A stretch of DNA of 64,000 bases. Source: Paenibacillus sonchi (GTDB taxonomy: Bacteria; Bacillota; Bacilli; Paenibacillales; Paenibacillaceae). Where the stretch lies: NCBI RefSeq assembly GCF_016772475.1, contig NZ_CP068595.1, forward strand, positions 6,262,001 through 6,326,000, in the 5' to 3' direction. Numbering within the stretch: position 1 is the stretch's first letter; every line of letters starts with the position of its first letter. The notes below the pieces were generated by a model. That model was not told the origin of the DNA, did no database searches, and saw only the letters and a list, made by a program, of their open reading frames with translations. The position numbers were made by a program, and so were the translations under genes. Positions 1-64,000 of the stretch are shown one piece after another.

Positions 1-1989
1 CAGCTCACTGTAGGACAACACCGGGATGTCCTGCATAGTCCGTTCAATCACCTGGCGCAGATACATCCGTATTGTCGGGGAGGTCAGTACAATAGGCTGC
101 TGTCCCGATTGAAGCAAACGGTTGATTTGCTCCGTAAGCCGCTGGTAAACGGTCTGTGTCGAGACAGGGTCCAGCGCAAGATAGCTGCCCTGCTCAGTCT
201 GCTGCACACTTTCGGAGATTTTCTTTTCCAGATTCGGTCCCACTGTGATCACCCTTAACGTCTCTCCGGTCTGTGAGAACTGCTGTGTAATCTGTCTGGA
301 GAGGGACTGCCGGACATATTCAGTCAGTACATCCGGGTCTTTGGTATAGGTTCCGTAGTCCGCCAACGTTTCAAAAATAGTCACCAGGTCACGAATCGAG
401 ATTTTCTCACGCAGCAGCTTGCCGAGCACCTTTTGAATATCCCCGATGGCCAGTACGGAAGGCACAAGCTCGTCCACCAGCACAGGATAATTTTCGCGGA
501 GATTGTCGACAAGCTGCTTGGTTTCCTGCCGGCCCAGCAGCTCATGGCCATAACGTTTGATCAGCTCGGTCAAATGTGTAGCCACTACTGAAGGGGGATC
601 AACCACGGTATAGCCTGACAATTCGGCCCGTTCCTTCACAGACTCGTCAATCCATAGCGCTGGCAGACCAAAGGATGGTTCTACCGTCTCAATTCCATGA
701 ATCGACTCATCCTCGTACCCTGGACTCATTGCCAGATAGTGATTAAGTAATAATTCACCACCGCCAACGTTATTTCCTTTAATTTTGATCACATATTCAT
801 TCGGTTTTAGTTGAATATTGTCGCGAATGCGAATAACAGGGACGACAAGACCCATCTCCAATGCACACTGCCGCCTGATCATGATAATACGATCCAACAA
901 ATCGCCGCCCTGGCCCGTGTCTGCAAGGGGGATAAGCCCGTACCCGAACTCAAATTCGATAGCATCGACAGAGAGCAGGTTGATTACACTTTCCGGACTG
1001 CGCACTTCCTCGATCTGTTTTTCTTCAACCAGCTGTTCTTCAGCTATTTGCTGACGACTGGCCTTTTGGCTCATAGTATAAGCGGCATAGCCTAATAGCC
1101 CCGCTAGTGGCAAGGTAGACATCACTGTAATCGGGGTGAAAAAACCGAGGAAAGCAATAGTTACGGCCACGATATACAGAAGCTTTGGATAAGAAAGTAG
1201 TTGTCCTGTTAAATCTTCCGCCAGATTGCCATCTGATGCTGCGCGGGTAACAATAAGCCCGGCAGCGGTTGAAATGAGCAGTGCTGGAATTTGGCTGACC
1301 AGACCATCCCCGATAGTCAATACGGAGTATGTCGAAAGAGCAGCCTGGAAAGACAATCCGTGAACAGACATACCGATAATGAAACCGCCGATCAGATTGA
1401 TCAGTAGGATGATGATGCTCGCAATAGCATCTCCCTTGACGAACTTACTCGCACCATCCATAGACCCGAAAAAGTCGGCTTCACGTTCAATCTTGCGTCT
1501 GCGTTCACCAGCCTGCTGTTCATTAATCATGCCAGCGTTCAAATCGGCATCAATACTCATCTGTTTGCCGGGCATCGCATCCAGTGTAAACCGGGCGCCT
1601 ACCTCGGCTACACGTTCCGAACCTTTTGTAATAACAATGAACTGCACGACGACAAGGATCAGGAAGACAATGAATCCAATAGCGATTTGTCCCCGGGCAA
1701 TCCAGCTTCCGAACGTAGCTACAACCTCACCCGCATGACCATCCGACAGAATCAACTTCGTGGTTGAAATATTCAGTGCCAGACGAAACAAGGTTGTGAT
1801 TAACAGCAATGAAGGGAATATCGAGAACTGCAGTGGGTCTTTTGTATTCATTGCTACCAGTATAATAGTTAAGGCTATCGAAATATTGATAATTAGCAGT
1901 ACATCCAGAAGCCAAGCCGGGATGGGCAGAATCATCATAAGCACAATACCGATAACACCCAGTAGAACTGTTAGATCTCTTGCTTTCAA
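1..1989 (-). CDS. flhA: Flagellar export gate protein FlhA (3' end outside window)
   Basis: FlhA is the large membrane component of the flagellar type III export gate; its cytoplasmic domain docks chaperone-substrate complexes. The reading frame is open from a TTG at 1989 (protein begins MKARDLTVLL) to the window edge, giving 663 codons. The family is about 680 residues, so only some 15 C-terminal residues are missing. Several hydrophobic segments fill the first 300 residues and include the conserved TLFRLALN stretch; a soluble domain follows. GGGAGG lies 9 bases before the TTG; an in-frame TTG four codons upstream is possible. It follows flhB within 20 bases, in the order usual for Bacillales. 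Confidence 0.96.
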   Translation of the reverse strand, partial: MKARDLTVLLGVIGIVLMMILPIPAWLLDVLLIINISIALTIILVAMNTKDPLQFSIFPSLLLITTLFRLALNISTTKLILSDGHAGEVVATFGSWIARGQIAIGFIVFLILVVVQFIVITKGSERVAEVGARFTLDAMPGKQMSIDADLNAGMINEQQAGERRRKIEREADFFGSMDGASKFVKGDAIASIIILLINLIGGFIIGMSVHGLSFQAALSTYSVLTIGDGLVSQIPALLISTAAGLIVTRAASDGNLAEDLTGQLLSYPKLLYIVAVTIAFLGFFTPITVMSTLPLAGLLGYAAYTMSQKASRQQIAEEQLVEEKQIEEVRSPESVINLLSVDAIEFEFGYGLIPLADTGQGGDLLDRIIMIRRQCALEMGLVVPVIRIRDNIQLKPNEYVIKIKGNNVGGGELLLNHYLAMSPGYEDESIHGIETVEPSFGLPALWIDESVKERAELSGYTVVDPPSVVATHLTELIKRYGHELLGRQETKQLVDNLRENYPVLVDELVPSVLAIGDIQKVLGKLLREKISIRDLVTIFETLADYGTYTKDPDVLTEYVRQSLSRQITQQFSQTGETLRVITVGPNLEKKISESVQQTEQGSYLALDPVSTQTVYQRLTEQINRLLQSGQQPIVLTSPTIRMYLRQVIERTMQDIPVLSYSEL

Positions 1990-2007
1990 TGTCCTCAACC
2001 TCCCGAC

Positions 2008-3101
2008 TTATCTCCTCTTACCATTAAGCTTGTAAACATAAGCGAGTACTTCAGCTACTGCCTGAAAAAGATCGGCAGGAACGACATCGCCGATTTCTGT
2101 CCTTTGAAATAACGCTCGTGCGAGCGGCTTGTTCTCCATAGTTATAACACCATGCTCCTTAGCCAGTTCACGAATACGGAGTGCCACAAAGTCCTGGCCT
2201 TTGGCTATAATTTGCGGAGCCTCCATTTGGGATCCGTCATATTTCAGGGCAACTGCAAAATGTGTCGGGTTAGTGATGATCACATCCGCATTAGGAACCT
2301 CCTGCATCATCCGCTGCATAGCCATTCTTCGCTGCCGTTCCCGGATTTTGCCTTTAATGATCGGATCGCCTTCCATTTTTTTATATTCATCTTTGATATC
2401 CTGTTTGGACATTTTCAAGCTCTTCTCATGTTCGTACTTTTGATAAATGTAATCAAAAACAGCCATTATCAAGAGTACCGCCCCGATTTTGATGCCCAGG
2501 TTCATAGTCATCTTAGCTGCAAACCGGTAAGCCCCTTCCGCGCTAACATGGGCTAGGGAAGCGAAGCTTTCCTTTTCCCCCAAAGGGTACTGTAGACCAG
2601 ATAGCCGATTATCAGAAGCTTGAAGATGGACTTTAGGAACTCCACAAAAGAACGCATGGAGAAAATATTCTTGAAGCCTTTGATCGGATTGATCTTGCTG
2701 AATTTTGGAGTCAGCCCTTCTGTCACCATCATAAAACCGACTTCAGCCAAATTCACTACAAGAGCCATCACAAACGTAATGATGAACAGCGGAGCCAGGA
2801 GAATTAATATCTGTATACCGTAATGTCTAAACATCTCGGATACATTCTCAGGAGTCACTTGCATCATCATTCGGTTCTGAAAGACATCCGTATACAGTTT
2901 AACAACCCGTTCTTTTATGAAACCCCCAAACATCATTAAGGTCAGAAGAGCCGATAACAACACAACCGCACCGGATAGTTCAGCACTTTTTGCAACTTGG
3001 CCCTTTTTACGTGCCTCCTGCCGCTTCTTCGGGGTTGCTTTCTCTGTTTTGTCTCCCCCGAAATGCTGAAGATTGAGTGCATAACGTTTCGTTTTCGGCA
3101 T
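2008..3101 (-). pseudogene. flhB: FlhB, export gate/substrate-switch protein, split by a -1 frameshift
   Basis: FlhB is the export gate protein that switches substrate class from hook to filament after cleaving itself at NPTH. Codons from 3101 encode the N-terminal part with three membrane segments and end at 2553. The remainder, with the fourth membrane segment, the KMSKQDIKDEYKK motif and the NPTH site, lies in the -1 frame ending at 2008. The frames meet at a C5/T4 run (2573-2581; GGGGGAAAA in the gene). Restoring one base gives a continuous protein of about 364 residues whose junction matches the family's spacing between segments three and four. Read literally the gene is broken; a sequence error is more likely because the rest of the operon is intact. 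A TTG at the junction could in principle start the second part. Confidence 0.9.
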
Positions 3102-3122
3102 AACTCTCTCTCCTTAAGTCAC

Positions 3123-3914
3123 CTAAGGACTCTTCCCCATAAGGCCCAGCAGATTGTGCATGGACTCAAACATGATGTCGAACAGATTCTGGAACAGCAA
3201 GGCCAGACCCGGCATTAATAATAGAAGCAGCGCAAGTCCTACAATGATTTTGAGAGGAACCCCGATGACGAACACGTTATACTGCGGAGCCGTTCTTGCC
3301 AGAAAGGCCAGACCAATATCCGTAAGAAAAAGTGCAGTAACCAGGGGGGCTGACATTTGAAAAGCCAGCATAAATGACTGTGCAAACGAGCGGACCAGAA
3401 ATTCTGACAGGCTTCCGTCTATCATTTTGAGCAAAAGATTATTATCTATCGGAACCCATTTATAGCTGTACACGATAGCATCCAGTAAATAATGGTGTCC
3501 GTTCATGCTCAGGAACAGCAAAGTAGCAATCAGATATTTGAAGTTCCCGATGACAGGAGCTGAGGTGCCAGTCATTGGATCAATGACGTTGGCAATCCCG
3601 AAGCCGATTTGGATATCAATGAAGGAACCGGCTGTCTGAATGGCCATAAACATCAGATAGGCGATAAAACCAAGCAGCAAGCCTATTAATGCCTCACGGG
3701 CAATCAGCAGAATGTAAGTCAAGTCCTGGGGAACGGCAATCCCCGTCCCTCCTGAGCTGAAAATGACCAATGCTACAAAAAAGGAGAGTCCTATCTTGAA
3801 CGTCGCCGGAATGCTTCTCGTAGAAAAAACAGGAACGACAACAAAAAAAGCGGAAATTCGACAAAAAATCAACAAAAAGACGGGAAAATTTTGAAGCCAT
3901 GTCTCCATATTCAT
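3123..3914 (-). CDS. fliR: Flagellar export gate protein FliR
   Basis: FliR caps the FliP5-Q4-R1 export pore in the basal body membrane. The 263 residues match the family length of about 260 and contain about six hydrophobic segments, with typical FliR features such as the RISAFFVVVPVFSTRSIP stretch near residue 18 and TAPQYNVFVIGVPLKI near residue 208. It sits between fliQ (4 bases upstream) and flhB. No strong RBS precedes the ATG, so it probably relies on coupling to fliQ translation. Confidence 0.96.
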   Translation of the reverse strand: MNMETWLQNFPVFLLIFCRISAFFVVVPVFSTRSIPATFKIGLSFFVALVIFSSGGTGIAVPQDLTYILLIAREALIGLLLGFIAYLMFMAIQTAGSFIDIQIGFGIANVIDPMTGTSAPVIGNFKYLIATLLFLSMNGHHYLLDAIVYSYKWVPIDNNLLLKMIDGSLSEFLVRSFAQSFMLAFQMSAPLVTALFLTDIGLAFLARTAPQYNVFVIGVPLKIIVGLALLLLLMPGLALLFQNLFDIMFESMHNLLGLMGKSP

Positions 3915-3918
3915 ACTT

Positions 3919-4188
3919 TTAACCGATGTACATATTGAGGCTGCCCAGAATTTGCCCGGTAAAGTCTACCAGTTTGGTAATGATCCATGGTCCAAACAAC
4001 AGTAATGCAAGCAGCACAGCTACGATTTTTGGAATAAACGCCAGGGTTTGCTCCTGGATCTGGGTTGTAGCCTGGAATATGCTGACAATTAGTCCTACCA
4101 CCAGACCAAGAATCAACATGGGAGCGCTGGTTTCGAGCACTAAATATACGGCTTGACCGGCTAGGCCGATAATAAATTCCGTATTCAT
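3919..4188 (-). CDS. fliQ: Flagellar export gate protein FliQ
   Basis: FliQ is a two-helix membrane protein that wraps the FliP-FliR export pore. At 89 residues it has the family length, with hydrophobic segments near residues 15-38 and 52-76 and the conserved GLVVGLIVSIFQATTQIQEQ region joining them. AGGAGG precedes the ATG. It lies between fliP and fliR as in other fla/che operons. Confidence 0.96.
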   Translation of the reverse strand: MNTEFIIGLAGQAVYLVLETSAPMLILGLVVGLIVSIFQATTQIQEQTLAFIPKIVAVLLALLLFGPWIITKLVDFTGQILGSLNMYIG

Positions 4189-4210
4189 CCCTTATGCCTC
4201 CTCTTGAATC

Positions 4211-4978
4211 TCAGGTGTTGAAACTCAGTAGCAGTGATTTAACGACTAAATACCACCCGTCTACCAGTACAAAGAGCATTATCTTGAATGGCAATGAGAT
4301 CATCACCGGTGGCAGCATCATCATCCCCATAGCCATCAGAGTGCTCGCTACCACAATATCAATAATCAGAAAGGGTATAAAAATCATAAAGCCCATGGTA
4401 AAAGCTTTTTTCATCTCTCCGATGGCAAAGGCTGGGACCATCACCGTCAATGGAATGTCGCTGTACGTTGCAGGCTTGACCGAAGTCTTGTTGCCGGTGT
4501 AGTTCATAAACAGCAGCAAATCCTTGGTGCTGGTCTGCTTGAACATGAACTCCTTCATGGGATCTGCCGCCTTGTTCAGCGCCTCGGTCTGAGTAATCGT
4601 CCCTTTCATGTACGGTTGAAGCGCTGTCTCATTCACTTTTGCCAGTGTCGGAGACATGATAAACAGCGTCAGGAACAGGGCCAATCCTACAAGCACCTGG
4701 TTAGGAGGCATTGATTGTGTTCCGAGCGAGGTTCTCACAAAGCCCAGAACGATAACAATCCGGGTGAAACTGGTCATTAGCACAAGAAAGGCCGGAGCCA
4801 CGCTCAGAACCGTTACAAGCAGCAGAATAGAGATGGAGCTGGTGCCACTGCTTGAACCGTCACCGCTTCCCCCAACCTTAATATCAATATTAGGGATAGG
4901 ATCAGCATGTACAGGGTGTATCAGCAAAGCGCTGAATACAACAAGTAGCAGAAGTGAAAAAATCAGTTTATTTTTCAT
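4211..4978 (-). CDS. fliP: Flagellar export gate protein FliP
   Basis: FliP forms the pentameric core of the export pore. The 255-residue protein begins with a cleavable signal peptide (residues 1-25, ending VHA), followed by a Ser/Gly-rich stretch and four membrane segments. Diagnostic motifs include [12 protein letters not shown], a typical FliP/SctR signature, near residue 72. Its ATG overlaps the fliO stop by 4 bases (ATGA), implying translational coupling. Confidence 0.97.
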
Positions 4979-5502
4979 AAATCCCTCGACTCATCCTTAA
5001 GCACATCATCCCGGAGCAGCTCTTCCATTTTCTCCTTACGCTCTGGTGCGAGCGCAAGCTTGGATTGCAAAGTCTCATAGAAAGAGGATGTTTCATTAAG
5101 TTCGATTTCCTGCGATGGCACTTCTCCGCGGAATTTGGCTCTAACCTTAGCAATAAACGGCGCAAGAAAGTTATTTTGTCCTGCAGATTGATCCTCAAAT
5201 GCCGAAATGATCAGCGCTACCTCAGCCGGATCGGTGATTTTATCCATCATGGATATATTCTCACCGACCCCGATCAGATAGAGGCTGCCTCCGAGTTCAA
5301 TAATCTGTATGGACTTGTTCGGCCCGAGGCCCAAAGCGCCAAGTGTACGGATGGAACGCCCGCTCATCAAGGTCTGATTGCGGCGTCCCAGAAAACGGAT
5401 AAGCAGCACTATGAGCACAACAATTACCGCAAGGACAAAAATAACGTTTAATAAATTCAGCAGATTGTTACCTGTTCCCAGCGGTTCTACACTGACTGGC
5501 AT
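4975..5502 (-). CDS. fliO: Flagellar biosynthesis protein FliO/FliZ
   Basis: FliO (FliZ in Bacillus) is a small membrane protein that helps assemble the FliP export core. The protein has 175 residues: one membrane helix at about 18-40, then a cytoplasmic domain with the [20 protein letters not shown] pattern typical of the family, and a charged C-terminus. Unlike B. subtilis FliZ there is no obvious cleavable signal; the cheY stop is only 9 bases upstream, so a long N-terminal extension is excluded. The gene overlaps fliP by 4 bases. Confidence 0.9.
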
Positions 5503-5511
5503 AAATTCTTG

Positions 5512-5877
5512 TTACACACCCAGTGTTTTGTTGATTGCTTCAATAACACGGTCTGCCTGGAAAGGTTTTACAATAAAATCCTTGGCACCCGCTTGGATTG
5601 CATCAATGACCATAGCCTGCTGACCCATGGCAGAACACATGATGACTTTGGCGTTGGCATCTACTTTTTTGATTTCTTTTAGGGCGGCAATACCGTCCAT
5701 TTCAGGCATGGTGATATCCATCGTGATCAGATCCGGACGCAGCTCCTTGAATTTCTCAATAGCTTGTGAACCGTCCTGGGCTTCACCCACAACCTCAAAT
5801 CCGTTTTTGGACAAAATGTCCCGGATCATCATTCTCATAAATGCTGCATCGTCCACGATTAGAATTCGGTTAGCCAT
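5512..5877 (-). CDS. cheY: Chemotaxis response regulator CheY
   Basis: CheY is the single-domain receiver that carries the chemotaxis signal from CheA to the flagellar switch (FliM/FliY). All 121 residues form a receiver: acidic pair D9/D10, phospho-acceptor D54 in ITMDITMPEMDG, a T/S position in CSAMG near residue 87, and the lysine of VKPFQ near residue 104. It sits between fliY and fliO, its usual place in the Bacillus fla/che operon. An AGGAGG-type site precedes the ATG. Confidence 0.96.
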   Translation of the reverse strand: MANRILIVDDAAFMRMMIRDILSKNGFEVVGEAQDGSQAIEKFKELRPDLITMDITMPEMDGIAALKEIKKVDANAKVIMCSAMGQQAMVIDAIQAGAKDFIVKPFQADRVIEAINKTLGV

Positions 5878-5904
5878 TTTTACAAAATCCTCCCTAAGTA
5901 TGCT

Positions 5905-7173
5905 TTATTGTAGTTTTTGAATTCGGTCCCACTGGCTGACGATATCCGTAACGCGAACTCCGAAGTTTTCGTCGATAACCACGACTTCCCCTTTGGCAAT
6001 AAGCTTGTTGTTAACCAGAATGTCTACAGGCTCACCGGCCAGCTTGTCCAGCTCGATGATGGAGCCTTGCGACATTTCCAGAATATCTTTGATCTGCTTC
6101 TGGGTCCTTCCTAATTCTACGGTTACTCTCAGTGGTATGTCCATCAATAAATTCAAATTATTTTCGTCAATATTTCCGAAGGCACCTGAGCTTAAGTTGG
6201 CAAACTGTACCGGCTGCACATTGACATTGCGGTTCGGTGCGGGCTGCTGCGGCGGAGCCTGCTGGTAAGGCACACCTTGAGGCGGCATTCCATACGGCGG
6301 CATCCCATAAGCCGGCATTCCTGCGGGAGGATAATAATATCCGCCTTCGGGCACACCCGGGTATGGCGGCGGAACCGCTCCAGGCTGCGCTGGAGGAGTC
6401 TGCTGCCCCGGAGCCGCTGGAGGAGGTTCATAAGCTGCTGCCGGTTTAGGCGGTGCCTCTGCCGCAGCTGCTGCCGTCTCCTGTTCCGACTGAACATCGC
6501 CCAGAAGCATAGATACCATGTCTTTGGCGAATTGTACCGGAAGCAGCTGCATAATAGTAGAATCAATCAGCTCCCCAATCCTGAGCCGGAATGAAATCTG
6601 GATCAGTGTTTCATCACCCGGAAGACTGCCTACGCCTTCTCCGCTGGACATATTCAGGATATCGATACCCGGAGGCGAGATATTCACGAAGCGGTTGAAA
6701 ATGGTTGACATGGATGTGGCCGATGAGCCCATCATTTGGTTCATCGCTTCCTGGACTGCACTGATATGAATTTCATTCAAATCTTCGTCCTTAGGTTCAC
6801 CTTCACCACCAAGCATCAGATCCGCGATGACCTGGGCATCCCTGATTTTGATAACCAGTGAGTTGATGCCCTGAAAACCATCCACATATTGAACATGCAC
6901 CGCAACATGGGGTTTTGGAAAGGCTTCTTCGAACTCATCACGGGTGATGATGGATACCTCAGGAGTAGTGATGTCTACCTTTTTGCCCAGCAACGTGGAC
7001 AGCGCAGTCGCTGCACTCCCGAATGTGATATTTCCGATTTCTCCCAATGCGTCCTGCTCAAAGGGGGTTAAGAAATCATCCACCGACTTTGCCGAAGGAG
7101 CACTTGGTCCTTCCGCAGACTGTCTGAGCAGAGCATCTATTTCTTCTTGGGACAAATAATCTTTACTCGTCAA
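5905..7173 (-). CDS. fliY: Flagellar switch phosphatase FliY (CheC-FliN fusion)
   Basis: FliY is a switch-complex component of Gram-positive flagella that binds and dephosphorylates CheY-P. It has an N-terminal FliM-like peptide (YLSQEEIDALL) and two CheC-type active-site helices (DALGEIGN around residue 47 and EIHISAVQEAMNQMMG around residue 145). A Pro/Ala/Gln-rich linker follows (about 240-325), then a C-terminal FliN domain (PLRVTVELGRTQKQIKDIL to the end). The linker makes it about 45 residues longer than B. subtilis FliY. I chose the TTG at 7173 because GAAGGAG lies 8 bases upstream; a TTG at 7182 abuts the RBS. The start overlaps the fliM 3' end. Confidence 0.94.
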   Translation of the reverse strand: MTSKDYLSQEEIDALLRQSAEGPSAPSAKSVDDFLTPFEQDALGEIGNITFGSAATALSTLLGKKVDITTPEVSIITRDEFEEAFPKPHVAVHVQYVDGFQGINSLVIKIRDAQVIADLMLGGEGEPKDEDLNEIHISAVQEAMNQMMGSSATSMSTIFNRFVNISPPGIDILNMSSGEGVGSLPGDETLIQISFRLRIGELIDSTIMQLLPVQFAKDMVSMLLGDVQSEQETAAAAAEAPPKPAAAYEPPPAAPGQQTPPAQPGAVPPPYPGVPEGGYYYPPAGMPAYGMPPYGMPPQGVPYQQAPPQQPAPNRNVNVQPVQFANLSSGAFGNIDENNLNLLMDIPLRVTVELGRTQKQIKDILEMSQGSIIELDKLAGEPVDILVNNKLIAKGEVVVIDENFGVRVTDIVSQWDRIQKLQ

Positions 7174-8161
7174 AATCTTCAACTCCTTCGCTGACTATCT
7201 CGTCTATTTGCACAGCTACACGCTCTTTAATCATCCCAGGACTTCCGATGAATTTCAGCTTGTCCCCCACCTTGATTGACAGCCCGGAGTCAACAGTCCT
7301 GTTAAGAGAAATGACGTCGCCGACGCTGAGACCAAGAAATTCAGCAATGGATAAGCTCGATTCGCCCAGCTCGGCCACAATCGGCAGCTGCGCGCGATGA
7401 ACTCTAGACCGGATTGCCTCAAGCTCAATCTCATCGCGCACCTTCTTTTCAGAAACAAACCATTGGTGAACGGACAGCCTCGTCATAATTGGCTCCAGAA
7501 CAACGTGAGGTATGCAGAGGTTGATCATCCCGGTCGTGTCGCCTATTTTGGTGCTTAGTGAAATTAGAGCAATGGTTTCGTTGGGCGATACGATTTGCAT
7601 GAATTGAGGATTGGTTTCCAATGCCTCCATGCGGGGACTGATATCAAGCACTGTCTTCCAGGCTTCCTGCAGACTCTCAAAGCATCTGCTGAAAATCCTT
7701 TCCATTATTGTTGTTTCAATTTCAGTGAGAGTACTGATTTTGGAAGGTGCCGTTCCAAAGCCTCCTAGCAATCTGTCCAACATGGCAAAGGCGATGTTCG
7801 GATGCACCTCCATAACCATCCGGCCTTCGAGCGGTTCAGCTTCGAAAATATTCAAAATCGTCATTTTAGGAATGGAGCGGATAAACTCGTCATAAGGGAG
7901 CTGCTCTACTTGAACGACATTGATCTGCACGAAGGTACGCAATTGGGCCGAAAAGTATGTCGTTAGATAACGGGCAAAGTTATCATGAATCCGTGTAAGG
8001 CTGCGGATGTGATCCTTTGAGAAGCGTACGGCCCGTTTGAAATCATAAGAGCGGACTTTCTTCTGGGTTTCCTCTTTTTTAAGTTCGTCGGCATCCATTT
8101 CACCGGATGATAGTGCGGCAAGCAGAGCATCAATTTCGTTTTGTGATAGTACATCAACCAA
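7163..8161 (-). CDS. fliM: Flagellar motor switch protein FliM
   Basis: FliM is the C-ring protein that binds CheY-P and sets rotation direction. The N-terminal CheY-P binding peptide VLSQNEIDALLAAL is followed by the middle domain (for example YDFKRAVRFSKDHIR) and a C-terminal FliN-like domain. Length is about 332 residues, as in the family. The G-rich Shine-Dalgarno GGGGGGGTGAT best fits the TTG at 8161; a TTG two codons upstream (8167) is also possible. Confidence 0.95.
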   Translation of the reverse strand: MVDVLSQNEIDALLAALSSGEMDADELKKEETQKKVRSYDFKRAVRFSKDHIRSLTRIHDNFARYLTTYFSAQLRTFVQINVVQVEQLPYDEFIRSIPKMTILNIFEAEPLEGRMVMEVHPNIAFAMLDRLLGGFGTAPSKISTLTEIETTIMERIFSRCFESLQEAWKTVLDISPRMEALETNPQFMQIVSPNETIALISLSTKIGDTTGMINLCIPHVVLEPIMTRLSVHQWFVSEKKVRDEIELEAIRSRVHRAQLPIVAELGESSLSIAEFLGLSVGDVISLNRTVDSGLSIKVGDKLKFIGSPGMIKERVAVQIDEIVSEGVEDFDE

Positions 8162-8201
8162 TTTCAATCACCCCCCTATCAAAGAATTAATCCTCCAGCA
8201 G

Positions 8202-8669
8202 CTACATGGAAGCTAAAACAAAATCAGTGAATTCGAGCTGAGTGATCGTGCCCTCAGTCAAATTCTTGTTGATTATATTCATCAGCTTGCTGCTGAATTG
8301 ATCTTTGCCGCTTGCCCCGTTCAGATCCTCAGGCTTGGCATCAGCAATCGCCTTGATAATAAGCGGCGTAATCTTAATAGCTTTTATCTTTTCGAATTCT
8401 TCCTTAGACTTCGCTGAATCCAGTTGGAACGCGATGTTTACTTTAAGGATATAATCGGGATCGGCAGTATTAGTTTTGATATCAGTGATTTCTGCCGTTA
8501 ATGCGACGATCTCATCCGCGCTGAGCTTTTTGGTCTCCACGCTCTGAACTGCCGTATTCACGTCATTCGAATCACTGGGAAAGATCTTATCCATTAGTAA
8601 AAAGGCAGCTACAACTATAAGAGTTATTGCTAATAAAATTGTGATGAGCCACGGCAGCATCTTTTTCAT
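8202..8669 (-). CDS. fliL: Flagellar basal body-associated protein FliL
   Basis: FliL is a single-pass membrane protein that surrounds the stator and supports torque generation. Its 155 residues consist of a short cytoplasmic N-terminus, a membrane helix at about 5-27 and a periplasm-facing domain ending in TEGTITQLEFTDFVLAS, a family-like C-terminus. The ATG overlaps the flbD stop by 4 bases. Confidence 0.92.
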   Translation of the reverse strand: MKKMLPWLITILLAITLIVVAAFLLMDKIFPSDSNDVNTAVQSVETKKLSADEIVALTAEITDIKTNTADPDYILKVNIAFQLDSAKSKEEFEKIKAIKITPLIIKAIADAKPEDLNGASGKDQFSSKLMNIINKNLTEGTITQLEFTDFVLASM

Positions 8670-8890
8670 GAAAGCTCCTCCATTGACTGGACTTTAATGG
8701 TGGCAGCATATGTGCCAATGTCCCTGTTATAATCACGGATCTTACGGATGACTTCATCGGCCTTTTCCAGCACGATCAGCCTTTTGCCAGTTACGAGCGT
8801 AATGTACGTATCCGGACTTTCTTCTACCATTTCTACCAGTAAAGCATTTAAAAACATGGGTGTACCATTCAATCTGGTTACCGAAATCAT
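8666..8890 (-). CDS. flbD: FlbD family flagellar protein
   Basis: This 74-residue protein (MISVTRLNGTPMFLNALLVE...) belongs to the FlbD/SwrD family of small flagellar-operon proteins; B. subtilis SwrD increases swarming motor power. I chose the ATG at 8890 because AGGAGG lies 6 bases upstream and the family starts with this I-x-V-T-R-L-N-G signature. The upstream in-frame extension shows no RBS. The stop overlaps the fliL start. Confidence 0.92.
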   Translation of the reverse strand: MISVTRLNGTPMFLNALLVEMVEESPDTYITLVTGKRLIVLEKADEVIRKIRDYNRDIGTYAATIKVQSMEELS

Positions 8891-9009
8891 AACAGGCCTC
8901 CTAACAAAAAATAGGGGAGGAGTTCCTCCCCACGACTTCGCAATAACCTTTGCGCCAGAAGACGAAACGTTACCATTATACAGCAAGTTTATGATTATGG
9001 CCCAAAAAA

Positions 9010-9828
9010 TTAACGCTTGAGGTTGACGACTTCCTGCAGCACTTCATCAGAGGTCGTAATAATGCGGGAATTGGCCTGGAACCCGCGCTGGGAAACAATC
9101 ATTTCTGTAAACTCACCGGTCAGATCCACATTGGACATTTCCAGCTGGCCGGCAACGATGGCTCCCGTCCCTTCTTCAGCATTGTTGGCTGTTGTTGGAG
9201 CAAGCGCTCCATCAGCATTGGCGTTCAACGTCATCCGGTACAGGTTGCCGCCGATCTTTTCCAAGCCTTGCGGATTGCTAACCTTAGCTACCCCGATTTT
9301 CGTATCCGAATCGATGGTTCCGTCTTGCTGCGTTTGTAAAACTGAACCGTCAGCGGAGATGGAGAATGCGGTAGTGCCTTCAATCAATTGAATAGGTTCA
9401 CCAGCGGAATTAAGCACATGGAGACCGTCAGAGGTCAGCAGGTTGCGGGCAGAATCCACATGAAAATCACCGGCGCGGGTAAGGAATGGCGTTTCCTGCT
9501 CGTCAGCGAGCTTCACCAGGAAAAATCCGTCCCCGTCAATCCGCAGGTCCGTCGGATTATTGGTGGTCATGGCGCTGCCGGCCAAGTGCATGGTGTCAAT
9601 GGAGCCAATGCTGACTCCAAGCCCAATCTGCTTGGCATTCACGCCGCCCTGACCGCCTTCCACAGGAGCCGTAACCCCGGATACCGTCTGGCTCATAATA
9701 TCCTTGAACATGACGCGTCCGGACTTGAAGCCAATGGTATTCACGTTCGCAATGTTGTTGCCGATTACGTCCAGCTTAGTCTGGAATCCGCGCATACCGG
9801 ATACCCCTGAGTACATAGATCTTAGCAT
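9010..9828 (-). CDS. flgE: Flagellar hook protein FlgE/FlgG type
   Basis: This is the axial hook protein of Bacillus-type fla/che operons. The 272 residues carry the N-terminal rod/hook signature (LRSMYSGVSGMRGFQTKLDVIGNNIANVNTIGFK, residues 2 to 35) and the C-terminal signature (SNVDLTGEFTEMIVSQRGFQANSRIITTSDEVLQEVVNLKR). It is short like B. subtilis FlgE (264 residues) and is sometimes called FlgG. It lies downstream of flgD and fliK, the hook-cap and hook-length genes. Confidence 0.93.
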   Translation of the reverse strand: MLRSMYSGVSGMRGFQTKLDVIGNNIANVNTIGFKSGRVMFKDIMSQTVSGVTAPVEGGQGGVNAKQIGLGVSIGSIDTMHLAGSAMTTNNPTDLRIDGDGFFLVKLADEQETPFLTRAGDFHVDSARNLLTSDGLHVLNSAGEPIQLIEGTTAFSISADGSVLQTQQDGTIDSDTKIGVAKVSNPQGLEKIGGNLYRMTLNANADGALAPTTANNAEEGTGAIVAGQLEMSNVDLTGEFTEMIVSQRGFQANSRIITTSDEVLQEVVNLKR

Positions 9829-9949
9829 TATTTGTCTTCCTCCCGGATTATGGAGTTCTTTGACTCCGAATTTGTCTGAAATGAATTTGAGCTATGGCTG
9901 CTTCAGTCGGTCGGCAGCCATTCCGGCTCTCCAGTTAGGACCAGCCGGT

Positions 9950-10333
9950 CTAAGAGATGATTACTGCACTATCAATTTGTGTAAACACATTGTCCTTCAT
10001 GGAATTGCCGTCCATAGCAGTCACGACGGTACGGTTAGCCACACTGACGATCAAAGCCATGTCCTTCATTAATATAAGTGATTCCTTGCTGCCTTTGGCT
10101 GCCGCCTTGTCCACTGCGGACGAGATTTGATCCAATTGCCGGCTTCCAAGCTCTATTCCTCTTTGTTCCAATCGTTTGGCTGCATGATGGCTGAACTTCA
10201 GCATATTCTTTTGCAGCAAGCTCTCAAATGAAACTTCTGGATTCACAGGATTCTTGGAGCCAGCCGGCCGCTGAAGTGTTGACGGATGTATGCTGGCAGG
10301 ATACAGCTGGCCTATCGTAAGCCTGTCACTCAT
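9950..10333 (-). CDS. Flagellar operon protein, TIGR02530-like
   Basis: A 127-residue protein found between flgD and the hook gene in many Firmicute flagellar operons; its role is not established. The central region FSHHAAKRLEQRGIELGS and the C-terminal VVTAMDGNSMKDNVFTQIDSAVII pattern fit the family. It probably acts in hook assembly, by position only. The ATG overlaps the flgD stop by 4 bases. About 120 bases without a gene separate it from the hook gene. Confidence 0.85.
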   Translation of the reverse strand: MSDRLTIGQLYPASIHPSTLQRPAGSKNPVNPEVSFESLLQKNMLKFSHHAAKRLEQRGIELGSRQLDQISSAVDKAAAKGSKESLILMKDMALIVSVANRTVVTAMDGNSMKDNVFTQIDSAVIIS

Positions 10334-10815
10334 GATCCCGTCCCGCCCTCCGCAGAACCGGTACTGGCTTTCGCATCTTCTGTGGGTGCAGCTGCATTCT
10401 GGATTTGCGTGACATCGGATAGCGCAATTTTTTCTTTGCCCACAACTGCGTACTGCACGCCGCTGCTGACAACGATAGAATCGACATTCCCCGATTTCGA
10501 CTCCTTAGTCGTTGCATCCATCCAGGTAATATTCTTGCCGATCAGTCCCGATACCGCGCCAAGCGACTGATTCATTGCTGTCATTTGTGTTGATATATTC
10601 ATTAGTTGTTCTACCGAAGAGAATTGGGCCATCTGGGCGATAAATTCCTTGTCCTCCATCGGCTGCATCGGGTCCTGATTCTGCAGCTGGGTGATGAGGA
10701 TCTTCAGGAACTGGTCCTTGCCGAGTGTTGAGTTTCCGGTAGTTTTCTTGGTGCTGTCCGGAGCTGTGTAATTCCACTGATCCGGTGTTGAGACGGGTGG
10801 AGTAGTTGATGCCAT
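10330..10815 (-). CDS. flgD: Flagellar hook-capping protein FlgD
   Basis: FlgD caps the growing hook so hook subunits can polymerise. The N-terminal domain has the signature LGKDQFLKILITQLQNQDPMQPMEDKEFIAQMAQFSSVEQ (residues 31 to 70). The C-terminal part is short and ends in a Gly/Ser/Ala-rich tail, with 161 residues in total, similar to Bacillus FlgD. It follows fliK by 25 bases. Confidence 0.95.
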   Translation of the reverse strand: MASTTPPVSTPDQWNYTAPDSTKKTTGNSTLGKDQFLKILITQLQNQDPMQPMEDKEFIAQMAQFSSVEQLMNISTQMTAMNQSLGAVSGLIGKNITWMDATTKESKSGNVDSIVVSSGVQYAVVGKEKIALSDVTQIQNAAAPTEDAKASTGSAEGGTGS

Positions 10816-10840
10816 TTTTGTTCACCTCGCTTGTCGTTTG

Positions 10841-12328
10841 TTAGGCCTTGGCTGAGAAACTTCCACCTTGCGAATGGCTATCCTGCTGCGTGCTTGCAAC
10901 CCATTCTTTCCATTCGCCATTCAGCTCAGCGGCAAGCACCGCATCACCGATTTCCTCCGTACGTTCTTTGGAACGTCTTTCCTGCTGCTGACTGCCGGAA
11001 CCGGCTCCACGCCCCTGCTGGCTTCCATTATATTGGGACTGCAGCGGTGTATTGTTTTGGGTAACCTCCAATTTTTCAACTTGAAGACCCTGATGCTGCA
11101 ATGCTGATCTGAGCTGGCTCATCTGCTGTTCCAGCATATCTTTGGCTCCGGCATGCTCAGTTAAGAACTGGGCAACCAAATGGCCGTTTTGCATCGTGAT
11201 TTTAACATCCACCTGCCCAAGATTCTCAGGGAACAGTGTAATTGTCGCCTCAGCCACTCCGCCTTTTTTGACAATCTCCAGTTTGCCTGTTATAAACGAG
11301 GTCATCTCATTAGCGAACTGATGTACAGGAACCGGTGGTGCCACTGCCTTAAGCGGCGCAGTAATTCCACCTCTCAACGACAGCTGCCCCGCAGTTACGA
11401 CTTCATGGTTCTCTTCAGCCGGTTTTGCTCCAGCCAAAACTTCAGTTTCCGCTCCATCCTTAGAAGCATCTGCTGTTAGAGCCGCCTTAGCCAGTGGTGC
11501 AGCAACCATATCTGCCTCATCATTTGCTGTTACTGTTGCAGCTGGAACCGCTGCGGTATTCTCAGTTGCTGCTGCAGTAGCGGGACTGGTGCGGATGTCT
11601 GTAGAGACTGGAGTTTTTACCTTTACCTCCACGTTGGAATCCGTTTCGGACACTGGCTTCAAAACTACTGGTGCAGCGTCAGTGCTGACAGCCGGTTTTG
11701 CCTTAGCTTTATGGTCAGGAACCACCGTATCCGCCAGAATCGCTGTAAAATTATTCAACAGGGCAATTCCCGCCGAGGCTGTTGGTTCATTCCCCTCTGC
11801 GGCAGCTTGCTGAACCAGGCTAACCAGACTGTTAAGCTCGTCCTGGACGGCAAAGCGTAGTGTCTCCGGATTCTGTGCAAGTGGAGATAGCGTTTCAGCA
11901 GGGATACTTCCTGCTTCGGTGCTTCCCTCAGAAGGAGCGCTTCCTGATAATAGAGCAGATACCTGGAGCAGCCATCCTTGAAGTGCAGCCATCAGAGCAG
12001 GTTCACTGCTAATGTCTTCATCCAGCTTCTCCACATCTTCCGTAAGACCCTGCAGCAGCTCGGCGCTTTTGGCTGTAGCATCGTTGCTTGTTTCTTCACC
12101 AGCTGCTTGTACAGCGTTCATTAGACCTTGCAGCAGTGAAGCCAAATTCCCCAGTACCGCCGGCACTGCCGTTTCTGTGGCTTGCGCTGCGCCCATGCTC
12201 TGAACAAGAGTCTGGGCAAAAGGTGCGGCTGATGCTGTTCCAGCGGCTGTACCCGCGCTTGCAGCAGTTGATGTCCCTGTGGCAGCAGCTTTATTCCCGC
12301 CACTCATTGATTGAACAACTAAACTCAT
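10841..12328 (-). CDS. fliK: Flagellar hook-length control protein FliK
   Basis: FliK measures hook length and triggers FlhB to switch substrates. The 495-residue protein has a long, low-complexity Ala/Thr/Val-rich N-terminal and central region, typical of the molecular ruler. It has a folded C-terminal domain with the L-x-P-E-x-L-G-x-V-x-V motif (TLFPENLGQVDVKI near residue 365) and HAGAKDMLEQQMSQLRSALQ. A Gln/Gly-rich tail follows. It lies directly upstream of flgD. Confidence 0.92.
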   Translation of the reverse strand: MSLVVQSMSGGNKAAATGTSTAASAGTAAGTASAAPFAQTLVQSMGAAQATETAVPAVLGNLASLLQGLMNAVQAAGEETSNDATAKSAELLQGLTEDVEKLDEDISSEPALMAALQGWLLQVSALLSGSAPSEGSTEAGSIPAETLSPLAQNPETLRFAVQDELNSLVSLVQQAAAEGNEPTASAGIALLNNFTAILADTVVPDHKAKAKPAVSTDAAPVVLKPVSETDSNVEVKVKTPVSTDIRTSPATAAATENTAAVPAATVTANDEADMVAAPLAKAALTADASKDGAETEVLAGAKPAEENHEVVTAGQLSLRGGITAPLKAVAPPVPVHQFANEMTSFITGKLEIVKKGGVAEATITLFPENLGQVDVKITMQNGHLVAQFLTEHAGAKDMLEQQMSQLRSALQHQGLQVEKLEVTQNNTPLQSQYNGSQQGRGAGSGSQQQERRSKERTEEIGDAVLAAELNGEWKEWVASTQQDSHSQGGSFSAKA

Positions 12329-12349
12329 TTTTTCACCTCCTTTCCAGTG

Positions 12350-13291
12350 TTATTTTCCGCCCATCAGCCGGTTTACAACCTTAGCTGTCTGAGCGCTGTC
12401 ATTCTTGGTCATCTCCCCCAGAATTGAAGAGCGGACTGTATCACTAACCGTGTTAAGAATCGTGATCACTTTGTCCGGGCTGATCTTGTACATCGAACCC
12501 AGCAGTGTTGCTGCATCAGCAGCCGGCATGCTAGTGAATGTCTGGTTCAGCTTCTCTTTATCCAGATTATTTGTTGCTGTGGTCTTTGTTGAAGCTCCCG
12601 CATCCTGCTTTAGTCTGGATTGAAGGGCTGCAATAGCCATATCGGTTGAATTTGTAGTTTCTTTTAGCTTAATGGAGACATCCGCAGCTTTTTTGGGATC
12701 CATTTTTTCTAAAATAGCTGTTTTGCTGGCATTATTCATTACACTGAAGATTTGCACCATTTCATCTGTGGTCAAATTCTCCATGATTGGCGCAGCTTTG
12801 GAGGCTTTCATCCCCGCATACAGCTTGGCCAGATCTTTCAACTGCTTCACATAGGGATCTTCTGTCTCCTCTGTACCTGCTTCTGCAGCTGCGGCTTCTT
12901 CCTTCATACCGTCAATCTGCTTCTGCAGCGCTTCAGCTTTCGTTGCCTGAGCCGCAGTATCTTCGTTCGCCTTCTTAAGCTGCTCGCTTTGTGCCTCCAG
13001 CTGAGACTTTAGCTCCTTGATCGTCTTATCAGAGCTTGCTGCCTGCTCTTCAGCCTGCTGCTTCGGGTCGGTTGCTTCATCAGCAGATTGCGGCGGGTCA
13101 GGCACCCATTTCTCCACAACCGGAATCTTGTTCGCAATGGCCAGAACGTTGTTGCGGATATCCATATTAAACAGAGTTAACAGTACCCCAAGCAGGACAA
13201 GGGTAAAGATGATCGGTATCATCAAAAATAAAAACCGTTCAAATTTACTTGCTGACCCTTCAGTTTCAAATTCCATATCATTGTTAGCCAC
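12350..13291 (-). CDS. ylxF: YlxF/MotE-like flagellar operon membrane protein
   Basis: A 313-residue protein between fliJ and fliK. It has one membrane helix (about residues 20-43), a coiled-coil region rich in Gln/Lys/Glu (about 85-140), and a C-terminal MgtE-N-like helical repeat region (YAGMKASKAAPIMENLTTDEMVQIF onward). This is the layout of YlxF and of MotE-type proteins, which are thought to aid motor assembly or stator function. The role here is inferred from family and position. Confidence 0.85.
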   Translation of the reverse strand: MANNDMEFETEGSASKFERFLFLMIPIIFTLVLLGVLLTLFNMDIRNNVLAIANKIPVVEKWVPDPPQSADEATDPKQQAEEQAASSDKTIKELKSQLEAQSEQLKKANEDTAAQATKAEALQKQIDGMKEEAAAAEAGTEETEDPYVKQLKDLAKLYAGMKASKAAPIMENLTTDEMVQIFSVMNNASKTAILEKMDPKKAADVSIKLKETTNSTDMAIAALQSRLKQDAGASTKTTATNNLDKEKLNQTFTSMPAADAATLLGSMYKISPDKVITILNTVSDTVRSSILGEMTKNDSAQTAKVVNRLMGGK

Positions 13292-13309
13292 TAGCGGAAA
13301 CCTCCTGGG

Positions 13310-13753
13310 TTAGAGGGATTTCATCGCGAAGCGGACGGTAGCCATCTCATCCAGTTCGTTTTGTTCCCGTAAAATCATACTCTGCTGAAATGCGGTCTGG
13401 GCCTTGTCTTTAGCCTTCAGCCACACCTTCTCATCCAGTACCTTCGTGCTGAGGTGATTCTGCTTGCGCTGAACTTCAACATGCGCACGGCTGATATCCG
13501 AGTGTTTGCGCGCGATGCAGTGGTCCAGATAATCGACATAATCCTGCATCTCACGCAGCTTGGACATCGGCGTTTTCTGTTCGGCCGCATGCTGCAGTGC
13601 CAGCATCAGTCCGCGGCGTTGCTCCAGCAAGTCCTCAAGACTTTTTTCCTGGGCTTGAAGTTCTCCGAGGGCGCTTGACAGCATCCACTCTGCCTGTGTT
13701 TTTTCATTTGCTTTCAAGTCCACAACTTTTTGAAAAGTGTAATGAAACCTCAT
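13310..13753 (-). CDS. fliJ: Flagellar export chaperone FliJ
   Basis: FliJ is a coiled-coil protein that couples the FliI ATPase to FlhA. About 147 residues, almost entirely helical and charged (FHYTFQKVVDLKANEKTQAEW at the start). I chose the ATG at 13753, with GGAG 10 bases upstream; an in-frame TTG two codons earlier is possible. The fliI stop is 6 bases away. Confidence 0.93.
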   Translation of the reverse strand: MRFHYTFQKVVDLKANEKTQAEWMLSSALGELQAQEKSLEDLLEQRRGLMLALQHAAEQKTPMSKLREMQDYVDYLDHCIARKHSDISRAHVEVQRKQNHLSTKVLDEKVWLKAKDKAQTAFQQSMILREQNELDEMATVRFAMKSL

Positions 13754-13759
13754 GATCAA

Positions 13760-15073
13760 TCAACTCCTTGAGAACTGGGAAATTAAAGACTCTTGGACCT
13801 CGGCCAGCGTGACCTTTTCGTTTACCTTCTGCTTGGTGAAATTCCATATGCTGTCAATATAATGCATCGACTCATCGATCTGGGCATTGGAGCCTCTTTG
13901 GTAGGCACCGATGTTAATCAAATCTTCCGAATCCTTGTATACAGCCATGAGCCGCTTTACATTCTCAGCCGCAGCAATCTGTTCCTCGGGAGCAATATCC
14001 TTCATGACGCGGCTGATGCTGGAGAGAACATCGATGGCTGGAAAATGTCCCTTATTGGCAATATTCCGGTTCAGCACAATATGTCCATCCAGGATTCCGC
14101 GCACTGCGTCAGCAATAGGCTCATTCATATCGTCACCGTCCACGAGCACTGTGTAAAAAGCGGTAATCGATCCGGTAGGTCCGGTTCCGGCCCGCTCAAG
14201 CAGCTTCGGAAGGCTGGCAAACACCGAGGGAGTGTACCCTCTCATTGCCGGCGGTTCTCCAACCGCCAGTCCCACCTCACGCTGCGCCATGGCATAACGG
14301 GTGACTGAATCCATCATCAGCATGACATTCAAGCCCCGGTCGCGAAAATATTCGGCAATCGTTGTGGCAATGAGCGCGCCTTTAATGCGGATAAGCGCCG
14401 GCTGGTCAGAGGTGGCGACTACAACGACTGACCGCTGCAGTCCTTCCGGACCGAGGTCGCGTTCAATGAAGTCCAGCACCTCTCTGCCCCGTTCACCAAT
14501 TAAGGCAATCACATTCACATCTGCAGATGTATTGCGGGCGATCATGCCCATCAATGTGCTCTTGCCGACCCCTGATCCGGCAAAGATGCCTACACGCTGG
14601 CCTTTGCCTATGGTGAGCAATCCGTCGATGGCTCTGACCCCAATACTGATCGGCTCATGCACCCTGGGGCGGTTCAGCGGATTGGATGGAATATTGAACG
14701 TTGAACTGTGCGGCATGCGCGCCGGAATGAGCGAGCCGTCAAGCGGCTGTCCCAACCCGTCGAGAACCTTGCCCAGCAGCTCCGAGCCTACCTGTACACT
14801 TAGAGGCTTGCCAGTACCCACAACATCACAGCCCGGCCCTATGGCTTGCAGCTCACCTAACGGCATCAGCAGCACCTTGTTGTCGCGAAAGCCTACAACT
14901 TCAGCCTGCAGCGGCTTGTTGCCTTTGGCCGGATAGATATAGCATACATCGCCGATACTCGCATCCGGTCCTTCCGACTCTACCATCAGCCCGATCACCT
15001 GAGTAACTTTACCATTGATTCTGACCGGGTCAAAATTCCGCAGCTGCTCCTTATACCGTCCGCTGTCAAGCAT
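13760..15073 (-). CDS. fliI: Flagellum-specific ATP synthase FliI
   Basis: FliI is the hexameric export ATPase. Walker A is GIFAGSGVGKST and the Walker B region is VMLMMDSVTRYAMAQREVGLA; the GEPPAMRGYTPSVFASLPKLLERAG stretch is typical of F1/type III ATPases. The ATG at 15073 gives 437 residues, the usual length, and GGGGA lies 5 bases upstream. In-frame ATGs at 15085 and 15097 would overlap fliH further. It overlaps the fliH 3' end by 8 bases. Confidence 0.96.
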   Translation of the reverse strand: MLDSGRYKEQLRNFDPVRINGKVTQVIGLMVESEGPDASIGDVCYIYPAKGNKPLQAEVVGFRDNKVLLMPLGELQAIGPGCDVVGTGKPLSVQVGSELLGKVLDGLGQPLDGSLIPARMPHSSTFNIPSNPLNRPRVHEPISIGVRAIDGLLTIGKGQRVGIFAGSGVGKSTLMGMIARNTSADVNVIALIGERGREVLDFIERDLGPEGLQRSVVVVATSDQPALIRIKGALIATTIAEYFRDRGLNVMLMMDSVTRYAMAQREVGLAVGEPPAMRGYTPSVFASLPKLLERAGTGPTGSITAFYTVLVDGDDMNEPIADAVRGILDGHIVLNRNIANKGHFPAIDVLSSISRVMKDIAPEEQIAAAENVKRLMAVYKDSEDLINIGAYQRGSNAQIDESMHYIDSIWNFTKQKVNEKVTLAEVQESLISQFSRS

Positions 15074-15938
15074 CGTCTTCCCCATTTCTGTTCTCATCGG
15101 TATCCAGTGCGATCCGGATCAGCTCTTTTTTGATTTCAGCGAGCTGTGTATCAATTCGCGCATCAATACTTCCAAAAGAAGAACGGATGACGCAGCCGTG
15201 ATCCTTTACAGTTGAGTCAGGCAGAATTTGCAGCTCCGCCTGAGAATCCACTGCCATTGCCAGTTCTTCCCTGGCGGCATTAACAAAGGAGAACTGTGCC
15301 GGGGACACACATAATGAAATCAGTCCCTGCTCGCGTTTGCGGGCAAGATTCTTGCGGATCAGATCCATGGCAAATTGCGGCTCCACGGTCAGCTGCTTGT
15401 CCACAATCTTCTCGGCAATACTGCAGCTAAGCTCTACCAGAAAAGGCTCAGCCTCTTGAATAATAACTTCTTTGGCCCGGTAGGCTTCCTGGAGAACCTG
15501 TCTTGCTTCCTCCATCATCTCGGCCATTTTCCGCGACATTTCCAGTTCAGCCTGTGCCTGTCCCTCTTGGTATCCCTGTTGATAGGCTTCCGATTTGACG
15601 GCCTCGACAAGATGCTCATCCTGTTCCCTGCGCTGCCGCCACCACTCTTCAGCCTCTGTCCGTGCCGATTCTACAATATTCTCAGCTTCCTGTGCCGCGT
15701 CTCGGACCTGTCCTTCGGCAAACTCCTGTGCATCCTTCAGCATTTGCTTGCGGGCCTGTTCCGCCTCTTCTCTGGCAGAATCCTGAATATGCACCTCGCC
15801 TGCCGCCTCATCCGAAGCAATCGGCTCCTCAGTCAGGCCTGCATACTGCCTGGCTTGTTCCAGCCGTTTGAGAACATCAACCGGAACATACTGTGAATGT
15901 TTGATCAGCCTAGACAATGATGTCATCTCCTCCGCCAC
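15066..15938 (-). CDS. fliH: Flagellar assembly protein FliH
   Basis: FliH is the peripheral stalk-like regulator of the FliI ATPase. The 290-residue protein has a long charged Glu/Gln/Ala-rich coiled coil (about 45-170) with GYQEGQAQAELE, followed by the V-ATPase E-subunit-like C-terminal domain. It overlaps the fliG 3' end by 29 bases. Confidence 0.92.
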   Translation of the reverse strand: MAEEMTSLSRLIKHSQYVPVDVLKRLEQARQYAGLTEEPIASDEAAGEVHIQDSAREEAEQARKQMLKDAQEFAEGQVRDAAQEAENIVESARTEAEEWWRQRREQDEHLVEAVKSEAYQQGYQEGQAQAELEMSRKMAEMMEEARQVLQEAYRAKEVIIQEAEPFLVELSCSIAEKIVDKQLTVEPQFAMDLIRKNLARKREQGLISLCVSPAQFSFVNAAREELAMAVDSQAELQILPDSTVKDHGCVIRSSFGSIDARIDTQLAEIKKELIRIALDTDENRNGEDDA

Positions 15939-16926
15939 GGGCGATGATTATTTCACCTGATTCTTCGAGTCTGCGGATCGTTCCTACGATGCGTGTCTGA
16001 GCTTCCTCGACATCACGCAGCCGTACCGGACCCATATATTCCATTTCTTCGCGGAAGGTTTCGGCCATCCGCTTCGACATATTGCGGAAAATAACGTCCC
16101 GCACTTCCTCGCTGGCCACCTTGAGCGCCAGCTGCAAATCGGCATTTTCGATATCGCGGATAATCCGCTGGATCGAACGGTTGTCCACGTTGACGATATC
16201 CTCGAAGACGAACATCCGCTTTTTGATTTCTTCGGCAAGCTCCGGATCCTGAATTTCCAGGGAATCCAGAATCGTGCGCTCCGTACCACGGTCAACACCG
16301 TTCAGAATCTGCACAATCGATTCAATACCGCCGGCATTCGTGTAATCCTGAGTTACAGTAGCTGAGAGCTTCTGCTCCAGCACCCGCTCAATCTGAGTAA
16401 CGACTTCCGGTGAGGTGCTGTCCATAATTGCAATTCTTCTGGCTACTTCAGCCTGTTTCTCCTGTGGAAGCGAGGACAGGATGGAGGCCGCCTGTTCAAA
16501 TTGCAGATAAGACAAGACCAGCGCTATAGTCTGTACATTTTCATTCTGGATAAAGTTCAAAATCTGATTAGGATCAGCCTTCCGGGCAAAATCGAATGGC
16601 CGTACCTGCAGTGTTGCCGTCAGGCGGTTGATGACCTCCATCGCCTTGCTTGAACCAAGCGCTTTCTCCAGAATTTCCTTGGCGTAATTGATACCGCCTT
16701 GTGAGATGTATTCCTGCGCGAGGCAAATTTGGTGAAATTCAGCCATAATGGACTCTTTTTCCGCACTATCTACCTTACGGACATTGGCAATTTCCAGAGT
16801 CAGCTGTTCAATTTCCTCGTCCCTCAGATGTTTGAATATTTGCGCCGATACCTCGGGCCCTAGTGTGATTAGCAGGATAGCCGCTTTTTGACGGCCGCTA
16901 AGCGCCTGCTGAGTGGCTTTTGCCAT
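15910..16926 (-). CDS. fliG: Flagellar motor switch protein FliG
   Basis: FliG is the C-ring protein that contacts the stator and generates torque. It shows the N-terminal SGRQKAAILLITLGPEVSAQIFKHL region, the central EQ(KQA)EVARRIA motif and the C-terminal torque helix region (DLQLALKVASEEVRDVIFRNMSKR). The ATG at 16926 (MAKATQQAL) gives 338 residues, the family length, with AGAGGTG 6 bases upstream. A longer frame reaches 16944 without a good RBS. It overlaps nothing and starts 5 bases after fliF ends. Confidence 0.96.
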   Translation of the reverse strand: MAKATQQALSGRQKAAILLITLGPEVSAQIFKHLRDEEIEQLTLEIANVRKVDSAEKESIMAEFHQICLAQEYISQGGINYAKEILEKALGSSKAMEVINRLTATLQVRPFDFARKADPNQILNFIQNENVQTIALVLSYLQFEQAASILSSLPQEKQAEVARRIAIMDSTSPEVVTQIERVLEQKLSATVTQDYTNAGGIESIVQILNGVDRGTERTILDSLEIQDPELAEEIKKRMFVFEDIVNVDNRSIQRIIRDIENADLQLALKVASEEVRDVIFRNMSKRMAETFREEMEYMGPVRLRDVEEAQTRIVGTIRRLEESGEIIIARGGGDDIIV

Positions 16927-16930
16927 TAGT

Positions 16931-18517
16931 TCACCTCTGTTCATCTGCTAGCCAAGTACGCAGCAGATTTACGAATTCATCCGGCTTCTTCTTGGCCAGA
17001 CTTTCCAGTTGCTTGCGAACCTGACTTTCGTTCGTCATGCTATCCATATTAATGGACGGGAATTCTGTAGGAACCTGAAGCGGAATATCTTCTTCCACCT
17101 CTTCTTCCTGCTTCTTGCGGTTGCGGTAGATCATGTATCCGACCCCTGCGCCAACCAGCAAAGCAGCTGCAGCAATTGCCCAGATCATCCACGTTGCAAG
17201 CCCGCCTGAAGCCGTATTGGCATCCGTGCTTCCAAATTGTTGGGAGTATACCGAAACTTTTTTGGCTAAGTCCGCGTCTGTATAAGAGACACCTGAATCC
17301 GCCAGAGAAGCACGTACGATATTCACCAAAATATTCTGAATTGCTGCTGATGTAGTATCATCCAAAGTATTTTGTCCGGTAGGTGGTTCAACCGCAACAT
17401 TTATGGTTAAATCTTTAACAGAGTAAGGACTTGCAATAATATCTTTAGTGATATGGTTCACTTCAAAGTTTCTTGTCTCCGAAGACTCCTCAGATGAAGA
17501 AGTTCCCGAGCCCGTATCCGATGGATAACCCGCAACATCTTGCGAGCCTGTACCTGCTACTCCTCCGGTAGTGTTTCCCTGACCTGAATAGGTATTGCTG
17601 ATAATCTGCGAGCTGATCTCAATCCCTTTCATATTTTCCGCATCTACCGGTGTGACCAGTTTCTCCTGGCGATTCTCCTTGTCAAAATTCAACTGTGAGA
17701 AGACCAGAACATCTACTTTATCCGGACCTGTGAGCGTACTAAGGAATTGTTTCACATTCTTTTTAACTTCTTCCTCAAATTTCTTTTTGAGGGCAAAGTT
17801 TTCTTCAACCTGGCTGGAAACTCCTGCCTGCCCGCCCTTGGCCGTCGGCATTAATTCGATTTCATTATTGGCAATCGTAATGTTGTCGACCGGCAGATTC
17901 GGAACTGCGGTCTTCACTAGGTTGAAATAACCGTCAATATTGTCTTGTGTAGGTCTAAAGCCAGGATCGAAGCTAAGCACGACCGAAGCAGAAGCCTGCT
18001 CCTGGTTCTCTTGTGAGGCAAATACGGTTTCCTTAGGCAGATTGATCAGGACCTTGGCATCCTTGATCCCCTGCATCCGTCTCATAAGCTGCTCTACTTC
18101 ACCGTTCAATGCATTGTTATATTTAACATTGAATTCGCTGTCTGTAGTGCCGATCATCGACGAGGACTCGTCGAAGACCTTATAACCGATGGAACCGCCT
18201 TGTACGATTCCCTGCGAGCCAATATCCACTTTGACGCGGGCCGCATCCGTACTTGGCACGGAGATGCTTTTGCCATCCGGACTCAAGCGGTAAGAAACTC
18301 CGGCAGAATCCAGGTACTTCATTACACCGGCTGAATCCGTACTGTCCAAATCCTGAAAAGCCACTTCGTATTCCGTTTTTGACAATTGCATCGTTAAGAC
18401 CACGATTATGATTATGATGATAAACAGGGTAGAGAAAAATAGTATTTTCTGTTTACCGCTGAATCTGTTCCAATACTGGGTTACCCTTTCCCGGTACTGG
18501 GCAAATCTTTCATTCAC
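16931..18517 (-). CDS. fliF: Flagellar MS-ring protein FliF
   Basis: FliF forms the membrane MS ring on which the basal body is built. The 528 residues have membrane helices near 25-45 and 440-460, YscJ/FliF ring-building domains between them, and a C-terminal cytoplasmic tail that binds FliG. A Ser/Gly/Thr-rich insertion occurs around residues 320-345. It starts with GTG. Confidence 0.96.
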   Translation of the reverse strand: MNERFAQYRERVTQYWNRFSGKQKILFFSTLFIIIIIIVVLTMQLSKTEYEVAFQDLDSTDSAGVMKYLDSAGVSYRLSPDGKSISVPSTDAARVKVDIGSQGIVQGGSIGYKVFDESSSMIGTTDSEFNVKYNNALNGEVEQLMRRMQGIKDAKVLINLPKETVFASQENQEQASASVVLSFDPGFRPTQDNIDGYFNLVKTAVPNLPVDNITIANNEIELMPTAKGGQAGVSSQVEENFALKKKFEEEVKKNVKQFLSTLTGPDKVDVLVFSQLNFDKENRQEKLVTPVDAENMKGIEISSQIISNTYSGQGNTTGGVAGTGSQDVAGYPSDTGSGTSSSEESSETRNFEVNHITKDIIASPYSVKDLTINVAVEPPTGQNTLDDTTSAAIQNILVNIVRASLADSGVSYTDADLAKKVSVYSQQFGSTDANTASGGLATWMIWAIAAAALLVGAGVGYMIYRNRKKQEEEVEEDIPLQVPTEFPSINMDSMTNESQVRKQLESLAKKKPDEFVNLLRTWLADEQR

Positions 18518-18551
18518 AGTGTCACCCCATCCGAAACTTAGCTAGGATTAT

Positions 18552-18860
18552 TTAGATTTGAGTTCTCATAATTTCCTGATAGGCTTCAATTACTTTGTTC
18601 CGGACTTGTGTAGTCAACTGCAAACTCAGCAATGCCTGTTGGGAAGAAATCATAGCTTCATCAATATTGACCTCACCCAGGATGAACTTGTTACTCATAT
18701 CTTTTGCCTGCTGTTCTTGATTTGCTACCTGTTCCAAAGCATTCTGTAAATAAGCGCCAAAGTTCTGTCCCGAACCTTCTGATGGTAATGACTCAGCGGC
18801 TGATGTTTTCATGGCGAGCGGCTTGATAGCCTGAGCTCCAATGTTTAAATTCTGTATCAA
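18552..18860 (-). CDS. fliE: Flagellar hook-basal body protein FliE
   Basis: FliE is the adaptor joining the MS ring to the rod. The 102-residue protein has the conserved FGAYLQNALEQVANQEQQAKDMSNKFILGEVNIDEAMISSQQALLSLQLTTQVRNKVIEAYQEIMRTQI region (residues 35 to 102). It follows flgC by 28 bases. Confidence 0.95.
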   Translation of the reverse strand: MIQNLNIGAQAIKPLAMKTSAAESLPSEGSGQNFGAYLQNALEQVANQEQQAKDMSNKFILGEVNIDEAMISSQQALLSLQLTTQVRNKVIEAYQEIMRTQI

Positions 18861-18888
18861 CAGTTTCCCTCCCGGTGTGTTCTAAATT

Positions 18889-19338
18889 TTACCGCCCGAT
18901 TTCGAGCGCCTTGGTTACCATACCCTTCGATGCATTAAGCATCGTGACATTGGCATCATAAGATCGGGACGCAGACAGCATGTCCACCATTTCTTTGGTT
19001 ATATCCACATTTGGCATATATACATAACCATCAGCATCCGCATCCGGATGGCTTGGGTTGTATACAGGCTTCAGAGGAGAAGAATCCTCGATGATCGACT
19101 GAACCTTCACACCCTGACTGCCATCGCTGTTCATCTTGGAATTCAAGATGTTGGAGAAGCTGTCGTTCTGGTTTGTTTCCAGTACAACCAATTTCCGCCG
19201 GTAAGGTACTGCCTTGCCATCAACCACTGAAGCTCTTGTTGTCTCTGCATTGGCAATATTGGAGGAAATCACGTCCATTCTCAGCCGCTGGGCGGTTAAT
19301 GCTGAAGCACTGATTCCAAAACTGCTGCCAAAATTCAT
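18889..19338 (-). CDS. flgC: Flagellar basal-body rod protein FlgC
   Basis: FlgC is a proximal rod subunit. The N-terminal rod motif (ISASALTAQRLRMDVISSNIANAETT) and the C-terminal motif (MPNVDITKEMVDMLSASRSYDANVTMLNASKGMVTKALEIGR) are both present. Length is 149 residues, as expected. It lies 6 bases after flgB. Confidence 0.96.
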   Translation of the reverse strand: MNFGSSFGISASALTAQRLRMDVISSNIANAETTRASVVDGKAVPYRRKLVVLETNQNDSFSNILNSKMNSDGSQGVKVQSIIEDSSPLKPVYNPSHPDADADGYVYMPNVDITKEMVDMLSASRSYDANVTMLNASKGMVTKALEIGR

Positions 19339-19344
19339 TGTTCG

Positions 19345-19752
19345 CTACCTCCCTTCAATTACTGTTCGCATCATTGTAATCTGGCTGTTCAATTGCGCCA
19401 CATATGAATTGTACCTGAGCTGGTTCTCTGCGCTTAACGCCTGCTCCCGGTCCATATCCACATTATTGTCGTTATTGTTCATAGAAGTTGTTTCATCGGT
19501 ACTGACTGTTGCTGTTGGTACAATAGTACCTGTCCCGAATTGGAAGTGCCGGGAATCTGTCACCTTCGCATTCAGTGTGGACTTAAGACCGTTCTCCTGC
19601 TGCTGTAAATAGCTCTCAAAATTAACATCAGAGCGTTTGAAATTCGGAGTGTCGGCGTTGGCTACGTTATTTGCCAGCACACTTTGTCGTTTGGTGGCGG
19701 CATCAAGGCCTCCCTGTAATCTTTGAAAACTGACGCTGTTCAATAAACCCAA
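19345..19752 (-). CDS. flgB: Flagellar basal-body rod protein FlgB, first gene of fla/che
   Basis: FlgB is a proximal rod subunit and the first gene of the operon. It has the N-terminal rod signature AATKRQSVLANNVANADTPNFKRSDVNFE and a C-terminal YNSYVAQLNSQITMMRTVIEGR helix. I chose the TTG at 19752 because GGGGG lies about 7 bases upstream; an in-frame ATG at 19770 would leave the RBS inside the coding region. Confidence 0.93.
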   Translation of the reverse strand: MGLLNSVSFQRLQGGLDAATKRQSVLANNVANADTPNFKRSDVNFESYLQQQENGLKSTLNAKVTDSRHFQFGTGTIVPTATVSTDETTSMNNNDNNVDMDREQALSAENQLRYNSYVAQLNSQITMMRTVIEGR

Positions 19753-19950
19753 TGGAAATCCCCCTTCCATAGCTTTTGTTCTGAAATGAATTCCACAAAC
19801 TTCTTAAGAATTCCTGCTTGATTCGACAAAAAAGGATAAAATTCTTCCTAACTTACCGAATATAGGTCGAAAGATGTCGATGGACGAAATAAATGTCAAT
19901 CTCACATACATTGATTCTCTTAGAATTTGTATATTATTACAATAAGAAAT

Positions 19951-19981
19951 AAGCCCTATCTTTTCTGAAAAGAGAGGGCTT
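19951..19981 (-). terminator. Stem-loop upstream of fla/che, possible terminator
   Basis: A 15-bp stem with one mismatch (AAGCCCT...AGGGCTT arms) and a 1-base loop is followed on the minus strand by the T-rich TTATTTCTTATT. It may end hslVU read-through before the fla/che promoter. On the plus strand a T6 run follows after 7 bases, so direction is not certain. Confidence 0.55.
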
Positions 19982-20049
19982 AAAGCATGTTTTTTCAATT
20001 ATTTGACATTTTCAGCCCAAATTCTTCGGAAAAATAACATTTTATAGCA

Positions 20050-20077
20050 CGAAATCCCCCGAAATGGGGGATTTTTT
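20050..20077. terminator. Stem-loop between hslU and flgB, likely terminator
   Basis: The arms AAATCCCCC and GGGGGATTT flank a short loop and are followed by T6 on the plus strand. On the minus strand, where the flanking genes lie, the tract is only TTTCG, so it would be a weak terminator for hslVU. Confidence 0.6.
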
Positions 20078-20130
20078 GTAAAGGCCTAATTCCTAATGCC
20101 TAAATTTTAATTATTTTGAAACTTGTCGCA

Positions 20131-21531
20131 TCAGAGAATATATTGACTTAAATCGCGGTCCTGTGCGATTCCTGCCAATTTTTCACGCACATACTCCGGA
20201 GTGATGACCATCGTATCCAAAGTCAGCTCCGGTGCTTCGAAAGATAGGTCTTCCAGCAGTTTCTCCAGAATAGTATGCAGTCTTCGCGCACCGATGTTCT
20301 CCATATTTTGGTTCACTGAGGCTGCAATCCGGGCAATTTCGTAAATCGCTTCTTTTTGGAACTGAACTTCAATATTTTCGGTTTGCAGCAAATTGACATA
20401 TTGCTTCGTTAGCGCGTTTTCCGGTTCAGTCAGAATAGACACGAAATCCTCAAGCGTGAGGCTGCTCAATTCTACGCGGATCGGGAACCGGCCTTGGAGC
20501 TCAGGGATCAGATCGGAGGGCTTTGCCACATGAAACGCCCCTGCGGCCATAAACAGCACGTAGTCCGTCTTCACAGGGCCGTATTTGGTCATTACCGTAG
20601 AGCCTTCGACAATAGGCAGAATATCACGCTGTACCCCTTCCCGCGATACATCCGGTCCGGAGCCCTTGCCTTGACTGGCTACTTTGTCGATTTCATCGAT
20701 AAAAATAATCCCGGACTGCTCCGCACGAGCCACCGACTCCTGAATGACATCATCCATGTCGATCAGCTTCGCCGCTTCATCCTGAATCAGCACTTTCCGG
20801 GCTTCCCTGATCGGAAGCTTGCGCTTCTTGGTCCGTTTGGGCAGCAGGCTGCCGAACATCTCCTGCATATTCATCCCCATCTGGTCATTGCCTTGGCCTG
20901 CGAACATATCCAGCATAGTAGGCGCAGTGTCTTCTACGTCGACCTCGATGATGTCATCCTCCAGCTGGCCAGCCAGCAGCTTGAACTTGACTCCGCGGCG
21001 GCGCTCGCTGAGGCTTCCATCTTCGGCATCATCTTTGGCATCCTCAGCTGCGTTATTGTTCCCGCCGAAGATCATTTCAAAAGGATTCCGCTGCGACTTA
21101 TTTTTCGATCCCCCAGGCACCAAAATAGAGACGATACGTTCATTCGCCAGTTCTTCGGCACGGTCTTTTACCTTTTCGGTCCGTTCCAGCTTCACCATAC
21201 GAATGGAGGTTTCAACCAGATCGCGGACCATAGACTCCACATCACGGCCCACATAGCCAACCTCAGTAAACTTGGTCGCCTCCACCTTAATGAATGGAGC
21301 ATTTACCAGCTTGGCCAGACGACGGGCGATCTCGGTTTTGCCGACACCGGTCGGTCCGATCATCAGAATGTTCTTCGGAACAACCTCATCCCGCAGCTCC
21401 TCAGACAGCAGACTGCGGCGGTACCGGTTGCGGAGTGCGACAGCAACCGATTTCTTAGCCTGCTTCTGTCCTACAATATACTTGTCAAGCTCTGCTACGA
21501 TTTGCCGGGGTGTAAGCGATTGATTGACCAT
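20131..21531 (-). CDS. hslU: HslU (ClpY), ATPase subunit of HslUV protease
   Basis: HslU is the AAA+ unfoldase that feeds substrates into the HslV peptidase chamber. Walker A is [17 protein letters not shown] (about residue 57), Walker B is [10 protein letters not shown] (about 273), and the C-terminus ends in the conserved DLSQYIL used to dock into HslV. An acidic I-domain with a poly-Asp stretch lies around 150-185. It follows hslV by 33 bases, and the stop lies just before the hairpin-rich intergenic region. Confidence 0.97.
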
Positions 21532-21564
21532 TGTGACTTCCTCCCTCTTTCTTGGGCACCGTGC

Positions 21565-22107
21565 CTATAGTTGTTCAACGATAATATTGGAATTGGTATA
21601 CACGCATATTTCGGAGGCAATCTGCAGCGCTTCTTTGGCGATCTCGGGCGCGCTCAGATTAGACGCGTGGCGTTTCAGCGCCCGTCCTGAGGCAAGCGCA
21701 AAATTACCGCCGGAACCGATGGCAAGCACATCATCGTCCGGTTCAATAATCTCCCCATTGCCGGAAATCAGCAGCATTCCCTCTTTATCCATCACAATCA
21801 TCAAGGCTTCCAGCTTGCGCAGAATGCGGTCCTGGCGCCAATCCTTGGCCAGCTCAACGGCTGCACGCTGCAGGTTGCCATGATGCTCTTCCAGCTTGCC
21901 CTCAAACTTCTCGAACAACGTAATCGCGTCAGCTACCGATCCCGCAAAACCGGCGATAACCTGTCCCCTGTACAGCCGGCGGACTTTTCTTGCTGTCGTC
22001 TTCATGATGACACTCTCACCGAATGTCACCTGGCCATCCCCGGCTATTGCCGCCTGGCCATTATGTCTCACCGCACAAATCGTAGTCGCATGAAAGCTAG
22101 GTAACAT
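21565..22107 (-). CDS. hslV: HslV (ClpQ), peptidase subunit of HslUV
   Basis: HslV is an N-terminal nucleophile peptidase related to proteasome beta subunits. The 180 residues match the family, with [26 protein letters not shown] at the start and [14 protein letters not shown] near residue 131. The start is ATG at 22107 with AGGAGG 11 bases upstream. The N-terminus reads Met-Leu-Pro-Ser-Phe-His-Ala-Thr-Thr, whereas B. subtilis ClpQ is thought to expose a Ser right after Met and E. coli HslV a Thr. Which residue is exposed here is unclear. Confidence 0.95.
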
Positions 22108-22147
22108 AATTTACGCAACCTCCTAAAAGTTTTGTGAGCGCTGCTCC

Positions 22148-22363
22148 CTATATAGAGCGAACTTAAGATCTTTACATAAGGGACTTCGTCGGGACTCCGG
22201 TGAATGTTTGGACTTCCGGCCGCTGTTGTCTGCAGATTTCTTGATTGTACCGCTGTTCGCGGTGGAAATCCGCAGACAAAGGCGGACGCATTCGCTCCTC
22301 CAGTTCCAAAATCCCCTCCATCCCTTTTCCCTTTTGTTAGTTTTTCAAGTTCGCTTTGTATAG
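22148..22363. repeat. Intergenic inverted-repeat element, copy A
   Basis: A 216-base element bounded by imperfect 17-base terminal inverted repeats (CTATATAGAGCGAACTT and, on the other strand, CTATACAAAGCGAACTT). It holds a nested internal hairpin: arms GTCTGCAGATTTC and GAAATCCGCAGAC around an inner ACCGC/GCGGT stem-loop. Two relatives occur in the same orientation at 36910 and 49571. It lies between hslV and trmFO, where Bacillus carries xerC/codV. It encodes no credible protein. Confidence 0.85.
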
Positions 22364-22414
22364 AATGATCTACGTACAAATCTCCTTGTATGGAGATTTG
22401 CCTCCAGGTCCAGC

Positions 22415-23772
22415 TTACATCGTAGTCTCTTCAGTATTCACCGGTTCTTTATAGGCAAGGCCGGTACGTGCTGCAAAACCGGCAAGACTGTCCAGGGCAC
22501 GGTGAGCGAGCAGCTCATTTTTTTCTTTTTTACTGCGGATTCTTTGCTCCGGCTTCGGCAGCAGGCCAAAATTGGCATTCATCGGCTGGAAATGTTCCGG
22601 GTCAGCAGACGTAATATAAGCAGGCATGCTGCCTAGTACCGTATCCTGCGGGAAGATAAGCCCTTCCTCTCCAAGCGCTGCCCTCGCGGCGTTCATGCCC
22701 GCAATCAGCCCGGACGCTGCGGACTCGACGTAACCTTCAACCCCGGTCATCTGACCGGCAAAAACAGTCTTTCCCGGCCCTTCATTTGATAGGTGGGATG
22801 CAGAAGCTTCGGAGAATTAATAAATGTATTGCGGTGCATTACCCCGTAGCGCACGTATTCGGCATTCTCCAGGCCGGGAATCAGTGAAAATACCCGTTTC
22901 TGCTCGCCCCATTTCAGATGTGTCTGAAAGCCTACCAGATTATACAGGGTTCCCGCGGCATTATCCTGCCGCAGCTGCACAACCGCGTAAGGCAGCTTGC
23001 CGGTATGGGGATTCATCAGCCCCACCGGCTTCATCGGTCCGAACAAAGCGGTCTGCTTGCCGCGCTTCATCATGATTTCAATGGGCATGCAGCCCTCAAA
23101 ATAAATCTCTTTCTCAAAATCTTTGAGTGCAGCCGTCTCGGCCGAGATCAGTGCATCATAAAAACGGTCAAACTCCTCTTCCGTCATCGGACAGTTCAGG
23201 TAGGCTGCTTCACCCTTATCATAACGGGAGGCCAGATATACTTTGTTCATGTCAATGCTGTCTTTCTCCACGATAGGGGCGGCAGCATCATAGAAGTAAA
23301 AATACTCCTCACCAAGCAGGCCCTTGATCTCAGCCGATAACGAAGGGGATGTCAGCGGACCGGTGGCAATGACAACAATCCCTTCCTCCGGTATATGCGT
23401 GAGTTCTTCATTTATGACTTCCACCAGGGGATGATTATGCAGGGTAGAGGTAATTTCACCGGAAAACCCGTCACGGTCCACGGCAAGCGCACCACCTGCG
23501 GGAACCGCATGGCGGTCAGCCGCACCGAGCACCAGCGAATTCAAACGCCGCATCTCTTCCTTCAGCACTCCCACCGCATTACCCAGTCCGTTGGCGCGCA
23601 GCGAATTGCTGCACACCAGCTCGGCAAATTGATCGGTATGGTGCGCTGGTGTCTTCACGACGGGCCTCATTTCATAGAGTCTTACCGGGACTCCTCGCGA
23701 AGCAATCTGCCAGGCCGCTTCACTGCCTGCAAGCCCGGCTCCTATTACTGTAACCTTAGCTGTATCAGTCAA
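22415..23772 (-). pseudogene. trmFO: TrmFO, tRNA m5U54 methyltransferase, split by a frameshift
   Basis: TrmFO uses folate and FAD to methylate U54 of tRNA. The first part, from a TTG at 23772 (RBS AGGAGG, 8 bases), carries the FAD-binding [16 protein letters not shown] motif and runs in frame until 22747. The rest ([19 protein letters not shown]...) is in another frame to 22415. The frames meet at an A5 run at 22760-22764 (T5 in the gene). Adding one T yields the family sequence [16 protein letters not shown] and a protein of about 452 residues. The break is therefore probably a one-base homopolymer error. Topologically it sits between topA and hslV as in Bacillus. Confidence 0.92.
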
Positions 23773-23796
23773 TTTCCTTTCCTCCTGTAGAGACAT

Positions 23797-25893
23797 TTAT
23801 TCTGCCAGTTCTTCGCCCTCAAGCACTGCCTCCGTGTGATCGCAAGAGGTGCACTGCAGCTTCGTTCCCTGCTTGCTGCGCTTCTCTATCATCCAGGAGC
23901 CGCAGACCGGACATGGTTTGACGGATGGTCTGTCCCATGATACAAAATCACAGCCGGGATACTGGTCACATCCGTAGAAGACACGGCCTTTCTTGCTGCG
24001 GCGCTCCACAACCTTGCCTTCATGGCATTTCGGGCAGCTCACGCCAATATCCTTGACAATCGGCTTGGTATTCCGGCAATCGGGAAAACCGGAGCATGCC
24101 AGGAATTTACCGAACCTTCCCAGCTTATATACCATAGGCTTGCCGCATTTCTCGCACATTTCATCCGAAACTTCATCTTCAATTTCGATTTCTTTCATTT
24201 CTTCTTCAGCAAAGACCAGCCGCTTCTCAAAGGAAGTATAAAATTCGGCCAATACCTTCACCCAATCTTCTTCGCCATCCTCCACATGGTCCAGATCATC
24301 TTCCATGTGCGCTGTAAATTCTACATCCAGAATCTCCGGGAAAAACTGCTCCATCTGCTCAATGATCAGCTCTCCAAGCTCGGTCGGCATAAATTTCTTT
24401 TCTTCAATGGCCACATACCCGCGTTTCTGGATGGTTTCGAGTGTCGGGGCATACGTACTCGGACGGCCTATGCCGAGCTCTTCCAGCGTCTTCACCAGAC
24501 GTGCCTCAGTATAGCGCGGAGGCGGCTGCGTGAAATGCTGCTTCGGCTCAATTTCCTGCTTCATCAGGTCATCGCCCGCCTGGAGCGGCGGCAGGAACTT
24601 TTCTTCATCCGTTGTGCCGTCATCATTGCCTTCAACATAAACCTTCATAAAGCCCGGAAAAGAAACCTTGGAACCCACGGCTCTGAAGACAGCTGTGCCT
24701 GCAGTGATATCTACCGAGAGCGTATCAAGAACTGCTGAAGACATCTGGCTGGATACGAACCGTTCCCAGATCAGTTTATACAGCCGGAATTGGTCACGGC
24801 TCATGAATTCTTTGACCATCTCAGGTTCACGAAGTGCGGAGGTAGGACGGATGGCTTCATGCGCATCCTGGGCTCCGGCGGCCTTCTTGGAATACTGGCG
24901 GGGCGACTCGGGCACAAACTTCTCACCGTATTTCGCCAGAATCAGTTCCTTGGCTTCTTCCTGCGCAGTCGCGGACAGCCGGGTGGAGTCAGTACGCATA
25001 TAAGTGATCAAACCCACAGTTCCCTCTTTGCCCAGCTCAACACCCTCATAGAGCTGCTGTGCGACAGACATGGTTTTGGCGGCACGGAAGCCCAGCTTGC
25101 GTGCTGCCTCCTGCTGCAGGGAGCTGGTTGTGAAGGGAGCCGAAGGATGGCGCTGTCTTTCCTTCTCTTTGACTTCACTCACCTTGAAGGCAGCATCTTT
25201 AATGGCTTCCAGCACTTCTTTAACATCATTTTCATTTCCGAGTTCTTTCTTCTCGCCGTTCAGCTTGTGGAACTTAGCCTCGAACAGTGCATCCCGGATG
25301 CCCAGCTTTGCAGTAATGCTCCAATATTCCGTTGGAACAAAAGCCGAAATTTCATTCTCGCGGTCCATGATAATCTTCACGGCCACAGACTGCACACGGC
25401 CGGCTGACAAACCTTTTTTGACTTTCTTCCATAATAGCGGGCTGATCTTGTAGCCGACCAGGCGATCCAGAATCCGCCGGGCCTGCTGCGCGTTCACCAG
25501 ATCCATATTAATCTTCCGCGGGGTCTTGAAGGCATCCTTCACTGCCTGCTTCGTTATCTCATTAAAAACGACCCGGCATTCCTCTGAGTTGTCCAGATCC
25601 AGCGCATGTGCCAGATGCCAGGCAATCGCTTCACCTTCGCGGTCCGGGTCAGCCGCCAGATAGACTTTTTTCACTTTTTTGCTGGCGTCTTTGAGCTCTT
25701 TCAGAATAGAGCCCTTGCCGCGGATCGTAATATACTTGGGACTAAAATCATTTTCTACTTCTACCCCGATCTGACTTTTCGGCAAATCTCTGATATGCCC
25801 CATTGAAGCCTTTACGATATATTTACTGCCTAAATATTTGCCAATTGTCTTCGCTTTTGCCGGCGATTCGACAATAACCAGCGCATCCGCCAT
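23797..25893 (-). CDS. topA: DNA topoisomerase I
   Basis: TopA is the type IA topoisomerase that relaxes negative supercoils. The 698 residues include the N-terminal TOPRIM domain ([28 protein letters not shown]), the active-site tyrosine in [14 protein letters not shown] (about residue 300), and three C-terminal four-cysteine zinc modules beginning CEKCGKP, CPKCHEG and CPVCGSW. AGGAGG precedes the ATG. It lies between dprA and trmFO. Confidence 0.98.
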
Positions 25894-25925
25894 AAGTTGT
25901 TCCTCCTAAAAGTGATCCTTCTATA

Positions 25926-27044
25926 TTAAATTACCTTATAAATTGCCCCTGGTAATTGTGATACCGCTTTTTTTATGATTAAAGATAACAGAACTGAATG
26001 CAAATGTCCAAAATCCCATCCCGTCCTGAGCAGCAGCTCATCCAGTGTAAAAGGGCCTTGATGCAGTATATGGTATAGGTGAGACTCCTCACTTGTCAAT
26101 TTCTTTTCCCTAAACCCGTCCTCTTCCCGGGTGGCTTCAGAGGTATTCCCACCTTGATTTGCAGCCTTCGCAGGCAGGTATGACCGGTATTCTTCAATAA
26201 TATCCGCAGCTCCGGTTACGAGCTTTGCTCCTTGTTTTATCAGATCGAGCGCTCCCCGGCTTTTGGGTGAAGTAATCGGCCCCGGTATGGCGAACACATC
26301 CCTTCCTGCCTCTAATGCGGCATCGGCGGTGATCAGCGATCCGCTCCGGGCATCCGCCTCGACAACAACCGTGCCCAGGGTGAGGCCGGCGATAATCCGG
26401 TTGCGCCGGGGGAACAGCCCCGGATGGCTTGGGGTGCCCAGAGGATACTCGCTGATCACCAGCCCTTGACGTGAAATCTGCTGCTCCAGCGCCCTGTTCT
26501 CAGGCGGGTATACCCTGTCGAGACCTGTCGCAACAACGGCAATGGTCCCGCCGGCATTTCTGAGAGCAGCTTCATGGCAGACACTGTCAATTCCTCTGGC
26601 CAGGCCGCTCACGACTGTGAGACCCGCCGCACTCAATTCCATGGCCAGCATTTCCCCTGCCTTGCGTCCATAGGCCGTCGGCATCCGGGTCCCAACCATC
26701 GCGACCGCAGGGCGGCTCGCCAGCTCCAGACGGCCCCTGTAATACAATACCCACGGGGGCTCTGGTGATTCTTTTAATAATTCAGGATAATCTTCATCGA
26801 GCAAAGTTACCGCCGCTACACCGCTTTCCTTCATTAAATTGCAGCGTGTATAAATCCACTCCGGATTAAAACCAGCAGCCAGCCAATGAGCAATTTTCGC
26901 ATTTATTCCCAATCTCCCCCAATCCTCAGAACTACAGAAAAATGCATTTTCCGTCAAAAGTCCCTCCCGGCATATTCTGTCGATCGTTTTCCAGCCGATT
27001 CCCTCTACTTCATTGAATCCGATCAGCAGTTCGCGTGTTTCCAC
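25926..27044 (-). CDS. dprA: DNA processing protein DprA (Smf)
   Basis: DprA binds incoming single-stranded DNA during transformation and loads RecA. The 372 residues have a helical N-terminal region, the Rossmann-like core (AVAMVGTRMPTAYG, VVSGLARGIDSVCHEAAL, RNRIIAGLTLGTVVVEA) and a C-terminal winged-helix-like domain (HILHQGPFTLDELLLRTG). Positioned upstream of topA as in B. subtilis. A terminator separates it from sucD. Confidence 0.96.
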   Translation of the reverse strand: METRELLIGFNEVEGIGWKTIDRICREGLLTENAFFCSSEDWGRLGINAKIAHWLAAGFNPEWIYTRCNLMKESGVAAVTLLDEDYPELLKESPEPPWVLYYRGRLELASRPAVAMVGTRMPTAYGRKAGEMLAMELSAAGLTVVSGLARGIDSVCHEAALRNAGGTIAVVATGLDRVYPPENRALEQQISRQGLVISEYPLGTPSHPGLFPRRNRIIAGLTLGTVVVEADARSGSLITADAALEAGRDVFAIPGPITSPKSRGALDLIKQGAKLVTGAADIIEEYRSYLPAKAANQGGNTSEATREEDGFREKKLTSEESHLYHILHQGPFTLDELLLRTGWDFGHLHSVLLSLIIKKAVSQLPGAIYKVI

Positions 27045-27081
27045 ATGTACTCTCTCCCTTCTAAAAAAATGGCTGAACGCT

Positions 27082-27125
27082 AAAAAAGCAACCTATTATC
27101 CCCATAAGAGGACAAAAGGTTGCTT
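27082..27125 (-). terminator. Rho-independent terminator after sucD
   Basis: The 9-bp arms AAGCAACCT and AGGTTGCTT flank a loop, followed on the minus strand by T6. It lies in the 131-base gap between sucD and dprA and separates the sucCD and dprA-topA units. Confidence 0.88.
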
Positions 27126-27175
27126 ACCTTATAAGCTGATTATAACTAATTTGGACGCTATTGTATTGTGAACGT

Positions 27176-28105
27176 TCAGTGAGTCGTAAAAGCGTTCAGA
27201 ATACCGCGTTCTTCCAGCACCTTGACAAGGGTTGAGCCCATTTCGGCAGGAGTAGGCGCCACTTTGATTCCGCAGGATTCCAGCACCGCGATCTTCTCAC
27301 TCGCTGTCCCTTTTCCTCCGGATATGATGGCCCCGGCATGACCCATCCGCTTGCCCGGAGGCGCGGTTACGCCGCCAATAAAGCCGACAACCGGCTTGGT
27401 CATATTTTCCTTGATCCATTCAGCCGCTTCTTCTTCCGCAGTACCGCCAATTTCCCCGATCATAATCACGGCTTTGGTTCCCGGATCTTCATTAAACAGC
27501 TTCAGAATATCGATAAACTCCGAGCCTTTTACCGGGTCACCGCCGATACCGACCGCTGAAGACTGCCCGATTCCGCGCTCAGTGAGCTGATGAACCGCCT
27601 CATAGGTCAGCGTTCCGCTGCGGGATACAACGCCCACATAACCAGGCATATGAATATACCCGGGCATGATGCCTATTTTGCACTCGCCGGGTGTGATAAC
27701 CCCAGGACAGTTAGGCCCGATCAGCACGGTAGAACGCCCTTCCATAAAGCGGGAAACCTTCACCATATCCAATACCGGGATTCCTTCAGTGATACAGATC
27801 ACCAGTTCAAGACCGGCATCCACTGCCTCCATGATGGAGTCTGCGGCAAAAGCCGGCGGGACATAAATTACGCTTGCTGTTGCACCCGTAGCCGCTTTGG
27901 CCGCCACCACAGTATCAAATACAGGCAGACTGACCTCGCTGCCATTCTCCAAAGTAATGTTTACAGTAGTTCCGCCTTTGCCGGGAGTAACCCCGCCTAC
28001 CATCTGCGTCCCGTAATCCAAAGCTCCTTTGGTATGGAACAAGCCGGTAGAGCCCGTGATCCCTTGCGTGATTACCTTCGTATTTTTATCTACAAGAATG
28101 CTCAT
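27176..28105 (-). CDS. sucD: Succinyl-CoA synthetase alpha subunit
   Basis: SucD is the CoA-binding and phosphohistidine subunit of the TCA-cycle enzyme that makes ATP or GTP from succinyl-CoA. CoA-binding motifs are [15 protein letters not shown] and [12 protein letters not shown]; the phosphorylated histidine is in [15 protein letters not shown] (about residue 246). Length is 309 residues. It lies 31 bases after sucC. Confidence 0.97.
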
Positions 28106-28136
28106 GCCATAGTCACATCCCTACTTTATTTGGTGG

Positions 28137-29294
28137 TTACACAAGAGCGACAATCTTACGGGCCCCGTCCGCCATGGAGTCCGCAGCAACAATATTCAGC
28201 CCCGAACCGGCAAGAATCTCTTTGCCCAGCGCAACATTGGTGCCCTCAAGACGCACAACCAGCGGTTTGGTCAGACCAAGCTGTCTGGCAGCTTCCACGA
28301 CGCCGCTCGCAATGACATCACAGCGCATGATCCCGCCGAAAATATTGACGAATATTCCATTTACCTTGTCATCGGACAGAATAATTTTGAAAGCCTCGGT
28401 AACTTTCTCAGTTGTGGCACCGCCCCCTACATCCAGGAAGTTGGCCGGCTCGCCGCCGTAATATTTGATGATATCCATTGTAGCCATGGCCAGACCGGCA
28501 CCGTTCACCATGCAGCCGATGTTCCCGTCAAGAGCGATGTAGCTGAGATCGAATTTGGATGCTTCAATCTCCTTAACATCCTCTTCATCGAGATCGCGCA
28601 GCTCAAGAATATCCTTATGCCGGAACAGTGCATTGGAATCGAAATTCAGCTTGGCATCCAATGCCATAACGTTTCCATCCCCGGTCACAACCAGCGGGTT
28701 AATTTCGGCAATGGAGCAATCCTTATCCACAAAAGCTAAATAGAGCGCTTGCATGAACTTTACCGCTTTATTGACCAGCTCCGTGGGGATCGCAATGCTG
28801 TACGCCAGTTTACGGGCTTGAAAGGTCTGCAGTCCTACTGCAGGATCAATAATTTCCTTGAAAATCTTCTCCGGATGCGTTGCCGCTACCTCTTCAATCT
28901 CCGTTCCGCCTTCCTCCGAAGCCATCATCACCACACGCCCGGAGCCACGGTCGACAACAAGTCCGATGTAGTATTCCTTAACAATCTGGCAGCCTTCTTC
29001 AATGAGAAGCCGTTTCACAACTTTCCCTTCCGGACCGGTCTGATGGGTAATCAGCGTCTTTCCGAGAATCTCTTCAGCATACGCCCGAACCTCTTCGCTT
29101 GATTTGGCGACCTTCACGCCTCCGGCCTTACCACGCCCGCCAGCATGAATCTGCGCTTTTACCACTACCACCGGGGTCCCCAGCGATGCTGCGGCTTCCA
29201 CCGCTTCCTCCACTGTATAAGCTACTTTTCCGTTCGGTACGGCGACGCCGTACTTCTTAAGTACTTCTTTTCCCTGATACTCGTGGATATTCAT
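28137..29294 (-). CDS. sucC: Succinyl-CoA synthetase beta subunit
   Basis: SucC is the nucleotide-binding beta subunit that pairs with SucD. It has the N-terminal ATP-grasp domain ([32 protein letters not shown]) and the C-terminal CoA-ligase domain ([27 protein letters not shown]). Length is 385 residues. AGGAGG precedes the ATG. A candidate cre site lies about 250 bases upstream. Confidence 0.97.
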
Positions 29295-29643
29295 ACCGGA
29301 AGCCTCCTAAAGTATTGCGGTGGCGATGCAGGCAGCCTGCTGCCAATCCGCTTTCCGTTTTGATTGTCCAAAGCCGGGTCCAGACCGGTAAAACGAGCAA
29401 TATCCCGGTCCATACAGAATACCCATGCCGCTTGATCCTGACAACGGCACAGGTTTCTGTCCATGGCATCCGGGGCGAAATAGCCGAGTGATCCGCTTTC
29501 TGCCCAGAGCCATAATATGAAACCCAGAATATTGTAACATGTTTTAAAAACGCTTTCCTTAAAAACTTTCACGATTTATACATACATTTTCGCTTGATTT
29601 CATGCCGAAATGCGAACGATTGCATTGACTTTACTAAAACAAG
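29295..29643 (-). promoter_or_regulatory. sucC upstream region with candidate cre site and long leader
   Basis: This 349-base gap lies between ohrR and sucC. On the minus strand a -10-like TACAAT (29531-29536) is preceded by AGGAAAGCGTTTTTA (29545-29559), which fits the CcpA cre consensus at most positions. CcpA control of sucCD is known in B. subtilis. If transcription starts near 29525 the leader is about 230 bases and GC-rich. A 93-codon minus-strand frame runs through it but lacks an RBS, so I do not call it a gene. Confidence 0.45.
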
Positions 29644-30108
29644 CTATTTCGCAGTGTGGGCATTGGCTTCATGAACACGGGCAAGCAGGTCCTTGAATTG
29701 GCCCAGCAGACCAACAAATTCATCTGCCGAGAGCATGGTTCCTTCCGCCATTTTGCCCGGGATACACGCCGCTTCATTCTTCAGCGCCCTTCCCTGTTCG
29801 GTCAGTGAGATCAACACCTTCCGCTCGTCCTGAAGCGACCGTTCGCGGAGAATCAGACCGGCGGCCTGCAGCCTTTTCAGCAGCGGTGTTAATGTACCCG
29901 AGTCCAAAAAAAGCGCCTCACCCAGCTCTTTAACCGTACATTGGTTTCTTTCCCAAAGTACAAGCATTACAAGGTATTGGGAATACGTAAGGCCAATCTT
30001 GTCCAAATGAGGCTGGTACAACTTCGTAAATTCACGGGAACAGGCATAAATCGTAAAGCACAATTGATTTTCAAGCAGCAGTTCAGGGGTCGTATTTGTC
30101 TCTTGCAT
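29644..30108 (-). CDS. ohrR: OhrR-type organic peroxide sensing MarR regulator
   Basis: A 154-residue MarR-family winged-helix repressor. The N-terminus [19 protein letters not shown] closely fits OhrR, with the peroxide-sensing cysteine at residue 17 and a second cysteine at 23. The wing region has [17 protein letters not shown]. It is divergent from the ohr gene at 30256, the classic sensor-target arrangement: oxidation of the cysteine releases repression of ohr. Confidence 0.92.
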
Positions 30109-30183
30109 ATCATATTCACCTGCCTTTATGACATTATTTTATCACAATTCCTGTATAATATCATGTTAATAGCGAAAAATATA

Positions 30184-30231
30184 TTGACTATTATTTTATT
30201 TGTGTTAAATTAAATTGTGTAAAATATATTA
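30184..30231 (+). promoter_or_regulatory. ohrA promoter with OhrR-type operator
   Basis: TTGACT (30184-30189) and TAAATT (30206-30211), 16 bases apart, form a plausible promoter. The downstream AATTAAATTGT half-site and a degenerate second half (to about 30231) resemble the B. subtilis OhrR box (AATTAAATTGT is an exact half). Binding there would cover the -10 and start region. Confidence 0.6.
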
Positions 30232-30255
30232 ACGAATGAACGGGAGCGATTCATA

Positions 30256-30684
30256 ATGATGACTATTCAACAGAAAATGTACGAAACCACAGTAAAAGCA
30301 GTAGGCGGAAGAAGCGGCTACATCGAATCCGAGAGCCCGCAACTGAACCTTACCATCAGTACCCCACGGGAAATGGGCGGCGCTGGCGGAGAAGGCACCA
30401 ACCCTGAGCAGCTGTTTGCAGCCGGTTATTCCGCTTGCTTCGACAGTGCGCTGAATATGGTCGCCCGCATGGGTAAAGTAAAAATTGAAGGCAGTGAAGT
30501 AACGGCTACTGTAAGCTTCGGTAAAGTTGAGGATGGCGGATTCGGCATCGCAGTGAAGCTTGATGTCCTGGTCAAAGGCGTTGACAAGGAAACCGCAGCC
30601 CGCTTGGTGGAAGCTGCCCACGGAGCATGTCCTTACTCCCGCGCTACCCGCGGAAATATTGTGGTCGAGTTGAATGTGCTGTAA
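30256..30684 (+). CDS. ohrA: Organic hydroperoxide resistance protein Ohr
   Basis: Ohr is a thiol peroxidase that reduces organic hydroperoxides. The 142 residues carry both catalytic cysteines, in AAGYSACFDSAL (about 61) and GACPYSRAT (about 124), and the OsmC-fold motif GGAGGEGTNPEQLFA. GGGAG lies about 9 bases before the ATG. It is divergent from ohrR and ends in a strong terminator. Confidence 0.96.
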   Translation: MMTIQQKMYETTVKAVGGRSGYIESESPQLNLTISTPREMGGAGGEGTNPEQLFAAGYSACFDSALNMVARMGKVKIEGSEVTATVSFGKVEDGGFGIAVKLDVLVKGVDKETAARLVEAAHGACPYSRATRGNIVVELNVL

Positions 30685-30716
30685 GGAAGCTTGCTGCACA
30701 TCTCGTTAACTTAACG

Positions 30717-30748
30717 CAAGCCGCCCGGCTATGACGGGCGGCTTGTTT
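30717..30748. terminator. Terminator between ohrA and comM
   Basis: An 11-bp perfect stem (CAAGCCGCCCG / CGGGCGGCTTG) with a 7-base loop is followed by TTT on the plus strand. It lies between two convergent genes. Confidence 0.85.
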
Positions 30749-30778
30749 GGCCGGATACAATATGCCGGTTCTGCATAT

Positions 30779-32547
30779 TCACTCATCCATCACGACTTGC
30801 CGGTCCAGATTACGGTATTGGACAGCCTCGGCAAGATGCGCCGAGGAAATATCAACAGCACCTTCAAGATCGGCAATCGTGCGGGCCAGCTTAATGATCC
30901 GGTCATGAGCACGCATGCTTAAACCGAGATTTTCCAAAATATTATTGAGCAGCTCTCTGCCGTCCTTATGCAGCCTGGCATAATGGCGCAAAGCCGCTCC
31001 TGAAAGCTCGCTGTTCCAAGCGATCGGAAGACTTCTGTAACGTTCCGCCTGAATAGCTTGCACCTTAAGCACTTCAGCGCGCATCTCTGCCGAAGACAAT
31101 GAAAGCCCGTGCCCCTCCCAGTCCGTTGGACGGGGAACATCCACCTGCATATCTATCCGGTCGAGCAGCGGACCGGAGATTTTGCTGCGGTATTGTGCAA
31201 TTTTCGCCGGACTGCAGGTGCATCTCAGATGTGTTCCTCCGCTTCCCAAATACCCGCAGCTGCAAGGATTCATCGAACAAGCGAGTAAAAACTGCGCGGG
31301 AAAAGTAAACGACGCCCGGGCACGGCTGATCGTGACTACCCCGTCTTCCAGGGGCTGGCGCAGCACTTCAAGCACATTGCGGGAGAACTCAGGCAGCTCA
31401 TCCAAAAAGAGGACACCGCGATGCGCCAGGCTGACCTCACCCGGCTTCGGAACCCCTCCGCCCCCAATCAGCCCGGCCGCCGAAATCGTATGATGCGGAG
31501 ACCGGAAAGGGCGGCTGCGCATGAGTCCGCTGTGGGCATCCTTCAGCTTGCCGGCGGCGCTGAATATTTTGGTCACCTCCAGCGACTCCCTGTCGCCAAG
31601 TTCCGGAAGGATGCCCGGCAGGCGTTTGATCAGCATTGTTTTGCCTGTTCCGGGCGGACCGATCAGGACAATATTATGCATTCCGGCAGCCGCAATCATC
31701 AGTGCCCTCTTCACATGATTCTGTCCAAGCACATCACTGTAGTCTTCCACCATTAAGTTTACTCCGGTGCTGACTGGATCTGTCTGCTTATATTCAGCGG
31801 TGTACTTCAAGTGTTCTAAAGTTAGCACTTTAACCAAAGCCTGCTCCTGCACAGCCGGGCCTGAACTGACCGTAACAAGAAAAGGAAGCCCGCTTAACCC
31901 CACAGGGGAGAAGGCATCGCGGAAGACTCAGCACTTGCCGTTGTTGGTATTTCCGGTAAGCAGTCAAAACCTGCAGCGGATGCTTCCTTCGGCTCCGGCT
32001 TATGCTGTTTTCTTTTGCGGGGCGCATATAAAGGTTCACCCTCTGCCTGTGGCTGCGGCAGCTGCCGCAAATGCTCTGCAGCATATATCGTCATTCCGCT
32101 GATCAGCGCTGCTTCAGCAGCATTGCCTGAAGGTACAAGCACAGCTGTAAGCCCTGCACGCCTGGCCGCTTCGACCATAGGCAGCACCCCGGTAACCGGC
32201 CGCAGACTGCCATCCAGCGCCAGCTCACCGATGAGCAGCAAATTTTCCGCTCCGGGCATAACCAGCTGGCCGCTTGTGGTCAGGATGCCGAGCGCTATGG
32301 CCAAATCAAAAGCAGAGCCCTCTTTGCGGAGGTCAGCCGGAGCCAGATTGACTGTGACACGCTGCTGAGGGTAACGGTAGCCGCAATTTTTGACGGCAGC
32401 GCGTACTCTTTCCACGGCTTCCCTAATGGCTGAATCCGGCAATCCGATAATACTCGTCTGCGGCAGACCGTTCGCCAGGTCAATTTCCACACTGATCATT
32501 ACACCTTCGATGCCGTACAGGCAGGCGCTGTGCATTTTTCCATACAT
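30779..32547 (-). pseudogene. comM: ComM/YifB Mg-chelatase-like ATPase, split by a frameshift
   Basis: YifB/ComM is an AAA+ helicase-like ATPase family, with a branch-migration role in natural transformation shown in proteobacteria. From the ATG at 32547 (MYGKMHSACLYGIEGVMISV) the N-terminal lon-protease-like domain runs to a stop at 31894. The AAA+ part (Walker A GPPGTGKTMLIKRLPG, Walker B FLDELPEF, Cys-rich MNPCSCGYLG) lies in the -1 frame, ending at 30779. They meet at a C4 run (31898-31901; GTGGGGTT in the gene). One extra G fuses them through a long, poorly conserved linker of about 80 residues. A GTG at the junction could start the second part, so two overlapping genes are conceivable, but the family is normally one protein. 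Confidence 0.85.
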
Positions 32548-32750
32548 AACAAAAAAACACCTCTTCCCCTGAAATACGCCCATATGCAGGCGGATTAGAT
32601 TCAAGAAAAAGGGTGCTTCCTCTATTTTCCGGTGATTCTATTATCCTTAGTATACTTAGCTTTCCATGCGATAATCAATAGCCTGGGGTCAAACGAAAGG
32701 GAATTTCAACTTTTGCATAAATATGCAAGCTGTTTTTGAACAAAAATTCG

Positions 32751-33271
32751 TCAGCCTTCCTCTTTAACTACAACTCTATCTGTGATTTGAGAAAAAGACA
32801 AAGGTGTATAGTCCCAGTGTTCTACGCAAATGTTAAAATGATTGTTCCCCTCATATTTCTGGCCATGAATATGCCCATGCACATTCACGTAAGGCATATG
32901 CTTGTTCATGTACATCGGTTCATGTGAGAGAAAAAGAAATCTTTATACACTATAGGGTATTCACTCACCTCATTAAACCCGGCTTTCAGCCACCAGCTCC
33001 GGCCACGGCTGCGGTCGTGGTTGCCAAGAATCAGAATTTTATAACCATTCAGGGCAGAGACGATATCCCGCGTGCGTTCCAGGTTCAAGAAAGAGAAATC
33101 CCCTAAATGAAATACTGTATCTTCCACGCCGACAACAGCATTCCACTTCCGGATCATAACCTGATCCATTTCTTCGACACTGCTGAAGGGGCGGGACTCA
33201 AAATCAATAATCAGCTTGTGCCCAAAATGCTGGTCTGAAGTAAAGAATACATCCGGCAATCTGCTCCCCAC
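32751..33271 (-). pseudogene. Metallophosphoesterase, split by a frameshift
   Basis: A small calcineurin-like phosphoesterase. The intact frame from 33271 has the metal motifs SDQHFGH, GDFSF and GNHDRSRGR. After VYKDFFF it stops at 32906. The downstream part, in the next frame, continues LSHEPMYMNKH and then VHGHIHGQKYEGNN (the final GHxH metal motif), ending at 32751. The break is at an A5 run (32931-32935; T5 in the gene). One added T restores a 173-residue protein with all motifs. The substrate is unknown. It overlaps or abuts the zinc-ribbon gene upstream (4 bases apart). Confidence 0.82.
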
Positions 33272-33274
33272 CTT

Positions 33275-33691
33275 TCAATCGTTCCAGTTCCGTTTGGCAG
33301 AGCGCTGGCTGTTCGTATCCAGCTTAATCAACTCGGCTAATGGAGGGACTTCCTCATGCTCTATCAGCCACTGGCGCATCTCCCTGATCGCTTCTACTTG
33401 TCCATTGCCTTTGTCACGCCAGGTCAACAGTTCAATTACCCGGATCACAAGCGACAGCAGGCTGCTATTGCTGCTCTGGGTCTTTTCGGCACGGATTTTT
33501 TGAAATAAGGCTTCATTTTCCCAATCAATCAATATCTCCTCCGCTATAGCGGGCCGCATAACGGTAAAGGTCTTGTTACACTTGCTGCAGCATACAACGG
33601 ATACAGGCTCTCCGTCCAGCTCTACTGCGATTTTATTGTCACAATATTGGCAAGTAAAACTTACCTGTATATCAAATGGTTGATTTTTCAC
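33275..33691 (-). CDS. Zinc-ribbon protein of unknown function
   Basis: About 138 residues from a GTG at 33691 (GAGGAGG 8 bases upstream). The N-terminal third has two Cys pairs (TCQYCDN and CCSKCNK), a zinc-ribbon pattern. The rest is charged with a hydrophobic stretch (LLSLVIRVIELLTW). An open frame extends upstream to 33808 but without an RBS. It precedes the phosphoesterase by 3 bases and may be coupled to it. I do not recognise the family. Confidence 0.7.
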   Translation of the reverse strand: MKNQPFDIQVSFTCQYCDNKIAVELDGEPVSVVCCSKCNKTFTVMRPAIAEEILIDWENEALFQKIRAEKTQSSNSSLLSLVIRVIELLTWRDKGNGQVEAIREMRQWLIEHEEVPPLAELIKLDTNSQRSAKRNWND

Positions 33692-33823
33692 TCGGACAGC
33701 CCTCCTCATGGTGGCATTAAAAGTTACAATAATGTTTACCCATTTCCTCGAAGAAATGACCCATAGTGCGGAGGTTAAGTCAAGACTGAATGTATGAAAA
33801 GACAACAAATCGTCTATAAAAGC

Positions 33824-34210
33824 TTAAAAAGCTTCCCGGATATGGTGAAGGGACGAGATTCCCAACTTCTCATTCAGCATCACCGTGATGACGTCAAAAG
33901 AAACCCGGCGCTCCTCCTGACTCTTCATATGCAGATATACCCGGGCGGTGGCCCGAACCTGACGGATTTTACGTTCATCCACAGATTCCTCCGGAGTACC
34001 CTGTAGCGGACTCCCGCTACGGCTGCGCACTTCAACAAAAATAAGCACCTCACCGTATTCAGCAATAATGTCCAGTTCCCCGCTGCGGCAGCGCCAATTC
34101 CTGTCAATAATCCGGTAGCCTTGGGCAGACAAATATTGGACAGCGGCTTTTTCGCCGGCTGCCCCTTTTTGCTTGCGGGAATAAGTCTCTTCAGGCGGAC
34201 CCCCGCTCAC
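33824..34210 (-). CDS. yraN: UPF0102 family protein YraN
   Basis: A 128-residue protein with the YraN nuclease-like fold signature: GAAGEKAAVQYLSAQGYRIIDRNWRCRSGELDIIAE (residues 16 to 51), followed by FVEVRSRSG, the PD-(D/E)xK-type core (D, ExK-like). The biochemical role is unproven. The start overlaps the ylqH stop by 4 bases, so it belongs to the ylqG-ylqH group. Confidence 0.92.
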   Translation of the reverse strand: MSGGPPEETYSRKQKGAAGEKAAVQYLSAQGYRIIDRNWRCRSGELDIIAEYGEVLIFVEVRSRSGSPLQGTPEESVDERKIRQVRATARVYLHMKSQEERRVSFDVITVMLNEKLGISSLHHIREAF

Positions 34211-34509
34211 TTCAGCCTCCGCTCTGCGGCAGAGCGGTCGCTCTGATACACATAGCTCAAGATTTCGGCCACCAGCTGATACAGTTGCGGAGGAATCTGC
34301 TGGTCAAGATCAAGCTTAGACAGCACTTCAACCAGGGCGGCATCCTCTTGAACGGCCACTCCGCTGTCTTTGGCCATCTGCAGAATCTTGTCCGCCACTG
34401 CACCTTGTCCTTTGGCTACGACGACCGGAGCTTCACTCTGGCCAGGCGAATATTTCAGGGCTACCGCCTTTTTGAGGTTGTGGGAAATTTCATCGGCAGG
34501 CTCACTCAT
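34207..34509 (-). CDS. ylqH: FlhB C-terminal domain-like protein YlqH
   Basis: A 100-residue homologue of the cytoplasmic FlhB/EscU domain (AVALKYSPGQSEAPVVVAKGQGAVADKILQMAKDSGVAVQED, residues 15 to 56), without the membrane part and without the NPTH cleavage site. B. subtilis has the same gene pair, ylqG-ylqH. Its function is not established. The ATG overlaps the upstream gene's stop by 4 bases. Confidence 0.88.
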   Translation of the reverse strand: MSEPADEISHNLKKAVALKYSPGQSEAPVVVAKGQGAVADKILQMAKDSGVAVQEDAALVEVLSKLDLDQQIPPQLYQLVAEILSYVYQSDRSAAERRLK

Positions 34510-36662
34510 ATGCGGTAATCCACTCCTTTATAGGAATCCGGCACATAATCTGCCAGCTTGCCTGGGCTGCGCGCAGCTGAAGCGGTCGCTGCGCTTGGCT
34601 GGGGCAAAGGTTCTGTCCGCAGACTCAACAGCTGATAGCCTATCGCTTCCACGGCCGCCTCAATCTCTTCCTTGCGTTCTTCCAGCAGCTCCAGCACCCA
34701 GGGCGTATCGTTATGCAGCTTCAGGCTGACAATTCTGTCGACCACCTGCACGTCTACCAGCGTCTGTCCCAGCTGCTTCATATCCAGGTCAAACCACAGG
34801 CGGCAGTTTGCCGCATCGAGCTCGCCTTTGCGGCCCCGTCTCGACTGGATATGGACGGAAGCCGTTTCCTGCCCGTCCGGCCCCCGCAGCGGCAGGAACA
34901 TCGTCACCTGCGCGAACGGGGCCGTACGGTCGGTATTCAGGAGCAGCTGCTGCCCTGTGAGCTGCTGCACCAGCTGGCCCGCGGCTTCCTTGACCGCGGG
35001 CGGCACCTCGCTGCTGCCCAGGACCTGCAGCAGCACGCCTTTCAGCGTATCGGCGGCCGTCTCCCCGCCGTGAGCCGTACTGGCCAGCGTTGCCTGCGGC
35101 AGCGCCGCCTTAGGGGCCTGGCCCGCCCCCGCCGCATCGGCGGGCGGGGCCACGGCAAGCTGCGGCTGTGCGCCGCCGCGGACCGCCTGCTGCTCGTGCT
35201 CCGCACCGAGCAGCTTCAGCACCCGCCCCACCCACGACTCCGTGTCCGTGGGGGCTGCGGGTGCAGTGCCCGTCTGCTGCGCTGCAGCCGCAGACGGGCC
35301 GTCCCCGCGCTGCCCGGCAGGCGCGGGGGCCGTTTCTTGCCCCGCCGCCGCTGGCGGGGCTGTGGTGCCCTGCTGCGGCTGCGCAGCCGCAGGGGCAGGG
35401 GCTTGCCCCGCCGCGTCAGCGGGCGGGGCTGCGGCGAGCTGCGGCAGCGTGCCGCGCAGCTCGGTGAGCACGCCCTGCAGCTTCGCGAGCAGGGCGGTCC
35501 CCTTGCCGGCGGCAGAAGCATCTGCTGCCGGCACAGCGCTTCGTTCCGGCTGCGGAACGGAACGCGGTTCCAGGCCTTCTGCCGGTTCCGCAGAAGGCAC
35601 AGCACCACCCGCTGCAGCACTTATTCCTGCAGCGGGCGGCTGGGCATTGCCCGCCTTCGGAGCCGCCGCTGCTTCCGCAGCATCTCCATCCACAGGAAGC
35701 TGCGCCGGAGCTATCCCCGTCCGGTCAGCTGAAGCCGCAACCGGTGCTTCTGCCTCGGCAGTTGGATTGCCTGCCAGAGCTGCTGCCGAACTCCCGGCAG
35801 ACAGCTCTGTTTTTAAGGCGCCTGCCGGGGTTTTTCCGGGAAGTTCAGCCGCTTCACCGGCAGAGACTGACTCAGCTGAAGCTGCTGGTGCACGTGACGC
35901 ATCAACACCCTCTGCTTGACTGGCTGCCGGAGCAACTGGAGCCGCAGCCGTTCCGCCAGCAGACACCGCCGATGCAGGAGCCGCCGTTCCTGCAGTAATA
36001 GTTGATGCAGATGCAGGCTGGCTGGTACCGCCCGGTGCGGTACTCCCGCCTGCCGTATCGTTCTCCTGCTGGACCCATAGGCCAATCGCCGTTTCAAGCT
36101 GGGCCACCAGCTGATGCAGCTTGGGTCCGAACACCGCTTGCTGCAATCCTCTCACGCTTTCCGCTGTGACCGGGAGTCCGCGCTTTACCGAAATCACTGC
36201 CGCCTCCAGCCATTCCGACACCGGAACATTCGGCGGTTTGGCATTCATCACAGCCTCCAGCTTCGCCGCAGTTTCCTTGGTCAGCGCAATGCCGCCAGAG
36301 ACCATAGCCTGTATAATTTCCTTGCCTGCCTTGGAATCCGTAAGCCCCAGCGATTCCAAGGCTTCCCCCATACTTTGTGGAGATGCCAATATCGCCTCCC
36401 CGGATGAAACAGGCTTTAATACAGGCAATCCTCCGTCTCCCGGAGGAGCAACTTGCAGATTCAGTGTCTGCCCAGGCTGCAGCGGGGTCTCCAGCTCCGC
36501 AAGGACAGGCGTGCCCTGAATCTGAACGACCGCTTCTCTGCCGGATTCCGACACACTGAGCACCACACCCCGGACTACCTGGCCTTCTTTGAGCTCTACC
36601 GCCTTGGGTTCGCCCATTTTATTGTCTCCGAGCAATCCGCGAATCAGAGATCCGATGTTCAT
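34506..36662 (-). CDS. ylqG: YlqG-like FliK-type large protein
   Basis: A 718-residue protein with a conserved N-terminal region (MNIGSLIRGLLGDN; EGQVVRGVVLSVSESGREAVVQIQGTPV) and a C-terminal FliK-like domain (FLPLRGPDGQETASVHIQSRRGRKGELDAANCRLWFDLDMKQLG). Between them lies a very long Ala/Pro/Gly/Gln-rich spacer (about 200-530) with internal duplication (APPADAAG twice). The spacer DNA is far more GC-rich than neighbouring genes. It is the partner of ylqH, an FlhB C-domain homologue, which mimics the FliK-FlhB pair. The role is unknown. Confidence 0.85.
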   Translation of the reverse strand: MNIGSLIRGLLGDNKMGEPKAVELKEGQVVRGVVLSVSESGREAVVQIQGTPVLAELETPLQPGQTLNLQVAPPGDGGLPVLKPVSSGEAILASPQSMGEALESLGLTDSKAGKEIIQAMVSGGIALTKETAAKLEAVMNAKPPNVPVSEWLEAAVISVKRGLPVTAESVRGLQQAVFGPKLHQLVAQLETAIGLWVQQENDTAGGSTAPGGTSQPASASTITAGTAAPASAVSAGGTAAAPVAPAASQAEGVDASRAPAASAESVSAGEAAELPGKTPAGALKTELSAGSSAAALAGNPTAEAEAPVAASADRTGIAPAQLPVDGDAAEAAAAPKAGNAQPPAAGISAAAGGAVPSAEPAEGLEPRSVPQPERSAVPAADASAAGKGTALLAKLQGVLTELRGTLPQLAAAPPADAAGQAPAPAAAQPQQGTTAPPAAAGQETAPAPAGQRGDGPSAAAAQQTGTAPAAPTDTESWVGRVLKLLGAEHEQQAVRGGAQPQLAVAPPADAAGAGQAPKAALPQATLASTAHGGETAADTLKGVLLQVLGSSEVPPAVKEAAGQLVQQLTGQQLLLNTDRTAPFAQVTMFLPLRGPDGQETASVHIQSRRGRKGELDAANCRLWFDLDMKQLGQTLVDVQVVDRIVSLKLHNDTPWVLELLEERKEEIEAAVEAIGYQLLSLRTEPLPQPSAATASAARSPGKLADYVPDSYKGVDYRI

Positions 36663-37215
36663 GCCGTTCCCCCTCCCTTCGTGTGCATCTTTCTATTTTA
36701 TATCGGCAAATTCAAGGGATTCTTAAGAACCTCCCTTACCAGCGCCCCAGCACAAATCATTCTATGATTCCCAGCACTGCCTGGCTGCCGCCTGCCAAAG
36801 TGGAAAAAATATCACTAATTGTGCTGAAAGCAGCCGTATGAGATAAAAATGCATGAATTAGGTGTACAAATTCCAACTAATACCTTCTGTAGCCAGGATT
36901 TCAGTTAATTATATAGAGTGAACTTAAGATATTTACATTAGGGACTTCGTCGGGACTCCGAAATCCGCAGACAAAGGCGGACGCTACCGCTCCTACAGTT
37001 CCAAACTTCCCCTCCATCCCTTTTCCTTTTGTTACTTTTTCAAGTTCGCTTTATATAGTTTTACTTTTTCCACTAAACTTAGTTCTTAATGGGCTTCACA
37101 AGAACGCACAGCGTTTCCCAAAGTTATGAACTCATATAGCTCCAAACTTCCTTCAGGCCACAGTCCAGCCTTTTACATTCACATGCTTTATTTTGCCCGG
37201 CCAACCCGTCAAAAC
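36663..37215. other. Long intergenic region between ylqG and rnhB
   Basis: This 553-base gap has no credible gene. It contains copy B of the inverted-repeat element (36910-37058). No strong terminator or promoter is evident elsewhere in it. Confidence 0.6.
36910..37058. repeat. Intergenic inverted-repeat element, copy B (internally deleted)
   Basis: A 149-base copy with terminal repeats TATATAGAGTGAACTT and (other strand) CTATATAAAGCGAACTT. It shares the left end through CGTCGGGACTCC and the right part from GAAATCCGCAGACAAAGG with copy A, but lacks about 65 bases in between, including one arm of the internal hairpin. Confidence 0.85.
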
Positions 37216-37833
37216 CTAAAATAAAACCGGTTCATCCGAGAGTATTTTTCCCAGGAAGCTGCGGCGGTGCATGGGAGTTGGCCCCAGCGCCAGGAGCTGT
37301 TCCCTGTGCAGTTTCGTTGCATAACCTTTATGTATTTTAATCCCGTAGTCCGGGTATAATTCCTCCCAGAGGCCTTCACACAGACGGTCACGTGTAACCT
37401 TGGCTACAATAGAAGCAGCGGCAATGGACTGGCTGTTGGCATCCCCTTTAATAATGGCCTGCTGCGGCAGCGGAAGATCTATCTTTTCTGCATCAATCAG
37501 CATATAGTCAGGGCGGTATTCCAAACCCTCTACCGCTTTTTTCATCGCCAGTCTGGAAGCCTGCTTGATGTTGATCTCATCGATCACGACCGAATCGACA
37601 TGGCCCACACTTACTGCCAGCGCCTGCTCCATAATCTGTTCGAACAGGAGCTCCCGCTTCTTCGCGGTCAGCTTTTTGGAATCATCCACACCCTCTATGA
37701 TCAGACCCTCCGGCAAAATAACCGCAGCGGCCACCACATCACCAAACAGACAGCCTCTCCCTACCTCGTCCACACCGGCAATCCGGCGGTAATCCTGTTC
37801 CCAGTATCCTTTTTCATAGCTCAACATATCCAT
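37216..37833 (-). CDS. rnhB: Ribonuclease HII
   Basis: RNase HII removes ribonucleotides from DNA. The catalytic motifs are present: AGVDEVGRGCLFG (metal ligands D and E), VDDSKKL, the conserved DAEKIDLP, and AIIKGDANSQSIAAASIVAKVTRD (residues about 135 on). I chose the ATG at 37833; an in-frame GTG and a longer open frame to 37917 exist without a better RBS. It is downstream of rbgA but separated by a terminator. Confidence 0.92.
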   Translation of the reverse strand: MDMLSYEKGYWEQDYRRIAGVDEVGRGCLFGDVVAAAVILPEGLIIEGVDDSKKLTAKKRELLFEQIMEQALAVSVGHVDSVVIDEINIKQASRLAMKKAVEGLEYRPDYMLIDAEKIDLPLPQQAIIKGDANSQSIAAASIVAKVTRDRLCEGLWEELYPDYGIKIHKGYATKLHREQLLALGPTPMHRRSFLGKILSDEPVLF

Positions 37834-37975
37834 AGAACTCACCGTTCGTCCACCACCAATTTTAATCTCCCAGTTCCCTGTACCAGCCAGCTTATCATAA
37901 GAACACTCTGCGGTCATCCCACTTTATGCTCAAAATGCCCCTTCCAAATTCAGGCAGCCCCTTCAGCCAGCACAA

Positions 37976-38010
37976 CAAAAAACCACCCCACATGCCCGGA
38001 TGGTTTGTCC
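37976..38010 (-). terminator. Terminator after rbgA
   Basis: On the minus strand AACCATCC pairs with GGGTGGTT (with G-U pairs) across a 9-base loop and is followed by TTTT. It lies between rbgA and rnhB. Confidence 0.75.
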
Positions 38011-38028
38011 ACTCCACGTAATCTCTAA

Positions 38029-38889
38029 TTAAGGTGTCTCAAGCGTAAAACGACCCAGTTTGCCTGCCCGCAGGTCATGCAGCAGAATCCGCGAAGCCTT
38101 CTCCAGATCTACCCGCCCGCCGCTGATCAGACAACCGCGTTTACGCCCTACAGCTTCCATAACCGCCACAATTTCGTCCGGATTGTCCAAATCTTCAGGG
38201 AGCTGCTCGATTCCGAACCGTTCCTGGAAACTTGCGCCGTAATCCTTGACCAGGTATTTTACCGCAAAAAAAGCGATATCCTCAATGTTCAGGATTTCCT
38301 CTTTGATCGCGCCGGTTACCGCCAGACGGTAGCCCACTTCCTGATCCTCGAATTTGGGCCACAGAATCCCCGGGGTGTCCAGAAGCTCCAGATTTCCGCC
38401 GGTCTTAATCCATTGCTGTCCTTTGGTAACACCCGGACGGTCACCGGTAGCAGCGATATTTTTGCCCGCCATACGGTTGATGAGCGTAGATTTGCCCACA
38501 TTGGGAATCCCAACGATCAGCGCCCGGCTCGGCCGCGGGTTCATACCTTTGGCAATCTGCCGGTCAATTTTGTCCTTTAGCAGCAGCTTCACCTGCTCGG
38601 GAATCTCTTTGATGCCTGTGCCTGTAGCCGCATCTACCGGATGGGCAACATGGCCCTCCGCTTTGAAAAAGGCCAGCCATTTCCGTGTAGCCTCAGGATC
38701 TGCCAAGTCCGCCTTGTTCAGAATAATCAGCCTTGGCTTGTCCCGCAGAATATCGTCAATCATCGGATTGCGGCTGGAAAGCGGCAGACGGGAATCGAGC
38801 AGTTCTATACACACATCAATCAGCTTCAGCTTATCCTCGATTTGCCGCCTGGCCTTCGTCATATGACCAGGAAACCATTGAATGGCCAT
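38029..38889 (-). CDS. rbgA: Ribosome biogenesis GTPase RbgA (YlqF)
   Basis: RbgA is a circularly permuted GTPase needed for late 50S assembly. The G4 motif NKAD (ILNKADLAD) comes before G1 ([12 protein letters not shown]) and G3 (DTPG), the hallmark permutation. A C-terminal RNA-binding ANTAR-like region follows. The ATG at 38889 ([10 protein letters not shown]) has AAAGGAGGTGA 8 bases upstream. It follows lepB as in B. subtilis. Confidence 0.96.
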
Positions 38890-38918
38890 TGCCGTCACCT
38901 CCTTTGACTTCCGTCAAC

Positions 38919-39539
38919 TTAATGGTTAATCACTGAAATATCCTTTACCGGCCAAAAGATCAGATCCGCACGGCCGACAATATCACCCAGCGGCACATAC
39001 CCGATCATCCGGCTGTCGGTGCTGTCCGAACGGTTGTCTCCCATTACAAAGACATGCCCTTCCGGCACGGTTCCATCCGTAAAGTTTTCATTGGGGAAAT
39101 TCTTGTTGTTATACAATGCGTTGTTCTTGTGCGCCTCGTCAATCGCGCCTTGAATATAACTTTCATTCACCGGCTGGCCGTTCACAGTAACGACATCGCC
39201 TTCAACCTTCACAGTATCTCCAGCCACACCGATTACACGCTTAATGAAGTCTCTTCCTTCAGAAGGCACATGGAACACAATAACCTCACCCCGCTGAGGC
39301 GAACGGATGTCATATAAGATTTCATTGACGATCACACGCTCACCGGTATGAAAATTAGGCTGCATGGAAGGTCCATCCACAATAAACGGCTTGAACAAAA
39401 GCCAACGAATCAAAATCACCAGAACCAAAGCAATGGCAATGGCCTTAATCCATTCCAGCACTTCATTTTTGGGCTTGCGGGGATTCTTGCCGTCAGGCTC
39501 AACAACCTCACCTTGTCCCTGCTGTAAATCCTGCTGCAT
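38919..39539 (-). CDS. lepB: Signal peptidase I
   Basis: LepB cleaves signal peptides of exported proteins. The 206-residue protein has an N-terminal membrane helix (about 30-48), the serine nucleophile in VDGPSMQPNFH, the catalytic lysine in RDFIKRVIGVAGD, and the box E motif VFVMGDNRSDSTDSR. It lies between rplS and rbgA, the Bacillus order. Confidence 0.96.
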   Translation of the reverse strand: MQQDLQQGQGEVVEPDGKNPRKPKNEVLEWIKAIAIALVLVILIRWLLFKPFIVDGPSMQPNFHTGERVIVNEILYDIRSPQRGEVIVFHVPSEGRDFIKRVIGVAGDTVKVEGDVVTVNGQPVNESYIQGAIDEAHKNNALYNNKNFPNENFTDGTVPEGHVFVMGDNRSDSTDSRMIGYVPLGDIVGRADLIFWPVKDISVINH

Positions 39540-39692
39540 AGTTCACCGTCCTCTCTATATGCTACCCTCACTATACAACAAAAAAACTCCTGCCAAAAAC
39601 TCCTCCACGATTACTCCGTCAGGAGGCCTTTTCGGAGAAGCAGATCCTAAGGCATATATTATAATGAATCCTGGTTCTCTTCAAGAATAAAC

Positions 39693-39720
39693 GAAAGGGG
39701 CTTGAAATCAAGCCCCTTTC
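39693..39720 (-). terminator. Terminator after rplS
   Basis: A perfect 13-bp inverted repeat (GAAAGGGGCTTGA / TCAAGCCCCTTTC) with a 2-base loop is followed on the minus strand by a T-rich stretch. It lies 13 bases beyond the rplS stop. Confidence 0.8.
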
Positions 39721-39733
39721 ACTTGCCGCAATA

Positions 39734-40078
39734 CTAGCGACGGATTTCTTTGATTCTTGCAGCTTTACCGCGCAGGTCACGAAGGTAATAGAGCTTCGCA
39801 CGACGCACTTTACCACGGCGAGCCACTTCGATTTTCTCGATCTTAGGCGAGTTGATTGGGAAAGTTCTTTCCACACCAACACCGTAAGAGATTTTACGAA
39901 CCGTAAAAGTCTCACTGATTCCACCGCCGCGGCGTTTGATTACAACGCCTTCGAACAACTGGATACGTTCACGAGTTCCTTCAATAACTTTTACATGCAC
40001 TTTCAAAGTGTCACCCGGGCGAAAACTCGGGATATCTTTGCGAAGCTGCTCTTGCGTAATTGCTTGTAGGATATTCAT
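39734..40078 (-). CDS. rplS: 50S ribosomal protein L19
   Basis: L19 sits at the 30S-50S interface. The 114 residues match the family throughout ([75 protein letters not shown]). A GGAGGA-type RBS precedes the ATG. It has its own promoter and leader, since the trmD-rplS linkage seen in Bacillus is interrupted here. Confidence 0.98.
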
Positions 40079-40211
40079 TTAGGACTTCCTCCTTCCGTAC
40101 AGGTGTTCATGCCTCTTCCGGAGAGATCATCGCTCTCCCTCATTATCCGCAGAGGACCACCGTATTCCACACAACAAAACTAATATTACCATAAACGCCC
40201 TTTAAATACAA
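40079..40211 (-). promoter_or_regulatory. rplS promoter and candidate L19 leader
   Basis: On the minus strand TTGTAT (40206-40211) and TAATAT (40183-40188) are separated by 17 bases, a good housekeeping promoter. The roughly 95-base leader that follows ends ACACCTGTACGGAAGGAGG, resembling the Firmicute ribosomal protein L19 autoregulatory leader known from Rfam. The match is from memory and was not computed. Confidence 0.6.
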
Positions 40212-40226
40212 CCTATTTTTTAAGGT

Positions 40227-40523
40227 TCACAGCGGCAGCATATCGCGTTTCTTGGCCTTGGCTTTGCAGTCCTTGCATAAGCCTACAACCGTCCCGTTAT
40301 CCTGGGCATAGAAGATCAGCTTACCGTTTTTCTTCTTGCACGATGAGCAAGGCTGTTCGACCGCACTCTGCTTGGCCTTCCGGTGCCGGTCCATAGAAAT
40401 CACATTACTGGCGGTGCTGCGCTTCGGTTCTGAGGGGTGCCCCTTCCGGCTGCGGTAACCCCAATATACAAACACACCTACTAACAAGACCACTACAATC
40501 GCCGCATACTGCATCTGCATCAT
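40227..40523 (-). CDS. Small membrane-anchored zinc-ribbon protein
   Basis: 98 residues: an N-terminal membrane helix (about 6-23), a basic linker, then two Cys pairs (PCSSCKKKNGKL and LCKDCKAK) forming a probable zinc ribbon, ending in a lysine-rich tail. No family recognised. It is transcribed toward rplS and ends just upstream of the rplS promoter. Confidence 0.7.
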   Translation of the reverse strand: MMQMQYAAIVVVLLVGVFVYWGYRSRKGHPSEPKRSTASNVISMDRHRKAKQSAVEQPCSSCKKKNGKLIFYAQDNGTVVGLCKDCKAKAKKRDMLPL

Positions 40524-40546
40524 CCGCTCCCCTGACTGGTATCAGT

Positions 40547-40717
40547 CTAATAGTAAACAGACTTTCCTTCATTTAAAGTATATATTAGCCGCTGCTCCTG
40601 CTTTGCCGCATACCATGACTTCTTCTTCAAAACACCGGTTTCACCGTTTATTCTAGCATACCTCTTCATTGAAATGTAGCAGATCGCACCATCCTGGACT
40701 TTAGTCCAGTACAGCAA
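40547..40717 (-). CDS. Hypothetical small protein
   Basis: About 56 residues from a TTG at 40717 (GGAGG four bases upstream), ending LIYTLNEGKSVYY. A longer frame opens at an ATG at 40774 but overlaps the lipoprotein promoter and has no RBS. The composition (K, Y, G-rich, no membrane segment) is protein-like but I recognise no family. Confidence 0.45.
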   Translation of the reverse strand: MLYWTKVQDGAICYISMKRYARINGETGVLKKKSWYAAKQEQRLIYTLNEGKSVYY

Positions 40718-40733
40718 CCCGCCTCCAGCCTGT

Positions 40734-40761
40734 TTGTCAATTTTTTTCCATAATATATAGT
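40734..40761 (+). promoter_or_regulatory. Candidate promoter for the lipoprotein gene
   Basis: TTGTCA (40734-40739) and TATAGT (40756-40761), 16 bases apart, are each one base from the consensus. The start would lie about 40 bases before the GTG at 40809. Confidence 0.55.
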
Positions 40762-40808
40762 ATGGATTATACATAAGCTACAATCTAACCCTTGGGAGGA
40801 TCTGAACA

Positions 40809-41756
40809 GTGAACAGAAATCATAATATAGCAAAGCTTGCGGCCGTCGCCGTACTCTCGATTGCCATGCTGTCCGGGTGCCGCGAGCTGCCGGGCAAGGA
40901 AGCTGCAGACAATCAGCTTGAACAGCGCTTAACCGGAAATAGTCACCAGGAAACTGCGGAGACCTTCAAACAAGGATTAAGTGAGGTTACTTCAAACGTA
41001 GAGCAGGCTGTTAAAAATACTGCAGCGAAGGTGACCGATGAAATCAACTCTGTCAGTATGAGTAAAGAGCTCGTTACTTCCCGCAAAGCTGACTCTTCCT
41101 CGGCAATCATTCTGGAGAACAGCGTTGGAGAAGTGAAAGTTACCTCTGGCAGCAGTGATTCCATCACAGTAAAAGCAACGGTTGTCACCCATCTCGGCCT
41201 TAATAAGGAGACTGAACGTAAAATCCTCGACAACGCAGAGGTTACGGTCCAAGCAGACGGCGATGAGCTTAAGGTATCCACCCATGCCAAGAATGAACCC
41301 CAAAAGAATCTATGGGCCTGGGCACAGAAAAAATACGGGGCCTCCAATTTTACGATCGATTATGAGATTGAGGTACCCGCTACAATTGATGAATATGATA
41401 TCAGCAACAATGTTGGAGCAATTCAGCTCAAAGGCCTGCAAGGCACCTTTCACATTGCCAGCGATGTAGGCGCAATTGTTATGGACAATGCCCGGTTCAG
41501 CGGAAACTCAACAGTGGAATCGAATACGGGAAGCATCGAACTGGACATCCGCGGCATGAAAACCGGCAGCAGCCTGAAAGCAAGCAGTGATATCGGCAAA
41601 GTTACAGCCGGGCTTGAGGACAGCCTTAAATGCACCGTATCCGCTAAAACCGAGCTTGGCCATATCACGGGAACCGGATCCGGCAGTACAGATATTAACG
41701 GCGGCGGGCCTCTAGTGTCACTGTCCACACAAATCGGTTCAATTACAGTACAGTAG
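40809..41756 (+). CDS. DUF4097-like lipoprotein
   Basis: A 315-residue secreted lipoprotein with signal peptide and lipobox MLSGC (lipidated Cys24). The remainder shows repeated short beta-strand patterns with glycine turns (GAIQLKGLQGTFHIASDVGAIVM, GSIELDIRG, GKVTAGL), fitting the DUF4097 beta-helix seen in adhesin-like and cell-envelope proteins. GGGAGG lies 8 bases before the GTG start. It is transcribed opposite to its neighbours and ends at a strong stem-loop. Confidence 0.85.
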   Translation: MNRNHNIAKLAAVAVLSIAMLSGCRELPGKEAADNQLEQRLTGNSHQETAETFKQGLSEVTSNVEQAVKNTAAKVTDEINSVSMSKELVTSRKADSSSAIILENSVGEVKVTSGSSDSITVKATVVTHLGLNKETERKILDNAEVTVQADGDELKVSTHAKNEPQKNLWAWAQKKYGASNFTIDYEIEVPATIDEYDISNNVGAIQLKGLQGTFHIASDVGAIVMDNARFSGNSTVESNTGSIELDIRGMKTGSSLKASSDIGKVTAGLEDSLKCTVSAKTELGHITGTGSGSTDINGGGPLVSLSTQIGSITVQ

Positions 41757-41791
41757 GAAACGTAATCTAAATAGAAGACCAGCTTATTGCA

Positions 41792-41842
41792 GACGCACAA
41801 AAGCAGCCAGCCTCGGGTTGAGATTGGCTGCTTTTGTGCGTC
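41792..41842. terminator. Bidirectional terminator
   Basis: A long stem (GACGCACAAAAGCAGCCA / TGGCTGCTTTTGTGCGTC, 18 bp) around a 15-base loop lies between the plus-strand lipoprotein gene and the minus-strand Sm-like gene and could end both. Confidence 0.82.
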
Positions 41843-41847
41843 TGAAT

Positions 41848-42099
41848 TTAGATCAGCGCTATGGCGAGCAGAGTGAACAAGCTTAAAGTCAGAATCTCGC
41901 TTCCGTACCCGTAGAATCCGCCGTAATAATTTCCGTAAGGATTAAATGCCGAAGTCTGCACTCTCCCGTTGCCTTTTGTTTTCAAATACACGTTGTTTCT
42001 GTCCACATCTACAATGACTCCTTCATGCCGTTTGCCGTCGGTCGTTAAGATCCGTACTCTTTTGTTCATACAATGCAGACAATTATAATAGGCTTCCAC
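41848..42099 (-). CDS. Sm-like domain protein with hydrophobic tail, paralogue 1
   Basis: About 83 residues from a GTG at 42099 (GGGAGG 8 bases upstream; a longer frame opens at 42159). The core KRVRILTTDGKRHEGVIVDVDRNNVYLKT fits the Sm/LSm fold, often found in proteins that bind RNA or mediate oligomerisation. A Tyr/Gly/Asn-rich segment and a hydrophobic C-terminal helix ending LLAIALI follow. It is a clear paralogue of the gene at 57599. Confidence 0.75.
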   Translation of the reverse strand: MEAYYNCLHCMNKRVRILTTDGKRHEGVIVDVDRNNVYLKTKGNGRVQTSAFNPYGNYYGGFYGYGSEILTLSLFTLLAIALI

Positions 42100-42327
42100 C
42101 TGAGAACCCTCCCCCATTCGTGATGGTGTATGGTATGCGGAGGGGGAAAAGCCGGACACGGCGATTGCCGTACCGCTGAAAGCAATAAATAAAATAACTG
42201 TGAAACAAAGAACTTGTGAACATTGTGTATCAATTTAGATCAAAAAGGGTTATTATTAATATAATATTCATAATTAGAACGCTTACGCACTATAGACAAT
42301 TTCAATTTTGCAAAGGAGGCAGCTCTC

Positions 42328-42525
42328 ATGAGTGCAGCTGGTAAAAGATTCATCAATGAAGGGGTTCTCCGTATCGCCTGGTTTATTATCTTCGCCTCTC
42401 TTACCTATACGGTCCGCAATTACACATGGGTAGTAGTTTTATTCTCGGCTGTGGCCCTTTATGCGCTCGGCTCAGGTATTGTAATGCTGGCCCGCGATCA
42501 CCGTGAACAACGGGGCAGGGCTTAA
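42328..42525 (+). CDS. Small two-helix membrane protein
   Basis: 65 residues with two hydrophobic segments (about 13-30 and 33-54) and a basic C-terminus. AAGGAGG lies 8 bases before the ATG. A terminator follows within 30 bases. No family recognised. Confidence 0.75.
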   Translation: MSAAGKRFINEGVLRIAWFIIFASLTYTVRNYTWVVVLFSAVALYALGSGIVMLARDHREQRGRA

Positions 42526-42550
42526 CTTCCTGAACTCCCACACCTTCCAT

Positions 42551-42592
42551 AACACTTCCTCTGGACCTTTGGTTCTGAGGGAGTGTTTTTTA
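42551..42592 (+). terminator. Terminator after small membrane protein gene
   Basis: Imperfect arms AACACTTCCTC and GAGGGAGTGTT with an inner GGACC/GGTT stem, followed by TTTTTT. It lies just before the convergent tRNA gene. Confidence 0.8.
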
Positions 42593-42693
42593 TTGTAATC
42601 ACAGACAACGGTATGCTCACAACAAAAAGAACCACTTCGCTTCCGGGCACTTGCCGGCCGAATGTGATTCTCATTGATTGGATCTCTGGATAA

Positions 42694-42767
42694 TCGGAGT
42701 AACAGGATTTGAACCTGCGACCTCACCCACCCCAAGGGTGCGCGCTACCAGGCTGCGCTATACCCCG
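42694..42767 (-). tRNA. tRNA-Pro (GGG)
   Basis: A 74-base cloverleaf on the minus strand. The acceptor stem is CGGGGTA / TACTCCG (one G-U pair), the D arm is GCGCAGCCTGGTAGCGC, the anticodon arm CACCC-TTGGGGT-GGGTG has anticodon GGG, and the T arm contains GGTTCAAATCC. The discriminator is A and no CCA is encoded. It lies in the accessory block between rplS and trmD. Confidence 0.95.
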
Positions 42768-42952
42768 ACACTTATGTAACTACCTGCTCATTTTTCAATA
42801 TACGCCCTGTGCTCAGGAATAGAACCGCTGTCAGGTGATATTTTTACCTTCATTTAATATATACCGAGATTAGTATTAGATTCAAGTGAAAATTATGCGA
42901 AGCAGTTAGGCCGGAACAGAATAGCAAGAAAAATCAAACCCGTAATGAAAAT

Positions 42953-43870
42953 GTGCAGTATATTTATGCCAGAGAAGAGGAGGTGCCCAGGCTGTATTAC
43001 GAAGTGATTCACAAAAGCATTGATTTCATTGAGCGTCATTTGGATGAAGAATTAAACTTGGACAGAATTGCGAAAGAAGCTGGCTTCTCCAAATTCCATT
43101 TCCATCGGATCTTTCAGAAATATGTGGGGAAAAGTCCGGCGGAATATATCCGTACCCGGAAATTAAGCTCAGCCGCCCATCTGCTGCTCAATTCTGAGGA
43201 ACGGATTTTGGATATAGCTGTACATTACGGCTTTGAAAGCCAGGAAGCTTTTACAAGAGCCTTTAAAGGTCTCTATGCGCTCCCCCCTGCTGAGTACAGG
43301 GCACAAATGAAACTATTGATTCAGGAAAGTGAGGAATTTACTATGTCCGAAATTAAAGGCTGGCTCATCACCGGAACAGCCCCCGGTAATTACAAAGCAG
43401 CGTTAGATATGCAAATCTATCACAAAGGCAGAAACTCCGTATCTTTGGAGCGGACAGCAGATGGTTCGCCAGACGATAGCGAATTCGGCACCTTGATGCA
43501 GCAGTTTGACGCTAAAAATTATCTGGGGAAACGGATGCGGTTTGCAGGTTTTATACGTACCAGCGAGGTCACCGGCTGGTGCGGTTTATGGATGCGCATT
43601 GATGACAAGCTGCAGAATTTGCTCGGCTTTGACAATATGCAATACAGAAACATTAAAGGAACCAATGACTGGAATTATTACGCATGTGTACTGGATATCC
43701 CCGAGGAGGCGGATTGCATCAATATTGGCATTCTCCTTACGGGAAGCGGCAAAGTATGGCTCGATGACTGTACCTTCGACGAAGTGGGGATGGATATCCC
43801 GGTTACCGATATCCGCACGCGGACACAAAACTTCCCATTGGAGCCGCAGAATCTGAAGTTTGAAGCCTGA
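42953..43870 (+). CDS. AraC-family transcriptional regulator
   Basis: A 305-residue regulator with an N-terminal AraC DNA-binding domain of two helix-turn-helix motifs (LDRIAKEAGFSKFHFHRIFQKYVGKSPAEYI; DIAVHYGFESQEAFTRAFK; about 30-115). The rest (about 130-305) resembles a beta-sandwich, perhaps a ligand-binding domain (GYFAGFIRTS, WMRIDD, KVWLDDCTFDEVG). The start codon is uncertain: GTG at 42953 has only a weak RBS, while a strong AGGAGG lies inside the first codons. The target is unknown. Confidence 0.85.
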   Translation: MQYIYAREEEVPRLYYEVIHKSIDFIERHLDEELNLDRIAKEAGFSKFHFHRIFQKYVGKSPAEYIRTRKLSSAAHLLLNSEERILDIAVHYGFESQEAFTRAFKGLYALPPAEYRAQMKLLIQESEEFTMSEIKGWLITGTAPGNYKAALDMQIYHKGRNSVSLERTADGSPDDSEFGTLMQQFDAKNYLGKRMRFAGFIRTSEVTGWCGLWMRIDDKLQNLLGFDNMQYRNIKGTNDWNYYACVLDIPEEADCINIGILLTGSGKVWLDDCTFDEVGMDIPVTDIRTRTQNFPLEPQNLKFEA

Positions 43871-43906
43871 TTTTCGAACCCTTGACGAATTTTGGAGCGT
43901 GATCTA

Positions 43907-44476
43907 TTGTTTGTATTCATCGTAGAAATCATTAAAACAACCATTCAATTTATGGCCGATTTATTATCCGGGGAGCTGCCGGGATACTTCTACATCTGGT
44001 GTGGTGTGTTTGTGGTCTATGCGTTCATCTATGCCTGCCTGGAGATACGGACAAAGCTGACTGCTCCCAAATTGGCAGAAAGCTTCTTTCTTGAGTGTGT
44101 TTCACATCTTGCAGGCTGGATTATCGGTATCCTGGTGGCACGGGCATCTGTATACCTCATAGAGGATGGAATTTCTCAACACCACAAGCTTGCTCTCTAT
44201 AAAATAGGCTTGCTGCTGCTGATTTCATATGATTTCACTGCGATCTTTTCGGGCCTCACTAACAGGCCTTTTGCCCAGCGGAATATTGCTGAAAGAAGCG
44301 CCTTTATTGTTGGTATGGCCGCGACATATTTATTATTTATGTTGTGCAGAGATTCCATTCTGCAAGGACTTATCCTTTCGCAGACTTATGTCGTTACCTT
44401 GTCCATCCTCAGCGGTATTTTTGCACTTTTGTACAAAATCTCTTTGAGATCTGCTGAGGGGCCCAAAAATTCCTAA
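43907..44476 (+). CDS. Multi-pass membrane protein of unknown function
   Basis: About 189 residues from a TTG at 43907 (GGAG about 9 bases upstream; an upstream TTG at 43892 would include the RBS). Hydrophobic segments fall at roughly 5-20, 25-45, 65-85, 100-125 and 135-175. No recognised motif. It follows the AraC gene closely, so the regulator may control it. Confidence 0.6.
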   Translation: MFVFIVEIIKTTIQFMADLLSGELPGYFYIWCGVFVVYAFIYACLEIRTKLTAPKLAESFFLECVSHLAGWIIGILVARASVYLIEDGISQHHKLALYKIGLLLLISYDFTAIFSGLTNRPFAQRNIAERSAFIVGMAATYLLFMLCRDSILQGLILSQTYVVTLSILSGIFALLYKISLRSAEGPKNS

Positions 44477-44539
44477 CACTAAAACTACTTTTCCTTAAAA
44501 TTTATGGTTTTTTTGCTGTAGCTATGCTATACTCTTGGC

Positions 44540-44695
44540 ACAAGGAAAGGAGGTGCGTTCACATCAATCATGACATGTTGAACGTATCCCTTACCCGGAC
44601 CAACGGCTGAAATATTAGCCCTGGTGGCGCGGGATACGGATCAAATTTTTAATTAGCGCCTCGGGTAGAGAGACCGTCTTCGGACGGTCTTTTTT
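44540..44695 (+). ncRNA. Candidate structured RNA with terminator
   Basis: A probable transcript: extended -10 TGCTATACT at 44525-44533, then about 155 bases ending in the perfect hairpin AGACCGTC-TTCG-GACGGTCT (44671-44690) plus T5. Between them are stem-loop pairs GTTCA/TTGAAC (44558-44582), GTATCCC/GGGATAC (44584-44637) enclosing ACCA-GGCT/AGCC-TGGT, and a possible alternative pairing GGCGC (44626-44630) with GCGCC (44656-44660). AAAGGAGGTG at 44547 looks like an SD but is followed by only very short frames. No gene lies downstream on this strand. It may be a regulatory RNA or a cis leader; I do not recognise the family. Confidence 0.55.
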
Positions 44696-44725
44696 ATTAT
44701 CCAGGAATTCAGCCTGATCTGTCAA

Positions 44726-44769
44726 AAAACCACTACTTCAGCTTCCGGGCCGCTGAGGCAGTGGTTTTT
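44726..44769 (-). terminator. Terminator for the small-ORF cluster
   Basis: Arms AAAACCACT and AGTGGTTTT with an inner TCAGC/GCTGA pair. On the minus strand a T6 run follows, ending the tiny-ORF transcript. It could also act on the plus strand. Confidence 0.7.
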
Positions 44770-44788
44770 CGTTCATACTATATCGGTC

Positions 44789-44905
44789 TTATGATTTACG
44801 ATTGGTATAAAAATCAATAATATCATTTACAGTGCGGAGCGGCTCCGCTTCCTTGTGGACAGTGTCCACGTTTGGCTTGAGTTCTTCACGCGTATTCGTA
44901 GTCAC
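44789..44905 (-). CDS. Tiny ORF 3 (38 residues) of unknown function
   Basis: GTG at 44905, stop TAA at 44789. The product MTTNTREELKPNVDTVHK...NDIIDFYTNRKS is charged and predicted soluble. AAAGGAA lies about 9 bases upstream, and the GTG shares one base with the stop of the upstream ORF. A terminator follows within 20 bases. Coding status is likely but unproven. Confidence 0.6.
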   Translation of the reverse strand: MTTNTREELKPNVDTVHKEAEPLRTVNDIIDFYTNRKS

Positions 44906-45042
44906 TATTGTTCATTCCTTTCGATAGTTGAAATAGCTGTATCTGGGCTGCATGTATTTTCCGGCACCTCTAATATATACCCCAGAATCAGGATAGTAAC
45001 GCACATCTGCTCGCATTTTTCAAAATATTCTGTTTCTCTCAT
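44905..45042 (-). CDS. Tiny ORF 2 (45 residues) of unknown function
   Basis: ATG at 45042, stop TAG at 44905. Product begins MRETEYFEKCEQMCVTILIL and has three Cys and a short hydrophobic stretch. GAAAGGAAC precedes the ATG, and the ATG overlaps the stop of tiny ORF 1 (ATGA). The tail runs into the RBS of tiny ORF 3. Confidence 0.5.
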   Translation of the reverse strand: MRETEYFEKCEQMCVTILILGYILEVPENTCSPDTAISTIERNEQ

Positions 45043-45077
45043 GTTCCTTTCAGCATTCGCTTAGATTTTTTGTTCAC
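45039..45077 (-). CDS. Tiny ORF 1 (12 residues), leader-peptide-like
   Basis: GTG at 45077 with AAGGGG 6 bases upstream encodes the basic MNKKSKRMLKGT, ending TGA overlapped with the next ATG. It may be a leader peptide coupling translation to ORF 2. It lies about 100 bases after the trmD stop, so it could be read with trmD. Confidence 0.35.
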   Translation of the reverse strand: MNKKSKRMLKGT

Positions 45078-45179
45078 TTTTTTCCCCTTGTAAAGGGATA
45101 TCTTCACACGAAAAAACGCCCCATCAACATAGTATACGTTAACAGGACGCTAAATATTCCATTTTATAGTAAATTTCCA

Positions 45180-46040
45180 CTACATTCTATTGCTGCCTTG
45201 TTCTTTCAGGCGTTTGAGGGCCGCTTTATCCTTTGCCGTTAGTTCAACTGTCTCCAGCAGATCCGGCCGGCGTTCCAGCGTCCGCTGCAGGGCCTGCTCC
45301 CGCCGCCACACCTCGATGTTGGCGTGATGTCCGCTGAGCAGTATATCCGGCACCTTCCAGCCGCGGAATTCCGCCGGACGGGTATAATGCGGATACTCCA
45401 GCAGACCTGTGCTGAATGAATCCGTCACCGCAGAGGTCTCATTCCCCAGTGCCCCAGCCTGCAGCCGCACAATCGAGTCAATGACCGTCAGCGCAGGCAG
45501 CTCGCCCCCCGTCAGAACGTAATCCCCAATAGACAGCTCATCGGTCACCAAATGCTCCCGGATCCGCTCATCATAACCTTCATAATGGCCGCAGATAAAG
45601 ATCAGATGCTCTTCCTGTGCCAATTCCTCGGCAATCTGCTGATTATAGGTCCGGCCTTGAGGGCACATCAGAATGATGCGCGGCTTTCCCTGGGCGGTAC
45701 TTTCCCGGTTATACTCAGCAGCTTCTCCATCATCGTGTATGATTTGCACATTATCCGCTTCACCGACCTGTTCTCCTTCCGATCTAGGCAGCTCCAGATT
45801 TCCGGAAGCGGTGAGCACATGCTCCACTGCGGCAAAGATAGGGTCAGGCTTCAGCACCATTCCCCCGCCGCCGCCATAAGGCGTATCATCCACACTATTG
45901 TGCTTATTCCCTGAGAAGTCGCGGAAATTGACCGTGTTCAGCGAGACAATGCCTTTTTCACGGGCCTTGCCAAGTATACTTGTGCTGAATACGCCCTCAC
46001 ACATCTCCGGAAAAAGCGTCAGCACATCAATCCGCATCAT
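45180..46040 (-). CDS. trmD: tRNA (guanine-N1)-methyltransferase TrmD
   Basis: TrmD makes m1G37 in tRNA using SAM. The knot-forming motifs are present: [32 protein letters not shown], and [26 protein letters not shown]. At 286 residues it is about 40 longer than usual, because of an acidic Asn/Glu/Asp-rich insertion at about residues 78-117 between the AAVEHVL helix and the [11 protein letters not shown] strand. It overlaps the rimM stop by 4 bases. Confidence 0.95.
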
Positions 46041-46561
46041 GGCAGCAGCCCTTCCATCAGATGCACCGTGATTTTTTTGGCCTGAATATCTACGTCGAGA
46101 ACCACGTCGTCAATGACCGGAATCAGAATATCCTGGCCTTTAACCGGCTTTACCACCCATACATCATTGGCCCCGGGCTGTAAAATTTCTTTTATGGTGC
46201 CCAGCGGCCGGCTGTCATCCTCATCGGTATACACCTCGCAGCCAACGATCTGGTGGAAATAATATTCATTTTCCGGCAGCTCCACCAAGTCGTCACTGGG
46301 GACCTTCAGGAGGCTTCCTTTATATTTCTCAATCTGATTGATGTTGGTGTATCCCTTTAATCTGACAATATACATCCCTTTATGCTCGCGGGAGGATTCT
46401 ACCGTCACCTCGAATTTCTGGCTTCCATCGGCGGGAACCACGAGCAGCTTTTTGCCCGGTGCAAAACGGACCTCCGGAAAATCGGTAGAGGACAATATTT
46501 TGATCTCCCCGCGGATTCCATGTGTATTGACCAGCCTGCCTACATTCAGCTCTTCCGTCAT
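46037..46561 (-). CDS. rimM: Ribosome maturation factor RimM
   Basis: RimM assists 30S maturation at the S13/S19 region. The 174 residues have the N-terminal RimM barrel ([26 protein letters not shown]) and the C-terminal PRC barrel ([31 protein letters not shown]). It lies between khpA and trmD; B. subtilis ylqD, usually between them, is absent. Confidence 0.95.
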
Positions 46562-46628
46562 CTGATCCTCTCCTTCGTCTGTTCCTGTACAGCGTAAACT
46601 TAGTTCCTTCCTATATATTTCAACAAAA

Positions 46629-46658
46629 AGGAGCCGGGATATACTATCCCTAGCCCCT
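46629..46658 (-). terminator. Terminator after khpA
   Basis: On the minus strand a stem GGGATA/TATCCC with outer AGGGGC/GCTCCT pairing is followed by T5. It lies between khpA and rimM and suggests only partial read-through into rimM-trmD. Confidence 0.75.
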
Positions 46659-46673
46659 CTTTGAACGCATTCT

Positions 46674-46904
46674 TTAAGATAAGATATCCACGGTAACGCG
46701 TTTATCGCTCTTGACTGCTGCAGATGTGACCACAGTACGAAGCGCTTTGGCGATTCTGCCCTGTTTGCCTATGACCTTGCCGACATCATCTGGATGTACC
46801 GACAGCTCATATACAATCAGGTGATCCTTCTCCACGGTCCGTACAGCCACATCCTCTGGATGATCCACTAAAGCCTTAGCAATAACTCCAACTAATTCTT
46901 CCAT
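46674..46904 (-). CDS. khpA: KH-domain RNA-binding protein KhpA (YlqC)
   Basis: A 76-residue KH-domain protein (VGVIAKALVDHPEDVAVRT; DDVGKVIGKQGRIAKALRTVV, with the GxxG loop GKQG). KhpA acts with KhpB on RNA in Gram-positive cells. The ATG at 46904 has GAGGG about 6 bases upstream. It follows rpsP, the standard order. Confidence 0.93.
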   Translation of the reverse strand: MEELVGVIAKALVDHPEDVAVRTVEKDHLIVYELSVHPDDVGKVIGKQGRIAKALRTVVTSAAVKSDKRVTVDILS

Positions 46905-46926
46905 AGAGGACCCTCGCAATCAGTCA

Positions 46927-47199
46927 TTATTTCTGTTGCTTCAGCTCATGGAACTTCTTCATCACGCCTGCTTTGGAAAGCAGATTGCGGACGGTGTCAG
47001 ATGCCTGCGCACCTGTTTGAAGCCATTTAAGCGCTTTTTCCTCATCGATCTTAACTACTGCCGGTACTTCAATCGGATTATAATAACCGATTTCCTCGAT
47101 AAAACGGCCGTCACGAGGGGACCGGGAATCGGAAACCACTACACGATAGAAAGGCGCTTTATGTGCACCCATTCTTTTCAGACGAATACGTACTGCCAC
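46927..47199 (-). CDS. rpsP: 30S ribosomal protein S16
   Basis: S16 is needed for 30S assembly. The 90 residues from a GTG at 47199 read [22 protein letters not shown] and match the family. AAGGAGG lies 6 bases upstream. A longer frame to 47286 runs through the GC-rich repeat region and is rejected. Confidence 0.97.
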
Positions 47200-47241
47200 G
47201 AAATTCACCTCCTTAAAATAGTTTCGATCCCTCCCAAACCC

Positions 47242-47263
47242 TCCCTTAGCCAAGGGAGGGCCC
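47242..47263. repeat. GC-rich inverted repeat
   Basis: CCCTCCCTT-AGCC-AAGGGAGGG forms a 9-bp hairpin, followed by CCAAGGGCTCCGCCCT, another potential stem. This resembles dispersed GC-rich intergenic repeats; no second copy occurs in the window. Confidence 0.45.
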
Positions 47264-47412
47264 CAAGGGCTCCGCCCTCTGGACACCCGGTGAAGTGCAA
47301 GTTGCGTGGGCGTTCAGGCTGGTTGGATCTGGGTAGGTTGGGAGTAGGAACGCTTGCCGCCCCTTCGGGACACGCTTAACTGCGGCGGTACCTGGAAACG
47401 GGGGAAAGATTT

Positions 47413-47646
47413 AAAGACTAAGAGCAAAAGATTAAAGATCAAAAGATTTAAGATCAAAAACGTCCTGATCCTCTGATGTTGTACTATGTCTGATCTTTGA
47501 AAAGACTAAGATCAAAAGATTTAAGATCAAAAACGTCTTGATCCTCTGATGTTGTACTATATCTGATCTTTGAAAAGACTAAGAGCAAAAGATTAAAGAT
47601 CAAAAACGTCTTGATCATCTGATGTTGTACTATGTCTGATCTATGG
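47413..47646. repeat. Tandem repeat, three imperfect units of 72-89 bases
   Basis: Units begin at 47413, 47502 and 47575. Each has an A/G-rich half (AAAGACTAAGA... GATCAAAAACGTC) and a conserved half (GATCNTCTGATGTTGTACTAT then TCTGATCTNTG). Unit 1 has an extra 16-base duplication (AGATTAAAGATCAAAA). The units are nearly identical apart from a few substitutions. Confidence 0.8.
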
Positions 47647-47661
47647 AAAACCTTATTATGA

Positions 47662-49047
47662 TCAGCGGAAAGGGAACTTCATGCCTTTGCCGCCAAGGCT
47701 CTTGAGCTGCTTCATGGCGTTTTTCTTACCGCCCTTGCCTCCGCCGCCCATCATGCCGGAGAACTGCTTCATCATCTTGCGCATTTCATCGAACTGTTTG
47801 ATGAGGCGGTTGACCTCCGCCACGTTGGTACCGCTGCCGGCGGCGATGCGCTTACGGCGGTTGTGGTTGATGATCTCGGGCTGGGCTTTCTCGGCCTTGG
47901 TCATAGAATGAACAATGGCTTCGACGCGGCCCATTTGTTTATCATCGACTTTGAGATCCTTCATGCCTTTGGATTTGTTCATGCCCGGCAGCATGTCGAG
48001 GATCTGGTCGATCGGGCCAAGCTTCTTGACCTGATCCATCTGCTCCAGGAAATCATCGAACGTAAATTCCGCATTGCGCATCTTACGTTCCATTTCCTTC
48101 GCTTTTTCGGTATCGATATTGGCCTGGGCCTTCTCGATCAGCGACAGCATATCGCCCATTCCGAGAATCCGCGATGCCATACGCTCCGGATGGAACGGCT
48201 CCAGCGCATCAATCTTCTCGCCCAGTGCAGCGAATTTGATCGGGCAGCCGGTGACGGCTTTGACAGACAACGCAGCACCGCCGCGGGTGTCACCATCAAG
48301 CTTCGTCAGCACTACGCCCGTAAGCTCCAGCTGTTTGTTGAAGCTGTCCGCAACGTTGACGGCATCCTGACCGGTCATGGCATCAACGACCAGCAGCACT
48401 TCATCAGGATTAGTAACGGTGTGAATCTGCTTCAGCTCTTCCATCAGCTCTTCATCAATATGCAGGCGGCCTGCGGTATCGATAATTACATAGTCCAGGT
48501 TGTTGTCCTTGGCATGCTGAACAGCCTGTCTGGCGATTTCCACCGGACTGGTCTGATCACCCAGCGTAAATACAGGAACCTTGATTTGTTCTCCCAGTAT
48601 CTGCAGCTGCTTAATCGCAGCCGGGCGGTAAATATCCCCCGCTACGAGCAGCGGGCGGTGGTTGCCCTTCTGCAGCAGCTTAGCCAGCTTGCCTGAAGTG
48701 GTGGTCTTCCCTGCCCCTTGCAGACCAGCCATCATAATTACAGTTGGCGGCTTGTTTGACTTGGCCAGCTTCGCCTGGCTTCCGCCCATCAGCTCGGTCA
48801 GTTCCTTGTTAACGATATCAATGATCACCATGCCGGGTGTAAAGCTGTCCATTACTTCCTTGCCAATGGACTTCTCCTTCACCTTGGACACGAATTCCTT
48901 GACTACCTTGAAGTTAACATCGGCTTCCAGAAGCGCCAGCCGCACTTCACGCATGGCTTCGTTCACGTCATCTTCGGATACTTTACCTTTGCCGCGCAGC
49001 TTGCTGAACACATTCTGCAATCTTCCGGTTAAACCTTCAAACGCCAT
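47662..49047 (-). CDS. ffh: Signal recognition particle protein Ffh
   Basis: Ffh is the SRP GTPase that targets membrane proteins. The G domain has G1 MAGLQGAGKTTTSGKLA, G3 DTAGR, and G4 TKLDG; the Met-rich M domain ends FSGMMGGGGKGGKKNAMKQL. 461 residues. The ylxM-ffh-rpsP order is preserved. Confidence 0.97.
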   Translation of the reverse strand: MAFEGLTGRLQNVFSKLRGKGKVSEDDVNEAMREVRLALLEADVNFKVVKEFVSKVKEKSIGKEVMDSFTPGMVIIDIVNKELTELMGGSQAKLAKSNKPPTVIMMAGLQGAGKTTTSGKLAKLLQKGNHRPLLVAGDIYRPAAIKQLQILGEQIKVPVFTLGDQTSPVEIARQAVQHAKDNNLDYVIIDTAGRLHIDEELMEELKQIHTVTNPDEVLLVVDAMTGQDAVNVADSFNKQLELTGVVLTKLDGDTRGGAALSVKAVTGCPIKFAALGEKIDALEPFHPERMASRILGMGDMLSLIEKAQANIDTEKAKEMERKMRNAEFTFDDFLEQMDQVKKLGPIDQILDMLPGMNKSKGMKDLKVDDKQMGRVEAIVHSMTKAEKAQPEIINHNRRKRIAAGSGTNVAEVNRLIKQFDEMRKMMKQFSGMMGGGGKGGKKNAMKQLKSLGGKGMKFPFR

Positions 49048-49068
49048 ATGCAGCTTCCTCCCTTCATG

Positions 49069-49425
49069 CTACTCTAACCTCTGCAAACGATCCACGAGCT
49101 CCGTGAACCGCAGTCTATATTGCTCAGGCAGCATCCCATTCTCCGGCAGTCTGCGCAGTTCTTCTAAGTATTTGCTGCGGCTCTCATGCTTCTTGAGCAA
49201 GCCCAGCTTCTCTTCGTAATTCTCCAGCACCTGCTCGGCACGCTTGATGTGCTCATACACGGCCTGGCGGCTGATCTCAAATTCAGCGGCGATTTCTCCC
49301 AGGGAGAAGTCATCGTGAAAATAATATTTAAGAAACGTTTGCTGCTTATCCGTAAGCAGCCGTTCATAAAAAGCAAATAACAAGTTGATCCGGTTGGTCT
49401 TCTCGAGCCTATTCTCCTGACTCAT
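49069..49425 (-). CDS. ylxM: YlxM/p13-like DNA-binding protein
   Basis: A 118-residue helix-turn-helix protein (FSLGEIAAEFEISRQAVYEHIKRAEQVLENYEEKLGLL), the conserved partner of ffh in Firmicutes; its role in SRP function is debated. The ATG at 49425 has GGGAG upstream. Stop is 21 bases from the ffh start. Confidence 0.93.
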   Translation of the reverse strand: MSQENRLEKTNRINLLFAFYERLLTDKQQTFLKYYFHDDFSLGEIAAEFEISRQAVYEHIKRAEQVLENYEEKLGLLKKHESRSKYLEELRRLPENGMLPEQYRLRFTELVDRLQRLE

Positions 49426-49797
49426 CAAGGGCACTCCCTTCGTCAAGGAAAAACACTTTACAGCTTCACAACGTCCCTTATGATACCTAAAACAAAGAAA
49501 GATGTCAAGCCTTTTTGCTTGTCATCTTTTTCTTTGTCAAACAGCAGCAGTTTTATCGTTCAATTTGAGACTATATAGAATGAACTTGTGATTTTTCTAC
49601 TTCGGGATTGGTCGTGACTACAGAGAATGTTTGGACTTCCGGCCGCTGTTGTCTGCAGATTTCTTGATTGTTACCGCTGTTCGCGGTGGAAATCCGCAGA
49701 CAAAGGCGGACGCATTCGCTCCTACAGTTCCAAACTTCTCTTCCGCCACCTTTTCCCTGTTTGTATATTTTCAAGTTCAATCTATATAGGCGCTATT
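49426..49797. other. Intergenic region between ylxM and the hemolysin III gene
   Basis: A 372-base gap; the main content is copy C of the inverted-repeat element (49571-49789). The part nearest ylxM must hold the ylxM-ffh promoter but no clear elements stand out. Confidence 0.55.
49571..49789. repeat. Intergenic inverted-repeat element, copy C
   Basis: A 219-base copy with the best terminal repeats (CTATATAGAATGAACTT and, on the other strand, CTATATAGATTGAACTT; 16 of 17 match). The interior carries the same nested hairpin (TCTGCAGATTTC / GAAATCCGCAGA with ACCGC/GCGGT inside) and the shared GGACTTCCGGCCGCTGTTG and GGCGGACGCATTCGCTCCT stretches of copy A. Confidence 0.87.
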
Positions 49798-50445
49798 TCA
49801 GTGAATAGGCAGCACGTATAGGAGGACTACAAAAAAGTGAGCGACCGTCCCTCCGAGCACAAACAGATGCCAGATCGCATGATGATACGGAAATCCCCGC
49901 CACACATAAAAAACCGTTCCCAGTGTATACAGCAGACCGCCAGCCAGCAGCAGCGTCATGCCTCCATCCGCCAGCACCGCTGACAGCGGGTTCCAGGCAA
50001 TCACAATCATCCAGCCCATAGCGATGTAGAAAATGGTGGACATAAACAGGAATTTCTTGACGAAAAAGGCTTTGAAGAACACCCCGAACACCGCGACGCC
50101 CCAGGCAATGCCGAACAGGGTCCAGCCGAGTGTCCCCCGGATGGCGACCAGCATAAAGGGTGTGTAAGTACCGGCTATGAACAAGTAGATGGAGGAATGG
50201 TCCAGGAATTCAAAAAAGTCCTTTGCTTTTCCTTCCTTAAGACTATGCACCATCGTTGAATTAATATACAGCAGCAGCATCGTGGCACCGTAAATGGAGA
50301 AGCTGACTACATGCCAGGCTGTACCGTTCTGTGCAGCGAAGACGACCAGCAGCACCAGCGCAGCTATGCTTAAGAGAACTCCAATCCCATGTGTTACTGC
50401 ATTTGCAACCTCTTCCTTGCGGCTGTATGTGTGTGTATTAGCCAT
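49798..50445 (-). CDS. Hemolysin III/PAQR family membrane protein
   Basis: A 215-residue seven-helix membrane protein. The HlyIII signatures are present: VANAVTHGIGVLLSI, LDHSSIYLFIAGTYTPF, and WHLFVLGGTVAHF with the histidines that bind metal in the PAQR superfamily. The ATG at 50445 (MANTHTYSRKEE) was chosen over an upstream start at 50508. The activity in bacteria is unclear. Confidence 0.9.
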   Translation of the reverse strand: MANTHTYSRKEEVANAVTHGIGVLLSIAALVLLVVFAAQNGTAWHVVSFSIYGATMLLLYINSTMVHSLKEGKAKDFFEFLDHSSIYLFIAGTYTPFMLVAIRGTLGWTLFGIAWGVAVFGVFFKAFFVKKFLFMSTIFYIAMGWMIVIAWNPLSAVLADGGMTLLLAGGLLYTLGTVFYVWRGFPYHHAIWHLFVLGGTVAHFFVVLLYVLPIH

Positions 50446-50537
50446 CCCACTAATCCTTCCATTGTACACTTTCCTTCTATTATATTCCCTTTGGCGGATA
50501 CCTTCCACCTTGCTGCGGATAGTGTATCCTTAACCGG

Positions 50538-52055
50538 CTACAGTTGATAAAGCTCTGTATATTTGGCTTCCAGGTAATCGGCCAGATAATCGGGATTCAG
50601 CGGCTCCCCGGTCACCTGCTCAATAATTTGCGACGGGGTCAGGCTTTGGCCATAACGGTAGATTTTCTCCGTGAGCCAGTCCTTGATCGGCAGCAGATTC
50701 CCGGCGGCAATCAGATCCTCGAATTCCGGCAGCTCTTGGCGCAGCGTATTCAAAATTTGTGCGGCATACATATTCCCCAGCGAATAAGAGGCAAAATAAC
50801 CGAAATCCCCGCCTGACCAGTGAACATCCTGCAGCACGCCCAGCGCATTGCTTGGAGGTGTAATCCCAAGATACTCCTGATACTTCGCATTCCATACGCC
50901 CGGCAGATCGTTAACCTCCAGCCCTTCATTAAAAATCAGCTTCTCAATCTCATAACGGATAATGATATGCAGATTATAGGTCAGCTCGTCGGCTTCAATG
51001 CGGATGAAGGAATTTGCCACACTGTTGATCGCACGGTAGAAGTCCTCCACCTCCACACCGGCAAGCTGCTCGGGAAAATGCTGCTGCAGATCGCCATAGT
51101 AGCGGTGCCAGAAGGCGCGGCTGCGGCCGATCATATTTTCCCATAGTCTGGACTGGGATTCATGGATGCCCATAGAAGCGCCCTGAGCCAGCGGTGTGCC
51201 GACAAGCTCCTTGCTGATGTTCTGTTCATAAAGTGCATGCCCGCCTTCGTGCAGCGAGCTGAATACAGCGCTTGTGACATTGTCCGGCAAGTAGTTCGTC
51301 GTGATGCGGACATCCCCCGGATTGAGTCCGGTAGCGAACGGATGGACACTCTCGTCCAGGCGTCCGGCTTCAAAATCAAAACCCATCTGCCCAAGAATGA
51401 ACAAACCGAACTTCTCCTGCTGCTCCTTTGGAAAGACCTGGGCAAGAAACTCCTTATCGGGCTTGTTCGGCGAAGCCGAAATAGCCTCCACAAGCGGAAC
51501 GAGGCGGCTGCGCAAACGGCCGAAGATGTCGTCCAGCTTTTCTACCGTCAGATCAGGCTCGTACATATCAAGCAAGGTGTCATAACGGGAGTCTTTTACC
51601 CCCCAATGATCGATGAACTCCTGTGTAAAGGCTACGATTTTGCTCAAATAAGGCGCAAAGGAATTAAAATCACCGCTTTCCTTGGCTTCCTCCCAAATGG
51701 TCTGCGCATGGGCGGTGAGTACGGAATACTCCTCGTAGCTTTTGGCAGGAATGCTCTGGCTGCGCTCATACTCCTTGCGGCAATCCTTGACGATTTTATT
51801 CTGGACGTCGCTTAACTGATTCATGACCTCAGGGCGGCTGAAAAATTGTGTGAACTCGCCCATTTCAGTTGAAGTCTGCAGCCTGAAGATTTCCCCGCTG
51901 ATGAGCCCGATAGTATTGGAACGGGTCTCTACACCTTTGCGCGGCGCACCTGTCCGCAAATCCCAATGCAGCAGGCCAATTGCCTCTGTGTATCCGCTTA
52001 GTTTGGATAATAGCCCGCTGAATTTCTCCCACTCTTCCTTGACCAGTTGTTCCAT
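50538..52055 (-). CDS. M32 family metallocarboxypeptidase
   Basis: A 505-residue zinc carboxypeptidase (thermostable carboxypeptidase Taq type). The HEGGH zinc motif is in SSLHEGGHALYEQ; IHESQSRLWENMIGRS follows, as in the family. It releases C-terminal amino acids from peptides. It stands alone with a divergent 500-base gap upstream. Confidence 0.96.
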   Translation of the reverse strand: MEQLVKEEWEKFSGLLSKLSGYTEAIGLLHWDLRTGAPRKGVETRSNTIGLISGEIFRLQTSTEMGEFTQFFSRPEVMNQLSDVQNKIVKDCRKEYERSQSIPAKSYEEYSVLTAHAQTIWEEAKESGDFNSFAPYLSKIVAFTQEFIDHWGVKDSRYDTLLDMYEPDLTVEKLDDIFGRLRSRLVPLVEAISASPNKPDKEFLAQVFPKEQQEKFGLFILGQMGFDFEAGRLDESVHPFATGLNPGDVRITTNYLPDNVTSAVFSSLHEGGHALYEQNISKELVGTPLAQGASMGIHESQSRLWENMIGRSRAFWHRYYGDLQQHFPEQLAGVEVEDFYRAINSVANSFIRIEADELTYNLHIIIRYEIEKLIFNEGLEVNDLPGVWNAKYQEYLGITPPSNALGVLQDVHWSGGDFGYFASYSLGNMYAAQILNTLRQELPEFEDLIAAGNLLPIKDWLTEKIYRYGQSLTPSQIIEQVTGEPLNPDYLADYLEAKYTELYQL

Positions 52056-52558
52056 GGCCCAACACCCGCTTTCTCTATTTTTACCAGCTCCTCTTGATGA
52101 TACTTTTTTAAATCCGCATAATCAACATCGCCTATAGAAAATAGCTCCCAACTTTCTCAGAGCCGCAGGCTGCTGGTAAAGTGTGGCAGCTTTCGCATCA
52201 AGGTGAGCAAGGAACCTTTGTGATTTTTCCACAAGCAGATCCGTTGGAAATCGCAGGTTATTGACTCCTGTTAATTATAATCCTTATAATCAACTACAGA
52301 AGAATATATCTTCAATTTGAAATACTGGGGCGCCAATGTGTCCCGGCAGGCTGCCGGAACGCTGTGCAGTGTGTCCACCGGCAACACGCAAACCTCTTTT
52401 TTCGTGACTGGATGTGCGAAAGGAATCTTAAGGGAGTATATTAAGAATTAGCAATTATGGGGCAGGATGCTCACAAAACTAAGCGTATGCTATTAGGCGG
52501 GTTTCGCGAAGTGAGTCTGGGAATCTATGCTATCAAAACTTTTAGGAGGCAGCAGGTC
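52056..52558 (+). promoter_or_regulatory. Long upstream region of the carbonic anhydrase gene
   Basis: A 503-base gap. On the plus strand TTGACT (52261-52266) and TATAAT (52285-52290), 18 bases apart, form a strong housekeeping promoter. The transcript would carry a leader of about 265 bases containing the hairpin CCGGCA-GGC-TGCCGG (about 52343-52357) and a second element at 52472-52549. The minus-strand half must hold the M32 gene promoter. Confidence 0.6.
52472..52549 (+). promoter_or_regulatory. Structured leader element, copy 1
   Basis: CAAAACT-AAGCGTATGCT, a roughly 35-base stem-loop region, then TATGCTATCAAAACTTTTAGGAGG with the RBS built in. It closely resembles the element at 53272 in both sequence and total length (76 bases between CAAAAC and the RBS). 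A shared 5' leader motif is inferred; no known riboswitch is recognised. Confidence 0.5.
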
Positions 52559-53136
52559 ATGAGTCAAATCACAGATATTTTGGAGTTTAACAAGAAATTC
52601 GTCGAACAAAAAGAATACGAAGCTTATTTGACCAGCCGCTTTCCCGACAAAAAGATGCTGATCATTACTTGCATGGACACACGGCTCGTGGAGCTTTTGC
52701 CCAAAGCTATGAATTTCAAGAACGGAGACGTCAAAATCATTAAAAATGCCGGTGCGGTCATTTCTCAGCCCTTCGGGAGCGTTATGCGCAGCGTGATGGT
52801 TGCCTTGTACGAGCTGGATGCGGATGAGGTCATTGTTGTCGGCCACTATGAATGCGGGATGGCTTCGCTGAACGCTGACAAAATGATCAACTCGATTAAA
52901 GAACGCGGGGTTTCCGATGAGGTTCTCTCCACTCTGGAGAATTCGGGCATTAAGCTTACCAAATGGCTGCGCGGGTTTGATAATGTGGAAGAAGGGGTAA
53001 TTCAGACTGTGGAGCTGATTAAGCGCCATCCTTTACTCCCCCAAACGTACCTGTTCACGGCATGATCATCGATCCGGCCACCGGAGCGCTTGAGCTGGTG
53101 TCTGACGGGTATGCGGAGAACAAGGCAACTCTCTGA
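52559..53136 (+). pseudogene. Beta-carbonic anhydrase, split by a frameshift
   Basis: Beta-class carbonic anhydrase interconverts CO2 and bicarbonate. From the ATG at 52559 (AGGAGG 10 bases upstream) the protein has CMDTRL and the HYECGM zinc motif. It runs in frame to a stop at 53065, but the family C-terminus continues in another frame as VPVHGMIIDPATG through to TGA at 53134. The break is at a C5 run (53038-53042): one extra C gives HPLLPPNVPVHGMIIDP and a 192-residue protein. An error in the homopolymer is the simplest explanation. A terminator follows at once. Confidence 0.9.
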
Positions 53137-53148
53137 AACACTGCTGTG

Positions 53149-53177
53149 GCGCGGATCTCGAATCCGCGCATTTTTTT
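53149..53177 (+). terminator. Terminator after carbonic anhydrase gene
   Basis: A perfect 8-bp stem GCGCGGAT / ATCCGCGC with a 5-base loop is followed by T7. It is the strongest terminator in this part of the window. Confidence 0.9.
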
Positions 53178-53271
53178 GGGTTCAGTACCTTCCAATTTCT
53201 GCAAATCAGCAATTGTGATATTTAAAATTGAAACCTTCTCTCATGCGCTGCGTATTACCGGGCAGATACAC

Positions 53272-53348
53272 CAAACCAAGCGCATGCTTCCGAAGCAAGC
53301 TTATACGTGCTGATTCAGGAAGCAGATGCTAACAAAACTTATGGGAGG
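53272..53348 (+). promoter_or_regulatory. Structured leader element, copy 2
   Basis: CAAACCAAGCGCATGCT, a stem-loop (GCTTCC / GGAAGC), then GATGCTAACAAAACTTATGGGAGG with the RBS. It parallels the element at 52472 with the same spacing. It directly precedes the membrane protein gene. Confidence 0.5.
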
Positions 53349-53361
53349 GTACTTGTACTCA

Positions 53362-53799
53362 ATGAAACCAATGAAACGTGTAATGATGATTCTCATGGCC
53401 TTTACCCTGTTCTTTGCTGTCACCGCTCCTGACTTTGCGGATGCGAGACGCGGAGGGGGCGGCTTCAAATCCGGAACCCGTGGATACACCACTACGCCGA
53501 AAAAATCTACTACAAATAACGTGAAACAAAGCGATAGCAGTACAGGAACAAAAGCCGGCACAGCCGCCAAAGCAAACCGTGGATTTTTCAGCGGCGGCAG
53601 CTTAATGAAAGGCCTGATGATCGGCGGGATTGCCGGCTTTCTCTTCGGCGGCTTGTTCGCCGGAATGGGCGCCTTTGGGAACCTGCTCGGCTTCGCCGTT
53701 AACATGCTGGCCGTCTACCTTGTTGTAATGCTGATTATGACCTTCTTCCGCCGCAGAAAGGAACGGCGCAGACTTCAGGAACGGGATGGCCGATACTAA
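53362..53799 (+). CDS. Secreted or membrane protein with signal peptide
   Basis: About 145 residues: a signal peptide (MKPMKRVMMILMAFTLFFAV, cleavage near residue 28), a Gly/Ser/Lys-rich linker, and a glycine-rich hydrophobic region of two membrane segments (about 80-105 and 108-132) with a basic tail. I recognise no family. The start at 53362 was chosen because GGGAGG lies 12 bases upstream. It overlaps the next gene's start. Confidence 0.65.
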   Translation: MKPMKRVMMILMAFTLFFAVTAPDFADARRGGGGFKSGTRGYTTTPKKSTTNNVKQSDSSTGTKAGTAAKANRGFFSGGSLMKGLMIGGIAGFLFGGLFAGMGAFGNLLGFAVNMLAVYLVVMLIMTFFRRRKERRRLQERDGRY

Positions 53800-54088
53800 T
53801 ATGGCATTGACTGTTCTAAGCATGGACGAGATCATTAACGCTATCTGCCTGCATATGGCTGAACGCAAGGGTGTCCGGGTGCAGGAGGTCCAGGTGGAGC
53901 TTAGCTGGGAGGAAGACACCGGCTATACCGCAGAGGTGTGGGTCCAAGGCCGGAGCCAGTATCTGGTCGAGTCAAACATGATCGAGGCGATCCTCCGCTA
54001 TTTGGACGGAGAGTACGGCATCCGCGCCTACCGTGAGGATGTGCGGCTGGAATTGGATGAAGAGATTACGGCGGTTGTGAATACGTAA
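53786..54088 (+). CDS. YxcD-like protein (DUF2653)
   Basis: A 100-residue soluble protein matching the DUF2653/YxcD family (MDEIINAICLHMAERKGVRVQEVQVELSWEEDTGYTAEVWVQGR, residues 13 to 56, and LDGEYGIRAYREDVRLELDEEI). Function unknown. It overlaps the membrane protein gene by 14 bases, so the two are coupled. A terminator follows. Confidence 0.82.
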   Translation: MADTNMALTVLSMDEIINAICLHMAERKGVRVQEVQVELSWEEDTGYTAEVWVQGRSQYLVESNMIEAILRYLDGEYGIRAYREDVRLELDEEITAVVNT

Positions 54089-54104
54089 ATATTTCTGCAC
54101 AAGA

Positions 54105-54137
54105 AACTGTCCGGCTATCGCAGCGGACAGTTTTTTT
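54105..54137 (+). terminator. Terminator after yxcD-like gene
   Basis: AACTGTCCG and CGGACAGTT arms around a 10-base loop are followed by T7. Confidence 0.88.
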
Positions 54138-54330
54138 GTATTGTCTGTTCTCTTATATGAAACACGATAGATTCCACAAAATTCATACTAGTTCGAGCAT
54201 ACCGCCTTTCTCCAGTTCATCCAATCAGACCAAATTTAGGATCGGATACACGGGCGAAATTAAGCACATTCTACACTAGGTTATCCAAACCGTTACCATG
54301 AGCAGTAACTTCCTGAAAGGTGTGTAGCCA

Positions 54331-54864
54331 ATGAGCCGCAGCATGACATTTCTGATCGCCCGCCACGGACTGGCCACAGGCAATCAAATGGATGCACCCT
54401 TAAGTCCGGTTGGACTAGGTCAAGCCGAACAATTGGCCGGCTTGTTAGCCGGGATGGAGAATGTCCACATTGACAAGTTCCTGTCCAGTCCTTATAGGAG
54501 AGCCTGGCAAACAGCCGAGATCATTGAGAAAAGGCTGTCTATTAAGCTTGAACAGGCAGACCGCCGGCTGAAGGAGAAGGGAGTCCAAGGCTTTGACGAA
54601 GATGAGACTGACGAAGAAGTGCTTAGCCGTGTGACAGGGCTGGCGGAGGAATTGCTTGAAGGCGATTCTCAGACCGTGCTGCTTGTCACGCACCGGTTGA
54701 CAATGACACTTCTTATGAACCGGTATGATCCAAGTTTTACACTGGAACAGGGACGCCACATCACCAACCCTGATCTGTATGAACTGAAGTTTACTCATGG
54801 CAATGGACATGTGAAGCGGTTATTGAACGCTGTACAGCACCAAACCGAACCAGCCCAAATTTAA
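54331..54864 (+). CDS. Histidine phosphatase family protein
   Basis: A 177-residue phosphoglycerate-mutase-like phosphatase. The catalytic RHG is in LIARHGLATGNQ and the second histidine is in LVTHRLT. The substrate is unknown. It stops 15 bases before the HExxxH gene, so the two are probably one operon. Confidence 0.88.
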   Translation: MSRSMTFLIARHGLATGNQMDAPLSPVGLGQAEQLAGLLAGMENVHIDKFLSSPYRRAWQTAEIIEKRLSIKLEQADRRLKEKGVQGFDEDETDEEVLSRVTGLAEELLEGDSQTVLLVTHRLTMTLLMNRYDPSFTLEQGRHITNPDLYELKFTHGNGHVKRLLNAVQHQTEPAQI

Positions 54865-54878
54865 GGAGGAGATTGTCC

Positions 54879-56291
54879 ATGCAAGGATTACTCGAAAGAA
54901 ACCGGATTACAACGCTTATGAACCCCGATATCTCGAATATGACAGCCTGCATCGAAAATGTAAAAAGAGCAGTGCTTCTAAATCTTCAAGGGCCACTGGA
55001 CCCTACGGACTACAATCAATTAAGAGGCCGGCTATACGCGGCCAAGGACAAGCTTCCGAAACTGTATCAGCAAACCGTAGCCATTCCCTTTATTCTGGCG
55101 CTTGACGAGTTGGGGCAGCAAGGATTCTCCGATCTGCTCGCCCGGGACCCGCAAAGAAACGGCATTGCCCGGCTTATGCTGGATATTGCCCACTGCATTT
55201 TACAGAATGGCGAAGGCTACAATGCGCTGGCAACCGATGCTTTCCAGGAAATTGTCAGTGACCTTTATGACGGCTTTCTCAGCGCCGAGGATCGTGTCGG
55301 CATTAAGCTGCCAGATCTCAGCGTAATTCCCGCCCTTGTAAAGTGGGGAGAGCCGGACAGCGGCCCTTATACCTGGCCTTCGGATGCCACAGTTGCTTTC
55401 AATGTCGGTGCAGCACTCGTAAACCTCCCTCCCGCCAATGCGTTCAGCGGATTATTGGCCTGGTCAAGCATTCCGCATGAAGTATGCGGCCATGATATCC
55501 TTCATGCCGATCTCGGCCTGATGGAGGAGTTATCCAGGCTGGTCCATATCCGGCTGACGGAAGCTAACATTGGCAGCGGTCTGCCGGAGTATTGGGCCTC
55601 ACGCATTGATGAGACTGCCGCCGATGTGCTCGGTGTACTGAATCTTGGACCAGCCGCAGCCATTGGCCTTGTCGGTTACTTCCGCGGCATGAACGCCGCC
55701 TTCTCCGGTCAGGCAAAGCTGCGCAATGCTGGACCGTCCCGTGATCCGCATGCGGCGGATATTCTGCGCGGGTACCTGGGAGCCTATGCCACCGCACTGC
55801 TGAAGTTTGATCAGGCAGAAGCCTGGAGCAAAGTGATCGAGGCAGAAACCGACAAAGATTTGACCGGTATTGAAATTGACGACACCGCTGTGGACGCCGC
55901 AGCCGCGAAGCGTTCTGCGCAAATTGTCGCCACAACCATCATGACCGAAAAGCTGCACAGTCTGGAGAATCACAGCCTGAATGAAATCCAGAACTGGAGC
56001 AACAAGGATGAGAATATCGCCGCCTCCCTGCGTATTCTGCTGCAGACTACAGGCTCGCTCAAAGAGGAATACCGGTCGGGATACTATGCAGCACATGTAG
56101 TGGCAGCAGCGGTGACAGCCGGGCTGTCCGCCCATAGCGATCTGGACATCATTTTCAACCGGATGCAATCTTTGCTCAAAATCATGCACGATACGAACCC
56201 TGCCTGGGGACCGCTCTTCGTGCAGCATCCTGGCGATATCACACGCCACCTGCTTTATTATCCAGCCGCACCGGAAGAATTGTTCCTCTAA
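54879..56291 (+). CDS. Large protein with HExxxH metal-binding motif
   Basis: A 470-residue protein from the ATG at 54879 (GGAGGAG 7 bases upstream). Its clearest feature is SSIPHEVCGHDILHAD, with HExxxH at residues 200-205 and a further His209, plus a glutamate/aspartate in RIDETAADVLGV (E245) that could complete a metal site. The pattern is that of a metalloprotein or peptidase-like enzyme, but I recognise no named family. It has no signal peptide or membrane segment, so it is cytoplasmic. Confidence 0.8.
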   Translation: MQGLLERNRITTLMNPDISNMTACIENVKRAVLLNLQGPLDPTDYNQLRGRLYAAKDKLPKLYQQTVAIPFILALDELGQQGFSDLLARDPQRNGIARLMLDIAHCILQNGEGYNALATDAFQEIVSDLYDGFLSAEDRVGIKLPDLSVIPALVKWGEPDSGPYTWPSDATVAFNVGAALVNLPPANAFSGLLAWSSIPHEVCGHDILHADLGLMEELSRLVHIRLTEANIGSGLPEYWASRIDETAADVLGVLNLGPAAAIGLVGYFRGMNAAFSGQAKLRNAGPSRDPHAADILRGYLGAYATALLKFDQAEAWSKVIEAETDKDLTGIEIDDTAVDAAAAKRSAQIVATTIMTEKLHSLENHSLNEIQNWSNKDENIAASLRILLQTTGSLKEEYRSGYYAAHVVAAAVTAGLSAHSDLDIIFNRMQSLLKIMHDTNPAWGPLFVQHPGDITRHLLYYPAAPEELFL

Positions 56292-56492
56292 AATAGAACT
56301 GCGCTTATCCGTGCAAGTAGAAACGGCTACGCCGTCCTTATTAGGAGCCTATGCTTCCGAAGCAGCGATACAGAGTATCGCTTTCAGGTACTCGTTTCAG
56401 CGAGAAATAGAAGGATAATTTATAGCGTGAAGCATAGAAATTCTTATATTTCAAAAAAGGACAGCCCCGGCTGTCCTTTTTGTTGATGTCTG
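56292..56492. repeat. Structured intergenic sequence
   Basis: The 201-base gap has a perfect hairpin GCGATAC-AGA-GTATCGC (56365-56381), an upstream CGGCTACGCCG-like inverted repeat, and a run around 56395-56450 that resembles intergenic repeats I recall from Paenibacillus. No second copy is in the window. A terminator ends it. Confidence 0.35.
56453..56481. terminator. Bidirectional terminator
   Basis: AAAAAGGACAGCC / GGCTGTCCTTTTT arms with a 2-4 base loop and T5 on the plus strand (A6 on the left gives T6 for the minus strand). It ends both the HExxxH gene and the convergent S66 peptidase gene. Confidence 0.9.
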
Positions 56493-57446
56493 CTATTCAT
56501 TAAAATACTGTGTTATTGTTCCTGCGCCTCCGGCAACCTTCACTTCGGCATAGGCTCCATTGATCAGCGTCATTTGCGGGGGAACATGGCCATAATCCAA
56601 ATCGTAAACAACCGGAACCTGCAATTCTCCGGACAGCTCCCTGTATACATCCTCCGCCGTATAATTTTCCATCGGTGTATTGGAGCCGCTTTTGCCGAAC
56701 ATAACCCCGGAGCAGTTATCGAACCAGCCCGCCAGCTTCATCTGCACCAGCGACCGCCGCAGATCTGCTGTGTTCAGTTCGCAATTCTCCAAATACCACA
56801 GGATGGGTTCCTGATGAATGAAGTTTTCTTGAAAACGCCGCACATCGCCGTAGGGTGTACCGATAATATGCCGGATGACATCGATGCAGCCGCCGAGCAG
56901 CCGGCCTTGGAGAGTGACCGCTTCGCCGGATACCGTCTTCCAGTCTGTTGGAGAGGAGCGCTGGATGACGGATTCTCCGCTTGCTGTGGACAACACGGTC
57001 TCCCACATCGCAGTAGTCTTATCTATAACCTCCCCGCGCAAATCCCCCAAACTGGGCCCATGCGCTGTTGCAATGCCCGTCCGGAGGGTGATCACCAGCA
57101 GCAGCAGGCTGATATCGGAAAAGCCCATGATCCACTTGTTCTTCACCTGGCTGAAATCGATATGCTCCAGCATCTCGATCAGCAGCTCTCCGCCCCATGG
57201 CGGAAGGATCAGATCCACCTCATCGCTAGTCATCATCTGATTAAATTCCTTGCCGCGCACGAGGCCGGAGGCTGATTTCGCCTTTTCATGCCGGAAGACG
57301 GTATCTCCGCAAAGGACATGATAACCTTTTTCCTCCATGCGGGTGATGGCTTGTCCGAACAGCTCCACAGATTGGGGGCCAACCCCCGCGGAGGCGGCGG
57401 TCACGCCTATGGCCGCCCCTTTTTTAATAACCGGGTATGTAATCAT
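56493..57446 (-). CDS. S66 family LD-carboxypeptidase-like protein
   Basis: A 317-residue S66 peptidase (LD-carboxypeptidase/MccF type) that would act on muropeptides or microcin-like nucleotides. The nucleophile-containing motif is IMGFSDISLLLL; GAAIGVTAASAGV precedes it. The ATG at 57446 (MITYPVIKKG) has AGGAGG upstream; the longer frame to 57491 lacks an RBS. Confidence 0.92.
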   Translation of the reverse strand: MITYPVIKKGAAIGVTAASAGVGPQSVELFGQAITRMEEKGYHVLCGDTVFRHEKAKSASGLVRGKEFNQMMTSDEVDLILPPWGGELLIEMLEHIDFSQVKNKWIMGFSDISLLLLVITLRTGIATAHGPSLGDLRGEVIDKTTAMWETVLSTASGESVIQRSSPTDWKTVSGEAVTLQGRLLGGCIDVIRHIIGTPYGDVRRFQENFIHQEPILWYLENCELNTADLRRSLVQMKLAGWFDNCSGVMFGKSGSNTPMENYTAEDVYRELSGELQVPVVYDLDYGHVPPQMTLINGAYAEVKVAGGAGTITQYFNE

Positions 57447-57512
57447 CTTAAGCCTCCTGTAACTTACGGGTCTTTCTTCATAGTCTATCATTCTTCCCCT
57501 TGCCCGGGAAAA

Positions 57513-57556
57513 GAAAAAACCGTTTCCACCAAGCGGTCAGCCTGAATGGAGACGGT
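57513..57556 (-). terminator. Terminator of the Sm-like gene
   Basis: On the minus strand ACCGTCTCCA pairs with TGGAAACGGT across a loop and is followed by T6. It ends the Sm-like paralogue 2 transcript. Confidence 0.78.
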
Positions 57557-57598
57557 CTATCGCGGTCACAGCACCGGGCCACTATTATAATCACATGA

Positions 57599-57949
57599 TC
57601 AGATCAGGGAAATGGCCAGCAGCTCGAATAATACCAGTGGCAGGATCGCATTGCCCGGGTAGGGATAAGGATACGGATACGGATAAGGATATGGGTTATA
57701 ATAGGGATTGTAGTAACCCCGCCCCATATCTGTGGGACAATCAACCATAAGATACATATGCTTGTTGTCCATTCCCGCAATGGTTCCTTCATGCACCTGA
57801 CCGTCAATCGTCTGTACGCTGACTTTGTGGTTTAAATATGGCCTGCAGGAGTGATGAAGCGACTCGCGGACTCCGTGCAGGTGCTGGACAACGGCGGGAT
57901 CGGCCTGGTAGATTACCGACGCAGGCTGGCCTGACTGATAGAATGACAT
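57599..57949 (-). CDS. Sm-like domain protein with hydrophobic tail, paralogue 2
   Basis: A 116-residue protein with a Sm-like core (NHKVSVQTIDGQVHEGTIAGMDNKHMYLMV), a long Tyr/Pro/Asn run (YNPYPYPYPYPYPYP), and a hydrophobic C-terminal tail LPLVLFELLAISLI. The tail and Sm core match the paralogue at 41848. GGAGG lies 10 bases before the ATG. Function unknown. Confidence 0.75.
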   Translation of the reverse strand: MSFYQSGQPASVIYQADPAVVQHLHGVRESLHHSCRPYLNHKVSVQTIDGQVHEGTIAGMDNKHMYLMVDCPTDMGRGYYNPYYNPYPYPYPYPYPYPGNAILPLVLFELLAISLI

Positions 57950-58029
57950 CGCTGGATGACCTCCGTAATTGGTTTTGCTCCATTCTATGCGGATGCCCAG
58001 GGCACGGTGCCTAATCCGGGGAAGCAGAT

Positions 58030-58377
58030 CTACGGAAGAGCCAGCTTCTCAACCCGGATGTTCACTACGCCAAGCGTCAGGCCGAGCATATTTTCCACTG
58101 CACTGCGGACGTTCTGCTGCACGCTTTTGCATACCTCTTGAATCGCGTATCCATAGTTAATAATGACTTGCAGATGAATGGCTACATCCTCTTCTGTAAC
58201 TTCCACAGACAATCCCTTCTTGCTGATTTTTCCGCCCAGGCGTTTGGCCAGATTTCCGGTAACCGTGCTGCCGGACATTCCTGCGATTCCCGGAGTATCC
58301 ATCACCGCATAGCCGATAATCGCCGATATTACCCGGTCGGAAATATTCACCAGACCTTTGTGAGAATCCTGTTCCAT
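58030..58377 (-). CDS. Asp23/Gls24 family envelope stress protein
   Basis: A 115-residue Asp23/YloU-like protein (KGLVNISDRVISAIIGYAVMDTPGIAGM; VAIHLQVIINYGYAIQEVCKSVQQNVRSAVENM). Family members respond to cell-envelope or alkaline stress. A GGAGGA RBS precedes the ATG. It sits between the AI-2E permease and the Sm-like gene. Confidence 0.92.
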   Translation of the reverse strand: MEQDSHKGLVNISDRVISAIIGYAVMDTPGIAGMSGSTVTGNLAKRLGGKISKKGLSVEVTEEDVAIHLQVIINYGYAIQEVCKSVQQNVRSAVENMLGLTLGVVNIRVEKLALP

Positions 58378-58416
58378 TCCTATTCCTCCTTAAGTATGGT
58401 TAGGCATCGCCCCGTT

Positions 58417-59523
58417 TTAATCCCCTGAATCCGCAGACAGCTGCGGCTCCTCCGGCCAGCGCTGGCGCATATACAGCTGATGCAGCTTGACCGTGATAAT
58501 TTTAAGCATCATATAGACCGGAATAATCAGCAGTATCCCGATAATACCGCCAAAGTCCCCTCCGGCCAGTACCAGAATGATCGTAGTCAGCGGATGGATA
58601 TCCAGGCTTTTTCCAAAAATATAGGGTGCCACCAGGTTATCCTGAATCTGCTGTGCGACAAGCACAACCACGATGGACCAGATTGCCGTCGAAGGCGACT
58701 CCATTAGTCCGATAATGAAAATGGGTACGGTGGACAGAATGGCTCCGATAAACGGGATAAAGTTCATCAGTACAGCCATCACTGTCAGCAGCAAGGCATA
58801 TGGAAGGCCAATGAGCAGAAAACCAAGATACATCAATACACCGAGCGCCAGATTTACCAGTACTCTGCCTACGATGAAATTGCTCATCGCCTCATCAATG
58901 TCCGCAACAACTCCCTCTCCTTCCTTATGGAAGCGTTTCGGGAAGAAGCTCACCACTTTTACGCCGAACTTTCCGCCTTCCTTAAGCATGTAGAATAACA
59001 GAATCGGGAAGGTAAAGAGCACTACTGCGAAATTGGATACAAAAGAGAACAGCTCAGACATAGAATTCGACAATAGCGAAAACCCTTTATTTAAGTAGTT
59101 CATCAGCTGCCCTGCCGGATTCATATTGGCCGGAATCAGTGAAGACAGCAGCTTGCTGTCCTCCAGCTTCGTGAGCTGTTCACCCAGCGCATTGAACACG
59201 TTTGGCATATTGTTGCCGAGATTCACCAGCTGGCTTTTTAATGAAGGCCAGACCCCTACACTGAAAGCCAGAAGCAGAACCGCGATGCTCAGATAGACCA
59301 GCAGGATGGCTGCCGTCCGGTTCAGCTTGCGTGACTCGAGCCAGTTGATCAGCGGCCGCAGGAGATAAAAGAAGAACACCGCCAGCATCAGAGGCACGAT
59401 GACCACACGGAACAAAGACAGTACGGGTGTAAAAATAAACTTCACCTGAGTGCCTAAGTAGATAATTCCCAGCACCAGCAGAACCGCAATACAAATGCGG
59501 ATAAACAAATTTAATTTGGCCAT
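58417..59523 (-). CDS. AI-2E family transporter-like membrane protein
   Basis: A 368-residue membrane protein with about eight hydrophobic segments in the AI-2E transporter superfamily layout, with the conserved ILLFYMLKEGGKF motif near residue 190 and GLPYALLLTVMAVLMNFIPFIGAILSTVP near residue 239. Substrates of this family vary. The ATG at 59523 has GGAGAGG upstream. Confidence 0.9.
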   Translation of the reverse strand: MAKLNLFIRICIAVLLVLGIIYLGTQVKFIFTPVLSLFRVVIVPLMLAVFFFYLLRPLINWLESRKLNRTAAILLVYLSIAVLLLAFSVGVWPSLKSQLVNLGNNMPNVFNALGEQLTKLEDSKLLSSLIPANMNPAGQLMNYLNKGFSLLSNSMSELFSFVSNFAVVLFTFPILLFYMLKEGGKFGVKVVSFFPKRFHKEGEGVVADIDEAMSNFIVGRVLVNLALGVLMYLGFLLIGLPYALLLTVMAVLMNFIPFIGAILSTVPIFIIGLMESPSTAIWSIVVVLVAQQIQDNLVAPYIFGKSLDIHPLTTIILVLAGGDFGGIIGILLIIPVYMMLKIITVKLHQLYMRQRWPEEPQLSADSGD

Positions 59524-59556
59524 GATCCTCTCCTTTTCTGAATTCATCCGTCCGCA

Positions 59557-60978
59557 CTATTTCGGAACCCGGATGGTAAATACCGTCGGTTCTCCCTCCC
59601 TGCTCGCAAGCTCCAGCGAACCGCCCATCTTCTCGGCGTTTTTCTTCGCGATGGATAACCCCAGCCCGGTTCCGCCGCTTGCGGTGCTGCGGGCTTCATC
59701 TCCCCGGACGAACGGGTCGAAGATCGTGGACCAGAGCTCCTTCGGAATGCCCACCCCATTGTCGGCAATCTCAATACGAATCTCTGTGTCCTCAGGAAAG
59801 ACGCTTACCCGCAGGTGTGTGCCGTTGGGATTGTAAGCCAGCGCATTAGAGATCAGATTATTAACAACACTTGCGAACAGCTCCGGATCATAATGGGCAT
59901 ACATTTCCTCTTCCGGAACCTGAAGCTGAAGCTGGAAGTCCTTTTGCTCGATTTCGCCGTAGGTGTCGGCAACGATCTCCCGCAGGTGATCCCCCAGCTC
60001 AAGCCGTTCCGTGCGGAGAATGAAATCCGGTGAGTCCAGCTTCAGCAGCTCCAGCATATGCTGGATCAGCTTGGTCACCTGCACGGATTTGCTGTAAATA
60101 TAATTCAAGTATTTCGTCTGCCGTTCAGGGTCGGTCCCCCGGCCCTCCATTAAGGCCTGTGCATAGCCCTGGATACTTGTAATCGGTGTTTTCAGATCAT
60201 GAGACAGGTCTACCATCAGCCGCTGCTTGCTTTTTTCGGCCCGCCGCTTCTCTTCCGTAGTCTTCTCAATCACATCGGCCATGTAATTGAAGCTTTCCCC
60301 GATCCGCAGAAATTCCGTCTCCGCATACAGGGCAATCCGCGTGCTGTAGTGCCCCTCCATCATCTGCTTCAGTCCGAGATTCAGCACCCGCAGCGGCTTC
60401 TTGATGCGTCTGGTGACCCAATAGCTATATACAAAAATCAGCAGCAGTATGAGCCCGCTGACCAAAAATACGTAGAAAAATACAGAATGGTTCAAATAGG
60501 AAACCAGCAATTCATTATCAATGGACACTTTGATCACATCGCGGGGGATTTTGAGCAGCAGCCAGGCTGCCTGCCCGTCTCCCTCTATTTTGGCAATCGA
60601 ATAATAATAAGGCTGATCCTTACGGTTCTCCAGACCCAGGAATAAACGGTCTTCATCGTAAGATCGGATCTGGTCCTCCTTATCTCCAACGACGCGGATC
60701 ACTTGCTTATTGGAATCAAGCAGCTCCAGCCAGCCTCCGCTGTGCAGCAGTTGGGCGCTCCGCGGCCCTTCGCCCAGCTCATCGAGATATTGACCGGCTT
60801 CGACCGGAAGATTCGGGTCTGTGAGCCGCTTGTCAAGAATCATGTGGGTGATATCCTTCTGGATAAAAAGATAGACTCCAAGCACAAGCAGCAACAGCAT
60901 GCAGTTGAACAGCAGAAAATCCAGGGTGAGCGATGTCTGCAGCGGACGGTTGTCTCTACTTTTCCACGGGTGCTTCAA
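59557..60978 (-). CDS. Sensor histidine kinase
   Basis: A 473-residue two-component kinase. It has membrane helices at about 17-35 and 165-187 around an extracytoplasmic sensor domain, a HAMP-like segment (RRIKKPLRVLNLGLKQMMEGHYSTRI), the phospho-acceptor H in MVDLSHDLKTPITSIQGYAQ, and ATPase boxes (DNGVGIP; GGTGLGLSIAKKNA). It follows the response regulator with a 23-base overlap, forming one operon. The signal is unknown. Confidence 0.95.
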   Translation of the reverse strand: MKHPWKSRDNRPLQTSLTLDFLLFNCMLLLLVLGVYLFIQKDITHMILDKRLTDPNLPVEAGQYLDELGEGPRSAQLLHSGGWLELLDSNKQVIRVVGDKEDQIRSYDEDRLFLGLENRKDQPYYYSIAKIEGDGQAAWLLLKIPRDVIKVSIDNELLVSYLNHSVFFYVFLVSGLILLLIFVYSYWVTRRIKKPLRVLNLGLKQMMEGHYSTRIALYAETEFLRIGESFNYMADVIEKTTEEKRRAEKSKQRLMVDLSHDLKTPITSIQGYAQALMEGRGTDPERQTKYLNYIYSKSVQVTKLIQHMLELLKLDSPDFILRTERLELGDHLREIVADTYGEIEQKDFQLQLQVPEEEMYAHYDPELFASVVNNLISNALAYNPNGTHLRVSVFPEDTEIRIEIADNGVGIPKELWSTIFDPFVRGDEARSTASGGTGLGLSIAKKNAEKMGGSLELASREGEPTVFTIRVPK

Positions 60979-61660
60979 TTTTGTACCCCAATCCCCTGAT
61001 CGTCTTCAGGTATTCCGGCTTCTTGGAATCGCGCTCGATCTTATCGCGGATATTGCTGATATGCACCATAATACTGTTGTCTTCATAAACATAGAAGTCT
61101 TCCCAGACGGCTTCATAAATCTTTTTGCGGGTGAATACCCGGCCCGGCTGCTCCATCAGAAGCTCCAGGATTTTGTATTCCGTAGAGGTCAGTGCAACCG
61201 GTTCTCCGTCCACCTCAACCTGACAGCTGCTCCGGTCAAGCAGCAACCGTCCGAGCACAATCTGCTCCTTCTTCTTCTCCTGGACGGCCGGAGCATCGAA
61301 CTCATGGACCCGCCGCAGCATGGAACCTACACGGGCAACGATTTCCAGCGGGTTGAACGGCTTGGAGATATAATCATCCGCTCCCAGTTCAAGGCCCAGG
61401 ATTTTATCATGGTATTGGCTTTTGGCTGATAGAAACAGCACTGGAAAATGATCATTTTCACGGATTCGCTTGAGCAGCTGCAGCCCGTCCATACCCGGCA
61501 TCATAATATCGAGAATCGCCAGGTCCACGGTGTGGCTCTGCATCAGCTTCAAAGCTTCGTTCCCGTTCTGTGCTTGCAAAATGTTGTATTCCTTCTCCAG
61601 ATACAGCTGCAGAAGCTCAACAATCTCCAATTCATCGTCGGCAATCAGAATGGTGTACAT
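60956..61660 (-). CDS. OmpR/PhoB-type response regulator
   Basis: A 234-residue transcription factor: receiver domain with D8/D9, phospho-acceptor D51 in AILDIMMPGMDG and lysine in YISKPFNPLE; C-terminal winged helix (LELLMEQPGRVFTRKKIYEAVWE; NSIMVHISNIRDKIERDSKKPEYLKTIRGLGYKIE). It partners with the downstream kinase. It may autoregulate but no binding site is obvious. Confidence 0.96.
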   Translation of the reverse strand: MYTILIADDELEIVELLQLYLEKEYNILQAQNGNEALKLMQSHTVDLAILDIMMPGMDGLQLLKRIRENDHFPVLFLSAKSQYHDKILGLELGADDYISKPFNPLEIVARVGSMLRRVHEFDAPAVQEKKKEQIVLGRLLLDRSSCQVEVDGEPVALTSTEYKILELLMEQPGRVFTRKKIYEAVWEDFYVYEDNSIMVHISNIRDKIERDSKKPEYLKTIRGLGYKIEAPVEK

Positions 61661-61771
61661 GGTGAATCCCCCTCTATCTTTTCCCGCAAGGCGCGTTAAT
61701 TGTAACTATAGCCTGCCATTCTTAATCCAGTCTAAACCAAATCTAAAGAAAAGATAAAGTTTTATGATACA

Positions 61772-61796
61772 AAAAAACCGCACACCGGGCGGGTTT
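61772..61796 (-). terminator. Terminator after degV
   Basis: AACCCGC / GCGGTT arms around a 7-base loop, followed on the minus strand by T7. It ends the degV transcript. Confidence 0.85.
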
Positions 61797-61833
61797 CCGG
61801 GTACGGCCTTCCTGACAGCGTGAAGAGCGGGTG

Positions 61834-62673
61834 TTAAAAAGCCACGCCGATTCCGCCTTCGCCCGCATAGGTGCCCATCACAGGTCCCATACTGGAAAAT
61901 AGGATCTCTTTGAAGGGATGCTTTTCCAGAATCCGCTCCTTGATCTCCTGCGCCAGCTTCTCGCAGTTGCTGTGCACAATGGCAATCACCGCTTTTTCGT
62001 AATCATGCTGTTTGTGTTCCAGCTTTGCCAGCAGGTGACTCAACGCTTTGGGAAGCCCGCGTGTTTTTTCTACCACCTCAACGGTCCCTTCGTCGCTGAT
62101 TTTCAGCAGCAGCTTGATGTTCAGCACAGAAGCCACTGCTCCGGACAGCCGGTTCAGCCGCCCGCCCTTGATCACATTCTCCAGCGTATCCAGCGTAAAG
62201 TATGCGTTCACTTCCCCGATCTTATCCAGAACCATCTGCTTAAGCTCCGCCAGACCGGAGCAGGTCAGCGACCATTTGGCGGCAAAAGCGACAATGAGGG
62301 ACAGGCCCCCCGAAAAGTTCTTCGAATCTATGATCTCAATCGCATTCGAATGGCCTTCTTCTTCGTACATTTCCTTGGCGATCACCGCCGTCTGATAAGT
62401 GCTGCTTATATTAGAGGACATACAGATAACCACAATATCGGTGCCCGGTTCCACTTGTTTGAATTTGTTCAGGAATACCTGCGGACTGGGGCAGGCTGTT
62501 TTGGGCAGCTCCTTGGATTCGCGCATTTTAGCATAAAAAACCTGGGTATCCGTATCCTCCGGCATCAGCTCATGACCGAAGTGAACCGGCAAATGAACGA
62601 TGTCAATATTAAATTTTTCCACATACTCCAGGGGTAAGTCCGAACCGCTATCCGTAATAATCTTGATGGGCAT
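61834..62673 (-). CDS. DegV family fatty acid-binding protein
   Basis: A 279-residue DegV/FakB-like protein that binds fatty acids. Family motifs: KIITDSGSDLPLEY, TACPSPQVFLNKF (T-x-P region), ICMSSNISSTYQTA, IIDSKNFSGG and VIKGGRLNRLSG. It presents fatty acids to a kinase in Gram-positive bacteria. No fakA is nearby. Confidence 0.93.
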   Translation of the reverse strand: MPIKIITDSGSDLPLEYVEKFNIDIVHLPVHFGHELMPEDTDTQVFYAKMRESKELPKTACPSPQVFLNKFKQVEPGTDIVVICMSSNISSTYQTAVIAKEMYEEEGHSNAIEIIDSKNFSGGLSLIVAFAAKWSLTCSGLAELKQMVLDKIGEVNAYFTLDTLENVIKGGRLNRLSGAVASVLNIKLLLKISDEGTVEVVEKTRGLPKALSHLLAKLEHKQHDYEKAVIAIVHSNCEKLAQEIKERILEKHPFKEILFSSMGPVMGTYAGEGGIGVAF

Positions 62674-62838
62674 GAGGGTGCGCTCCTTTCAATTCTGTTT
62701 CATTATAGCTACCCTGATACGCGATCAATAGTACATTTTATAACTTGTCAAACAGCCCGTTTTATGCTACCTGATCTTTCTTAACGTATCCTGATGTGAT
62801 ATGGTGGAAGCATAAGCCTACAGAAATGGAGTGTAATC

Positions 62839-63054
62839 ATGAGCAAGGGAAGAGTATGGAACAAAGGCAAGCATAACGGACGGGGCCTGTCGAAGAAGAA
62901 TATAGCGGCAGAGGTAACAGATAACAAGTCACAGCCTGCGCCGGCCCCTGAGGAAAGCTTTATTCCGCGCATTGATACGGTCAAGCCGATGAACCGAAGC
63001 AACTGGGTAACCCGGCCGGCACGGGTGGTGCCGAAGGAACCGGAGAATACATAA
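62839..63054 (+). CDS. Small basic hypothetical protein
   Basis: 71 residues, Lys/Arg/Pro-rich (MSKGRVWNKGKHNGRGLSKKNI), with no membrane segment. GGAG lies 7 bases upstream. No family recognised; coding status is likely given the RBS. Confidence 0.55.
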   Translation: MSKGRVWNKGKHNGRGLSKKNIAAEVTDNKSQPAPAPEESFIPRIDTVKPMNRSNWVTRPARVVPKEPENT

Positions 63055-63065
63055 TGATCCGTGAT

Positions 63066-63107
63066 ATAAAAAAGGGATGAACCGTGTATTGCCGCGGCTC
63101 ATCCCTT
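63066..63107 (-). terminator. Terminator for the hydantoinase-like gene
   Basis: AAGGGATGA pairs with TCATCCCTT across an 18-base loop. On the minus strand T6 follows the stem, so it ends the gene at 63132. Confidence 0.85.
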
Positions 63108-63131
63108 ACTGGTTGATGGGGCTGAATTAAT

Positions 63132-64000
63132 TCAGCCCTCTTTTAGCTGCCGGAGTTCTGCCGTTTTGCGGTCATCGACCGCAAACCCTCCATCGACACG
63201 AACAATCCCTACGCCATACTCCCGTTCTGCTCCTTCGACAGACACGATACCGTTCAGAACATCCTCCAGCACTTTGCCCGGCTCCCGAAGCAGCGGATTT
63301 CCCCAGCCTCCGCCTCCGGCACGGTGGAATGTAATGATGCCGCCCGGTTCCATGTGTACATGAAAAGCTGTTTCCCGGACTTCAAGAGGGGCTGATTGGC
63401 CGTCGCCGAGTACCACCAGATTCGCAGGCGCGTCGCCGCCCCCGCATAAACCGCGGGTTGTGTTGCGTACCCCGGCCATCATCACACTGGTGTAGCTTGG
63501 CTCAAGATGCTGTATTTTCACTTCAAGTCCCGGCGCACCGCGGTATTGACCGGCTCCCGTATAATCTGCGGCATATTCATGCTTAAGCACACGGCTTGGA
63601 TACTGGAGTTCATTCATCTCAATGGAAGGCAGGATCACCCCGGTCATTACCGGCGGATACAATCCCCAGCCATCGGTTTCGAAGGCGCCTCCGGCCCCGC
63701 CCGTATAGCCGAAAAAGTTCAGATTGACCCATGGACGCCCATCTTCATAGGTTCCGTTAGTATACGCCAGCGGCAGCTTATGCGCATTGACGCCTGCTCT
63801 TTCAGGCGCACACTGGGAGATCGCAAGGAGAACGGCTTCGGCAATTTCAGCACCCACACAGGCTGTGGCATGCCCGCATGGGGCCGGCAGGCGCGGATTG
63901 ACCACCGTGCCTTCAGGAGCCGTAACCTTGACCGGATTCATGTACCCTTCATTGATCGGTATGCTCTCGTCACAGCAGGTGGAGACCGCAACAAAAGCAA
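63132..64000 (-). CDS. Hydantoinase B/oxoprolinase family protein (5' end outside window)
   Basis: The frame is open to the window edge and encodes the C-terminal region of a HyuB-type ATP-dependent hydantoinase/oxoprolinase, with VKVTAPEGTVVNPRLPAPCGHATACVGAEIAE, LNFFGYTGGAGGAFETDGW, GAGQYRGAPG and HRAGGGGWGNP. The family is usually over 500 residues, so half or more is missing. It would act on hydantoins or 5-oxoproline-like substrates. Confidence 0.9.
   Translation of the reverse strand, partial: AFVAVSTCCDESIPINEGYMNPVKVTAPEGTVVNPRLPAPCGHATACVGAEIAEAVLLAISQCAPERAGVNAHKLPLAYTNGTYEDGRPWVNLNFFGYTGGAGGAFETDGWGLYPPVMTGVILPSIEMNELQYPSRVLKHEYAADYTGAGQYRGAPGLEVKIQHLEPSYTSVMMAGVRNTTRGLCGGGDAPANLVVLGDGQSAPLEVRETAFHVHMEPGGIITFHRAGGGGWGNPLLREPGKVLEDVLNGIVSVEGAEREYGVGIVRVDGGFAVDDRKTAELRQLKEG

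Follow-up and report, generated by a model that had tools for sequence, protein, structure and literature searches.

Between a DUF5823 gene on one side and a possible small ORF with trmD on the other, the genome of Paenibacillus sonchi carries a stretch that was originally predicted to be a new structured RNA, either a riboswitch or attenuator that had lost its gene or a stand-alone small RNA. Which of the two it is, and how such an RNA could work, is the question raised by this locus. The window, that is, the whole stretch of DNA analysed, is 64,000 nt long, and the features in it that bear on this question are listed below.

43892-44476 (+): DUF5823 gene (Pfam name), flanking the RNA stretch
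44525-44695 (+): predicted RNA gene as a whole, with an extended −10, an RNA of about 155 nt and a UUCG terminator
44525-44533 (+): extended −10 promoter element TGCTATACT, assigned from the sequence; predicted RNA start near 44540
44545-44555 (+): GAAAGGAGGTG, nearly invariant extended Shine-Dalgarno (SD) sequence, 11-nt complement of the organism's own 16S 3′ tail
44546-44555 (+): AAAGGAGGTG, the SD-like sequence named in the original prediction
44557-44583 (+): hairpin H1 (44557-44564 with 44575-44583)
44563-44610 (+): mini-ORF, AUC start, 15 codons plus stop
44584-44590 (+): pseudoknot strand 1, GUAUCCC, pairing with 44631-44637
44592-44597 (+): stem P2, 5′ strand, pairing with 44662-44667
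44599-44625 (+): hairpin P3 (44599-44602 with 44622-44625, plus an inner GGCT/AGCC)
44626-44660 (+): hairpin P4, GGCGC/GCGCC (44626-44630 with 44656-44660), nearly invariant
44631-44637 (+): pseudoknot strand 2, GGGAUAC, within the P4 loop
44662-44667 (+): stem P2, 3′ strand, pairing with 44592-44597
44672-44695 (+): intrinsic terminator GACCGTC-TTCG-GACGGTC-TTTTTT, assigned from the sequence; RNA 3′ end
45180-46040 (−): trmD (Pfam name), running towards the RNA stretch

Locus, distribution and gene boundaries

The elements first named for this stretch, namely the extended −10 (TGCTATACT), the SD-like AAAGGAGGTG, the ACCA..GGCT/AGCC..TGGT arm, the GGCGC/GCGCC pairing and the strong UUCG terminator, are all present on the + strand at the positions given above. 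An Rfam 15 covariance-model search of the stretch yielded nothing at or above the gathering score, and a permissive setting gave just five hits with E of 1 to 5.3, all under that score. The sole gathering-score Rfam hit in the whole window is a tRNA gene at 42694-42767 (−). The small ORF between trmD and the RNA is a 38-codon frame at 44789-44905 (−), convergent with the RNA, which has a GTG start, reads VTTNTREELKPNVDTVHKEAEPLRTVNDIIDFYTNRKS and has no Pfam match; it is possibly an unannotated small protein gene, and a hairpin with T-rich flanks lies by it near 44727-44775.

DNA searches found a match in 23 of 60 relatives (in G014 to the terminator only, in G053 partial) and, within the genus, in 57 of 100 genomes with one match each, G014 being matched in the terminator only and G070 in the 3′ two thirds only. 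A covariance model, R1, detected the RNA in 6 of 19 genera and in 105 of 295 family genomes, one of which, G323, has a degenerate copy. A second model, R2, built from 41 relatives without the loci L055 and L101, hit 103 of 296 genomes of the order, two of them from another family, and 29 of 398 genomes of the class, all within the family of the window (Paenibacillaceae), under strict filters that could miss weak relatives. A pattern scan of genomes returned 97 stretches, and the matches listed (80) belong to Paenibacillus, Saccharibacillus and Cohnella, with one record named Bacillus sp. FJAT-27264. A mobile origin was considered and rejected: the window stretch has no match in the plasmids and phages searched, and the viral contigs contain no exact match to the pattern. 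In two degenerate copies, L055 (in G070) and L101 (in G323), the promoter/SD part is lost or mutated and the 3′ half and terminator are kept; a pattern search that tolerated two mismatches at most failed to find another 5′ part in these genomes. Since 43 of the 100 genus genomes have no match and the SD region is lost in L055 and L101, the RNA is dispensable in nature. On sequence evidence it is a conserved, self-contained gene, about 155 nt long, that Paenibacillus shares with relatives.

The surroundings of this gene change from clade to clade. A trmD match lies near 43 distinct loci, including all 20 from one group of window-genus genomes, and at L160 and L203 the RNA is found on the opposite side of the same gene group, again with trmD matched. 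In other clades trmD is not found in the roughly 4 kb fetched on each side, and at 18 loci the flanking genes bear no relation to each other from clade to clade. The boundaries of the gene are more constant. The motif TGnTAnnnT lies close to the predicted start of the RNA for 71 of the 82 relatives, against 2 of 82 shuffles, and the remaining 11 relatives (9 distinct sequences) have TATACT there. A terminator-like hairpin follows within 110 nt in 80 of the 82, against 4 of 82 shuffles, none having been found for L187 and L174; the sequence of this hairpin varies in some clades, and its distance varies too. A riboswitch or ribosome-mediated attenuator whose gene has been lost would account for an anatomy of leader ORF, alternative pairings and terminator. 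This half of the original prediction is highly improbable: the neighbouring genes differ between clades, so that the 5′ position next to one conserved regulated gene that marks a riboswitch or cis attenuator is not found; the terminators differ in sequence in some clades and in distance; and inspection of the fold of the stretch and of the relatives revealed no conserved antiterminator or other pairing partner for the terminator. The different neighbourhoods, together with the RNA's own predicted promoter and intrinsic terminator, favour the other half, a small RNA that stands alone. The terminator most likely ends the RNA rather than serving as a switch for a lost gene, and the locus almost certainly encodes a stand-alone structured RNA.

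Fold and pseudoknot

The stretch has a folding energy of −67.1 kcal/mol, compared with −44.8 ± 4.0 kcal/mol for shuffles (z −5.6), and none of 200 shuffles is as stable. The opposite strand also folds better than shuffles (z −4.7), as the many inverted repeats here would lead one to expect; it was rejected as the functional strand, the promoter, SD, U-run and ORF all reading on the + strand. Cores were collected with a regular expression that demanded AAGGAGGTG, AT after [TCG][CA]A[CT] and an inner ATG, and that skipped cores with N. This expression missed 21 of 248 loci, among them the degenerate L055 and L101, the terminator-only hits L023 and L024, and some good copies. It yielded 114 distinct cores, of which 70 remained after filtering at 96.5% identity. 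These 70 and 12 loci that the expression had missed make up the alignment A8 of 82 relatives (77 distinct), which does not include L055 and L101; a second, weak match in L196 (E 0.00085) fell outside the E-value limit.

In A8, the structure consisting of H1, the pseudoknot, P2, P3 and P4 is paired in 95.7% of cells, a count that leans towards the model structure to which the alignment was fitted, except for the pseudoknot, which is absent from the model; slid control structures are paired in 27-46% of cells. Cells with two-sided changes number 99, compared with 33.7 in shuffles (0 of 500 reach 99), and pairs with two-sided changes number 7, compared with 4.3 (4 of 500 reach it), although counts from related rows overstate independence. 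Of the five measures, that of further pair types fails to exceed the shuffles, 62 of 500 reaching the observed value. The same test on the 19 first-found relatives gave the same picture. Covariation among relatives and the lack of an Rfam match thus both uphold the claim of a new structured RNA.

The individual elements differ in how they are supported. P2 is paired in 98.1% of cells and has two pairs with two-sided changes. The four outer pairs of P3 are paired in 99.4% of cells, and all four show two-sided changes. P4 is paired in 99.7% of cells and hardly varies; covariation is absent and therefore cannot judge its pairing. H1 occurs in two pairing registers, GUUCACAU or GUCAACAU with AUGUUGAAC, the second register taking the form of GTCAACAT with ATGTTGAAC in other clades, and for this reason 42 of 77 rows fail two H1 pairs as written. 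GUAUCCC and GGGAUAC are paired in every row, in 100% of cells. One pair alone of this helix, 49-127 of A8, changes on both sides: it is UA in 61, CG in 14 and UG in 2 of the 77 distinct rows, with at least 6 changes on the tree. The original prediction had taken GTATCCC (44584-44590) and GGGATAC (44631-44637) for the outermost of a set of nested stems. The strands are there, but in the conserved fold they enclose nothing and form a pseudoknot instead, crossing an ACCCG/CGGGU stem that was absent from the first list of pairings. The predicted fold, which is well supported, begins with H1 and continues with P2 enclosing P3 and P4, and the pseudoknot, which very probably exists, joins the strand 5′ of P2 to the P4 loop.

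A putative mini-ORF with a non-AUG start and a possible switch

The SD-like sequence ranks among the most conserved parts of the RNA. GAAAGGAGGTG is found in 81 of the 82 rows of A8 and, among 57 model hits selected without regard to this motif, in 54, the others being one with AAGGAGGTG and the two degenerate copies L055 and L101. The nearly invariant GAAAGGAGGUG is complementary to the organism's own 16S rRNA 3′ tail over 11 nt, and the computed energy of this SD/16S duplex is −18.9 kcal/mol. A leader peptide or SD-like signal had been suspected near the 5′ end, and behind the conserved SD there is indeed a leader-peptide-like frame, ATC AAT CAT GAC ATG TTG AAC GTA TCC CTT ACC CGG ACC AAC GGC TGA, with its AUC 9 nt after GGAGG. 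In A8 the start codon at this distance (8 nt in three rows) is AUU in 43, AUC in 37 and AUA in 2 of 82 rows and never AUG. The 114 distinct cores, for which the expression left the third base of codon 1 free and demanded no stop, give AUU 52, AUC 54, AUA 8 and AUG 0.

The frame is closed by an in-frame stop after 15, 16 or 17 codons in all 82 rows (TAA 67, TGA 13, TAG 2); when the two free loops were shuffled, such a frame was kept in 13% of cases on average and in 23% at most. The other two frames were rejected as coding: frame +1 runs into a stop after 5 codons in 80 of the 82 rows, and in 78 rows frame +2 is closed within 3 codons. A three-codon frame, ATG-nnn-TGY-TGA, was also set aside, being probably a by-product of H1 pairing. 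The number of codons has changed at least 10 times on the tree with the frame kept. Counted from the inner AUG, the spacing to P4 follows no rule of three (remainders 43, 21 and 18 of 82), which indicates that the reading frame is maintained as far as the stop and not beyond. At codon 1, the third base has changed at least 6 times, never to G, and the positions of codon 2 have changed 11-19 times; the third base of codon 3 shows just 4 changes, and the slow first codon is therefore not unique. The stop of the mini-ORF sits in the P3 loop region, and the stops of the relatives likewise lie in a hairpin loop, where TGA and TAG occur besides TAA; part of the apparent stop signal could come from a conserved CUAA-like loop. 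The predicted frame is well supported, and it is likely to be translated in cells.

If it is translated, the product need not be the purpose. A peptide of 15-17 residues could act as a signal or regulator, the RNA being simply its mRNA, and the frame is indeed conserved, with codons 5-12 giving MLN[VA]S[LF]T[RQ] in most sequences. These codons lie largely in paired strands, however, and RNA pairing explains their conservation. Codons 13-17 vary, and in codons 2-4 the changes at positions 1, 2 and 3 sum to 40, 39 and 34, about equal numbers that speak against visible selection on the peptide there. Inspection by eye also found no export signal or toxin-like hydrophobic stretch, and the peptide is decidedly improbable as the product. 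A small RNA that base-pairs in trans, whether dual-function or not, is a less improbable alternative but still an unlikely one. Segments such as GAAAGGAGGUG or GGCGCGGGAUACGG would act on target RNAs, with the ORF secondary, and this would suit a stand-alone gene with a terminator and the near-invariance of P4 and of the 5′ side of the P4 loop, which goes beyond what pairing alone needs. It would also suit the different genome places, which leave no common cis target. Base pairing would have no use for a conserved frame and stop, and the SD segment is already accounted for as a complement of 16S rRNA.

The start site of this mini-ORF resembles that of infC. In six family genomes (G000 and five others; L251-L256), infC appears to begin with AUU at a 9-nt spacing behind GGAGGTGG, except that the genome of the window, one of the six, has AUC, or AUU three bases earlier; these infC starts were assigned from the SD, the frame and known infC starts. 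In a Staphylococcus aureus study, infC (AUA), ccpN and cvfC1 are described as having an extended SD and conserved AUA/AUU starts that keep initiation low, which its authors link to IF3 (PMC13009471). An extended SD, an AUH start at about 9 nt and the exclusion of AUG are all found in the RNA. One could suppose that the RNA imitates the infC start, as a decoy for 30S subunits or as a regulator of infC, and titrates 30S subunits, IF3 or another factor. GGAGGTG, the 9-nt spacing and the AUH start are as at infC, the SD duplex is very stable, and some of the RNAs (ATTAGTAATCACATG) resemble the start of infC in a different species (L254, ATTAGTAAAGATCACATG). Within one genome, however, the RNA and infC have little in common apart from SD and start codon, as in the genome of the window (RNA ATCAATCATGACATG, infC ATCAGTAAGGAACATATG) or in that of L254, where the RNA reads ATTTCTAATGACATG. 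Model R2 finds no relation to the six infC regions, with a best E of 0.31 even with filters off, and a pure decoy would not need an ORF. We regard a decoy or infC regulator of this kind as quite improbable. The L20 leader was not among the Rfam hits of the window stretch, and the six infC regions themselves also gave no Rfam hit. In L251, a hairpin upstream of infC looks like the pseudoknot strands, a resemblance that the model search did not support.

Besides infC, a second, divergent IF3 gene was observed at G000:C1:1816013-1816213 and in other family genomes. By a hand count over 295 genomes, two IF3_N genes are present in 105 of 105 RNA-bearing genomes and in 154 of 190 others; 36 of the 190 RNA-less genomes have one IF3_N gene, 23 of these 36 falling in one RNA-less genus (g34). 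A link between the RNA and the second IF3 gene was dropped as confounded, since with 23 of the 36 coming from g34, ancestry explains the counts as well.

Alternative pairing, part of the original prediction, is supported. GUAUCCC can pair either with GGGAUAC in the pseudoknot or with AGGAGGUG in an extended H1. When the RNA sequence of this locus was folded without its terminator, the pairing probability of the SD rose to as much as 1.0 in the free fold and was at most 0.07 with the pseudoknot strands withheld. The two states come to −45.9 kcal/mol and to about −33.6 kcal/mol plus −9.5 kcal/mol for the helix, within a few kcal/mol of each other by a crude sum that ignores loop costs. No SD-hiding pair departs from standard pairing in more than one of the 77 distinct rows, leaving aside 2 rows gapped at one pair. 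With an SD strand that never varies, the H1 extension has no pair changed on both sides, and the shuffle control is uninformative for it (500 of 500 reach it). Folding and compatibility suggest that the SD would be hidden in this half of the switch, and a switch between SD and pseudoknot is rather probable as a whole.

A knotted fold together with a tiny frame and an unusual start indicates that the RNA probably works by being translated. Our main reading, to which we give a probability of about 0.55, is that this is a free-standing Paenibacillaceae gene whose RNA functions through its own translation, which would begin at a weak start and be gated by the pseudoknot/SD switch. In the OFF fold, GUAUCCC would pair with AGGAGGUG and hide the SD; in the ON fold, it would pair with GGGAUAC and free the SD, to which 30S subunits would dock over its long complementarity. 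The AUH codon would then be accepted weakly, in a manner that may depend on IF3 and the status of the ribosome by analogy with infC. Counting from the A of AUC, the pseudoknot starts 22 nt into the reading frame, close to where the 30S footprint usually ends when a ribosome occupies the start codon. P3 would be covered once a ribosome reached the stop, and elongation to this stop would break the pseudoknot, P2 and P3. That the act of translation rather than the peptide is the output is somewhat better than an even chance. This output would lie in the shape, stability or free surfaces of the RNA or in 30S occupancy, with RNA stability, an exposed near-invariant P4/GGGAUAC surface and the holding of 30S subunits as candidates. 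IF3 or initiation status as the signal is a tentative suggestion by analogy, with the odds against it. The still more specific idea of a free-standing sensor of translation-initiation status, with translation itself and not the peptide as its signal, is doubtful. In such a sensor, 30S subunits would load via the 11-bp SD helix and IF3 would veto the AUH codon; relaxed discrimination would let the ribosome run through the mini-ORF, break the pseudoknot and change the activity of the RNA.

Relation to known systems

Searches of the open-licence literature, directed at small and structured RNAs in Paenibacillus and at non-canonical leader ORFs, turned up no account of this RNA. RNA-seq of P. riograndensis yielded 27 intergenic small RNAs, three of which were given known names (PMC5670726), and one of the 27 could be the RNA described here. 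The dual-function SR1 of B. subtilis resembles our small RNA in carrying a short ORF; SR1 makes a functional peptide and base-pairs with mRNA, whereas in our RNA the peptide is not conserved outside paired strands and the start is never AUG.

Attenuators with a uORF or leader peptide are translation-controlled leaders in which translation of a short ORF refolds the RNA and the fold leaves the SD hidden or free. The RNA likewise has a short ORF whose translation would refold it, and an SD that would be hidden or free. Unlike these leaders, it has no downstream gene, and no choice between terminator and antiterminator was seen.

The closest likeness in start-site anatomy is to infC, with its long SD, 9-nt spacing and AUU or AUC. 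Unlike infC, which encodes a protein, the RNA has an ORF of 15-17 codons without a visibly selected peptide, and this ORF is placed on a stand-alone RNA and inside a pseudoknotted fold. Judged by its letters, the RNA has an infC-type start site without being an infC leader. Even without the proposed mechanism, it represents a pseudoknotted RNA family that is absent from Rfam 15 and has a well-supported fold. If the main reading is true, it would be a small RNA through which bacteria monitor translation initiation, by way of a start codon that is poor on purpose and preserved across a bacterial family. Start-codon control of the infC type would then no longer be confined to protein genes but would include a stand-alone RNA with a peptide of no consequence.
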